Part shown: positions 1 through 37,491 of the stretch, piece by piece
Position numbering within the stretch: position 1 is the first letter of the stretch
Layout: each line of letters opens with the position of its first letter
NCBI GenBank assembly: GCA_013388835.1
Contig: JACAEL010000039.1
Span: 1-37,491 of the forward strand
From: Candidatus Thorarchaeota archaeon
GTDB lineage: Archaea; Asgardarchaeota; Thorarchaeia; Thorarchaeales; Thorarchaeaceae
Length of the DNA stretch: 37,491 nt
Reading direction: 5' to 3'
The notes under the pieces: model-generated
What the model was told of the DNA's origin: nothing
The model's input: the letters and a program-made list of their open reading frames with translations, nothing else
The model's database searches: none
Made by a program: the position numbers and the translations under genes

Positions 1-1042
1 CAAACAAGGAGGGCGCCAGCACTCCTCCCGAAACGCGCCCGCCGACCACGAATGATGACGAGAACAGCTTGCCAAACATGAGTACCAGGAGCGCTGTGAT
101 GGGCACTGGAGAAGACACCACCGTCATGATCACATGGTCCCCAAGACCAGCAACAGTCAGAGAGGAGTCCAGCAAGAGACCCGTGAGAAGAATCACTATA
201 CAGGCGAGCCCAGACCCAACCACCGGGTCAAGCGAGTCGGGAAGATGCGCCCGGAACACATTGCGCGTGCTCATCAAGGTGACTGCGAACAGTACTGAGG
301 TCAGACCTGCACAGACTCCTAGGACCACAATCAGCGGCACCAGACTCAGCTCGAACGCGAGGCTCGTCTCGATCTGCAAGAATGGCTCAAGCCCAAGTAT
401 CCATGTGTAGACAAGATATGCTGTGATGGAAGACACGACTGCAGGTACGAAGTAGCCAAGTCTGGCATCTCTCTTGTACGGTGCTTCAGTTGCAAATAGA
501 GCACCTCCCAGTGGTGCCTTGTAGATTCCAGCGGTGCATCCTGCCGAGCCCATCATGAGGAAGACTCGGAGATGTGCCGGGTCCTTGAATCCAAGCTTGC
601 GGCCCACAAAGTTGCCAAGAGCTGCTCCTATCAGGACTGCCGGTCCTTCACGTCCCACGGGATTGCCCGTCCCTATCGAGACAGAAGTTGCAACCATCTT
701 TGTGATGGCCGTTCGGTCTTTCAAGTCCGCGGGACTGTGAGTCATCTCTATGGCTTTGGATATCCCACTGCCATCTATCTCCCTGAAGCCGAAGTAGATG
801 AGCGCACCCGAAAACGCGCCACCCATGAGCGGACTCACAAAGGGTGGAAGTACTGAGAACAGAGCAATGCTCCCCATTATCATCAGGTTGAAGGCCACCA
901 TGAAGAGACCGCATATGACACCAATCAGAATCGCTGCTGGGATGTATAGTCTGTAGAACTCGTAGAAATGTGAAGTGTGGAAGAGTTCTCGAAGTGGTCG
1001 GATGGGCTCTCTTTCAGAACGGCTCTTATGGCGGGCATTCAA
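1..1042 (-). CDS. ClC-family chloride channel/transporter (3' end cut by window edge)
   Basis: The reverse strand is open from a TTG at 1042 to the window edge (347 codons) and encodes a multi-spanning membrane protein. It carries the three ClC signatures in order: a GSGIP-like DGSGIS at about residue 103, GREGP at residues 130-134 with the gating glutamate, and GCTAGIYKAPLGGALFATE around residues 160-180. Near the cut end lies GGRVSGGVLAPSLF, equivalent to the GxFAPSL motif. ClC proteins move chloride across the membrane, often in exchange for protons; the retained gating Glu is compatible with either mode. An in-frame TGA lies just upstream of the TTG, and a TATA-like GTTAAAAGA at about 1077-1085 would place transcription start near 1055. 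The C-terminal helices, and any CBS domains, are outside the window. Confidence 0.9.
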   Translation of the reverse strand, partial: MNARHKSRSEREPIRPLRELFHTSHFYEFYRLYIPAAILIGVICGLFMVAFNLMIMGSIALFSVLPPFVSPLMGGAFSGALIYFGFREIDGSGISKAIEMTHSPADLKDRTAITKMVATSVSIGTGNPVGREGPAVLIGAALGNFVGRKLGFKDPAHLRVFLMMGSAGCTAGIYKAPLGGALFATEAPYKRDARLGYFVPAVVSSITAYLVYTWILGLEPFLQIETSLAFELSLVPLIVVLGVCAGLTSVLFAVTLMSTRNVFRAHLPDSLDPVVGSGLACIVILLTGLLLDSSLTVAGLGDHVIMTVVSSPVPITALLVLMFGKLFSSSFVVGGRVSGGVLAPSLF

Positions 1043-1321
1043 TTGAAGTCACACTCTCCACAGCATAGAGACGTCGTCTTTTAACGGATTCTCAAACATC
1101 CGGTACAATCAGAACATGAGTCGGCTTGGCCCATGAACATGTGCTGTGGGTCGAAGAGGGAGGACCCCAATTCAGAGGAGGTCCGATGCTCAACTGAGGC
1201 AATCACGACTGCGATGATGACAGTGAGGGCGATACTGGCCGATGCTGAGCAAGCTCTCAACTGGGCTTCAGCCCATCATGCCCACGAGTTCGGCTGGGTG
1301 AGCTCACACAAGAGTGATGAC

Positions 1322-1807
1322 TTACCTGGGAATCTTGATCACGAGCACGGCACAGTCTGCATCACGAACCACTCGTTCCGTGGTACTTCCGACGGAACCC
1401 CGGTCCTCTCCGCTGGCACCCCGCGAGCCGATTATTATCACGTCCACTCGCCTCTCTCGTGCTAGTTGTACGATGCGCTGTGGAGGCGAGCCCTGGTCCA
1501 GTATCAGCTCGATGTCTAGCCGGTATTCTGCCGCTGCGGCCCGGTAGTTCTCAAGCAGATTCTTTCCATTCTCCATGTACTGCCTCAGTACAAGCAAACT
1601 GTCTGTTGAGGACATCTTGGCAATCTGCTGTACCGCACCAACATTGATGATATGGACGATTAGGAGTTTCCCTTTAGTTATGTGAGCAAGCTCGAACGCA
1701 ACTGATGCGGCCCTTCCGGAGTCCCTGCTCCCATCGACAGGCAGCATGATGACCTTCGTCCGGGCGATCAGTGCCTTCGGAGCCTGAAACAGTATGTCCT
1801 CAGTCAT
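1322..1807 (-). CDS. Universal stress protein (UspA family)
   Basis: A single Usp domain of about 160 residues. The nucleotide-binding signature G-2x-G-9x-G-S/T is exact near the C terminus (GSRGASGEDRGSVGST), followed by the usual ending ADCAVLVIK. An N-terminal IMLPVDGSRDSGRAA strand-loop provides the early Asp of the ATP site. Such proteins bind ATP and modulate stress survival; the target is unknown. The reading frame can be extended upstream by 18 codons to an ATG at 1861, but I chose the ATG at 1807 because GGAGG lies 5 nt before it and the extension does not look like Usp sequence. It reads in the same direction as the ClC gene, 280 bp upstream of it, so co-transcription is possible but not shown. 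Confidence 0.9.
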   Translation of the reverse strand: MTEDILFQAPKALIARTKVIMLPVDGSRDSGRAASVAFELAHITKGKLLIVHIINVGAVQQIAKMSSTDSLLVLRQYMENGKNLLENYRAAAAEYRLDIELILDQGSPPQRIVQLARERRVDVIIIGSRGASGEDRGSVGSTTERVVRDADCAVLVIKIPR

Positions 1808-1872
1808 GAGAAACCTCCGGTAGGAACAATGGCTCTTGTCCCTAAAGAATATTGACATCACTGAGCACCAAT

Positions 1873-1880
1873 GTTTATCT
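1873..1880 (+). promoter_or_regulatory. TATA-like box for the membrane gene at about 1920-3308
   Basis: GTTTATCT is centred at 1876, predicting a transcript start near 1902. That is well upstream of the first standard in-frame start codon (TTG at 1998), and supports an upstream, non-standard start for the gene. Confidence 0.4.
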
Positions 1881-1919
1881 CTGGATTGTTCTTGACAATG
1901 CCAATCCTCATGGGAGTGG

Positions 1920-3308
1920 ATTGAGCTGACGAATCAGGACCTGTATGAGTATCACAAGAAGGGTGAGTATCCAAGTCACACAAAGGCGACTCTGGCGTTG
2001 CTTGTCGTCTTTGGGACTTTCATTGCAGTCGGTGTCTATGCACTCATGGACCTCTGGTCACATTGGGGCGGGATAATCCTGTCCTGGCTGCAGAGCTTTG
2101 GTCTTCCACAGTGGCTGACTACTAACATGCTCGGCATTGGAATTGTCGTGGGTGGGCTCCTCGTCTTCAGTCTTCTCATGGCCATCGGTGCGGCCTATGT
2201 TGCGAAGAGAATGGGCGGGACTCTGATCTACCTGGGTGCGGCATTCATGAACGTCATGACGTGGCTGGTAGTCCTCCTGTTTCTCTTCCTCAACGGATGG
2301 AACCTATCCCTTCTTATGGCTTCATGGGGAATGATGATTCCGGGTCTGTTCACCCTGTTCATGACACTGTTGCTCTTCACAGTGTTTCGCGACAGGGTGA
2401 GGAGAGCAGGAGAGATAATCAAGCTGACAGGACAGGTCTGTCTTGATGAGAAAGGCGTCTTTGTACCGCCGCTCTTCACAATGGTCTTCACGCTAATCTC
2501 AGCAGTACTCTTTGGTGGCATCATCCTATGGATTGTCCCATGGGATGTGATTGTCGGAACAGACCCCTGGACGCTGAACACAGCAGTGCCATTTGGTCTG
2601 GGTCTTCTGCTCTATCTGTTCACCACGATATTTCTCTACAACGCGGCCTATGCAACTTCATCCAGTATGGTCTACATATACATGAGAGGCAGAGACCCCT
2701 CGCTAAGAGATGGAATACGAGGAGCGATGGGTGTAGTCGGAGGACTGGCCGCACTGGCGATGATGAGTGTAGTCGTTGTCATAGTCAGGATGGTGCTAGA
2801 ACGACTTGGCAGACAGGCAGGCGGCGCCACAGGAGCAGCTGTGGGAAGGGTTGCTGGCGGAATCGTGGCATGGGTATGGATGCTCATCAACTACTTCACC
2901 ATCCCGGCAATGGTCGCAGAACAGACGGGTGCCCGAGCGTCAATCAAGAGAAGCGCGGGATTGGTGAGAAAGAACTTTGTGGATGTGATGATAAAGGAGA
3001 CAGCGGTCAGATGGGCATTCGGTGTCCTTGCGGGCATCTTCCTGATTGCCTTCGCTGTTGGTGGAGCTGCGATTGGCTGGTTCCTGACCGGCGACATCTT
3101 TGTCACGGTCGTGGTCGCAATCGTGTTCACAATCTTCGCAGGCATTCCAAGTTCACTTGTCCTCAGGACCTTCGATATTGTGTATGTCACACTCCTCTAT
3201 GTGTTCATAAGAAAGCAGGAGGGTGAGATCAGCGGCAAGACCGCGATATCTGGACCCATGGAGGACGAACTTCAGTCCGCCTACCGTGCTGCGAAGAAGT
3301 CACAGTGA
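1920..3308 (+). CDS. Polytopic membrane protein, DUF6159-like; start codon uncertain
   Basis: A hydrophobic protein with about seven to eight membrane segments and a short charged C-terminal tail. The region around residues 300-330 (counting from the TTG at 1998), with a tryptophan-rich helix, INYFTIPAMVAEQTG and then IKRSAGLVRKNF, resembles the DUF6159 family of unknown function; this match is from memory of the pattern. The first conventional start in frame is TTG 1998, which lies at the beginning of the first membrane helix. The frame is open back to 1896 and encodes a polar leader (NQDLYEYHKKGEYPSHTK) typical of a cytoplasmic N terminus, without any ATG, GTG or TTG. ATT 1920 or CTG 1926 are the possible non-standard starts. 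A hairpin follows the stop. Confidence 0.7.
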   Translation: MELTNQDLYEYHKKGEYPSHTKATLALLVVFGTFIAVGVYALMDLWSHWGGIILSWLQSFGLPQWLTTNMLGIGIVVGGLLVFSLLMAIGAAYVAKRMGGTLIYLGAAFMNVMTWLVVLLFLFLNGWNLSLLMASWGMMIPGLFTLFMTLLLFTVFRDRVRRAGEIIKLTGQVCLDEKGVFVPPLFTMVFTLISAVLFGGIILWIVPWDVIVGTDPWTLNTAVPFGLGLLLYLFTTIFLYNAAYATSSSMVYIYMRGRDPSLRDGIRGAMGVVGGLAALAMMSVVVVIVRMVLERLGRQAGGATGAAVGRVAGGIVAWVWMLINYFTIPAMVAEQTGARASIKRSAGLVRKNFVDVMIKETAVRWAFGVLAGIFLIAFAVGGAAIGWFLTGDIFVTVVVAIVFTIFAGIPSSLVLRTFDIVYVTLLYVFIRKQEGEISGKTAISGPMEDELQSAYRAAKKSQ

Positions 3309-3318
3309 GTGAAACACA

Positions 3319-3339
3319 GGGGCGGTCTCTGACTGCCCC
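3319..3339 (+). terminator. Hairpin after the membrane gene
   Basis: Nine-base arms 3319-3327 and 3331-3339 with a three-base loop (TCT) and one G-U wobble; GC-rich, followed by CTTT. It starts 11 nt after the stop codon at 3308. Probable transcription end or RNA 3' stabiliser. Confidence 0.5.
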
Positions 3340-3568
3340 CTTTGCATCATCTCATCACGATTCTGCATCACAGAAAGGTTTCTGAGAGCAGGTGCCCGGA
3401 AGTTGTTCGGGCTTGGATGCACAGTGCGTCGCGCCCTGTGCCAACGTGCGGAAACCGGAACGCAGAGGTCGACCTGACTCCAACTGACCTCTAGGAGTAA
3501 TCACACTGCCGTCCAACGGGACCGACAATCCTCCTGTGTCCAGCTCAATCCAATTGACAATGAATGGT

Positions 3569-3865
3569 CTAGGAATGTTCAGGCTGAGACTGACGATTTG
3601 CTCTTTCAATTGCAACCATTATCTCATCGACGCTCTCCTGAGACAGAATCGCCCTGATGGCATTGAGTTCATCCATGTTCCTAATGATGGAGCCAACGCG
3701 GTTCATTGGATTCCCACTCCTTCCAATCGGGTTGACCTCAAGAACCAGACAGGCAGGTTCATCCCTTGATTGAGGGATTCTTCTGATGAATACTCCATCA
3801 ATACTGGTCTTTACGCGCTCAAATCGTCGTCCGTGCTTGAGCATGTCTTTCAGTGACTCGTCCAT
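3569..3865 (-). CDS. Small conserved-looking protein of unknown function
   Basis: A 98-residue reading frame. I do not recognise the family. It starts with a basic helix (MDESLKDMLKHGRRFERV), continues with alternating hydrophobic positions that suggest beta strands (DGVFIRRI, ACLVLEVNPIG) and ends in a helix around ESVDEIMVAIERANRQ. There are no membrane segments or Cys pairs. The amino-acid pattern looks like a folded cytosolic alpha/beta protein, and no competing frame on the other strand looks better. A weak purine-rich AGGCGA lies 7 nt before the ATG. It is a stand-alone gene between two larger membrane-protein genes. Confidence 0.5.
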   Translation of the reverse strand: MDESLKDMLKHGRRFERVKTSIDGVFIRRIPQSRDEPACLVLEVNPIGRSGNPMNRVGSIIRNMDELNAIRAILSQESVDEIMVAIERANRQSQPEHS

Positions 3866-4055
3866 ATGCGTCGCCTAGCACCATGCAGGAGATACGTACG
3901 ACACTAGGACACTCTTCTATTCTTTGGTGAAGTGAGTCCAATGCCCATGTGGAAAATCAAGAGATCGGGACTCCGCTGTCACATTGTTGTGAACCAGCCT
4001 CTATCGTAGTTGTGCATCTTGCAGATGTATGACCAGCACAGCGTTCGCGGGAATC

Positions 4056-5981
4056 CTACATCATCAGAGATCCCGCTGCGAGAATCCATACCTCTATGAC
4101 ACACGCCACGAATGTACCAAGGTATATCCGCCCCGTTTTCAGATAGAATGCAGTCATGATGAAGAACAGGCCTGCGAAGACTGGTAGGATGGCCATCAGG
4201 AATATCCCATAGAGTCCGAACAGACCGGCAAAGTCCATCAGAGGAGGGGTCCCTAACAGCACCATTGGCGCATACTGCAGCAGCATCACTACCGCCAGGC
4301 CACTCTCCATAGCGATGACATTCCGTGCCCACCACACGAGCTGGGTCTTCCAAGGCGTGCTTAGCTCAGGTTGGCGCAGCACCCCGAAGAGGATGAGTCC
4401 ACCGTTGTAGAGAAAGAAAGGTAGTACTGGCAGTAGATACAGGAAGAACTGCACAAGTCTTGTCGGTGTGAGCATCTTTAGCTGCGGCCACATGTACCTG
4501 AACTCGACACCCAAGTAGGACTGGGAGAGGCATACCACCAAGTAGAGATAGGCGAAGAGAATACCGGCAAGAAGCACCGTCCTCCTAAGGACCTCGTTCC
4601 TCTCCGGGCTCTCTTTCTCAAGGGCGCCCAGTTCGGTCATAGTAACGCCTTGTCTTGCCCTCGCCTCTCGGAACCATCTCCTGAAGAGGAGACTTGCAAC
4701 GACCGCATTCGTAAGCAACCAGAGAAGCGCTCCATTGCCTGTGACGAGTCTGAAGACAGGAAGGAACGAACCTACCACTATGCCAAGAATCATCCCCACC
4801 ATGGGAACAGCAAGGAATGTGAGCCCACCGACTGCCGCATTCAAGCTCGCGAACTTCCACCAAGCGAGACCTCTGTTGGCGACACGTTGTGGAAGTGGTG
4901 TGGAAACGGTCTTGAAGTAGGGGGTCTCGACCAGCATGAAACCCAGAGGTACCACAGACAGAACACCAACTATCAACGAGAAGAGTGTTGCACCTTCTTT
5001 CAGCATGTATGTCTGTGTCGAGATGTGGGACCTGCTCCACGCCTCAGACTCCGACTGCTCAGCAAGTGCCTGAAGCATCCAGGCACAGGTCTCAGCAATC
5101 CCTTTCGCATTCCAGGTGGCACCTGGATGAGTACAGTAGCAGAGAGCGTACCTGTGTGCTGTACCTGCTACAAAGTCCCCGTACGTGTGATCGACCTGAC
5201 CTACCACTCCCGGAGCCAAGCCTGCATTCTGAGCTATCTGAGCCAGACCTCTGGCAAGAAAGCTGGCTCGGTCGCCCTTGTAGAACAGCTCCTCGTATAG
5301 AGGCCAGACGTTGAGATAGTTGTGCATGTAGTTGTGCTCTGTCAGATTGTCAGGACCGCCTGCCTGTATCACCACAGCCCGATGGTCCGGATTCGTCTCA
5401 GCCAGCACACGTGCCACCATGGCGCCCATTGAGTGTCCCACCAGACCGGTCCGAGTGGCATCAACAAAGGCAAGGCTCTTCAGGTACTGGTAGGAGGCGT
5501 TCGCGCCGAGAGTAGTCACACCGCCGAGGTACGCCTGCATAAGAGGACTTCCCGACTCCGAGTCGCCGTGTCCGGTCTGGTCAAGTGCCAGTGTCACGAA
5601 ACCCCTTCGCGCAAGCTCAAGGGCTGCAGGGCCTTCGGTGTCCTTGTCGTTGTTCATGCCATGAAGAAGTAGGACCGCAGGTGCGGGACTTGTCGCGGTG
5701 GCGGCAAGAGGACGATATAGCCTCCCTGTGACACCCAGACCATTCTCATCGACTATTGTCACACTCTTCACTTCAATCCGCCCAAAGTCGGTCTGGACAA
5801 AGAACGCAGTGAGGGAAGAGGCAAGCATGAAGAACAGACACAGGACGAACACCTGTTGCACTCGGCTCAAGCGTCTCAGGCGATTCACAACGACAACCCG
5901 ATGCCGTATTGCGTACACCGGGATATATTCCCTCTGCATGGGCGCAGTCACCCGTGTCGAAACTGCAGCGAACGAAATCAT
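4056..5981 (-). CDS. Alpha/beta hydrolase fused to a C-terminal multi-spanning membrane domain
   Basis: 641 codons from the ATG at 5981. Residues 41-62 form a membrane anchor. Residues 75-300 are an alpha/beta hydrolase: LLHGMNNDKD at 105-114 forms the oxyanion loop, DQTGHGDSES at 134-143 is the usual second motif, and the nucleophile elbow is GHSMG with Ser184. About seven further membrane segments fill residues 330-640, so the enzyme is tethered and probably faces outward. The substrate is unknown; a lipid or ester is a reasonable guess. The start is uncertain: other candidates are ATG at 5939 and GTG at 5888. A TATA-like AATATATCC near 5925 would favour the GTG, which lies just before the first membrane helix. 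The gene stands alone, head-to-head with the peptidase gene at 6090. Confidence 0.8.
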   Translation of the reverse strand: MISFAAVSTRVTAPMQREYIPVYAIRHRVVVVNRLRRLSRVQQVFVLCLFFMLASSLTAFFVQTDFGRIEVKSVTIVDENGLGVTGRLYRPLAATATSPAPAVLLLHGMNNDKDTEGPAALELARRGFVTLALDQTGHGDSESGSPLMQAYLGGVTTLGANASYQYLKSLAFVDATRTGLVGHSMGAMVARVLAETNPDHRAVVIQAGGPDNLTEHNYMHNYLNVWPLYEELFYKGDRASFLARGLAQIAQNAGLAPGVVGQVDHTYGDFVAGTAHRYALCYCTHPGATWNAKGIAETCAWMLQALAEQSESEAWSRSHISTQTYMLKEGATLFSLIVGVLSVVPLGFMLVETPYFKTVSTPLPQRVANRGLAWWKFASLNAAVGGLTFLAVPMVGMILGIVVGSFLPVFRLVTGNGALLWLLTNAVVASLLFRRWFREARARQGVTMTELGALEKESPERNEVLRRTVLLAGILFAYLYLVVCLSQSYLGVEFRYMWPQLKMLTPTRLVQFFLYLLPVLPFFLYNGGLILFGVLRQPELSTPWKTQLVWWARNVIAMESGLAVVMLLQYAPMVLLGTPPLMDFAGLFGLYGIFLMAILPVFAGLFFIMTAFYLKTGRIYLGTFVACVIEVWILAAGSLMM

Positions 5982-6089
5982 CGGTGAATCCTTGTAGGTC
6001 CGAAGAGCCCAGTATCAGCGGAGCTCATTCTGCATCCGGGAGTCTCTAGTCCGACAGATTAAAGGCAGCACGTACCTTGCCTATAGTGG

Positions 6090-7109
6090 GTGCCCATTAC
6101 GGACGCAAGGGAAGCCGCAAGGAATGCCATTGAATCAGTGCTGGAGGCACGACAGGGCGAGTCCCTGCTTGTTGTATGCGATGATGTCAGAAGAGATGTC
6201 GGTCAGGTCTTTGCCGAAGGGGCCATGGACATTGGTCTCTGGACACGACTGCTTCTGCTAGAGTCGGGCGAGCGTGTTGTGAGGAGTGAAGTGCCGGCAC
6301 AGTTGATGGAGATTGTCAACTCGGTTCACTCCCCGGACATCTATATCAATCTGCTTCGAGGTCCCGCAGACGAGACCCCATTCAGAGTCAAGATAATCAA
6401 ACTTGAGACGAGGAAAGGTCGGTCAAGGCTTGGCCACTGCCCGGGGATAACAATGGACATGCTCACAGACGGCGCTCTGGCAATGTCAAAAGAGGAACAT
6501 TCTGTGATGCAGAATCATGCAAGGTCGTTGCTAGCCAAACTTCAAGACGTCGAAAGAGTGCATCTCACCGCTCCCGGAGGCAGCGACTTCACGGTTGGGG
6601 TAAGCGGTAGGACTTGGTTCTCAGACACTTATGTGGACTGGAAGACCATGAAGTGGATGAACCTACCGACAGGTGAGGTGCTCGTTGGTCCTGTGGAGAA
6701 CTCCATGGAAGGCGTGGTTGTCTGCGACTTGGCTGTCGGTGGTATTGGACCGCTGAGCAAGCCCATGCGTCTGGATGTGCGACACGGACGTGTCGTGAGT
6801 GTGGCATGTGACGACAGGGATGCACTCAGAGTGGTAGAACAGACACAGGCGACTGACGAGATGGCCAAGCACATCGGCGAGTTCGCAATCGGACTCAACC
6901 CGAAGGCAAGACTGGTCAAGGAGTTCCTTGAGGCAGAGAAGGTCAGGGCAGTCCATGTGGCGTTCGGCAACAACACGGACTATCCGGGTGTAGTCGCAAA
7001 CAACTCTGCGACCCATCAGGACTTCCTCATCAATCGGCCCACTGTCACTGTTGTCTACGGCAACGGCACAGAGCAGGTCATAATGAGGGATGGCGCTCTC
7101 ACACTCTAG
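6090..7109 (+). CDS. M29-like metallo-aminopeptidase
   Basis: 339 residues, somewhat short for M29 aminopeptidases (about 400). The C-terminal half has the family's metal-site pattern: LPTGEV (Glu), GEFAIGLNP (Glu), VHVAFGNN (His) and ATHQDF (His, Asp). These would hold a two-metal centre that removes N-terminal amino acids from peptides in the cytoplasm. The N-terminal half (SLLVVCDD...RLLLLESGER) fits the family's substrate-facing domain. The GTG start at 6090 lies 29 nt after the centre of a TATA-like GATTAAAGG (6057-6065), so the mRNA is probably almost leaderless. The gene stands alone. Confidence 0.75.
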   Translation: MPITDAREAARNAIESVLEARQGESLLVVCDDVRRDVGQVFAEGAMDIGLWTRLLLLESGERVVRSEVPAQLMEIVNSVHSPDIYINLLRGPADETPFRVKIIKLETRKGRSRLGHCPGITMDMLTDGALAMSKEEHSVMQNHARSLLAKLQDVERVHLTAPGGSDFTVGVSGRTWFSDTYVDWKTMKWMNLPTGEVLVGPVENSMEGVVVCDLAVGGIGPLSKPMRLDVRHGRVVSVACDDRDALRVVEQTQATDEMAKHIGEFAIGLNPKARLVKEFLEAEKVRAVHVAFGNNTDYPGVVANNSATHQDFLINRPTVTVVYGNGTEQVIMRDGALTL

Positions 7110-7435
7110 CTAAGTCAGAGTCAGTAGGATGCAGAGTCCCGTCGAGTTCATAGCATGTCAATCAACTGTTGACAGTCAACGTGCCAGTGGTCTTGTGCAC
7201 ACCGACTCAGTACATTGGACCATTGATATCGCCCTTACGACCGTGCACCTGCACTGATCAGTCATGCGAGTAGATGCGCAGTATCAGACACAACCATATG
7301 GAGCGCATCCTTCGCGCTATGGCCTACGAATTGTCGCCTGAATCGAGGCTCGCTGAGATAGCAGCGTGTGTACTCGCACATCATGTACGACATTCTTTTT
7401 ACACGGATGCATGATACCGATAACAGTGATATAGC
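7110..7435. other. Gene-free stretch with a small overlapping inverted repeat
   Basis: No coding frame is convincing here. At 7162-7180 two short palindromes overlap: TCAACTGTTGA and GTTGACAGTCAAC. This could be a binding site or weak hairpin downstream of the peptidase gene. A TATA-like CTTTTTACA at 7395-7403 serves the gene at 7436. Confidence 0.4.
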
Positions 7436-7789
7436 ATGCCAAGGAAAAAGAACAGTTCTAGCAAGACTGCAGTGATACTCCTGCTCATTGTAGTGGGAGG
7501 CCTGGTAGTCGTTGCGTGGCACGACGGACTCATAGGAGCCACGAGCATCGAGAGCATCACCGATGGCAAGATCCAAAACGGTGCAGTGGTGACCATCAGG
7601 GGAAGGTTGGTCTCAAGATTGGGGACGCTCCATGCTGTGCAGAGCCTGAATAGTGATAGGGGATTGGTATTCATATGGAGTGGAGACTCACCAGCAATTG
7701 ACTCAATAGTGGTAGTACACGGAAAGGTCACCTCGATTTGGACCCTTGGGAATGTCACCTCTCTCGAGAAAGTGTGGGTCTTTGCCTAG
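7436..7789 (+). CDS. Small membrane-anchored protein with an OB-like domain
   Basis: 117 residues. A basic start (MPRKKNSSSK) is followed by one membrane helix at residues 11-30 and about 85 residues rich in beta strands: GAVVTIRGRLVSRLG, LVFIWSGD, SIVVVHGKVTSIW. The strand order and the G-V-V-x-I-x-G-x-L pattern resemble small OB-fold domains that follow a signal anchor in other archaea. The ligand is unknown. The TATA box at 7395-7403 predicts a transcript start near 7425, about 11 nt before the ATG. A perfect hairpin follows the stop. Confidence 0.55.
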   Translation: MPRKKNSSSKTAVILLLIVVGGLVVVAWHDGLIGATSIESITDGKIQNGAVVTIRGRLVSRLGTLHAVQSLNSDRGLVFIWSGDSPAIDSIVVVHGKVTSIWTLGNVTSLEKVWVFA

Positions 7790-7803
7790 CCTGGGAGAGT
7801 ATT

Positions 7804-7821
7804 GGTGTTCATGCGAACACC
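7804..7821 (+). terminator. Perfect 7-bp hairpin 3' of the OB-like gene
   Basis: GGTGTTC at 7804-7810 pairs with GAACACC at 7815-7821 over a four-base loop (ATGC), 15 nt after the stop codon at 7789. There is no strong U tract, so it may be a 3'-end stabiliser rather than a terminator. Confidence 0.4.
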
Positions 7822-8098
7822 TCTGATATCTCCCTGCGTCAAGAGCGAAGGTCACATCGCCATCTCAATGACTGCGCGCAGGAGCAGACTTGACTCCATG
7901 GTGATAATGGCTGGTCACGCAGCAGATGAGCCCGCCAGCTCAACCACCACCGACACAGTGTTGCATTACACAGGTTAACTCACTCGCTGTAGCTCCAGTG
8001 GAGGTGGAACTTGGTAGACACACCGTGTAAGTGGTTGACCCCAAGGCATTCAGTCCGGTATACGCGTCTATGCGCAGGAGTTGCCAGTAGGAGGTTAA
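7822..8098. other. Gene-free stretch
   Basis: I see no convincing gene here. The short frame on the reverse strand (7980-8162) has no family character. A TATA-like TTCATAAGG at about 8099-8108 belongs to the regulator gene that follows. Confidence 0.4.
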
Positions 8099-8128
8099 CT
8101 TCATAAGGTTTCGCGTCAATATGAGCCT

Positions 8129-8614
8129 GTGGATAGAACGCGAATGGCAACGAACTCACCACTCAGGTTTCCGACGAAGCAGCAGGCCATCATATGGCTA
8201 CGGCGGAGGCAGAGCGTTGCACCGTCCAAGATAGCCTTGGACATGGGGGTGACAAGACCATTCGTGAGTAAGGCAACAAGGACTGCTGAGAAGCGAATAG
8301 AGAGACTGATTCTGCACGCCGCGTCAGTCAACCGAATCGGTATTGAGAAGATCAGCGCGTCGCACGGGTTCGCCTTGGGCTTCTGTCCAGCATATGGTTC
8401 AGAGACCTACATAACGTTCTCACCCAGATTCGGAGTGCAGGTATGGTACAATCACGTCGGGCACTGCGGGACATGCGAGGAGTCTTCGAAGTGCAGGGCC
8501 GTACTCTCGGACCTGGCTGCAGACTGGCAGATTCCGTTCCCTGAGACCATGCCACCTACAGAGATTGCAGCAGGACTGTTCAACACGATAATGAGGCGAC
8601 TCAGATGGAGATAG
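8129..8614 (+). CDS. HTH DNA-binding protein (Tfx/sigma-4-like) with C-terminal Cys cluster
   Basis: The N-terminal part, about residues 12-60, is a helix-turn-helix: a first helix with FPTKQQAIIWLRRRQSVAPSKIA followed by a turn and a recognition helix around VTRPFVSKATRTAEKRI. This resembles the Tfx and sigma-70 region 4 type of HTH. The C-terminal half (about 85-130) has a beta-rich region and HCGTCEESSKC, a probable metal site. It is likely a small transcription regulator. The GTG at 8129 lies about 25 nt after the TATA-like box (8099-8108) and would be leaderless; ATG at 8144 is the alternative. The next gene overlaps its end by 10 bp, so the two are probably translated together. Confidence 0.65.
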   Translation: MDRTRMATNSPLRFPTKQQAIIWLRRRQSVAPSKIALDMGVTRPFVSKATRTAEKRIERLILHAASVNRIGIEKISASHGFALGFCPAYGSETYITFSPRFGVQVWYNHVGHCGTCEESSKCRAVLSDLAADWQIPFPETMPPTEIAAGLFNTIMRRLRWR

Positions 8615-9102
8615 ACATCAATGACCTGAACACGGTCACCGTGAAGAACGCATGCAGAATGCGACCCGCCCGGGGAGGGTATGCCTCCGGCTGGAGAGGA
8701 ATCCTCGAGTATCGACTCGCGCACCGTTCACCGACCAGAAGAATGAAGAGCGCGGCAAAACTCGCACTCGGTGGACTGTTGGCGGGAGCATGGATACTCA
8801 GTTTCCTGACATCACCTGAGAGCGACAGGCTTGCGAGATTCGCGGTCGTCACGTTACTAGTGGGGGGCACAGGAGTACTAGCACTTCTTGCGTATTGCCT
8901 CGGGAAGACTCAGTACGTCGGGTCCAGTGCAAGCATGAGGAGCGTCCGGCCGCATCCTGACGGCAAGGGGAGTCTCGTGTCATCGTATGGATACGACTAC
9001 TCGTACAATCCCGGAATCCGCGTGTCATCTGCGGGTCCACTCCCAGTAGGTGGCAGGATCGAACGCAGGCGGAACGAGACATTCAAGCAACACCGAGTGT
9101 AG
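8605..9102 (+). CDS. Two-helix membrane protein of unknown function
   Basis: 165 residues. A basic N-terminal segment precedes two membrane helices at about residues 50-67 and 77-95. The tail, about 70 residues, is polar and Ser/Tyr/Gly-rich. I do not recognise the family. It overlaps the regulator gene by 10 bp, suggesting that the regulator and this membrane protein form a small operon; such a pairing is common for HTH proteins that sense or are held by a membrane partner, but that role is inference. Confidence 0.5.
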   Translation: MEIDINDLNTVTVKNACRMRPARGGYASGWRGILEYRLAHRSPTRRMKSAAKLALGGLLAGAWILSFLTSPESDRLARFAVVTLLVGGTGVLALLAYCLGKTQYVGSSASMRSVRPHPDGKGSLVSSYGYDYSYNPGIRVSSAGPLPVGGRIERRRNETFKQHRV

Positions 9103-9345
9103 GCATTATCAGAGCCGACAAGGGGGAACATGGTCAGGCTTGTCGCTGTTTCACATGTACACTCGCGGCGCGTCCACTCGTGAATGACACTGCCAACCGG
9201 ACATCTGTTCGTACACCGATAATGCTCTCGTCATACGTGTGTAATACTCAGCGCTGCAACAACCATCACTTCACCCCATAGAGGTATTGCCAACAGAATG
9301 ATTTAATTGGGGAGAAGCATCAGTGACAGACTGTCAAACCGTCAT

Positions 9346-9780
9346 ATGAAGGATGCAAGGCATATGGTCATAGATCGCGAGGGAGCCACATCTGCAATAA
9401 TACTGCACTTCGGCGCGGGTAAGCCCGTTGAGTTTCCTGCTGAGTTTGTCGCGGAGATTGGGGAGAAGGCTGCGCTCACCGTTCTCCACCACAAGGACAG
9501 AGTCGTGAAGCTGTTTCCTGTCGAGTCCGAGAACATCTATCTCCTCAGGATAGAGATAAGCGACCTGTCAAGGAACTTTCTCAAGCAGCTGAACTTCGCG
9601 TTTAATGACGCCAAGCTGTCAGACATAATATTCACGACTGGAGTATGTCTCAGGGGCGAGAAGTGCTACTACGAGTGCTATTTCGTTCCGGACCAGCTTG
9701 TGGTGTCCACCAGCGAACTTGAAGACAGCCTCCGCAAGATACCCGGGGTTGCCAAGGTCGTCCTGAGGAAAGTGGTCTGA
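9346..9780 (+). CDS. Small protein with an ACT-like C-terminal domain
   Basis: From the ATG at 9346 the protein has about 144 residues. The first part (to about residue 60) is beta-rich (SAIILHFGAGKPVEFPAEF, ALTVLHHKDRVVKLFP). Residues 62-144 follow the beta-alpha-beta-beta-alpha-beta pattern of an ACT domain, with IYLLRIEIS, a helix, CYYECYFV and a last helix-strand pair with IPGVAKVVLRKV. ACT domains bind amino acids or other small ligands, so a ligand-sensing role is possible. The frame can be read back to TTG 9307, but that codon lies in the TATA-like ATTTAATTGG (9301-9310), which predicts a transcript start near 9330. ATG 9364 is a further alternative. Confidence 0.55.
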   Translation: MKDARHMVIDREGATSAIILHFGAGKPVEFPAEFVAEIGEKAALTVLHHKDRVVKLFPVESENIYLLRIEISDLSRNFLKQLNFAFNDAKLSDIIFTTGVCLRGEKCYYECYFVPDQLVVSTSELEDSLRKIPGVAKVVLRKVV

Positions 9781-10146
9781 TCAATCAACGCATATGTCCA
9801 GCTGATCTCAGGTATCCAGAAGACCACACAGCTCCAGAAGCACACTATGTGCTTCATTGCATACCCCTAGTCAGTCCTCTACTGGGCACCCAGATGCATG
9901 ACATGATAATCACTGCAGAGTACCACACCGTTGTGCTAGACACGCTGATGTTTGAGGGGATCTGCCGCATTCTTCAGGTCACTCAGTACCAGCTGAGTTC
10001 ACTTGTCCATTTCAGCACATGGTCTTAGATGGCAGACCAACAATCCTGTCGATGAGCCAAGGCATCCTCTCCCACCGCGCTCAGTCCCCACTAAGGCCGA
10101 GATAGTACTTCTGAGCGCTGGACTTCTTCGAAGGCCTCACGACATT
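9781..10146. other. Gene-free stretch with one perfect hairpin
   Basis: No coding frame stands out between the ACT-like gene and the convergent RIO gene. At 9837-9855 there is a perfect 8-bp stem, GAAGCACA and TGTGCTTC, with a three-base loop (CTA). It lies 57 nt after the ACT-like gene and could be its terminator or part of a small RNA. Confidence 0.4.
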
Positions 10147-10977
10147 TCATAGTCCCCCCCGAACGGTAGACTCGTCATAATGCTGCTGATTGGCCGGGAT
10201 ATACTCCGCGAGAAAGGCCTGCACTATCTCATTCTCGTCACGCCTGAGGTCATACTCTGCAAAGTAGTCCAGTAGGTTGTGGATGTCCCTCTTGAGAATA
10301 ATCTCAATCCTGCGCATGTCACAGTGTGTGTCCACAGCCTCACCTTGGGGCAGGTCGATTATCCACGGCTTGTGCTGCCACCAGAGGACGTTGTATGCGC
10401 TGAGGTCCCCATGGACGTAGTGTACATCCCGATAGATCCTCAGGTAGTCGTCCAGAATCTGGCCCAGCACCACCTCCGGGTCGTCCAAGGTGGTGTTTCT
10501 CAGCTGAGGCGCGGGCGACCGTCCATCACCGAGAAACCTCATGGTGAGGTAGTTGCCTACTCGACTGATGGGGGTGGGGACTCTTATGCCTGCCCTAAAG
10601 CACCTCGCTAGGAGGTCGTACTCAGCCACCGCAAGACTCTCAATCATGTCAAGAGTGCAGTATGTCCGTTTTGTAGACGCGGCTGTCTGAAAGCCACTCT
10701 TCTTAGACATCTTGTGTGAGCTGCGGTAGAGCCTGTATACCTTGAGGACGATGGGGTGCCCGTTCCATTCCGCAAGGAAGATGGAGGCCTCCTTGCCTGC
10801 GCTCATCTGATACAGCACATCGGTCGCCAGCCCATGTTCGATGGCCTCTGCTCGTACCTCCTCAAAGACAATCTCACGGATTGTGGCCTTCCCTGTTGCT
10901 GACTCTTCCTTCAGTCGATCCCTCTTCCGAGAGAGAGCTGAGCTCTTCATCGGATTGTATTTGTCAACACGACTCAT
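10147..10977 (-). CDS. rio1: RIO-family protein kinase (RIO1 type)
   Basis: RIO kinases are atypical kinases/ATPases that act in late small-subunit ribosome maturation. Numbering from a TTG two codons upstream (10983), the P-loop is SAGKEASIF at 61-69, the conserved Lys is in VLK at 79-81, the catalytic loop is HGDLSAYN at 191-198 (Asp193) and the metal-binding loop is IIDLPQ at 208-213 (Asp210). The HGDLSAYN form and the KRDIHNLLDYF helix after it suit RIO1 better than RIO2, which normally has an N-terminal winged helix that is absent here. AGGAGGTG lies about 8-10 nt before ATG 10977, which is why I prefer this start. A TATA-like box near 11030 is plausible. Confidence 0.85.
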   Translation of the reverse strand: MSRVDKYNPMKSSALSRKRDRLKEESATGKATIREIVFEEVRAEAIEHGLATDVLYQMSAGKEASIFLAEWNGHPIVLKVYRLYRSSHKMSKKSGFQTAASTKRTYCTLDMIESLAVAEYDLLARCFRAGIRVPTPISRVGNYLTMRFLGDGRSPAPQLRNTTLDDPEVVLGQILDDYLRIYRDVHYVHGDLSAYNVLWWQHKPWIIDLPQGEAVDTHCDMRRIEIILKRDIHNLLDYFAEYDLRRDENEIVQAFLAEYIPANQQHYDESTVRGGL

Positions 10978-10983
10978 CTCCAA

Positions 10984-11630
10984 GACACCTCCTGGAGCGA
11001 GCAGTAGCTACCTGTCTGTGATACCCTATACAACTCTGTGATACACCTTCGGTGTTCAGACTACCACGCGCTGCGATGTCAAGGAGCTCATATCATACCA
11101 GAACTGGAATACGTTGATGCACCAGTGCAGTTGCCAAGCAAGTGCAGGCACCAGGCGCGTGGGACAGGTGGTCACACAAGAAGCGAGAAGGCCGCTAGGC
11201 GCAGCCAGCCACAGAGGTGCACTCAGTGTCCAGTGGAGAAACAGTCACCATGTTCATCATATACAGAGATACACCTCCTGTCATGTGGAAGACACCTCCG
11301 TGGCTTCGCATATATGCGTTTGCCCAGGTACGGTTTCGCATACACTTCAAGGTCAGATGAGACTTTAGCGTGCGCAGCAGTACTCCACATATGTGTCAAT
11401 CTGAAGAACGCGCGATGTCTGTCGCCAATCTGGCAGATTGTTCATCAGGTTCTCGCGGGGGCATCCCATTCAAGTCGTGTGCAGCAGTCATACTTGGAGC
11501 CTGCAGAGAAGATATCTGGTGGCCGGACCCGAACAGAAATGCACGCACAGAGAGTCGGCCCAAGTACCAGTCTCAGTGATGCATCGATGAGTAACGACGT
11601 TTCATGCAGCGGAACCATGGAGTTGCTGTA
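10984..11630. other. Long gene-free stretch between divergent genes
   Basis: About 650 bp without a convincing gene. The long forward frame across 11038-11742 is rich in Cys, His, Ser and Arg with no family or hydrophobic pattern, and it runs over the promoter of the next gene, so I treat it as chance. At 11307-11318 there is a perfect 12-bp palindrome, CGCATATATGCG, with a related TTCGCATAC about 25 bp downstream. No tRNA-like T-loop was found. Confidence 0.4.
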
Positions 11631-11636
11631 TTTATA
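11631..11636 (+). promoter_or_regulatory. TATA box for the micro-ORF and zinc-ribbon genes
   Basis: TTTATA centred near 11633 is about 25 nt before the ATG at 11658, predicting a leaderless or nearly leaderless transcript that begins with the micro-ORF. Confidence 0.6.
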
Positions 11637-11657
11637 CGTGTCAAGGGGAGTCATATC

Positions 11658-11699
11658 ATGTCAGGCAAGTGTTCAGTATGTAGGAAGAAACATACATGA
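11658..11699 (+). CDS. 13-codon micro-ORF (possible leader peptide) coupled to the next gene
   Basis: Encodes MSGKCSVCRKKHT and a TGA stop. The ATG sits at the predicted transcript start given the TATA box at 11631-11636, and AGGGGAG precedes it by 7 nt if transcription begins earlier. The stop overlaps the ATG of the following gene (ATGA at 11696-11699), the same arrangement used between the two larger genes downstream. The CxxC pair resembles a fragment of a zinc ribbon. It may be a leader peptide controlling the operon, or a remnant of an older N-terminal ribbon. Confidence 0.4.
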   Translation: MSGKCSVCRKKHT

Positions 11700-12769
11700 C
11701 ATCCAGCGCAAGTTCTGGCCACATCGCGCAATACAGGTGTAAGATGTGCAGTGCACCGTACCCGTTGGGTGCTGATGACGTTGTGGCCACTTGTCCATAT
11801 TGCGGTCACACATTCAGGGTTGACGGAGAAACCATTGAGAAGCACCTACTGATTCCCAATCAGCTCAGCGTAGACAAGGCGCGTCAGACCATCAGACAGT
11901 GGCTAGAGGAATCCGCGTCTCGACTTGTAGGCAGGCGCTTCATTGAATCAGTACAGCTAGCAGACCCAGTACTCGAGTGGATTCCATTCTATCGTGTCAA
12001 CGCGGAGTGTCATGTTCACTACGTGGGCGCGAAAAAGACAGGAAGCGGAGACTCTAGTCGTTGGAATCGAGTTGAAGAAACGTCCAATATGGTTGAGAAC
12101 GAGTGGGTGCTTGCCAGGCGCCATGCGGCCAGTTTCGGCATGGCGGAGTTCGTCCGCACACTGAGTGATGCGAGGACAATGCCCTTTGATATCAAGACAG
12201 TGTCCGGTGGCACGGTCCTCAACTCTGAGATGACCGATAAGGACGCACGGTCCAGAGCACGACAACTGAAGGCGGATAGAGACCGAGAGGAGATCACAGA
12301 GAACCTTGACAAGCTACTAGACTACGACCTTGACATGAAGGTCCTCGAAACCAGCTATGTGCATGTTCCCTACTGGCTCTGCCAATACGAGCACAACAAC
12401 GGCACTTTCAGGGTGGGTGTCTCAGGAGTCACAGGGAGTGTCTTTCTGGGAGAGATTCCTGTGACAAGAAGGTATAGAGTCAAGAAATGGTTCCACAGCA
12501 TCCTGCTACTCTTGTCCTCGGCTGTGTCGCTACAGGCAACGCCTTATCTCACCTATCTCATTCTGATGAGTGACACAGAAGACAATGGTGAAGGAATTAT
12601 ACTGCCCTTCATTCTCCTTGCAGTGGGTGTTGTCCTCTGGGCTGGCGCCTACTTGACGTTGGGCAAGGCTCTGGGCTATGAGATACGTGTGACTGCAGAA
12701 GGCAAGGAGCTCGATGAGAGCACCTCATTACGGTCCTTGTTGACAAGAGTATGGAGGAGAATCCCATGA
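11696..12769 (+). CDS. Zinc-ribbon membrane protein (first of a paralogous pair)
   Basis: 357 residues. The N terminus has a rubredoxin-like zinc ribbon, CKMC at about residues 16-19 and CPYCG at about 33-37. A soluble middle part of about 210 residues follows, with conserved-looking aromatic patches (LEWIPFYRV, HVPYWLCQYEHNNG). Two membrane helices lie near residues 263-285 and 300-325, and a short cytoplasmic tail ends the protein. The family is not known to me. The domain order and the IPFYRV/WPFWVV and VPYW/VPIWHITY motifs are shared with the next gene. Its stop overlaps the next ATG by ATGA (12766-12769), so the pair is translationally coupled and probably forms a complex. Confidence 0.65.
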   Translation: MTSSASSGHIAQYRCKMCSAPYPLGADDVVATCPYCGHTFRVDGETIEKHLLIPNQLSVDKARQTIRQWLEESASRLVGRRFIESVQLADPVLEWIPFYRVNAECHVHYVGAKKTGSGDSSRWNRVEETSNMVENEWVLARRHAASFGMAEFVRTLSDARTMPFDIKTVSGGTVLNSEMTDKDARSRARQLKADRDREEITENLDKLLDYDLDMKVLETSYVHVPYWLCQYEHNNGTFRVGVSGVTGSVFLGEIPVTRRYRVKKWFHSILLLLSSAVSLQATPYLTYLILMSDTEDNGEGIILPFILLAVGVVLWAGAYLTLGKALGYEIRVTAEGKELDESTSLRSLLTRVWRRIP

Positions 12770-13737
12770 GCGACTTCCGTTGTCCGAGCTGCAGTGGTCC
12801 CATCAGAATGGAAGAGAACAGCAGCACGGTTGTCTGTCCCTATTGCAGCACCACCGTCCAGGTGAAGACCGGGGAGAGAATAAAGGAGAGCTACGTGATG
12901 CGACTTCAGTTCGGCCGCGAAGATGCATCCGAGAGGATGCTCGCATGGACGGCGAAACAGCTCGGTGCTCCAAGGGACTTGATAAAGAACGGGGAGGTCA
13001 AGAAAGCAGAACTTGTCTTCTGGCCGTTCTGGGTGGTGGAGGTGGAGGCCAACGGCTCCTACGAGGGTACTCAGAAGAAGATCGGGATTGGTGATTCGAC
13101 GGGCCCGAGGACTTGGGACTCGGTCAAGGAGTCGAGGACCATATCTACTGAACAGGACATACTCGTCCCCGCTTCGACTCGGTTTCCCAAGCAGCTGGGC
13201 AACTACGTGATTCCGACCAAGCGCAAAGAGTTCTTCCAATACGACTTGGTTCGTGAGGCAGGAGGCACCACAAGACCGATTGTTGTCGACCAAGAGAGTG
13301 CACTACGAACAGCCACTGCCAAAATGCATGCGTTGGTGAAGGCTGAGGCGCTCAAGGAACTGGACAGAGTCGAGCGCATCGACATAACCACCCGAGTACC
13401 GGCGGTCTTTCTAGTTCATGTGCCCATCTGGCACATCACATACAGATACAGGGTCAGACGCTACAAGGCCTTGGTGGGGGGCGCCGCAGGGACAGTCATA
13501 TACGCGGAGTACCCGAGAAGGATTGCATTCAGGGCAATGCTCATGATGAGCGGTCTTCTCCACCTTGCCATTGGCGGAGGCTTGGGTCTGGTACTCGTCT
13601 ACGTCGGTCTCGCGTATTCAGATGGCATCTTCCCCACCATTGTGGGCATCGTCTGGGGACTTGGAATGATTGCCTTTGCTCTAAGGTTCCTCTCTGCGGC
13701 TCTTGATATAACGCGTGGGGAGGAAATGGTGTCGTAG
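12766..13737 (+). CDS. Zinc-ribbon membrane protein (second of a paralogous pair)
   Basis: 323 residues from ATG 12766. It opens with a zinc ribbon, CPSC at about residues 5-8 and CPYC at about 23-26, then a soluble middle region with VFWPFWVVEVEANGSYEG and HVPIWHITYRYRVRRYKALVGG, and two C-terminal membrane helices at about 260-285 and 290-312. The frame continues upstream to ATG 12751, but the ATGA overlap with the preceding stop makes 12766 the better start. The function is unknown; it is a diverged duplicate of its upstream neighbour. Confidence 0.65.
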   Translation: MSDFRCPSCSGPIRMEENSSTVVCPYCSTTVQVKTGERIKESYVMRLQFGREDASERMLAWTAKQLGAPRDLIKNGEVKKAELVFWPFWVVEVEANGSYEGTQKKIGIGDSTGPRTWDSVKESRTISTEQDILVPASTRFPKQLGNYVIPTKRKEFFQYDLVREAGGTTRPIVVDQESALRTATAKMHALVKAEALKELDRVERIDITTRVPAVFLVHVPIWHITYRYRVRRYKALVGGAAGTVIYAEYPRRIAFRAMLMMSGLLHLAIGGGLGLVLVYVGLAYSDGIFPTIVGIVWGLGMIAFALRFLSAALDITRGEEMVS

Positions 13738-13870
13738 ACTGGATTGGCCTGCAGTCATCAAAGGCCACGCAGGACAAACTCAGAGCAGACTGAAGAGTGA
13801 ACGGACACACATGAAAGCCGTGCGTCGAAAGGGCGTCAGTGCGCGACCTGACCAACAGAAACCATTCAGC

Positions 13871-15280
13871 TCAGACTGAGTCCGTGTCCTCGCTGGTCTC
13901 GTGCACCACCGCAAGCGGCGCGGTCTCTTGGACAAACCTCCAGAGTACTGACACTGCTATCAGTCCGAGGATGGCAGCTATCCAGAAGGGGACGACAAAA
14001 CCATACAGTGTGAAGGGGCCGATGGCAAAGACGACCAGTGAGAACACAGAATACAGCGCTCCACCAAGAAGCGGACCCACAGTCGCCCCTGCATTGAAGA
14101 AGGCCTGAAGAGTGCCGAACAGCTTTCCTCGAAGGTGCCATGGAACTACGTCAGTCTGAATCGCTCGAAGCGCCGGCTCTGAGACGGACATCATCGCGCT
14201 CTGCACAACCCAGACACAGGAGGTCTGAGCCAAGTCTGTGGTGAGAGGAAGCACTGCAAGGCTGCTTCTTGCTCCCAGTCCTCCGAACACAGCAAGGTTC
14301 TTTCTCCCTCGTCGGTCCGACCAGCGACCGGCCGGAATGGAGAACAACAGCCCGGTGACACCGGCCCCAGAGACTATCAGACCGATGAGGCCTATGTCTG
14401 AGGAGATCCTGCTCATGAGGAATAGCTGGAGAAGAGGCTGTCCGAGACCCATAGCAAGTCCATTCGCAGCTGACATCAGATACAGCGCTCTCATCATTCG
14501 CCTCACATCAGGTGCTGGAGCCTTGTCGATAACTGAACTCGACTCAGAGAGTCTCACTGCATCCGCCGACGCTTCACTGGGCGCACCCGCCTGGGTCTGC
14601 GACCTGCCGGGTGATGTCTCTTTCACAACAACAATTGTCATCAACGCCGCCGGCAACGTAATCAAGGCGCCAATGTAGTAGGGCACACGAAACACGTCCG
14701 GCACACCCAGAAGCAAGACGTCCCTGCAGAAGTTGTACAGGAGACCTCCCAGTCCGGGACCGACAACAAAACCAACATTCGATATGAGCATGTACAAGCC
14801 CATTCCCTCTCCACGCCGCCTGTGTCCGACAATGTCCATGAGGGCAGCCTCAGCGACCGGCCACACCATCGCAGAGACCACGCCCTGAAGACAGCGAATG
14901 AGGACGAGCTGAACCCAGTCTTGGGCGAGCCCAAAGAGAATCAGAAGAAGGACATAACCGAACAGGCCAGTGATAAGGACGGGCCGTCGGCCGCGTGTGT
15001 CCGAGACCCCGCCCCAATACCGGGCGAGAAGTGTTCGTGTGCCCATGAAGGCGGCCATCATCACGCCCAATATGACGGAGAACTCGGCCACCACTTCGCC
15101 GGGGACCACATAGCCGGGACCGGGGGGTTGCGTGAGTCCGCCTTCGAGCGCAATCAGGTAGAACGCCATTGAGGGAGCAATTATGCCAAAGCCCAACATG
15201 ATGAGCATGGCGTCCAAACAGATCACGATTACGCGGGCATTCGTGTAGAGAGGTGAGTTCTGTGAGTCGACCTCTTTCAT
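13871..15280 (-). CDS. MFS transporter
   Basis: About 469 residues with 12 predicted membrane segments in two halves. The loop 2-3 signature GGVSDTRGRRPVLI lies in the first half (about residue 93 from ATG 15280) and its counterpart GRWSDRRGRKNL in the second half. A central soluble loop of about 50 residues separates the halves. The pattern is that of a drug or small-molecule exporter, but the substrate cannot be read from sequence. The ATG at 15280 is preferred over a TTG at 15337: a TATA-like GATAATAGT (reverse strand, 15315-15323) predicts a start near 15292. Two copies of TTCATGA (15276-15282 and 15305-15311) flank the predicted start of transcription. Confidence 0.85.
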   Translation of the reverse strand: MKEVDSQNSPLYTNARVIVICLDAMLIMLGFGIIAPSMAFYLIALEGGLTQPPGPGYVVPGEVVAEFSVILGVMMAAFMGTRTLLARYWGGVSDTRGRRPVLITGLFGYVLLLILFGLAQDWVQLVLIRCLQGVVSAMVWPVAEAALMDIVGHRRRGEGMGLYMLISNVGFVVGPGLGGLLYNFCRDVLLLGVPDVFRVPYYIGALITLPAALMTIVVVKETSPGRSQTQAGAPSEASADAVRLSESSSVIDKAPAPDVRRMMRALYLMSAANGLAMGLGQPLLQLFLMSRISSDIGLIGLIVSGAGVTGLLFSIPAGRWSDRRGRKNLAVFGGLGARSSLAVLPLTTDLAQTSCVWVVQSAMMSVSEPALRAIQTDVVPWHLRGKLFGTLQAFFNAGATVGPLLGGALYSVFSLVVFAIGPFTLYGFVVPFWIAAILGLIAVSVLWRFVQETAPLAVVHETSEDTDSV

Positions 15281-15357
15281 GAAACAACCAACCACTGAGC
15301 GCACTTCATGACCGACTATTATCTGTGAGCGTTGCAACCAGCAGTTCCCATGGAAGA

Positions 15358-15366
15358 GTTTATCAC
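15358..15366 (+). promoter_or_regulatory. TATA-like box for xpb
   Basis: GTTTATCAC, centred at 15361 inside the longest xpb reading frame, predicts a transcript start near 15387. It argues against starts upstream of that point and for GTG 15442. Confidence 0.4.
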
Positions 15367-15441
15367 TGGTCCATCGAGCAAACCAGTAATTCCCGTCTGG
15401 CGATACGAGCCCAGATTGAATGCGACAAGAGAGTAACTACG

Positions 15442-17151
15442 GTGCCCAACCCAGCAAACCCATTGATAGTGCAGTCGGACAAGTCAGTCTTGCTGGAGGT
15501 AGACAACCCTCTATATGAGGAGGTCAGGGATTCTCTTGCCCGTTTCGCAGAGCTGGTGAAGAGCCCCGAGTACATTCACACATACCGAGTGACACCCCTC
15601 TCGCTTTGGAACGCTGCCGCCATGGGCATGAAACCACGAGAGGTGATTGACACACTCGAGCGCTATGCCAAGTATCCAGTGCCGTCGAACATAGCACGAG
15701 AGATTGTCGACTACATGAGTAGGTATGGACAGGTCTCGCTCAGGAAGGAGGGCTCGTTTCTGCTATTGGAATGCGAGGACAGCGACATCGCAGAGGAGAT
15801 CTGGGCAAACACCAAGACAAGAGAACTCATCATGGAGCGGGTTGACGATACCTCATTCCTAGTCGACCCTGCACGACGTGGCTTCATCAAGCACGCACTC
15901 ATTGAGATTGGGCACCCCGTAGAGGACCTGGCCGGGTATGTCGAGGGTGAAGCTCTCAGCTTCGAGATGCGGCAGAAGACTCTGAGAGGGAAGAACTTCG
16001 CCCTCAGGAAGTATCAGGAAGAAGCAGTAGCGGTCTTTCACGCCGCAGGCGATGTGACTGGAGGGTCGGGTGTGGTAGTGCTACCATGCGGCGCCGGAAA
16101 GACCATGGTAGGAATCGGTGTGATGCACAGACTTCAGACGTCCACACTGATACTGTGTCCTAACGTCGTGGCAGTACGTCAGTGGATAGCCGAACTGCTG
16201 GACAAGACCACTCTGAAACCCGAGCAGATTGGCGAGTACACCGGTGATGCCAAGACGATACGCCCGGTAACAGCAGCAACCTACCAGATACTGACGCATC
16301 GGAAGTCCAAAGAGGATGAGTTTGAGCACTTCAGGATCTTTGAGGCTAGGAACTGGGGACTGATAATCTATGATGAGGTCCACCTGTTGCCAGCGCCTGT
16401 GTTCCGCATCACCGCACAGATACAGGCCACTCGCAGGCTGGGTCTCACGGCCACCTTGGTCAGAGAGGACGGGCAGGAGGAAGACGTGTTCAGTCTCATA
16501 GGTCCCAAGAGATACGACATGCCATGGAAGCAGTTGGAAGACCAGGGATGGATTGCCACTGCGGTCTGCTACGAGATTCGAATTGATTTGCCCAACGGGC
16601 TCAAGCGAAAGTACGCGGTCTCGGAGGACCGGGCAAAGTACAGGATAGCTGCGGAGAACCCGGACAAGATCGCCATCCTCAGGGACATTGTGCAGTACCA
16701 CCGAGGGGACAACATCCTGATTATTGGCATGTACCTTGACCAGCTCAAGACGATTGCCGATGAGCTGAATGCCCCCCTGATAACAGGGAAGACAAGTAAT
16801 GCTGACCGAGATGTACTCTACAAGGAGTTCAGAGAGGGAAGACTCAAGGTGCTAGTCGTGTCGAAGGTTGCCAATTTCGCACTGGACCTGCCTGACGCGA
16901 ACGTAGCCATACAGGTGTCAGGGACTTTCGGCTCCAGACAGGAGGAGGCGCAACGTCTGGGCAGGATTCTCAGACCAAAGTCCGATGGCAGTGTCGCAAG
17001 ATTCTATTCGATAGTGACAAAGGACACCAGAGACATGGACTTTGCTGGCAAGCGACAGCTCTTCCTCACAGAGCAAGGATACCAGTACGTGATAGCCTCG
17101 GGTTCAGAGAAGATATGGGAGAGGCCCCCTGACAGCTTCTTCCAGCAGTAG
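15442..17151 (+). CDS. xpb: XPB-type DNA helicase (SF2)
   Basis: Superfamily 2 helicase. Numbering from GTG 15325: an XPB N-terminal (damage-recognition-like) domain at about 45-165, with LVKSPEYIHTYRVTPLSLWNAAAMG; motif I LPCGAGKT 253-260; motif II DEVH 350-353; motif III GLTATL; the XPB RED motif at 380-382; and motif VI QRLGRILRP from 543. All catalytic residues are present. Archaeal XPB acts in DNA opening during repair, often with a Bax1 nuclease; no Bax1 gene is beside it here. The frame opens at GTG 15325, but this overlaps the divergent MFS gene and contains a TATA box, and archaeal XPB proteins usually begin near the LIVQSDKSVLLEVDNP strand. I therefore favour GTG 15442. The stop abuts the stop of the next, convergent gene. 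Confidence 0.9.
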   Translation: MPNPANPLIVQSDKSVLLEVDNPLYEEVRDSLARFAELVKSPEYIHTYRVTPLSLWNAAAMGMKPREVIDTLERYAKYPVPSNIAREIVDYMSRYGQVSLRKEGSFLLLECEDSDIAEEIWANTKTRELIMERVDDTSFLVDPARRGFIKHALIEIGHPVEDLAGYVEGEALSFEMRQKTLRGKNFALRKYQEEAVAVFHAAGDVTGGSGVVVLPCGAGKTMVGIGVMHRLQTSTLILCPNVVAVRQWIAELLDKTTLKPEQIGEYTGDAKTIRPVTAATYQILTHRKSKEDEFEHFRIFEARNWGLIIYDEVHLLPAPVFRITAQIQATRRLGLTATLVREDGQEEDVFSLIGPKRYDMPWKQLEDQGWIATAVCYEIRIDLPNGLKRKYAVSEDRAKYRIAAENPDKIAILRDIVQYHRGDNILIIGMYLDQLKTIADELNAPLITGKTSNADRDVLYKEFREGRLKVLVVSKVANFALDLPDANVAIQVSGTFGSRQEEAQRLGRILRPKSDGSVARFYSIVTKDTRDMDFAGKRQLFLTEQGYQYVIASGSEKIWERPPDSFFQQ

Positions 17152-17973
17152 TCATTCCTCTTGAGGGAACTCGTATTTTACGATGTTCCGTGCAATCTGT
17201 CTTATGTCATCAAGACTCATCTCCTCAATGCCAGTCGGACGGACCTCGAAGGTCACCCATATAGGGACGTGTGGGGCGCCTTTCAGTTTCGTGACGCGAA
17301 GTTGCTTGATGAGGACACCAGCTCTCATGAACGCGGGTTCGTGACGAGTGTCGAGGATGATGTCGCTGGAGTATGAGATCATGTCGTCGTACGCAGCGAA
17401 CTGCTGGAGACCTGTGTGATAAGTCGCCCAGAACGGTATGGAGAGCTCCTTGGAGAATGTAGCACGCCAAGCCTTCAGCGCATTCACGGCCTTGAATGGA
17501 TGCGACTGGAAGAACAGCTCGGTCATGCTGTCAGCGAAGATTCCGCCCAGGTTGTTTGGACCGTTGGCCCGTACAGCCTCGTATATTGCATCAGTGATTT
17601 CCTGAGGCTCCATCGGGTTCCGGACAAGTACAGTGTGTTCACGTGCCTCAGCCCTGCGCAAGACTTGGTTTGAGAAGCAGTCCACTAATGTGAGTAAGCC
17701 CTTGTCGAGCAGAGTGTAGTCCCATCCCAACGACACCATATTCTCTAGGACAGACACTGGCGGGTCCTCAAGACACACGTACACCACCCTCTTTCCTTGA
17801 TTCATCAGTCTGAGTGCCAGCTCATTGAGGATGACAGACTTGCCTCCGCCGCCCGGTCCTCTTATCACACCAAAGGCGTTGCGAGGAAAACCTTGAGGCA
17901 CTTCTTGGTCCAGGGCGGCTATGCCAGATCTATAGAGCATGCGTCCTTTTGCGAGAGTCTCGTTGAAGCTCAT
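17152..17973 (-). CDS. KaiC/RadA-like P-loop ATPase
   Basis: About 273 residues, one RecA-fold domain. It starts with the typical SGIAALDQEVPQGFPRN, followed by Walker A GPGGGGKS (Lys about residue 45 from ATG 17973) and a Walker B-like LGGIFADSMTEL strand at about 145-160. The C-terminal FEVRPTGIEEM resembles the closing strand of KaiC domains. Such single-domain archaeal proteins are ATPases with signalling or DNA-linked roles; the partner is unknown. ATG 17973 gives a normal KaiC-like N terminus; the frame extends to 18012. It lies 16-55 nt after the APH-like gene in the same direction and is probably in one operon with it. Its TGA directly touches the XPB TAG. Confidence 0.75.
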   Translation of the reverse strand: MSFNETLAKGRMLYRSGIAALDQEVPQGFPRNAFGVIRGPGGGGKSVILNELALRLMNQGKRVVYVCLEDPPVSVLENMVSLGWDYTLLDKGLLTLVDCFSNQVLRRAEAREHTVLVRNPMEPQEITDAIYEAVRANGPNNLGGIFADSMTELFFQSHPFKAVNALKAWRATFSKELSIPFWATYHTGLQQFAAYDDMISYSSDIILDTRHEPAFMRAGVLIKQLRVTKLKGAPHVPIWVTFEVRPTGIEEMSLDDIRQIARNIVKYEFPQEE

Positions 17974-18028
17974 CTTGGGACCACACCAGATTCGGGCAGA
18001 GTGGTTTCCCAACAGATAAGAGTATTCA

Positions 18029-18997
18029 CTATCGATGCCACAGTCTTGAGAGAGCCTTCAGATGCGTCAATTTGGAGCGAACATAGCGGCGAATCGCATC
18101 GCGACTCCTAGGACTACTGACACTTGACTCTATGAGACCACACTCCTCAGCGGCAAGACGTTCAAGACTCCACGATATCACTGACGACAGAGACAGGGGT
18201 GCAAGTGACTCCACCCGGCTCTCTTCGAGAGAATGCACGAGATGCTTCGAAACGGCCTTCATACCACCGCCAGCCCTTTGCACTGAGAGGTACGAGAGGT
18301 CATAAAATGGGTCTGCCACACAGCACGACTCGAGGTCAAGCAGGACCACTCCGCGGTCTGTCAACAGGATGTTTGGTTCTTGGAGGTCACCGTGTACTAC
18401 TGCTTGAGTCCACTCACAAGTGTTGTCCAAGTACTCATTCAACCCCTCCGTAGTTCTCAGGAAGAGGTCGGCCTCTGGCAACGAGTGGTGGGCAATTGCC
18501 AGCCGCACTCTCGCGCAGTGGTATCTCAGCATGTCTGATGGCCGGTCATACACTTCCCCCTCAATCGCGTCTGTTGAGTTTAGTCGCGCAAGTGCCCTTC
18601 TCAACTCGGTGACCGTCGCAGGGAGCAGATCCTCAATATCGGACACTGTGCGTCCTTCAACAAACTGCAGAATGAGGAAGGGGGTCTTGGCCCTGTCTGC
18701 GAGACGTCCGCTTGCAAGAGGACGCGGGCATACTCCAGATGCTCCGACCTTCTTGTAGACCGAGTGAAGCCTCTCGAAGGGATTCTCAGGGTATGGGGGC
18801 ACTCTTGCTGGCAGCTTGACAGTCACCCGCTCTGAATCAGTCACACCGAGCAGATTGATACTGCTCCATCCCCCGAGTGGTTGTGGCGCCAGCCGGACTG
18901 GTTCGTCCCAGCATATGGCCTCATTCAGCAACAGCTCCAGCTGTGATACCGTCAGCCCATGAATGAGACCTTGATGGCGTGTCACCGCTATCCACAA
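18029..18997 (-). CDS. APH-like small-molecule kinase
   Basis: 322 residues of the aminoglycoside phosphotransferase/choline kinase fold. The catalytic loop is VHGDLQEPN at 201-209 (Asp204, Asn209) and the metal-binding Asp is in VLLDLES at 218-224 (Asp221), followed by DPFYDLSYL. A Lys in RVTVKLP near 61 may bind ATP. It probably phosphorylates a small molecule; resistance is not implied. The TTG at 18997 is exactly 26 nt from the centre of the TATA-like box at 19018-19028 and would be leaderless; GTG 18985 is the alternative. It is upstream of, and likely co-transcribed with, the KaiC-like ATPase. Confidence 0.75.
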   Translation of the reverse strand: MWIAVTRHQGLIHGLTVSQLELLLNEAICWDEPVRLAPQPLGGWSSINLLGVTDSERVTVKLPARVPPYPENPFERLHSVYKKVGASGVCPRPLASGRLADRAKTPFLILQFVEGRTVSDIEDLLPATVTELRRALARLNSTDAIEGEVYDRPSDMLRYHCARVRLAIAHHSLPEADLFLRTTEGLNEYLDNTCEWTQAVVHGDLQEPNILLTDRGVVLLDLESCCVADPFYDLSYLSVQRAGGGMKAVSKHLVHSLEESRVESLAPLSLSSVISWSLERLAAEECGLIESSVSSPRSRDAIRRYVRSKLTHLKALSRLWHR

Positions 18998-19010
18998 GAC
19001 TCCTCTTGTG
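18993..19010. repeat. 18-bp inverted repeat over the APH-gene transcription start
   Basis: CACAAGA at 18993-18999 and TCTTGTG at 19004-19010 are exact inverse copies around CTCC. The site covers the predicted start of the reverse-strand transcript. Candidate repressor operator. Confidence 0.45.
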
Positions 19011-19017
19011 AGCGAAG

Positions 19018-19028
19018 GACTTAAAGAC
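19018..19028. promoter_or_regulatory. Shared, near-palindromic TATA box for two divergent genes
   Basis: GACTTAAAGAC reads as a TATA-like box on both strands. The forward ATG (19049) and the reverse TTG (18997) are each 26 nt from its centre, so one box could drive two leaderless transcripts. Confidence 0.5.
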
Positions 19029-19048
19029 GGTGACTAGTCGGTCATCTC

Positions 19049-19336
19049 ATGAATGGCAGGCAGGTCCTTCTTGTTCTCTCACACCTCTTCAGAGCCAGAG
19101 GCCCGAGAGTCAGCATAGAGGATGCGGTCTACTACCTGTCCTTTCGGTGGAGATATGGTCGTCCGTCATCAGTGAGACGGATGTTGACGCTCGCAGTGGA
19201 GAATCAGATGATCTCAAGGAACGGAAACGAGATCACTGCAGAGTTCCTCTTTGACAAGCAGGTCATATCTCCAGAGATGAGCTCGAGTCTGAGGGACTCC
19301 ATAGATGTCAAGAGTGACTACAGTCCGATGCTCTAG
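19049..19336 (+). CDS. DUF2240-like small protein
   Basis: 95 residues. The pattern LVLSHLFRARGPRVSIEDAVYYLSFRWRYGRPSSVRRMLTLAVENQMIS looks like the archaeal DUF2240 family: an N-terminal winged-helix-like bundle and then a strand with EITAEFLFDKQVISPEM. The function of that family is unknown. The assignment rests on pattern memory. It is predicted to be leaderless (ATG 26 nt from the TATA-box centre). Its TAG shares the CTAG at 19333-19336 with the stop of the convergent clamp-loader gene. Confidence 0.6.
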   Translation: MNGRQVLLVLSHLFRARGPRVSIEDAVYYLSFRWRYGRPSSVRRMLTLAVENQMISRNGNEITAEFLFDKQVISPEMSSSLRDSIDVKSDYSPML

Positions 19337-20457
19337 CTGCTGAGTTCACGAGACATTCTCCAGATTGATGCAAGCATTGCACTCAGGTGGATGAACTGGT
19401 TGCGCGCCTCAACCATTCTGTAGTCTAGTTCCGAGACTCTGTCCAAGAAAGCTGAGCGGACCTTCGGACTGAATGGCCTCTTCATGAGTTCCGCACCAAT
19501 CTCATGCAGTACCTCCCGCTCAGAGTATCCCTCAATTGTCACCAGCCTGCGCACTCTGTTTCGACTCTCGACATAGGACCCATCCACTGCAAGAGTGACG
19601 GCCTCTCGGACCCCTCGCTGAAGTGGAGTCTCCGACTGCTCATAGACCGTGTCTTCTGTCACAGTCTTGCCAGACGCTGAACAGACCTGCAACAGATTGA
19701 TTGCACGACGGAGGTCTCCGTCGCACGCTCTTGCGATTGCACGGACCGCCAAGTCGTCAATTCTTACGCCTTCTCGTTCTGAGATACTCTGGATCTGTCG
19801 TTCAATGACTGACTGCTCAATTGATGAGAACTTCAGCACCACACAGCGCGATATCAGAGCGGGTACCCATCCTGAGAGACTTGGTGTGATGAATACAAAC
19901 CTGCATACTTCACTGAACACCTCCATGGTCCTCCTGAGAGCCTGCTGCATATCGATGCTCAGTGCATCAGCTTCATCTAGCACGAGCAGTTTCACCTTGT
20001 CTTGGGCGACTGTCATCGTGGAGGCAAAGAGTGTGATAGCCTGCAAGAGCATCTGGCTGCGATTCGGCTCACCTGCCTCCCCTCGCACCTTCATCGAGTC
20101 CTTGGCGGCACGATACACTGTTGACATGTACTCGTCGAGTGGTGTCCGCTCAGACCGTTCAAGCTTGGCCAAGTCCTGAATTGTCCGCTTGGCTTTGGTG
20201 ATGGGGTACATCGTGACATCTCTGACATTCAGATAGAGGAAGTTGGAATCCATCACCTCACCGAGTAGTGCTCGGGCAAACACCAACGCGGCTGAAGACT
20301 TGCCCGTGCCATATGGGCCCAATAGAATCAGATTGGGGCAGGTCTGCAAGCCTGCGAGGTTTCTCAGGCTCGATACCGCCACGTCCTGTCCAAGGAACTC
20401 ATCCCATGAAGAAGGTCTATACTTCACTGACCAGAGAGGAGATTCCAAGTTAAGCAC
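19333..20457 (-). CDS. Divergent clamp-loader AAA+ subunit (RFC small-subunit-like)
   Basis: About 374 residues. RFC small subunits are AAA+ ATPases that load the PCNA clamp. Visible are the N-terminal WSVKYRPSSWDEFLGQD, Walker A GPYGTGKS, Walker B LLVLDEAD, ISRC with the arginine finger, and the sensor-2 helix GDLRRAINLLQ. Differences from normal RFC small subunits: the ELNASDERG strand after Walker A is replaced by YLNVRDVTMY, an insertion of about 35-40 residues sits before Walker B, and the sensor-1 Asn (usual FILSCNY) is replaced in FVFITPS. It may be a second RFC small subunit or a clamp-loader-like specialist. The frame opens at GTG 20523, but the TATA-like GATAAGC (reverse, 20482-20488) puts transcription start at GTG 20457; TTG 20448 is also possible. 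Confidence 0.8.
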   Translation of the reverse strand: MLNLESPLWSVKYRPSSWDEFLGQDVAVSSLRNLAGLQTCPNLILLGPYGTGKSSAALVFARALLGEVMDSNFLYLNVRDVTMYPITKAKRTIQDLAKLERSERTPLDEYMSTVYRAAKDSMKVRGEAGEPNRSQMLLQAITLFASTMTVAQDKVKLLVLDEADALSIDMQQALRRTMEVFSEVCRFVFITPSLSGWVPALISRCVVLKFSSIEQSVIERQIQSISEREGVRIDDLAVRAIARACDGDLRRAINLLQVCSASGKTVTEDTVYEQSETPLQRGVREAVTLAVDGSYVESRNRVRRLVTIEGYSEREVLHEIGAELMKRPFSPKVRSAFLDRVSELDYRMVEARNQFIHLSAMLASIWRMSRELSS

Positions 20458-20481
20458 CAACGTTCTGGTAGTGGCTGTACA

Positions 20482-20488
20482 GATAAGC
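20482..20488 (-). promoter_or_regulatory. TATA-like box for the RFC-like gene
   Basis: On the reverse strand this reads GCTTATC, 26-27 nt before GTG 20457. It supports a leaderless start there rather than at GTG 20523. Confidence 0.45.
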
Positions 20489-20523
20489 GTACTTCCATTG
20501 TGACAGGTGATGTGACTCGCCAC

Positions 20524-20754
20524 AGTGCGGTCGGTATCTCACAGTTCCGACCTGCGATGGTTTCGGAAAGACGAGAGGTCGTGATTCACACCACAAAGAA
20601 GCCCACAAATGAGAACTGTCTCCAGTCCTTGAAGAGGCACAGGCGATGCTCTGCGAGACGGTCGATGACAGGGAACACACAAGAAGATGGGAAAGACGAC
20701 AAGAGCAGCCTCGGTCCGTGACTCGCCTAACAAGACTATCTGAACCACAAGCGT
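20524..20754. other. Divergent intergenic region
   Basis: Together with its flanks, about 350 bp separate the RFC-like start (20457) from the next gene. I see no gene or strong repeat. A TATA-like CTTAAACC at 20755-20762 serves the forward gene. Confidence 0.4.
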
Positions 20755-20815
20755 CTTAAACCGTGACGGCGAAGCGGCTTGGTCAACTTCCCCAAAGACA
20801 AAGGAGATGCATGGC

Positions 20816-22540
20816 ATGGTTGGAGAAGCGCTCGAAACAGAACTGCAGGAGATGCTGAGAGAGGACCTCCTGGCGGCATGCCAAGTATGGGAAGTCGACA
20901 TGAGCACGAGTCAGTCTGGTGAGAAGCTGACCGAGCTCCTTGCAAAGAAGATGAGGGACAAGACATCCAGAGAATCCGTGTTCGCGACATTCTCTCCCAA
21001 CGAGAGAGATCTTCTGGGTCTGCTGTCTCTCAGCGGGGGAGCAATGAGCTATGACAGACTGAAGCCCTACAGAAGGATATACAGCTATGGACAGCTCAAC
21101 CAGACAGAGAGGGACTTGAGGAAGAAGGGCATCATAGTGAGGAGGGTTGTATCACGTCTGACAGAGTACGGCAGGGAAGTCGCCGAGTTCAAGATAGTGG
21201 ACTTCTTCATCCCGCATCTCACAACCTACTTTCTTAGGAAGCCCGCACCCAATCCAGAACTACCCAAGAAAGCAAAGTCCATCGTAGATGAGAGAGATGC
21301 GCTAATCGTTGACATGTTGCTGCTTGTCTCTCACCTCGCCAAGCGAGAGATACACATGACAAGCTCGTGGGAGTTTCCCAAGAGAGAGATTGACCACATC
21401 AGTGCCACCATGTCAAAGCCGACTGAGGAGAGATTCGACCTCGTTCAAAAGCTGGCACGAAAGGCAGGCGCCTACGCCATTGTCCAGAACGACAGAGCCG
21501 TCCCCAACAATGCTGAGATTCTCTTCAAGGGAAAGAGGGACCAAGTGTCCCGAAGAATCCTGCTGTCTACACTTGGTCGGACTCGTGCCATCTGGGCTAC
21601 TCCTGACCAGCCGACGGAGTACACTCTGAATCTCGCCATCTGTAGACTGCGTGAAGCCAAGATAGGTGAGTGGGTCAGTGTTCAAGAGATGGTCGAGTGG
21701 ATTCGAAGTGAGCTGTTTGCTGAGAACGAACCCCTGAAGTGGATACAGGTAGACGAGGAACGAGTTGCAGTCGCCCTTGAGACCCCAATGCTGCTGGGTC
21801 TTGTCGAAGGAGCATTCAAGGGCAAGACACTACTTGCAGTGTCTCTTACTCAGACTGGGGCAACGGTAATAGCCAAGGAACCGCCTCCTGCGCAGCAGAC
21901 ACAGGATACCTTCTTCGTGCAGCCCAACTTTGAGGTCTCGTGTTACACGAGCGAGATGGACTACTACAAGCTGTACCAACTGATGTTATTCTCCGAGCCA
22001 GTGAAGGTGGATGTGGTGACCATACTCCGTATCACCGACAAGTCCGTCTTCCAAGCGATAGAGGCAGGACTGCGAGGGGAGGACATTCTTGGCTTCCTCG
22101 AGCGAGAGAGCTCCAAGCCAGTCCCAGCAAACGTGGCTCGCTCAATAAGAGACTGGACATCACAGACCACATTCGCCACGGTCGAGAACGTCACACTCTT
22201 CGAGACAGAGACCCAAGAAGATCTTGACGACCTTCTTCTGCTCGAGGTCTTCTCAAAGCATGTGGTTCGCAGAGTCGGCCCCACCGCGGTTGTGGTGAAG
22301 AGCGACATAGACCAGATCAGCGAGGACCTTAGAAAGCATAAGTGCAATGTGAGAAAGGTGGGTGTTGCACCTGTTGAAACAGACTTGTCTGCCGGAGCCC
22401 AGATTGCGGAGCACACGATACTGTATGCTGAAACCCCCGCTTTAGATGTGCCCGAGTCATGTCTGGCATGTCCCGCACTTCAGTCGTGCAACAGGGCACT
22501 GAGAAGGAAAGGCCGTTCAAGGAAGGCATCAACCGAATGA
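20816..22540 (+). CDS. Stand-alone XPB N-terminal-domain protein
   Basis: 574 residues and no helicase motifs. Residues about 365-455 match the XPB/Ssl2 N-terminal domain (Helicase_C_3 type): FVQPNFEVSCYTSEMDYYKLYQLMLFSEP, then ILRITDKSVFQAIEAGLRGEDILGFLER and VPANVARSIRDW. The same pattern appears in the XPB of this window (PEYIHTYRVTPLSLWNAAAMG...PSNIAREIVDYM). The upstream 350 residues contain winged-helix-like segments (TFSPNERDLLGLLSLSGGAMSYDRL). The C terminus has CLACPALQSC, a possible metal site. Similar helicase-free proteins are known in actinobacteria. A DNA- or XPB-binding role is inferred. The ATG at 20816 is preferred over ATG 20807 because AAGGAG (20801-20806) is 9 nt before it. 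Its stop overlaps the next start (ATGA). Confidence 0.75.
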   Translation: MVGEALETELQEMLREDLLAACQVWEVDMSTSQSGEKLTELLAKKMRDKTSRESVFATFSPNERDLLGLLSLSGGAMSYDRLKPYRRIYSYGQLNQTERDLRKKGIIVRRVVSRLTEYGREVAEFKIVDFFIPHLTTYFLRKPAPNPELPKKAKSIVDERDALIVDMLLLVSHLAKREIHMTSSWEFPKREIDHISATMSKPTEERFDLVQKLARKAGAYAIVQNDRAVPNNAEILFKGKRDQVSRRILLSTLGRTRAIWATPDQPTEYTLNLAICRLREAKIGEWVSVQEMVEWIRSELFAENEPLKWIQVDEERVAVALETPMLLGLVEGAFKGKTLLAVSLTQTGATVIAKEPPPAQQTQDTFFVQPNFEVSCYTSEMDYYKLYQLMLFSEPVKVDVVTILRITDKSVFQAIEAGLRGEDILGFLERESSKPVPANVARSIRDWTSQTTFATVENVTLFETETQEDLDDLLLLEVFSKHVVRRVGPTAVVVKSDIDQISEDLRKHKCNVRKVGVAPVETDLSAGAQIAEHTILYAETPALDVPESCLACPALQSCNRALRRKGRSRKASTE

Positions 22541-23571
22541 CCACTCGCGTAGTAGACGAAAGTCGCAGAGGACACTTCTTCGGGGTGGGAAGTGTTCCGG
22601 GTGCAGACCTCCAAGCACCCATGAAGTACGTTTCGTCCATACACATACCTTACTGGTTCCAGCTACCCTCGCGAAGGAACGAGGACATGATAAGACAATT
22701 CGCCTATCTTGTCGAGGGGTATGAGGAACGGGGCGACAGCATCCTTGAGATTGACATCGGCACCTTCAGGAACATCACGGAGTCAGCCGAACCACTTCTA
22801 CCCGATGAGGAGCACGCATCAGCACTTTATGAGATGATGCGAGGGGGATACTACAACTGCTTCAAGACGCAACTCACAGCACCAGCCACGATGTGCTTCA
22901 GTATTAGGAGTCCTGAGGGGCAGAGTCTTGTATCAGAGGACGCGTTTCACTTCTTCTACATACTGATGAGAAGGATAGCGCAGGGGATGAAGGAGATGCT
23001 TGTTCCTCACTGCAAGAGCGTAATCATGTGCCTAGATGACCCTGCTCTCGGACTCGTACTGGAGGTGATTGACAGGGGTGACGGAGGCAGCCTCACACGC
23101 GAGCACATCTTTCGCTCCACCAAGAGAGTGATACCCAGTGGAATGATCCCAGCCTATCACTACTGCCACGACTGGCGAGCACTCAAGTCACATGGCAGAT
23201 ACCCACTGTGGGATGACGGCAGCAGAGTCGTGCATGTGGATGTCATCAGCTACCCCCCGGAACTAGACCCTGAACAAGCAGAGCATATCAACAGGTTCCT
23301 TGAGCACGGGGGCGGCATTGCGCTGGGCGTAATACCCAAGACAGATGAGGGGTTCTCGAAACCGGTCGGACAAGAACTCTCATCACGTCTTGCTGATGCA
23401 CTCTCTCGGTTCCACAGAAGTGGGGTCAGCGTGGGACTTCTCGGTGACAACTTGATGGTCTCGACGCAGTGTGGGATTCCCAGAATGACACCGCGGATGG
23501 CCAGAGAGATACATGAGGAGAGCAGGTCATTCCCGGCCATAGTAGAGAAAGAGGTCAGACTGCACAGCTGA
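22537..23571 (+). CDS. MetE-like (cobalamin-independent methionine synthase fold) protein
   Basis: About 344 residues, TIM-barrel type. The C-terminal half has the MetE_C pattern: VHVDVISYPPE, GGGIALGVIPKTDEGFSK, the helix with LSRFHRSG, then VSTQCGIPRMTPRMAREIH with the Cys that usually binds zinc. The N-terminal part (SSIHIPYWFQLPSRRNEDMIRQFAYLVEGYEERG) is atypical, so the substrate may not be homocysteine. The start at 22537 is fixed by the 4-bp ATGA overlap with the XPB-domain protein; the frame can be read back to 22459. Co-translation with a DNA-linked protein is odd and noteworthy. Confidence 0.65.
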   Translation: MTTRVVDESRRGHFFGVGSVPGADLQAPMKYVSSIHIPYWFQLPSRRNEDMIRQFAYLVEGYEERGDSILEIDIGTFRNITESAEPLLPDEEHASALYEMMRGGYYNCFKTQLTAPATMCFSIRSPEGQSLVSEDAFHFFYILMRRIAQGMKEMLVPHCKSVIMCLDDPALGLVLEVIDRGDGGSLTREHIFRSTKRVIPSGMIPAYHYCHDWRALKSHGRYPLWDDGSRVVHVDVISYPPELDPEQAEHINRFLEHGGGIALGVIPKTDEGFSKPVGQELSSRLADALSRFHRSGVSVGLLGDNLMVSTQCGIPRMTPRMAREIHEESRSFPAIVEKEVRLHS

Positions 23572-23668
23572 GTTGCCATGCGGCTGGGCCTACGGCAGAT
23601 GACGAATCGGCTGAGATATGCTTAAGAAGACCACACCCGCGGCACGCTTGCTCCAAGGATGTGATTCC

Positions 23669-24490
23669 ATGAACGCTGAGAAAGCAAAAGAGCCCGGACG
23701 AGTGATGCGATTCATTCAGGACTATCGGATGAAGATGCTCATCCCCGAACTGCTTGTGGTGTTTGGGGTCTGGTACCTCAATCCTGCGTCACTGACAACC
23801 AACGTCTACAGTCTGCTGGGACCTGTCGCACTGCTCTGCCAGCCACTCTTCTTTGTCCCTACCGGGCTTCTTGCATTTGTTACTGCGTTCACCCTTCATG
23901 GAATATACCCCATGGACAACTATCACGAGGGCAAGATACCCACGCTGTCACGGACCGCAATCCTGATGGTCGTGGTTTCCTTCATTCTCCTGCCCCTGCT
24001 CGTACTGATGCAGATGATAGGATACTTCATGACAGAGGCCACCGAGTACATCAAGAGGAACCCACTGTGGGAGAGAGTGGAGAGTGTGGGCGACTTGCTG
24101 TTCTATGCAGGCGCAATGTTCTTTGTCGGCCTGCAGTGGTGGTTGCTCATCCCGGTGCTGCTGCTGTCGCAAGCAGTTGATGGGATACACAAGATTGCTC
24201 ATCACGAGACATCAAATGTACGGATAACCGCCTTCTTTTACGCCCTGTGGCCAATCACTATGCCACTGTTCTTTGATCCCGTGGAGATAATGGCGATGGC
24301 TGCACTCTCCATTCCTGCCTTTGCCTTCTATTCCTATATCAGACCCTACTACACCTACGTCACGGCTGTGCACACAATGAGCATCGCGCTGCTGGTTCTT
24401 GCGACGCTCTTCATCGCACCATATCTTCCACTGCTCAACATCTGGTGGCCAGGGACTATACCTCCCCATGTGCCTCCAAAACTCTGGTGA
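23669..24490 (+). CDS. Polytopic membrane protein of unknown function
   Basis: 273 residues from ATG 23669 with about seven membrane helices. Residues 15-35 hold a basic amphipathic stretch (RFIQDYRMKMLIPE). A polar loop at about 75-95 has YHEGKIPTLSR. The protein ends WWPGTIPPHVPPKLW. I do not recognise the family. AAGGATG lies about 8 nt before ATG 23669. The frame opens at 23618, but that ATG is part of a TATA-like ATGCTTAAG region and is unlikely. It is separated from the MetE-like gene by about 100 bp. Confidence 0.6.
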   Translation: MNAEKAKEPGRVMRFIQDYRMKMLIPELLVVFGVWYLNPASLTTNVYSLLGPVALLCQPLFFVPTGLLAFVTAFTLHGIYPMDNYHEGKIPTLSRTAILMVVVSFILLPLLVLMQMIGYFMTEATEYIKRNPLWERVESVGDLLFYAGAMFFVGLQWWLLIPVLLLSQAVDGIHKIAHHETSNVRITAFFYALWPITMPLFFDPVEIMAMAALSIPAFAFYSYIRPYYTYVTAVHTMSIALLVLATLFIAPYLPLLNIWWPGTIPPHVPPKLW

Positions 24491-24524
24491 GCAGTCTCAG
24501 TTGCATGGGCACAGATCCGCAGGT

Positions 24525-24830
24525 CTAATGCACACCTGACTCTGAATAAGTCGGTTTCCTAGTCGCAGCCGCTTCGTCCTCTTCGCGCAGCTTGTGCTTG
24601 AACGGCCGCCCTTGGGAGTAGATTGCAGGGTCTGCTCCACGAGTCTTCGACACTATCACCAAGAATCCGACAAGCTGAACCCCGACTGATACTACTCCGA
24701 TTATGAAGACCTCTAGGAAGTAGGCGTGCGAGAACAGCTGAAAGACCCATGCGACGGGATAGACAAAGGTCTGAATCACTATTCCACCAAGTAGGAGGAG
24801 CACCCATCTGTTAAGGAAATTGCTTGCCAT
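24525..24830 (-). CDS. Small two-helix membrane protein
   Basis: 101 residues, with hydrophobic segments at about 8-32 and 38-62 and a charged tail (GRPFKHKLREEDEAAATRK). The family is unknown. A TATA-like CTTTAATTG on the reverse strand near 24888 predicts a start near 24862, some 30 nt before the ATG, and GGAG directly precedes the ATG. It is convergent with the larger membrane gene that ends at 24490. Confidence 0.5.
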   Translation of the reverse strand: MASNFLNRWVLLLLGGIVIQTFVYPVAWVFQLFSHAYFLEVFIIGVVSVGVQLVGFLVIVSKTRGADPAIYSQGRPFKHKLREEDEAAATRKPTYSESGVH

Positions 24831-24966
24831 CTCCGGTTCACATCTCTACGTGAGTCTATCTGCTCGGGCACAAACGGCAGTCAATTAAAGATGTCTGTGA
24901 TGTTAACCGAGTCCGAACACAAGGGCCTCAATATGGACCCCAGACCGCAGCCGATACGACAGACTG

Positions 24967-26001
24967 CTAGACACCATCGTCGAGTCTCGATTCGTGTTCA
25001 TTACCGGGAGGCATCTCGTCCGGTGACACTGCCCCGGATACAAGATCCTCAATCGGAATACCCAGAAGGTCAGCCAAGTCCTCAGCCAACTCAGGGACTC
25101 CTACCACAGCAGCATAGGCCCGTACCGCTTCCAAGACGACAAGACGAACTTGGTCTGAGAGAGCGAAGCCAGTCAGCTGAGTCCAAGGGGATTCTCGCGT
25201 CACATGACCCATAGTACTTAGAGAGTACATCATCTGCCTTGGACGACCTATGGAGTCCACACTGAAGAGCACAAGAATGGCAGACTCCAATCGTTCAATA
25301 CGTGCTGCAATCTGAGGACTCTGCAGCGTATAGTAGCCCTGAGCCTCACCAACTCTCAACCGTACCCCGACACGGGAGAAGTACGGCAGAGCCTCCACCA
25401 CTCTGACTGCCCGCCTGAATCTGAAGAGAGCAGGTATGCGGAAGGTTCTACTTGCTTCGGTGGGCAGGAGCAGATAGAACACTCGGGAGGACAGTAAGCC
25501 AAGTGCACACAGACCGAGGCCAAAGACCAGTGGACCAGCGTGGAGGGCCCAGTATACAGGCAGGGATTGCCAGAGAGGAAACGACACCGTCACAAGCAGG
25601 ACAGGTGCGGAGGCCAGAAGACTGGGGACATCGAGACGACTTGCAAGACTGGAGTATTGACGACTGTAGTCCTTTAGGACGCGAGAGTATTCCGCAATCG
25701 TCATCTCCACCTCACGGTACTGCCAGACTGGCTCAGTATATCTGACTTGGCGGCGCATCCACTTCGCCACGCCAGCAGTCACCACTATGATTGCCAAGAC
25801 ATAAGCTGAAGCGAAGAGGACCCAGTAGGAGGGGGCAATCAGTGCGCTCACCACATAGTACTGCGCGCTCTCTGCGCCAGCGAAGGAAATCACGAGCAGT
25901 GCAGTCACAAGCAGCGTGAACTGAAGAGTAGTGGGGCCGAACACAACAGGCTCATCGGGTGGATTCGCACTGGAATCGGAAGGAGATGTGTCATCAGTCA
26001 T
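24967..26001 (-). CDS. Membrane protein, second of a tandem paralogous pair
   Basis: 344 residues. Two pairs of membrane helices (about 25-80 and 128-180) are followed by a soluble C-terminal region of about 150 residues. The loop between the pairs, TEPVWQYREVEMTIAEYSRVLKDYSRQYSSLASRL, corresponds to APPKWTFEEAAFSLDEVRRLRRSHNTQYLRLVARS in the upstream gene. The C-terminal region also aligns (DSIGRPRQMMYSLSTMGHV; VRLVVLEAVRAYAAVVG). The family is unknown. Its ATG lies 1 nt after the stop of the upstream paralogue, so the two are in one operon. Confidence 0.6.
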   Translation of the reverse strand: MTDDTSPSDSSANPPDEPVVFGPTTLQFTLLVTALLVISFAGAESAQYYVVSALIAPSYWVLFASAYVLAIIVVTAGVAKWMRRQVRYTEPVWQYREVEMTIAEYSRVLKDYSRQYSSLASRLDVPSLLASAPVLLVTVSFPLWQSLPVYWALHAGPLVFGLGLCALGLLSSRVFYLLLPTEASRTFRIPALFRFRRAVRVVEALPYFSRVGVRLRVGEAQGYYTLQSPQIAARIERLESAILVLFSVDSIGRPRQMMYSLSTMGHVTRESPWTQLTGFALSDQVRLVVLEAVRAYAAVVGVPELAEDLADLLGIPIEDLVSGAVSPDEMPPGNEHESRLDDGV

Positions 26002-26002
26002 T

Positions 26003-27004
26003 TCAGGTACAGCCCATGTCCTCTAGTATCCTATCGATGTCAGATCTCGACCCGTGGAGCTTGCGCCACTCAAGGATGGCGAGAGCTATTGCGTTCATGG
26101 TGACCAGACTCACATCCTTGACCCCCAGTTCTCGTGACATTGAGTGAACCGGATTCCGGACATAGTACACATCGTCGGACACCCCTGTACGTTTGCGGAA
26201 GGTCCTGTCTGTGTTCGTCCAGAGCCACACGGTGCCAGCGTGACCGTCTCGCGGGTAGAGCGTACACTGGACGCATCTGACCGATCCGAGCTCATCGGAA
26301 ATTGACTCGATGCCTACTTGTCCCTCAAGGCCCGAGATACCGATACGCACTCTTGGTCTGCGATACACGGTCAGTCCATCCACAGTGGCACGGTCCATGA
26401 CCAACTGCACTCCGGACACACCGTGAATAGAGGCCTGAGTCTTCGCGAGTGCAGATGCTTCTCTGAGCAATGGCAGTGAGAAGTCATGAGAGGCATCATT
26501 TGATGTGGACAGGAAACCGCCAATCCCACTGACTGAAGCCAAAATGAGCAAGTTGGCGAGGTAGAGTGCGCCTCGGGTTGAAGAGGAGAGGTCAATCCCC
26601 AATAGCGGCGTCAGCGGAATGGCTGCGCTTAGAAGGACACATAGTATGGGTAGATAGAAATGCCAGAAGCTGCTTCGTGCAACGAGTCGTAAGTACTGCG
26701 TGTTATGAGAACGACGGAGCCTGCGCACTTCATCGAGAGAGAACGCCGCCTCCTCAAACGTCCACTTGGGAGGCGCATATGATACTGTGTGCTTCTTCAT
26801 GTGCCAGCCGAGGTAATATGCGACACACGATGTCAGAACTGGCAGGGCTACGAACAGAGTCACAAGTACGGTCAGATCAGTCTGTGCCAAGTCCACAGAG
26901 CCAACGCCAATGAGCAGTCCCAGCACAATACAGGCGGCCAGTGCAAAACCAGTCAGCAGGTCCAGCTTCTGTGGCTTGTCATACCTGACATACATGGAGG
27001 CCAT
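26003..27004 (-). CDS. Membrane protein, first of a tandem paralogous pair
   Basis: 333 residues from ATG 27004, with four hydrophobic helices in two pairs and a soluble beta-rich C-terminal region (VQLVMDRATVDGLTVYRRPRVRIGISG). The frame extends 54 codons upstream to 27166, but a palindromic TATA box CTTTAAAG (27038-27045) predicts a start near 27017, so ATG 27004 is the real start. The mRNA leader would carry a 16-bp inverted repeat. The gene probably encodes one half of a hetero-oligomer with its downstream duplicate. Function unknown. Confidence 0.6.
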   Translation of the reverse strand: MASMYVRYDKPQKLDLLTGFALAACIVLGLLIGVGSVDLAQTDLTVLVTLFVALPVLTSCVAYYLGWHMKKHTVSYAPPKWTFEEAAFSLDEVRRLRRSHNTQYLRLVARSSFWHFYLPILCVLLSAAIPLTPLLGIDLSSSTRGALYLANLLILASVSGIGGFLSTSNDASHDFSLPLLREASALAKTQASIHGVSGVQLVMDRATVDGLTVYRRPRVRIGISGLEGQVGIESISDELGSVRCVQCTLYPRDGHAGTVWLWTNTDRTFRKRTGVSDDVYYVRNPVHSMSRELGVKDVSLVTMNAIALAILEWRKLHGSRSDIDRILEDMGCT

Positions 27005-27014
27005 GCGCGTTCCC

Positions 27015-27030
27015 TCGTGTGACCACACGA
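27015..27030. repeat. 16-bp inverted repeat (candidate operator)
   Basis: TCGTGTG (27015-27021) and CACACGA (27024-27030) are perfect inverse copies with a 2-nt spacer. The site lies between the TATA box and the ATG of the membrane-protein pair and covers the predicted transcription start. Confidence 0.5.
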
Positions 27031-27037
27031 CTGGCTG

Positions 27038-27045
27038 CTTTAAAG
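27038..27045 (-). promoter_or_regulatory. TATA box for the paralogous membrane-protein pair
   Basis: CTTTAAAG, perfectly palindromic, centred 37 nt before ATG 27004. It decides the start of that gene by excluding the upstream extension. Confidence 0.6.
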
Positions 27046-27176
27046 GTTCTGAAGCGAGTGAAGAACACCCATCTGCGGTACTCTCAGAAATGTGAACCAT
27101 TCGCGGGTTGGACAGGCCTGACACAATAGCCGCGTCGAACACTACAAGCGGTACCTTGACGGACACAGCATCATGC

Positions 27177-27183
27177 TTATATA
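27177..27183 (+). promoter_or_regulatory. TATA box for the peroxiredoxin genes
   Basis: TTATATA centred at 27180 predicts transcription start near 27206, immediately before the first Bcp gene. Confidence 0.65.
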
Positions 27184-27194
27184 CGGAGGGGCAT

Positions 27195-27206
27195 TAACAA
27201 TTGTTA
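27195..27206. repeat. 12-bp perfect palindrome at the peroxiredoxin transcription start
   Basis: TAACAATTGTTA is a perfect palindrome ending at the predicted transcript start, between the TATA box and the start codon. Candidate site for a repressor, possibly redox-responsive given the genes downstream. Confidence 0.5.
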
Positions 27207-27219
27207 TCAGGTGTTTGCG

Positions 27220-27702
27220 ATGCTCAAAGTGGGTGATAGAGCTCCCGACTTCTCGACTACTACAGAGTCAGGTGAGCCATTCAAGCTCAGTTCCCTAAAG
27301 GGAAAGAGAGTTGTGCTCTACTGGTATCCAAAAGACGACACGCCAGGATGCACCGAAGAAGCCTGTTCGATTCGTGACAACTACGCAGTATTCCTGGATG
27401 CAGGCATTCCTGTCTTTGGAATCTCTGGTGGGGCGGCGAAGTCCCATCAGGCTTTCAAGAAGAAGAACAATCTGCCCTTTCCACTTCTGATGGACGAGGA
27501 CTTCAAGATTGCACAACTCTACGGAGTGTATGTCAAGAAGCAGATGTACGGCAAAGAGTACATGGGAATCGAGAGAACAACATTCCTGATAGGAAAGGAC
27601 GGCAGTATTGAAGGGGTGTTTGGTGGACCCGCAGGTATTGACAAGGTGAAGACCAAGGAACATGCCTCTCAAGTCATTGAATTCTGGAAGCTGAAACTGT
27701 AG
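27220..27702 (+). CDS. bcp: Peroxiredoxin, Bcp/PrxQ type (first copy)
   Basis: About 160 residues. Thioredoxin-fold peroxidase that reduces hydroperoxides. The active site is DDTPGCTEEACSIRD, with the peroxidatic Cys in PGC (residue 44 from ATG 27220) and the resolving Cys five residues later (49), as in atypical two-Cys Bcp enzymes. GERVVLYWYPKD-like and ERTTFLIGKDGSIEGVF strands are standard. The mRNA is probably almost leaderless; GTG 27211 is an alternative start. It forms an operon with a second copy 16 nt downstream. Confidence 0.92.
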   Translation: MLKVGDRAPDFSTTTESGEPFKLSSLKGKRVVLYWYPKDDTPGCTEEACSIRDNYAVFLDAGIPVFGISGGAAKSHQAFKKKNNLPFPLLMDEDFKIAQLYGVYVKKQMYGKEYMGIERTTFLIGKDGSIEGVFGGPAGIDKVKTKEHASQVIEFWKLKL

Positions 27703-27718
27703 CAGGAGACAGGACAGG

Positions 27719-28189
27719 ATGAAAGTAGGAGACGCCGTTCCGGACTTCGAAACTGTAGATGAGTCTGGAAGACCATTTCGTTTGAGCGATTACAGAGGAA
27801 AGAAGGTGGTGTTATACTTCTACCCCCGCGACTTCACTCCTGGATGCACAGCCGAAGCCTGTTCAATTCGCGATAGCTATCAACTCTTCGAAGGAGCAGG
27901 CATTCCCATATTCGGAGTATCGGGAGGAGATGCAGAACAACACAGGAAGTTCAAAGAAAAGCACAGACTTCCATTTCCCATTCTGGTCGATGAACAGCTG
28001 AAGATTGCCAAGCTATATGGAGCGTACAGCAGACTGGGTGTAGTAGGGCTCGGAGTGAAACGCATTACATACCTCATCGACGAGAAAGGAACAATCGAAG
28101 GTGTCTTCGGTGGTTCGGATGGGCTGGACAAGGTCAGGTCAGAGAGGCACGCAGAACAGATATCACAGTTCTGGGGACTCAAACTATGA
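27719..28189 (+). CDS. bcp: Peroxiredoxin, Bcp/PrxQ type (second copy)
   Basis: 156 residues, clearly a duplicate of the gene before it; by eye more than half of the positions are identical. Active site DFTPGCTAEACSIRD with peroxidatic Cys43 and resolving Cys48, both kept. AGGAGACAGGACAGG precedes the ATG, giving a ribosome-binding site for internal translation from the shared transcript. Retention of both Cys pairs suggests that both copies are active, perhaps on different peroxides. Confidence 0.92.
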   Translation: MKVGDAVPDFETVDESGRPFRLSDYRGKKVVLYFYPRDFTPGCTAEACSIRDSYQLFEGAGIPIFGVSGGDAEQHRKFKEKHRLPFPILVDEQLKIAKLYGAYSRLGVVGLGVKRITYLIDEKGTIEGVFGGSDGLDKVRSERHAEQISQFWGLKL

Positions 28190-28454
28190 GTCAGATCGCT
28201 CCGGCTTGAACGTGTTTTCAGAATCAGTAGGTCAAGTTACGGGTCATTCGACTGCACATAGTAATGTTGATTCCCGACTTCAGCACATTCAAGAAGTGAA
28301 GTCACAAAGCTGTCAGCCTTTCTAGCAGCAAGAACGGTGAACATGGAAGTCTTGTAGGCTTCACAGAGATGCTATTAGTGCACCTGTTGGCACCGACTCG
28401 CTCCATGACACCTGCTGTTGGACTTGTCGCGGCCGCTCCCGTATCGCATCTGTT
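28190..28454. other. Gene-free stretch
   Basis: Between the peroxiredoxin operon and the convergent OB-fold gene there is no convincing intact gene. A possible TnpB zinc-ribbon relic follows at about 28455-28538, and this stretch may hold further unrecognisable remains. Confidence 0.35.
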
Positions 28455-28538
28455 GTTCTAGGGGATTGATTCAGTGTGCGGATTGCGATGACAGGTACGA
28501 CAACTCTGGCATCGGCATCAACACAGCGGCCCGACCAT
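28455..28538 (+). pseudogene. Possible TnpB zinc-ribbon relic
   Basis: The forward frame encodes CCSRGLIQCADCDDRYDNSG and then IGINTAARPF. The order CxxC, acidic residue, IG-IN-A-R resembles the C-terminal end of IS200/IS605 TnpB proteins. There is no intact tnpB around it. The match is short and weak, and the stretch may be chance. Confidence 0.25.
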
Positions 28539-28548
28539 TTCATCCTGT

Positions 28549-28932
28549 CTACGTGCTGCGATCGCTCACAGCGGACATGTCAGTCTGGGGATTCACTTCG
28601 ACCATCTTCTCGGTCGCTGGGGACACTCTACCGTATTTGCCCAGGTGAAGTCTCAGGCTGCCCTTGAAGAGACGAGTGTATCCGTTAGAGAGTACGTAGG
28701 TCTCACCTTCTCTCAGTTGCTCTATCCAGTCGTCCCAGAGTGGTACCCTGATTATTGCAGTCGAGTCGCCCACAACCGCATCTACCACTCTGTGTGTGGT
28801 CCCGTCCTCCGGTGACTTCACATGACGTTCAGCTTCAGTCTTCAGGACCTTGAAGGTAACACTGACTCTTCTCATCCCGGCACGGAGACCGGCCACCGTA
28901 GTTTCAATTGGTCCAATAGTATTGTTATCCAC
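28549..28932 (-). CDS. RPA-like single-stranded-DNA-binding OB-fold protein
   Basis: 127 residues forming one OB fold. The pattern matches archaeal SSB/RPA domains: VAGLRAGMRRVSVTFKVLK, THRVVDAVVGDSTAIIRVPLWDDWIEQLREGETYVLSNGYTRLFKGSLRLHLGKYGRV. VGD-x-T/S-x-x-I, LWD and the closing LxLGKYG are typical. There is no zinc finger, so it is a short single-domain form. It probably binds ssDNA or RNA. The GTG at 28932 is the start. It is a single gene, divergent from malic enzyme. Confidence 0.75.
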   Translation of the reverse strand: MDNNTIGPIETTVAGLRAGMRRVSVTFKVLKTEAERHVKSPEDGTTHRVVDAVVGDSTAIIRVPLWDDWIEQLREGETYVLSNGYTRLFKGSLRLHLGKYGRVSPATEKMVEVNPQTDMSAVSDRST

Positions 28933-29205
28933 TATGTATCACTCACCATTTCTAGTCCAGGACAGTCAAAACCAGCAAAGTCTTCCTGGCTTCCCGATGA
29001 AAGACTACTCCTTCCTCAGAAAAAGTCCGAGAATATCCGCATAGTTGCTATGCCTGTGTGTTTCCCTTGCGCAACTTTGCTTATGACGTTATGTGTCAAG
29101 CAAGACCCAGATCAGAAAGCAGGACTCGCAGCAGACCAGTGACCTGACATGGCAGAGTGACAGAGTTTATTCTCCCAAGTTGAGCGGAGAATTGATGGAG
29201 GCATA
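28933..29205. other. Divergent intergenic region
   Basis: About 320 bp separate the OB-fold gene and malic enzyme. I see no gene. A TATA-like GATTAAAAT at 29206-29214 predicts a malic enzyme transcript starting near 29236. Confidence 0.4.
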
Positions 29206-29250
29206 GATTAAAATCAGGAGCCCGGTCATGCCGCACATGAGGCTCTACAA

Positions 29251-30612
29251 ATGCCTGAACAGAAAGTAACAGTAGAAGAGCTGAAGAAGAAGGCTGAGAA
29301 GCCTGGAAAGGACGCTCTGGTCCTACATCCGTTCTACCAGGGCAAGATAATGTCCATTGGAAAGGCACCTGTCAGGACTTTCGATGACTTTGCAATCTGG
29401 TACACCCCCGGTGTCGCCAAGTCATGTCTGGTTATCAAAGACAATGAGGAAGCAGCCTATGAACACACTAACAAGGGCAACATGGTCGCTGTCGTGAGTG
29501 ACGGAACCAGGGTACTTGGACTTGGGGACATTGGTCCATACGGGGCAGGACCTGTCATGGAGGGCAAGGCACTGCTGTTCAAGTACTTGGGTGGGGTTGA
29601 TGCATGGCCGGTCTGTCTTGACACCAAGGACCCCCGCGAGATTATTCGGACGGTCAAGATAATACAGCCGAGTTTCGGTGGCATCAACCTTGAGGACATC
29701 TCCAAGCCAAAGTGCTACAAGGTGCTTGAAGAGCTGAGGAAGGACAAGGACGTCAAGATACCGGTATGGCATGACGATGCCCAAGGCACAGCTACAGTGG
29801 TACTGGCTGGAGTACTGGGCGGTCTCAGAGTGGTCAAGAAAGACATTGAGAACATCACTGTTGCATTGTTCGGAGTTGGAGCAGCCAACACACGCACAGC
29901 ATACTTGCTCATATCAGCAGGAGTCGACCCGAAGAACATAGTCATGGTTGACAGTGTCGGAGCGTGCTATGCTGACCGCGAGGACATAGTGGCGGAAAAG
30001 GACGATGACACGTTCAAGTACGACCTCGCGCAGAAGACCAATCCCGAGAGGAAGACTGGCGGTCTTGGTGACGTGATAGACGGCGTGGATGTACTAATCA
30101 GTGCCTCTACGCCGGTCCCTGGAACCATCAAGAAGGAGTGGGTCGCCAAGATGGCAAGAGACTCGATAGTATTCGCCTGCGCCAATCCACTGCCGGAGAT
30201 ATGGCCTTGGGATGCGAAGGAAGCAGGCGCAAGGGTTGTTGGAACCGGGCGTAGCGACTTCGAGAACCAGATCAACAACTCGCTCGGCTTCCCCGGTATA
30301 TTCAGAGGGACTCTTGACGTGAGGGCAAGGACAATCACGGACGAGATGTGTATTGCAGCAGCTCAGGCGCTAGCAGACCTTGGCGCGAAGGAAGCAACTG
30401 AGCGCAAGGTCATTCCGACCATGGACCAGTGGGAGCTTTACCCGGCTGAGGCTACAGCAGTTGGAATGAAAGCCATAGAGCAGGGCATTGCACGGAAGCA
30501 GTGGGAGAGGAAGGACCTCTACAAACATGCGGAGCAGGTCATCCGTGCCGCGCGCAGTGCCTCAGATATCCTCTACAAGCAGGGAATCATACCCAAGGCA
30601 CCACCCACTTAG
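29251..30612 (+). CDS. Malic enzyme (malate dehydrogenase, oxaloacetate-decarboxylating)
   Basis: 453 residues, the short prokaryotic form without a phosphotransacetylase domain. It converts malate to pyruvate and CO2 with NAD(P). Motifs in order: YTPGVA at about 51-56, SDGTRVLGLGDIGP at about 83-96, the catalytic Lys in EGKALLFKYLGGVDAWPVC, LEDI and HDDAQGTA (metal ligands), GVGAAN for the dinucleotide (GxGxxN variant), ANPLPEI, and TGRSDFENQINN. All catalytic residues are present. A strong hairpin follows the stop. It links the TCA-cycle pool to pyruvate. Confidence 0.95.
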   Translation: MPEQKVTVEELKKKAEKPGKDALVLHPFYQGKIMSIGKAPVRTFDDFAIWYTPGVAKSCLVIKDNEEAAYEHTNKGNMVAVVSDGTRVLGLGDIGPYGAGPVMEGKALLFKYLGGVDAWPVCLDTKDPREIIRTVKIIQPSFGGINLEDISKPKCYKVLEELRKDKDVKIPVWHDDAQGTATVVLAGVLGGLRVVKKDIENITVALFGVGAANTRTAYLLISAGVDPKNIVMVDSVGACYADREDIVAEKDDDTFKYDLAQKTNPERKTGGLGDVIDGVDVLISASTPVPGTIKKEWVAKMARDSIVFACANPLPEIWPWDAKEAGARVVGTGRSDFENQINNSLGFPGIFRGTLDVRARTITDEMCIAAAQALADLGAKEATERKVIPTMDQWELYPAEATAVGMKAIEQGIARKQWERKDLYKHAEQVIRAARSASDILYKQGIIPKAPPT

Positions 30613-30620
30613 GAGAACGC

Positions 30621-30640
30621 ACGGGGTCATTCGACCCCGT
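30621..30640 (+). terminator. Terminator-like hairpin after malic enzyme
   Basis: ACGGGGTC (30621-30628) and GACCCCGT (30633-30640) form a perfect 8-bp stem around ATTC, nine bases after the stop at 30612. A pyrimidine-rich run with several T stretches follows (to about 30662). Confidence 0.65.
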
Positions 30641-30702
30641 TCATCTCCTCTTCCTTTTCTCTTGAAGTACACGAACACTCCATTCAGGGGATGTCTGAAC
30701 GA

Positions 30703-32670
30703 CTAGCGGATACGTCGCCAGAGGGTCAAGGAGCCAACTGCCACTGGCGCAATCCCTAGCAAGCACATCACGACCAGCCAGTTGACTCTCGGGTTTGCAT
30801 CAGAACCATCGGCTGCGGCGTCGAGGTCATAGTCGGGTGTGAGAGGATCAAGGCCATTAGCAAGCTCTAGGTAGTCCCGAAGCCCGTCTGAGTCGGTATC
30901 ATCACTCAGGGGGTTCATTCCCAGGCGGACTTCATCAGTGTCAGACACTCCGTCACCATCACCATCCACGGACAAGGGATCTGACCCGCATAGATACTCT
31001 TGGAGATTGGTCAGCGTGTCATTGTCTGGATCATATTGACCGTCACTGTCTAGCGGATTGGTGCCGTATTGCACTTCCCAACCGTCAGGCATCCCGTCCG
31101 AATCAGTATCATTGAGGACCGGGGAAGTGCCCAGTCCAATCTCCAATCCATTGGCGATCCCATCCGAGTCATAGTCTTCAAGATGATCGTCTCTTAGTGG
31201 GTTCAAGCCGCAAGCAACCTCGACGGAGTCAGAGATTCCATCCTTGTCCGTGTCAGTCACGAAGATGTCAGTCCCAATGACTGACTCGTCTGCGTCGCTG
31301 AGCCCATCATCATCCCAGTCCAGTGGAGGATTGGGGTCTGGCCACGAATACTCGTCGGCGTCAAGGACACCATCGCCATCAGTATCGGAGTCGTAGGTCA
31401 AGTAGACTAATGCATGCTCGGTACCGTTGCCGGTGTTCGTCACCGACAGGGTCAGCTCACCAAGACCTGACTGCGTTGAAGACTCGTACTCGAATGTGTG
31501 AGGAGCAAGAACGGACGAGATGAGAGTCGTTGAACCCTGGGTCAGAGTCAGTCGGAGAGTTGAGTTGGATGTGGAGTTGCCGTGAACCGACAGAGTCTGA
31601 GACATTGTCATGACTGCATGGAGCCGAGCTGTCGCATAGGGCAAGAGTGTCGCTTGGAGCATCTGAACTGTCTGTTGACCGTTGCCCTGCATTCCAAGAT
31701 AGACTGCTACCGAGGCCGCCGCCCGTGCAGCATAGAGGGCCTGAGCACAGTCATAGTCCGTAGAATAGGGACTGTCAACCGGTGGAAACTCCGGATCGGG
31801 TTGGTGTCCGCTTCGAACGTTCACTGCTGGTATGCCTGCGCTCATGAAGGGAATGTGGTCTGTCTGGACCTGCTGCAGTTGCTGGACACTCGTTATCGAT
31901 TGCCCCGATTTGCGCATGAATGACGCGAACAGGTCAGCAAAGTACTTGGTCCTATGGTAGCCTTGTCCGACATCAGCTTCGTGCTCAGCTATGAGTCTGG
32001 AACCGGGGGACTGCCATAAGGATCGGTATAGCAGCTCGTCGAAGTTGTACGACACAATGACACTCACTCCCCGATTCTCCAGTTCAGCTACGACCTCCTT
32101 GGAGCCATACAGAGCACGGTTCATGTGCTGTTCGTCCAAGAACTCCATGTTGCCAGCGTAGAAGCAATAGTAGATGTCGACCGGCAATCGATACTCTGCA
32201 AGAATCGAGGCGATGGTCAGTACGACGGCCACTCCTCCTCCATTCTGCTCGATTCCACTCGAACTCTCATCACTGTCAAGGTGTGCACCAAAGACAATCG
32301 AGCGCACATCAGTGCCATAACCCTTCTGAACAGCCACGACGGAGTGATGTGGTCCCCAGTAACCAGACGGTATCGAGAACTCCTGAAGACGACTGATGAC
32401 GTATTCGGCCGCTTGTGTGTATCCAGGGGTCCCATCGAAACGAGGACCTATGGCATACAGACGCGACAGCACTGTTGTGATATCACTCTCGCTCGAATAG
32501 TACCACGGTATGTCCCACCAGTTGAGCGAGTTAAATGGGTGCGGGACGATGGCAGGTTCTTCTTGACCATCGTTCGTATCAGGAGGTGGCGCAACCTGCA
32601 TGAGACTGATGATGACAATCGTGGCCAGTACTATGGCAGTGACTATGACTGGGGACTTCCGTGAGACCAT
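30703..32670 (-). CDS. Surface M28-like protein with calcium-binding repeats, probably catalytically degenerate
   Basis: 655 residues. A signal or anchor helix at 7-25; an M28 metallopeptidase fold at about 60-330; a beta domain at about 335-425; a series of thrombospondin type 3/EF-like calcium repeats at about 425-625 (DTDGDGVLDADE, DTDKDGISDSVE, DTDSDGMPDGWE and others); and a C-terminal membrane helix with WRRIR. So it is an outward-facing, membrane-anchored protein. His130 and Asp132 (HLD) and the TDHIPF/GIPAVN segments are kept, but the bridging Asp is replaced (EQNGGG, Gln142), the catalytic Glu-Glu is NM (174-175), the later Asp is Asn209 and no final His is evident. A TATA-like CATAAATA (reverse, 32721-32728) precedes it. 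Confidence 0.8.
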   Translation of the reverse strand: MVSRKSPVIVTAIVLATIVIISLMQVAPPPDTNDGQEEPAIVPHPFNSLNWWDIPWYYSSESDITTVLSRLYAIGPRFDGTPGYTQAAEYVISRLQEFSIPSGYWGPHHSVVAVQKGYGTDVRSIVFGAHLDSDESSSGIEQNGGGVAVVLTIASILAEYRLPVDIYYCFYAGNMEFLDEQHMNRALYGSKEVVAELENRGVSVIVSYNFDELLYRSLWQSPGSRLIAEHEADVGQGYHRTKYFADLFASFMRKSGQSITSVQQLQQVQTDHIPFMSAGIPAVNVRSGHQPDPEFPPVDSPYSTDYDCAQALYAARAAASVAVYLGMQGNGQQTVQMLQATLLPYATARLHAVMTMSQTLSVHGNSTSNSTLRLTLTQGSTTLISSVLAPHTFEYESSTQSGLGELTLSVTNTGNGTEHALVYLTYDSDTDGDGVLDADEYSWPDPNPPLDWDDDGLSDADESVIGTDIFVTDTDKDGISDSVEVACGLNPLRDDHLEDYDSDGIANGLEIGLGTSPVLNDTDSDGMPDGWEVQYGTNPLDSDGQYDPDNDTLTNLQEYLCGSDPLSVDGDGDGVSDTDEVRLGMNPLSDDTDSDGLRDYLELANGLDPLTPDYDLDAAADGSDANPRVNWLVVMCLLGIAPVAVGSLTLWRRIR

Positions 32671-32825
32671 TACTGACTCTTCTGGCTCTGCTTGAGGCCG
32701 TGTGACTCGTCACTGTCGCACATAAATATCCGCCGAAAGAAGCACCTCCAAGGAGAGAAACCAATCGGCAGGGCTATTAGCATCGCTCTGTGCATAGAGG
32801 CCAGTTTTGGCTTTGGTGTTGTGAC

Positions 32826-33938
32826 ATGGAGTATGACAGATGCGTTCGATGTGGTTCATGCCTGAAGTTCTGCCCTCTCTTTCAAGTCACTGGAGAAGAG
32901 CAGTTCTCACCTCGAGGAAAACTGTATCTCCTTCAGGTGATGGACCAGATAAATGACGACCCCGAGTTAGGCAAGGAGTTCCGTAGACTCCTCTTCCAAT
33001 GCACGCTCTGTGGACGGTGCAAAGAGAACTGTGCATCCGATGTGGACCTACTGAGAATCTGGCACGAACAACGCGCAAAGGCGATTGAGCAGGCACCAGA
33101 GGAGTTTGCGTATCTAGATGCACTGAGAGACTCGCTTGCCAATGTGAAGAACATATACGGACTCGACCCCGAAGACCGAGCGGTCTTCTGGATTGATGAG
33201 CTAGTCGACGACATTCCAGGGATAAATGACAGGGTCTATGCGCCGGGCAAGACAGCTGAAGTCGTCGTCTTCCTCGGTTGTCTGATGTCGTTCAGAGGTA
33301 GTCAGATTGATGTGGTGAAGGCGCTATTCAAGTCACTTGAGGCCTTCGGAACGGACTACTTGGTCATGGGGTCTGAAGAGTTCTGTTGCGGTCATCCCCT
33401 CTACCTGATAGGAGATGAACATGGCGCAGAACAACTGAGGGAGCACAACAGGACTGTCATCAAAGAAGCCAAGGCGAAGAGCGTGATAACCTGCTGCCCC
33501 GGCTGTCTCATTCAGCTGTCACAGCACCATCGGCTGCAGGGGGTTGAGGTGTTGCATCACACACAGTTCTTCGACCGACTGATTGAGGAAGGAAAGGGAC
33601 CCAAGGTCGACACGGTCGAGGAGTTCTCGTATCATGACCCTTGTGAACTGCACAGGATAATGGGCGTGAAGACGGAGCCACGTTCGTTGATGAAGAAACT
33701 CGGACTCAAGGTCAGAGAACTCGACCTTGCCTGCTGCGGCGGCGGAGGTCTCCTGAGGATGACCGACCCGGGTTTGAGCGACAAGATCATGGAGGTAAGG
33801 AAGAAGTCGGAGGGGCTTGCAGGAGTCACGGTCCTGACGTGCTGTCCATCATGCAGAGAACAGCTGCTCGCTGCCAACATCAAGACCAGAGACATCGTAG
33901 AGATGCTCTCCGAGGCCCTCGAAAAGGAGGGAGAATGA
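32826..33938 (+). CDS. Fe-S oxidoreductase subunit with two CCG domains (LutA/GlpC/HdrD-like)
   Basis: 370 residues from ATG 32826. Two [4Fe-4S] ferredoxin motifs stand at the N terminus: CVRCGSCLKFCPLF and CTLCGRCKENC; the second set lacks the usual Pro. Two cysteine-rich CCG domains follow: CCGHPLYLIG...CCPGCL and DPCELHR...CCGGGG...CCPSC. It is an electron-transfer subunit that commonly works with a FAD-dependent hydroxy-acid dehydrogenase, which is exactly the next gene. The frame begins at 32790, but the first 12 residues look unrelated and ATG 32826 begins MEYDRCVRCGSC. It lies 1 nt before the start of the FAD subunit. Confidence 0.88.
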   Translation: MEYDRCVRCGSCLKFCPLFQVTGEEQFSPRGKLYLLQVMDQINDDPELGKEFRRLLFQCTLCGRCKENCASDVDLLRIWHEQRAKAIEQAPEEFAYLDALRDSLANVKNIYGLDPEDRAVFWIDELVDDIPGINDRVYAPGKTAEVVVFLGCLMSFRGSQIDVVKALFKSLEAFGTDYLVMGSEEFCCGHPLYLIGDEHGAEQLREHNRTVIKEAKAKSVITCCPGCLIQLSQHHRLQGVEVLHHTQFFDRLIEEGKGPKVDTVEEFSYHDPCELHRIMGVKTEPRSLMKKLGLKVRELDLACCGGGGLLRMTDPGLSDKIMEVRKKSEGLAGVTVLTCCPSCREQLLAANIKTRDIVEMLSEALEKEGE

Positions 33939-33939
33939 A

Positions 33940-35277
33940 TTGAAGATCAGAGATGTAGTAGCCGGTGCAAATGCCTCAATCTACTATCGCATGAACTTCA
34001 AACTGATAAAAGGTGTGTTCTACCCGAGGACCGAGAATGATGTCATAGAGGCCATCCGCCTAGCCCAAGAACATGGCTTTGATGTGACCCCGAAGGGCGG
34101 GGGATCGGGTCTCAGTGGAGCATGCACGGGCGGTAACAGGGAACGCATCATCTTGAGCTCACTGCAGATGAAAGAGGTGCTCGGATTCTCCAAGGACCAG
34201 GGCTACGTTGATGTGCAAGCAGGGACAACTCCAGATGAGATCAACGCAGTGCTTCAACCGAGTGGACTACGGTTCTGGGTGGCACCCAGTAGCAGGGACG
34301 TGGCCACGGTGGGAGGAATCCTGAGTACAGATGGCGGAGGCAACGATGCATGGATCAATGGCACTATGCGTGACAACACCCTCAGAGTCAAGATGGTGCT
34401 CTATGATGGTCGGCTCATCGTTGTTGACCACAAGGGGGTGAGAAGCCCTGACAAAGAGCTGGAGGCACAGCTGAACAGCGCAGGAATGACTCTGAATGAT
34501 GTTGCAGGCTCCCATGGGACACTGGGATTCATCACCGAACTGAGACTGGTAGTGAGGCCAGCGAAGACCCAGAAGTTGGTTGGTGGCGTGTCTCACTTCG
34601 CTGACTGTAGCGAGATGGGAAAAGCAATTGACCGAATGGTCCGTGCGAACAGCCCGATTGTCTACGGCGAGGCAATCACGTCAGTGCACGAGGACATAAG
34701 GGGAGAGCTGACACCACCACTACTAATCCTCGAGTTCCCGGAAGCATACGAGCACGAGATTGCAGGCATGTCACAATACACACGATATGACCCCACCGCA
34801 CTCAAGGCTATGAAGGACATCCGACTGAAGCTTCCCAAGCGTAATCCCGTGAGGGGGCGGCAACTCGCCCTCTTCGAAGACTATGGGTTCTATGGGGAGA
34901 GCCTTGTGCACATGCAAGAGAGAATAGATGAGATAGATAATCTGCTTCGCAAACATGAGTTCTAGCCCTTCGCCAAGTACGGTCATGCTCCTAGCAAGTG
35001 GTACTTGGGAGACAACTCTGCAGCCTTCGGGGTCATACTTCACTCAAGGGAGATCAGACCAGAACAGAAGTCTGGAAAGGACATATACCGGGCAGTCCTC
35101 GACATCGTTGAGACCTGCGACAGACTGGGCATAACTCCCAAACCCGAACACAAGTGGCCATACAGCGACCGCACGAAGAACAAGCGACTTCAGCAGCTCA
35201 GGGAGATACTGGGTGGAGGATTCAACGACTTTGTCCTACAGCCCGACTGTAATGAGGTGCTCGGCTCGATGGTGTGA
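33940..35277 (+). pseudogene. GlcD-like FAD-dependent oxidoreductase interrupted by an in-frame TAG
   Basis: The first part (33940-34965, TTG start, strong GGAGGGAG ribosome site) encodes 341 residues with a PCMH-type FAD-binding domain: PKGGGSGLSGACTGG, GTTPDEINAVL, and VATVGGILSTDGGGNDA...GSHGTLGFITEL. After TAG at 34963-34965 the same frame stays open for 104 codons (34966-35277) and encodes PFAKYGHAPSKWYLGDNSAAFGV and a C-terminal region to LQPDCNEVLGSMV, which fits the C-terminal cap of this family. Read through, the product is 445 residues plus the unknown residue, a normal GlcD length. The second part has no good start or ribosome site. It is the catalytic partner of the Fe-S subunit upstream. 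It may be a recent nonsense mutation, an amber readthrough or a split protein. Confidence 0.7.
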
Positions 35278-35315
35278 CCTATCACTGAATACTTTCGGTG
35301 ATGTCTCTGAGGAGC

Positions 35316-35322
35316 TTATATA
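35316..35322 (+). promoter_or_regulatory. TATA box for the Orc1/Cdc6-like gene
   Basis: TTATATA centred at 35319 predicts transcription start near 35345, between the GTG at 35342 and the ATG at 35351. It favours the ATG start. Confidence 0.6.
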
Positions 35323-35350
35323 CTGTCAATAGGACCGAATTGTGATAAAG

Positions 35351-36487
35351 ATGGTTCGCCAGCACAAGACACCACGGGGGCTCTTTGACCCATACTACAT
35401 CCCGGAGAAGCTTCTTTACAGAGAGCGTGAGCTAGAGTCCATTGACTCCTTCCACCGCGACTCGTTTGAGGAGAACTATGGCGTCAACTGTCTCGTTCAT
35501 GGCATAACTGGCGTGGGAATGACGGTCTTCTCAAGATACTTCCTGACGAAGATTGTTCCTCAGGCCTTCGACGCGTATACGGTGTATGTAGATGCGAGAC
35601 ACAAGGAAGACCTTGAGATAGTCTCTGAACTCAACGACAAGATCCATACACTTACCAACAGTCCAATCACTGTCGCCTTCGACCTCGATGTGCTCTGGAT
35701 GCAGTTCAAGAGAATAGCCACGTCAAGCCAGAAGAGAACCGTCTTCGTGCTCGACAACATAGATGAGACCAATGAGGAGATCTATCTCAAGCTGGCAAGG
35801 TTGTCCAAGGAGATAGGAGCCAGCACGATTGGGGTCCTCAACAGCCACGACTACAGAATGCTCACAAAGGCGCCAGCCACCCAGATGGCGTACGACTTTG
35901 AGATACCACTGGACACCTACACCCAGTCTCAGCTGTATGAAATAGTCCGCATGCGCGTGGAGGACACATTTCCCACAGGTCTGACAGACGAGATCGTACG
36001 CTACATAACAGACCTTGTCTGCGAGTTCGACGCCAGCAGACCAAAGACATCGATTGAGGCACTCAAGGCACTATGGCCGCTGGCAAGCCAGGGGAAGGAG
36101 ATAGACTCTGACGCTGTGAGAGCCGCAACCGAGAAGATCACGAGCTTCGCGCAGGACCAAGACTACTTCGAAGTCGTGGAGGCAATCTCACTCGATGACT
36201 TCATGACCCTGTTGGTACTTGAGGCTATGACTGAGCATCTCATGCGCTACAAGACCGAGACCTACATAGACAGGCAGACGCTGAACGAGATTGTTCAGAT
36301 CAAATGTGAAGAGCTCGGCGTAAAGTACCTGGAGGAGGACGTTGAGAAGAGTCTCCAAACCCTCATATTCCAGAGCATCGTCTTTGAGTCGGGTTACTCA
36401 AAGAGCCTGCTGTACGTCATAGCGCCGCCAGAGATACTCTACGATGCAGCAGTTGGTATGCGTCGAGAACTGACAAGAAGAAAGTAG
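35351..36487 (+). CDS. Degenerate Orc1/Cdc6-type AAA+ protein
   Basis: 378 residues. Orc1/Cdc6 proteins bind origins and load MCM using an AAA+ ATPase and a winged helix. This protein has the family outline: a REREL-type helix, GITGVGMT at the Walker A site, VFVLDNIDE at Walker B, a sensor-1-like GVLNSHDY, a sensor-2-like DASRPKTSIEAL and a C-terminal winged-helix region at about 280-375. Two key residues are changed: the Walker A Lys is Met (GVGMT; residue 57 from ATG 35351) and the Walker B Glu is Asn (DN, residues 135-136). ATP hydrolysis is therefore unlikely. It is a single gene; the short region before it has no obvious origin repeats. Another AAA+ subfamily cannot be ruled out. Confidence 0.75.
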   Translation: MVRQHKTPRGLFDPYYIPEKLLYRERELESIDSFHRDSFEENYGVNCLVHGITGVGMTVFSRYFLTKIVPQAFDAYTVYVDARHKEDLEIVSELNDKIHTLTNSPITVAFDLDVLWMQFKRIATSSQKRTVFVLDNIDETNEEIYLKLARLSKEIGASTIGVLNSHDYRMLTKAPATQMAYDFEIPLDTYTQSQLYEIVRMRVEDTFPTGLTDEIVRYITDLVCEFDASRPKTSIEALKALWPLASQGKEIDSDAVRAATEKITSFAQDQDYFEVVEAISLDDFMTLLVLEAMTEHLMRYKTETYIDRQTLNEIVQIKCEELGVKYLEEDVEKSLQTLIFQSIVFESGYSKSLLYVIAPPEILYDAAVGMRRELTRRK

Positions 36488-36539
36488 ACCTGCATCGTCA
36501 CAACGTAGTACTTGTAGAAAGAGAGTGGGAACTGAGAAG

Positions 36540-36568
36540 GGTAGTGACCACAGTGCCGGGTCACTACC
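36540..36568. terminator. Hairpin between convergent genes
   Basis: GGTAGTGAC (36540-36548) and GTCACTACC (36560-36568) form a perfect 9-bp stem with an 11-nt loop. It lies between the ends of the Orc-like gene and gcvH and could serve both strands. Confidence 0.5.
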
Positions 36569-36585
36569 GATGATACAACACGGAA

Positions 36586-37008
36586 TCACTTCTTCTTCTC
36601 AGCAAACTCCTTCTTGACCCATGCCTCAATCGCTGCACCTGAGGTGAGCTTTGCGAGGGAGTCATCGATTGCAGAAGGCTTGATGACAGCAATCCAACCC
36701 TTTCCATATGGGTCTTCATTCAGGAGCCCGGGATTGTCCTTCAATGCATCATTGACCTCGGTCAGCATGCCTGCCACTGGAGCCTTCACAGGGCCAGTCC
36801 ACTTGCCAGACTCGAGCGTCCCGATACTGCGTCCGGCCTCTACTTCCTTGCCTGCTGGCCGCAGACGGACGAACTTGATCTTTCCCGCCAAGTCCATCCC
36901 GAAGCTAGTGAAGCCAATCCTTACCTTGTCTCCTTCTTTCTTGACCCAGATCTGGTCCTCTCCGTAGTAGAGGTCATCTGGAAAATCAAACCCTTCGTAC
37001 TTCACCAA
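36586..37008 (-). CDS. gcvH: Glycine cleavage system H protein
   Basis: 140 residues. The lipoyl-carrying protein that shuttles the aminomethyl group in glycine cleavage. The hybrid-domain pattern IWVKKEGDKVRIGFTSFGMDLAGKIKFVRLRPAGKEVEAG is followed by TLESGKWTGPVKAPVAG with the lipoyl Lys at residue 69 (from TTG 37008), then VNDALKDNPGLLNEDPYGKGWIAVIKP. The acid-basic tail is short. The frame is open far upstream (to 37398), but those codons lie opposite the transposon remnant and include the TATA-like ACTTAAATG (reverse, 37046-37054). TTG 37008 or GTG 37005 is the start. No other gcv genes are in the window. Confidence 0.9.
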   Translation of the reverse strand: MVKYEGFDFPDDLYYGEDQIWVKKEGDKVRIGFTSFGMDLAGKIKFVRLRPAGKEVEAGRSIGTLESGKWTGPVKAPVAGMLTEVNDALKDNPGLLNEDPYGKGWIAVIKPSAIDDSLAKLTSGAAIEAWVKKEFAEKKK

Positions 37009-37224
37009 TGCTGAGTCACCGTAGGACAGGTACGGGTGAGGCTCGCATTTAAGTAGTTCGCCCGGATGAACTCTGTTGCATAGGTGGTCAGACCAGTCAC
37101 CGCATGACGTAGGCTGACGCGGGGGTCTTCGGAGCAGTTGCCCAGAAGTTGGACATTCTTGTACTGGTCGTGTACCAGTTGGCTGAGCCGAGCCTGATAT
37201 GTGCCGAGGTCTTTGCCCACGCTC

Positions 37225-37338
37225 ATGCTCAGAGTGTCTCATGCTGCCACTGTGCTCGGTGTCTGCACGAAGACGACTCGACGCTGGGAGGCTGCCGGGC
37301 TCCTGACGTGTCTGCGGACGCCGGGATGCCACAGACGG
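37225..37338 (+). pseudogene. IS607-type tnpA remnant (MerR-like HTH only)
   Basis: From ATG 37225 the frame encodes RVSHAATVLGVCTKTTRRWE and then AGLLTCLRTPGCHRR. This is the N-terminal MerR-type helix-turn-helix of IS607 serine recombinases (usual pattern: LGVxxxTLRRWExxGxLxxxRTPGGHRRY). The catalytic serine-recombinase domain is missing: within a few codons the sequence changes to the end of tnpB in another frame. The remnant is therefore part of an internally deleted element. Confidence 0.7.
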
Positions 37339-37339
37339 G

Positions 37340-37491
37340 TCGAGCAGCTGCCACGCCTGTGGAGAGCGGGGCATTCGAACGTCCGACCTCCAGTCCACAC
37401 ACGAGGTGAGAGGCGGAGAGTACTTCTACTGCCCATCATATCACACGCACGCTCACGCTGACATCAATGCTGCTCGCAACTGTCTATGTCC
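37340..37491 (+). pseudogene. tnpB C-terminal remnant (runs off the window)
   Basis: In the frame through 37349 the sequence encodes CHACGERG, then THEVRGGEYFYCPSYH and HADINAARN, the zinc ribbon and final motif of IS605/IS607 TnpB. The second CxxC is changed (CPSY), which suggests decay. Everything upstream of the ribbon in tnpB, including the RuvC domain, is absent. Directly following the tnpA HTH, this shows an internal deletion joining the two ends of an IS607-type element. The right end lies outside the window. Confidence 0.7.

Follow-up and report, generated by a model that had tools for sequence, protein, structure and literature searches.

Results

A lone TAG codon divides a glcD-like gene with an intact downstream frame

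A glcD-like flavoprotein gene in an archaeal genome, whose closest named relatives are Candidatus Thorarchaeota genomes, contains one in-frame TAG codon that its relatives lack; the reading frame beyond this stop is intact, and machinery for decoding TAG as pyrrolysine was not detected. We lean towards the explanation that the codon arose by a single recent nonsense substitution, private to this lineage and truly present in the sampled cells. The window, by which we mean the whole 37,491-nt stretch of DNA that was analysed, is contig C39 of a metagenome-assembled draft of 3.01 Mb (97.6% complete, 125 contigs). The features concerned are as follows.

32790–33938, + strand: Fe-S/CCG partner gene (GlcF/TfrB/GlpC-like), intact, GTG start, TGA stop
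33940–34965, + strand: glcD-like gene under the standard code, 341 amino acids, TTG start, TAG stop, FAD-binding domain
34963–34965, + strand: in-frame TAG, codon 342, private to this genome
34966–35277, + strand: post-TAG segment, 103 codons plus TGA, with the motifs PFAKYGHAPSKWY, HSRE and TPKPEHKW
35005–35277, + strand: 90-amino-acid ORF from the first in-frame start (TTG) past the TAG, a mechanical call that we do not consider a gene

The TAG is the only internal stop in frame 33940–35277, as the first-pass annotation of this DNA had reported, and stands at codon 342 of 446 when the final TGA is counted. The same annotation gave 104 codons after the TAG, which is correct only with the terminal TGA included, the sense codons numbering 103. 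It had also described an intact Fe-S partner 1 nt upstream, and we found this gene unbroken, with 1 nt between its end and the glcD-like start. The TTG start of the glcD-like gene agrees with the start position in relatives.

We characterized the interrupted gene by treating it as a readthrough product. Its only Pfam match was FAD_binding_4 (PF01565) at residues 24–162 (109.3 bits; cut-off 26.4). Since the C-terminal part had no Pfam match of its own, its earlier description as a GlcD-type C-terminal cap rests on orthologues and predicted fold, while the accompanying statement that it is protein-like and undecayed held good. The NCBIfam GlcD model (TIGR00387) scored 79.8 bits, far below its cut-off of 567.9; judged by sequence, the gene is a "GlcD-like FAD enzyme" only, distant from the glycolate oxidase subunit GlcD. 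An AlphaFold2 model (mean pLDDT 83, pTM 0.85), for which the window sequence and relatives served as input, found its best fold matches among D-lactate dehydrogenases (9qit and 8jdu, TM ~0.67). The partner gene encodes a Pfam Fer4_8 domain and two CCG stretches, and in 40 of 45 loci, one of them from Heimdallarchaeota (L069), an Fe-S gene immediately preceded the homologue; this total counts some places twice, as they came from two collections. The five remaining loci comprised four partial matches and one full-length copy (L067). Thus the PF01565 domain, the fold match and the Fer4/CCG partner gene immediately upstream are shared with GlcD/D-lactate dehydrogenase-type FAD enzymes, from which this protein differs in its sub-cut-off GlcD score and in the lack of a Pfam match in its C-terminal part. 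The probable function is that of a GlcD/GlcF-like D-2-hydroxyacid dehydrogenase complex. The family is divergent, being found in Thorarchaeota and, at ~45% identity, in Heimdallarchaeota.

The segment after the TAG retains family constraint

Residues 343–445 could be aligned with relatives at up to 74% identity, and an alignment of 33 distinct relatives showed that all 22 invariant and all 40 near-invariant family columns located after the TAG were kept, which implies that selection acted on this segment until recently or is acting on it still. Codon log-odds per codon were 0.209 before the stop and 0.200 after it, with GC3 values of 0.61 and 0.67, respectively. By these comparisons the post-TAG segment is genuine coding sequence; the homology is decisive here over the openness of the frame, the chance of 103 codons staying open being ~3%.

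We then compared the homologous site across the family. The same-family set contained 47 genomes, 35 of which (this one included) had a strong homologue, giving 38 copies in all, three of them partial yet spanning the site. An internal stop was found in none of the 37 other copies (34 genomes). The first-pass annotation had raised the possibility of a conserved TAG; instead, eight different residues (T, E, V, A, K, I, Q or R) were aligned to codon 342 in the 33 distinct relatives. Residue 342 is thus freely variable, and the TAG occupies neither a conserved codon nor a catalytic position. A single substitution turns AAG, CAG or GAG into TAG, and K, Q and E are all seen at this site in relatives. 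None of the comparison genomes was of the same genus, and the nearest homologue was 65% identical, so that the recency of the stop is only loosely bounded.

No second copy of the glcD-like gene was found in this genome, the other matches being distant paralogues. Three relatives carry two full-length glcD-like copies each (G009, on contig C73 at 26794–28128 and 30596–31930; G019; and G035), and the gene has therefore been duplicated in the family. The second copy of G019 is the locus L067, which lacks an Fe-S partner upstream.

TAG is a common stop codon and pyrrolysine machinery is undetected

To describe stop codon use, we sampled 437 kb of the genome, made up of 400 kb of stretches plus the window. 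Its 294 predicted genes ended in TAG in 134 cases (46%), in TGA in 139 and in TAA in 21. Within the window, the xpb, malic enzyme, M29 peptidase and RFC-like genes are TAG-terminated, as first annotated, and the argument drawn from them against genome-wide recoding was borne out in the larger sample. With TAG a main terminator, genome-wide reassignment of this codon is refuted.

The genome had no match to PylS (TIGR02367), a search in which the control, Methanosarcina acetivorans, was detected, and only two weak matches to PylB (TIGR03910; 27 bits against a cut-off of 348), which we take to be ordinary radical-SAM proteins. Across the phylum, 2 of 228 genomes had PylS above cut-off, and ARAGORN placed a tRNA-Pyl beside pylS in both. 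An Asgard tRNA-Pyl covariance model built from the tRNA-Pyl genes of these two genomes recovered its source genomes at ~1e-23 and nothing in the present genome at E ≤ 10; as the two sequences behind the model are near-identical, it could miss a very divergent tRNA-Pyl. A generic CUA/T-arm pattern yielded no contiguous CUA tRNA in this genome: its six matches equalled the number in the backwards control, and none lay in a recognisable tRNA. The readable Rfam tRNA matches, among which intron-containing tRNAs were incompletely recovered, likewise included no CUA anticodon.

Two other searches were set aside. A consensus tRNA-Pyl pattern had no match here and was discarded, as it also missed both pylS-bearing genomes. 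ARAGORN at a relaxed setting of 80% produced many spurious tRNAs, including one "tRNA-Pyl" (L081), and was ignored. In the tRNA-Pyl genes of the two pylS-bearing genomes (L073 and L074), the D stem follows the acceptor stem with no intervening base, the anticodon stem has 6 bp, and the CUA anticodon is preceded by C in place of U. Many tRNAs of the present genome contain introns of 12 to 63 nt (ARAGORN; L039–L045 and other tRNA loci), and about half of its expected tRNA set is all that standard tools recover.

Pyrrolysine decoding in Asgard archaea has been placed in Sifarchaeia, and some Thorarchaeia and Lokiarchaeia have tRNA-Pyl sequences without a pyl gene cluster (Sun et al. 2021, PMC9723677). 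The present case shares with Sifarchaeia an Asgard host and an in-frame UAG in a genome where UAG is also a frequent stop (PMC9723677). By contrast, PylS, PylB above cut-off and tRNA-Pyl were all absent from our searches of this genome, the gene is not a methylamine methyltransferase gene, and the TAG is unconserved in relatives. Pyrrolysine at codon 342, and with it the earlier suggestion of programmed amber readthrough in this form, is refuted by the absent machinery together with the unconserved TAG.

We also looked for other genes interrupted in this manner. Among ~290 genes in the 437 kb, with candidates judged by eye, there was no convincing second single-stop split. Nearly all of the other same-frame junctions have an ATG, GTG or TTG a few codons away at most and resemble the start of a following gene. 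A class of TAG-interrupted genes was likewise not found in the 437 kb.

Discussion

Given that all relatives have a sense codon at the site and that stop-reading machinery was not found, a recent mutation or an assembly error is most likely, not recoding. The first-pass annotation had listed both, and had tied a simple mutation to sense codons in all close relatives and to a genome with no suppressor tRNA; this is the pattern that we found, with a tRNA search that is not exhaustive for intron-containing tRNAs. In the mutation that we favour, one base change would have converted a sense codon (AAG, CAG or GAG) at a variable position into TAG. Translation would then end at residue 341, with loss of the C-terminal 103 residues. 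As these include the best conserved motif, the GlcD/GlcF-like flavoprotein subunit is probably inactive in cells with the TAG allele, and too little time would have elapsed for the sequence after the TAG to decay. We infer that the base is real, the truncated protein inactive and the event recent. The pattern is that of an ordinary private nonsense mutation or nascent pseudogene: one stop, in one lineage, with sense codons in relatives and no decay yet.

The main competing explanation, which we rate as clearly less probable though serious, is a consensus or assembly error in the draft, in which case the gene is intact in the cells, with GAG, AAG, CAG or another sense codon at the site. We found no feature that distinguishes the case from an ordinary nonsense mutation or from a single-base consensus error in a draft genome, and literature on the statistics of error versus mutation in such genomes yielded nothing directly usable. 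Two points weigh against the favoured reading: the total absence of decay, with none of the 40 constrained columns changed, fits a consensus error equally well, and the genome has no close paralogue to excuse loss of the gene. A one-base difference would suffice, and the absence of any other convincing interrupted gene in 437 kb is as expected of a rare, isolated error. Against such an error stands the site itself: the TAG at 34963–34965 is in no homopolymer, is not near a contig end (the window ends at 37491) and bears no sequence sign of low quality.

Amber readthrough or suppression, in which an unrecognised CUA tRNA or leaky termination would insert residue 342 and yield some full-length enzyme, is improbable. 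Almost any insertion would do at a position that tolerates eight residues, the downstream constraint is intact, and the many intron-bearing tRNAs, the partly recovered tRNA set and the tRNA-Pyl sequences reported from some Thorarchaeia that lack pyl genes (Sun et al. 2021, PMC9723677) leave room for a hidden decoder. These points are opposed by a TAG that is conserved in no relative and terminates 46% of genes, by searches that found no PylS, no tRNA-Pyl, no contiguous CUA tRNA and no CUA anticodon among the readable tRNAs, by the want of a class of TAG-interrupted genes in the 437 kb, and by the RNA 3′ of the stop, which is ordinary (z −0.51), with no stimulatory structure predicted. More doubtful still is a specific version in which an unrecognised suppressor tRNA, with an intron and a CUA anticodon and carrying a standard amino acid, would read an occasional internal TAG, with TAG still a main stop. 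The idea that the gene encodes a true split protein, with each part translated on its own by stop and restart before the two assemble, is the least probable of all. A 90-amino-acid ORF from TTG 35005 does exist; yet this first in-frame start lies past most of the conserved PFAKYGHAPSKWY. Restart only at the end of this block would leave the motif missing from both products, and a split, another of the options first proposed, is unlikely because the best conserved motif comes after the stop but before the first restart codon. In addition, no Shine-Dalgarno sequence precedes TTG 35005, the ATG at 34955, close to the stop, is in another frame, and no relative is split. In the AlphaFold2 model, the stop follows a helix and falls at the start of a beta strand (342–355), so the break is not between domains.

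As a finding about the genetic code, a private nonsense substitution is ordinary. It serves mainly as a caution that a single TAG within a frame of an archaeal draft genome is no evidence of recoding when every relative has a sense codon at that site and TAG commonly ends genes. Suppression, if true, would amount to pyrrolysine-independent amber readthrough in Asgard archaea; the evidence points the other way.

Other genes in the window

An xpb helicase gene at 15325–17151 (+ strand) has ERCC3_RAD25_C and Helicase_C_3 matches. About 3.7 kb from it, a gene at 20807–22540 (+ strand) encodes a protein of 577 amino acids that matches Helicase_C_3 and, weakly and below the cut-off, Tfb2 (22.6 against 34.5 bits). 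Tfb2 is the p52 subunit of TFIIH, the partner of XPB in eukaryotes; the 577-amino-acid protein may be a p52-like partner of XPB in this Asgard archaeon. On the − strand, a gene at 30703–32670 encodes a 655-amino-acid protein with an M28 peptidase domain and a match to bacterial TSP3 repeats.

Follow-up and report, generated by a model that had tools for sequence, protein, structure and literature searches.

A Degenerate Orc1/Cdc6 Paralogue of Asgard Archaea Shares a Promoter Element With Orc1-2: A Candidate Pseudo-ORC of a DNA-Damage Regulon

Introduction

Orc1-2 of S. islandicus is a member of the Orc1/Cdc6 family that is not an initiator. It recognizes an ANTTTC element located in the promoter of its own gene and in those of other damage-response genes (PMC9738581), and the Orc1-2 network induces orc1-2, tfb3, dpo2 and herA-mre11-rad50-nurA (PMC10470591). 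A Walker A mutant of this protein loses ATP binding and much of its DNA binding, the corresponding Walker B mutant is inviable, and the wing arginines are needed to bind DNA (PMC9738581). In eukaryotes, ORC2 and ORC3 are degenerate AAA+ subunits that have lost their catalytic residues and are kept beside active paralogues. Among prokaryotes, Asgard archaea are the nearest relatives of eukaryotes known so far. No description of a dead Orc paralogue or of a damage-regulon element in Asgard archaea was found in the open-access literature that was searched, which misses most subscription journals.

The gene described here belongs to the same Orc fold family as S. islandicus Orc1-2, and its promoter element includes ANTTTC. 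Unlike the protein of the window, Sulfolobus Orc1-2 has working Walker A and B motifs and a wing arginine, and it binds DNA; the Asgard gene that resembles it is a different one (L220), not the paralogue. The window is the whole stretch of DNA that was analyzed, 37,491 nucleotides forming an entire contig (C39) of a 3.0-Mb thorarchaeal (Asgard) genome. Asgard genome families are labeled f1 to f28, f1 being that of the window genome, and the genomes compared are mostly draft MAGs.

An Orc1/Cdc6 Homologue Beside Two Catalytic Copies

The window protein is a diverged Orc1/Cdc6 homologue. Its open reading frame runs from an ATG at 35351 to a stop ending at 36487 and encodes 378 amino acids with no internal stops (Table 1); a GTG at 35342 offers an alternative start. 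The product matches TIGR02928 with an E-value of 4e-21 and 75.3 bits (74.9 bits in a genome-wide search), below the curated cut-off of 181.3 bits, and a phmmer search of the PDB gives 2qby_A with an E-value of 3.5e-12 and retrieves Cdc6-1 of S. solfataricus as well as Orc1 of A. pernix. Two catalytic Orc1/Cdc6 genes are present in the same genome, at C12:67819-68934 (428 bits) and C6:55259-56350 (293 bits). The second is called Orc1-2 here by its position in the tree, and its orthology to Sulfolobus Orc1-2 is only assumed.

The gene order in f1 places an Fe-S and FAD oxidoreductase pair upstream of the paralogue and a gcvH-like gene on the opposite strand downstream. The upstream FAD-dependent oxidase gene (33940-35277) has an in-frame TAG at 34963-34965, where its relatives have Thr, Val or Glu; either the gene carries a nonsense mutation or the assembly of the window genome is wrong at this point. 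At the end of the contig (37201-37491) lie a fragment of a MerR-type HTH (Pfam E about 0.004) and a DINAARN-like stretch recognized by eye, possibly the remnant of an IS607-type transposon.

Table 1. Positions of the features discussed; coordinates without a locus prefix are those of the window.
Feature	Position	Strand	Basis or remark
Upstream element ATACTTTCGG, then TGATGTCTC; includes ACTTTC = ANTTTC	35289..35298	+	Upstream alignments, pattern searches
TATA box TTATATA	35316..35322	+	17 bp downstream of element; aligned across 24 sequences
Orc1/Cdc6 paralogue, predicted to be ATPase-dead	35351..36487	+	ORF, homology, motifs, fold, tree
Altered Walker A GITGVGMT	35501..35524	+	Met57 codon 35519-35521 replaces Lys
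Altered Walker B VFVLDNIDE	35741..35767	+	Asn136 codon 35756-35758 replaces catalytic Glu
C-terminal winged-helix domain, acidic, without basic GRYGRTK-type wing	36164..36484	+	Fold model; sequence charges
Tailed Roadblock/LC7 genes, examples	L061:6328-6912, L098:4859-5566, L104:5408-6910		

Loss of ATPase and DNA-Contact Motifs on an Intact Fold

Both Walker motifs are altered in the window protein, and the alteration extends through its family. Among f1 orthologues, position 57 is Met, Arg, Ser or Asn and never Lys, and position 136 is Asn or Gly and never Glu. None of the 78 distinct members of the clade has Glu136 (54 have Asn, 13 Asp, and the rest Gly, Ser, Lys or Arg). Lys57 is retained in 32 of the 78, none of these being from f1 or f9, and the Walker A Lys is retained in most families other than f1. 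The Lys and the Asp-Glu pair are present in 75 of 80 other Asgard Orc proteins. Met57 and Asn136 were considered as invariant residues and rejected; the constant feature within f1 is that neither Lys nor Glu occurs.

Further motifs have been lost. The Arg-finger DPRVLSSL and the sensor-2 GDARR are absent from the paralogues in a motif comparison with catalytic Orc proteins, and in the window protein KAPATQ and ASRPKT stand where the two motifs would be. The winged-helix domain has a mean pI of 5.0 in paralogues vs. 8.4 in other Orc proteins, the net charge of the wing is 0.6 vs. 3.5, and the basic residues of wing and recognition helix are gone. From sequence alone, in the absence of biochemical data, it is inferred that the paralogue should lack both ATP hydrolysis and the normal grip on DNA.

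The fold itself is predicted to be intact. An AlphaFold2 model of the window protein (pLDDT 87.9, pTM 0.83) superimposes on P. aerophilum Cdc6 (1fnn) with a Z-score of 28.3 at 3.6 A over 354 residues, and the model of a distant f27 member (pLDDT 84.3) does so with a Z-score of 29.3, suggesting that the AAA+, lid and winged-helix arrangement is kept even there. The window protein is thus like the archaeal Orc1/Cdc6 initiators (TIGR02928; 1fnn, 2qby, 2v1u) in fold, length and detectable sequence homology; unlike them, it has no Walker A Lys, Walker B Glu, Arg-finger DPRV, GDARR sensor-2 or basic wing, belongs to a separate clade and scores below the TIGR02928 cut-off. In profile comparison with the eukaryotic proteins, ORC1/CDC6 is matched with E about 1e-7, ORC5 with 0.006 and ORC4 with 0.05. 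Profile and fold searches rank archaeal Orc/Cdc6 best and ORC1/CDC6 next, above ORC2-5. These searches show no special affinity to eukaryotic ORC2-5, which does not exclude a link, as fast evolution could mask one.

The retention of the winged helix leaves room for a rival reading, in which the paralogue is a sequence-specific DNA-binding regulator with a new binding mode, acting for example on its own promoter element. The fold and the conserved element in its own promoter (see below) speak for this reading. Against it are the acidic character of the domain, stripped of the basic residues of wing and recognition helix, and the need of Sulfolobus Orc1-2 for both its wing Arg and its Walker A Lys in promoter binding (PMC9738581). 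We regard it as very unlikely. A preliminary description of the sequence had guessed that the protein might regulate a different DNA locus, and as far as this means regulation by binding, the guess is less supported, the basic wing being lost and the winged helix acidic; as to a regulatory role in general, the shared promoter element described below suggests instead one together with Orc1-2 and repair genes.

A Separate Clade Under Purifying Selection

Most f1 genomes have an orthologue, at 62-79% identity. A census of 227 Asgard genomes with profile A2, which includes distant relatives (E <= 1e-20), found the family in 117 of them, distributed over f1, f2, f9, f11, f12, f23, f27 and f28. About half of the 227 genomes gave no match with this profile; in many Asgard lineages the paralogue is either dispensable or was missed by the search. 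The census covers the Asgard phylum only, and we do not claim that the family is Asgard-specific. A single weak match in f22 (L115) was rejected as a member, L115 being a catalytic Orc. Plasmid and viral origins were considered and rejected: the plasmid matches inspected are all ordinary Orc proteins with 22-25% identity, and no relative was found in viral contigs with A2, a weak test that used only one short pattern.

The paralogues form a clade apart from every catalytic Orc protein of the phylum that was compared. A maximum-likelihood tree of 72 sequences splits 29 paralogues from 43 other Asgard Orc proteins by one branch with a length of 2.1 changes per site and an SH-aLRT support of 100. 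The paralogues of f1, f9, f11 and f27 each form a cluster; the placement of long-branch extra copies of f2 and of the f28 sequences is less certain. The tree holds Asgard Orc proteins only, and eukaryotic and Sulfolobus sequences were not included. The extra copies, found in some f2 genomes (L117, L118, L119), are very diverged, degenerate and Orc-like.

Between close pairs dN/dS is 0.013-0.061, and the gene is under strong purifying selection. A pseudogene or sequencing artefact is ruled out by the orthologues, the dN/dS values and the conservation of the promoter; the absence of Glu from all 78 members speaks against chance or a sequencing error.

These results bear on most of what the preliminary description had claimed. 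The motifs GITGVGMT (Lys to Met) and VFVLDNIDE (Glu to Asn) hold exactly as it gave them, as does the good TATA box, TTATATA being real and conserved. Its view that the gene is not decaying but is a conserved paralogue without catalytic function also holds, on the strength of the orthologues, dN/dS and the conserved promoter. Its statement that the architecture is otherwise well preserved holds in part: the fold is intact, but Arg-finger, sensor-2 and basic wing are lost. It had asked whether orthologues keep Met and Asn, and these are not invariant, f1 merely never having Lys or Glu. Orthologues with both Lys and Glu, or a different predicted fold, would by its own account have refuted it. 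None of the former exist among the 78, many distant members keeping the Lys and none having the Glu, and the predicted fold is that of Orc1/Cdc6. The normal Orc1/Cdc6 that it proposed to seek elsewhere in the genome was found twice (C12:67819 and C6:55259).

A Promoter Element Common to the Paralogue and Orc1-2

Upstream alignments of nearly all f1 orthologues contain (A/T)TACTTTCGG(T/C) about 17 bp ahead of the TATA box, and the paralogues of f2, f9, f11, f12 and f27 are preceded by similar elements (TACTTTCAGT, TAGTTTCGGTT, TACTTTTAATCACC). The spaced pattern of element and TATA box occurs at exactly two sites in the 3.0-Mb window genome, one at the paralogue gene and the other just upstream of Orc1-2. 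The 36 f1 genomes hold 62 distinct sites, most genomes having only one or two, and 50 of the 62 precede one of these two genes at uniform distances: 27 lie before the paralogue (of 31 genes) and 23 before Orc1-2 (of 34). The element is absent from Orc1-1, the first canonical Orc, and is not clearly visible at Orc1-2 in f2, f9, f11 or f13.

The remaining 12 f1 sites lie elsewhere, four of them before a DUF763-type gene. Several f1 genomes have the element in the promoter of this gene (L271, L272, L273, L275); the assignment rests on a Pfam run with one of them, L271 (E 6.6e-116). A repair-linked function is a possibility for this uncharacterized family.

A Wider Candidate Regulon

Sites were also sought with a longer pattern, WTACTTTCGGTNACCTC, allowing one mismatch, in the 227 Asgard genomes. 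The sites fetched were chosen, with exact matches preferred, and the resulting gene list is not a random sample. In the window genome a site precedes a Y-family polymerase (C2:19601, L305). Others lie before UvrA (L299, L317 and, by similarity, L327), NurA (L324), a HerA-like ATPase (L298), Nre (L309), an RPA-like protein (L313), a helicase (L315), Orc1-2 (L321) and TFB-like proteins (L303, L304, L325), and some before metabolic genes (tRNA synthetase, deoxyhypusine synthase) and a transposon protein. With the real pattern, 26 of 41 sites are followed by an open reading frame opening after the site, mostly of long genes; with the reversed pattern as control this holds for 4 of 30, all with frames of 80-110 codons. 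The element is most numerous in f22, G114 alone having 13 copies. Several of the f22 copies lie close to the end of a contig and one precedes the gene of a TnpB-like protein (L314); some of them may ride on a mobile element.

The promoter element is thus common to the paralogue, Orc1-2 and, across the phylum, repair genes. Its targets are of the same type as those of the Sulfolobus regulon, namely orc1-2, TFB, HerA/NurA and a translesion polymerase. The match to ANTTTC is only six bases long and weak by itself. We infer a candidate Asgard DNA-damage regulon with the gene list above, for which no expression, damage-induction or binding data from Asgard archaea were found in the accessible literature.

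A skeptical reading would take the ACTTTCGGT element for a general feature of strong promoters, the sharing of which says nothing about function. The sites before metabolic genes are in its favor. Against it, most f1 genomes have one or two sites only, 50 of 62 are at the two orc-type genes, the other targets include many repair and replication genes, and the reversed control behaves differently. There is very little to recommend it.

A Roadblock Neighbor in Several Families

In f9, f11, f12, f23 and f27 the paralogue is divergently transcribed from an adjacent tailed Roadblock/LC7 gene (Table 1), the product of which belongs to an Asgard-wide family and has a long, variable linker rich in Pro and Glu that ends in a conserved helix motif, EExALLEALxAL, at the C-terminus. 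Because this adjacency spans five families, a functional and perhaps physical link between the two proteins is suggested. One f28 genome has the same divergent pair, which looks like contamination from f11. The tailed gene lies elsewhere in the genome in f2, occurs in f3 and f4, where no paralogue was detected, and is apparently lacking in f1; in neither f1 nor f2 is it adjacent to the paralogue. Outside the divergent pair, the promoters of tailed Roadblock genes do not carry the element. Rag- or Ras-like GTPases adjoin the paralogue in some f2 and f27 genomes; as a general rule this was rejected, the adjacency being local. A deoxynucleoside-kinase-like gene adjoins the tailed Roadblock gene in f2 and the pseudo-Orc/Roadblock pair in f27 (L158, L161, L162, L104), and kinase-like, Roadblock and pseudo-Orc genes may once have formed an older cluster that was broken up in f2.

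Roadblock domains commonly work with small GTPases. The paralogue could therefore be an adaptor of Roadblock/small-GTPase signaling that merely borrows the Orc fold, its promoter link to repair genes being secondary. The divergent neighbor in five families and the adjacent GTPases in some f2 and f27 genomes support this rival. It is weakened by the lack of adjacency in f1 and f2, by the apparent absence of the neighbor from f1, by the local nature of the GTPase association and by the conservation of the element even where the Roadblock neighbor is missing. We consider it unlikely.

Proposed Role

The reading that we prefer, at a probability of about 0.55 for the explanation as a whole, is that the product of the gene is an ancient pseudo-enzyme of Asgard archaea with the Orc1/Cdc6 fold, a pseudo-ORC of an Orc1-2-type damage regulon that works through protein contacts, the mechanism being inferred. 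On balance we favor a part in the DNA-damage response over a direct role in starting replication, in the absence of Asgard expression data. In the preferred reading, the Asgard element would be the counterpart of the Sulfolobus Orc1-2 damage-response element, and DNA damage would switch on the paralogue gene together with Orc1-2, for which there are no induction data. Less surely, since ATP hydrolysis and the usual grip on DNA are expected to be absent, the paralogue would act through contacts with other proteins, serving a catalytic Orc as partner or as brake. Orc1-2 would be the most likely candidate, without a modeled interaction to support it; its Sulfolobus relative is lethal when ATP hydrolysis is blocked (PMC9738581). 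In several lineages the paralogue may also act together with the tailed Roadblock protein, an inference of the same lower confidence.

The main rival makes the paralogue a structural, non-ATPase subunit of a heteromeric ORC that sits with Orc1-1 at origins, like the degenerate Orc2 and Orc3 of eukaryotes. In its favor are the full AAA+/lid/winged-helix fold, the conservation beside catalytic Orc proteins and the ability of archaeal Orc proteins to pair on DNA (2qby heterodimer). By analogy, the window protein is indeed like ORC2/ORC3 in having an Orc fold, lost ATPase residues and active paralogues beside it; it is unlike them in that the searches revealed no closeness in sequence or fold other than membership of the Orc family, and there is no evidence of common origin. 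Further points against this rival are the lack of special affinity to ORC2-5 by profile or fold, the sharing of the element with Orc1-2 and repair genes and not Orc1-1, the distance of more than 1.2 Mb between the paralogue and both canonical orc genes in a one-contig genome (G020), and the lack of a match in about half of Asgard genomes. It is improbable in our view. Neither an origin subunit unrelated to damage nor a Roadblock/GTPase adaptor can be dismissed, and both remain possible.

A bolder version of the pseudo-ORC reading, put forward only as a possibility, is an Orc-type damage switch of two proteins, in which a catalytic Orc1-2 would be the transcription regulator and a co-regulated Orc partner, ATPase-dead and not binding DNA, would tune or end the response, with wiring to Roadblock/GTPase signaling in some lineages. 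If true, such a switch would be an Asgard division of labor between active and pseudo-ORC, parallel to that of the eukaryotic origin-recognition complex.

Implications

It has not been settled how a single archaeal Orc1/Cdc6 became a six-part eukaryotic machine in which active ATPases stand beside dead ones. The occurrence of a dead Orc paralogue across much of the Asgard phylum indicates that a separation of catalytic and non-catalytic Orc proteins took place in the archaeal relatives of eukaryotes too, without a common origin with ORC2/3 being shown. The shared element provides a testable candidate for an Asgard DNA-damage regulon, which would extend to these archaea a control system worked out in Sulfolobales.
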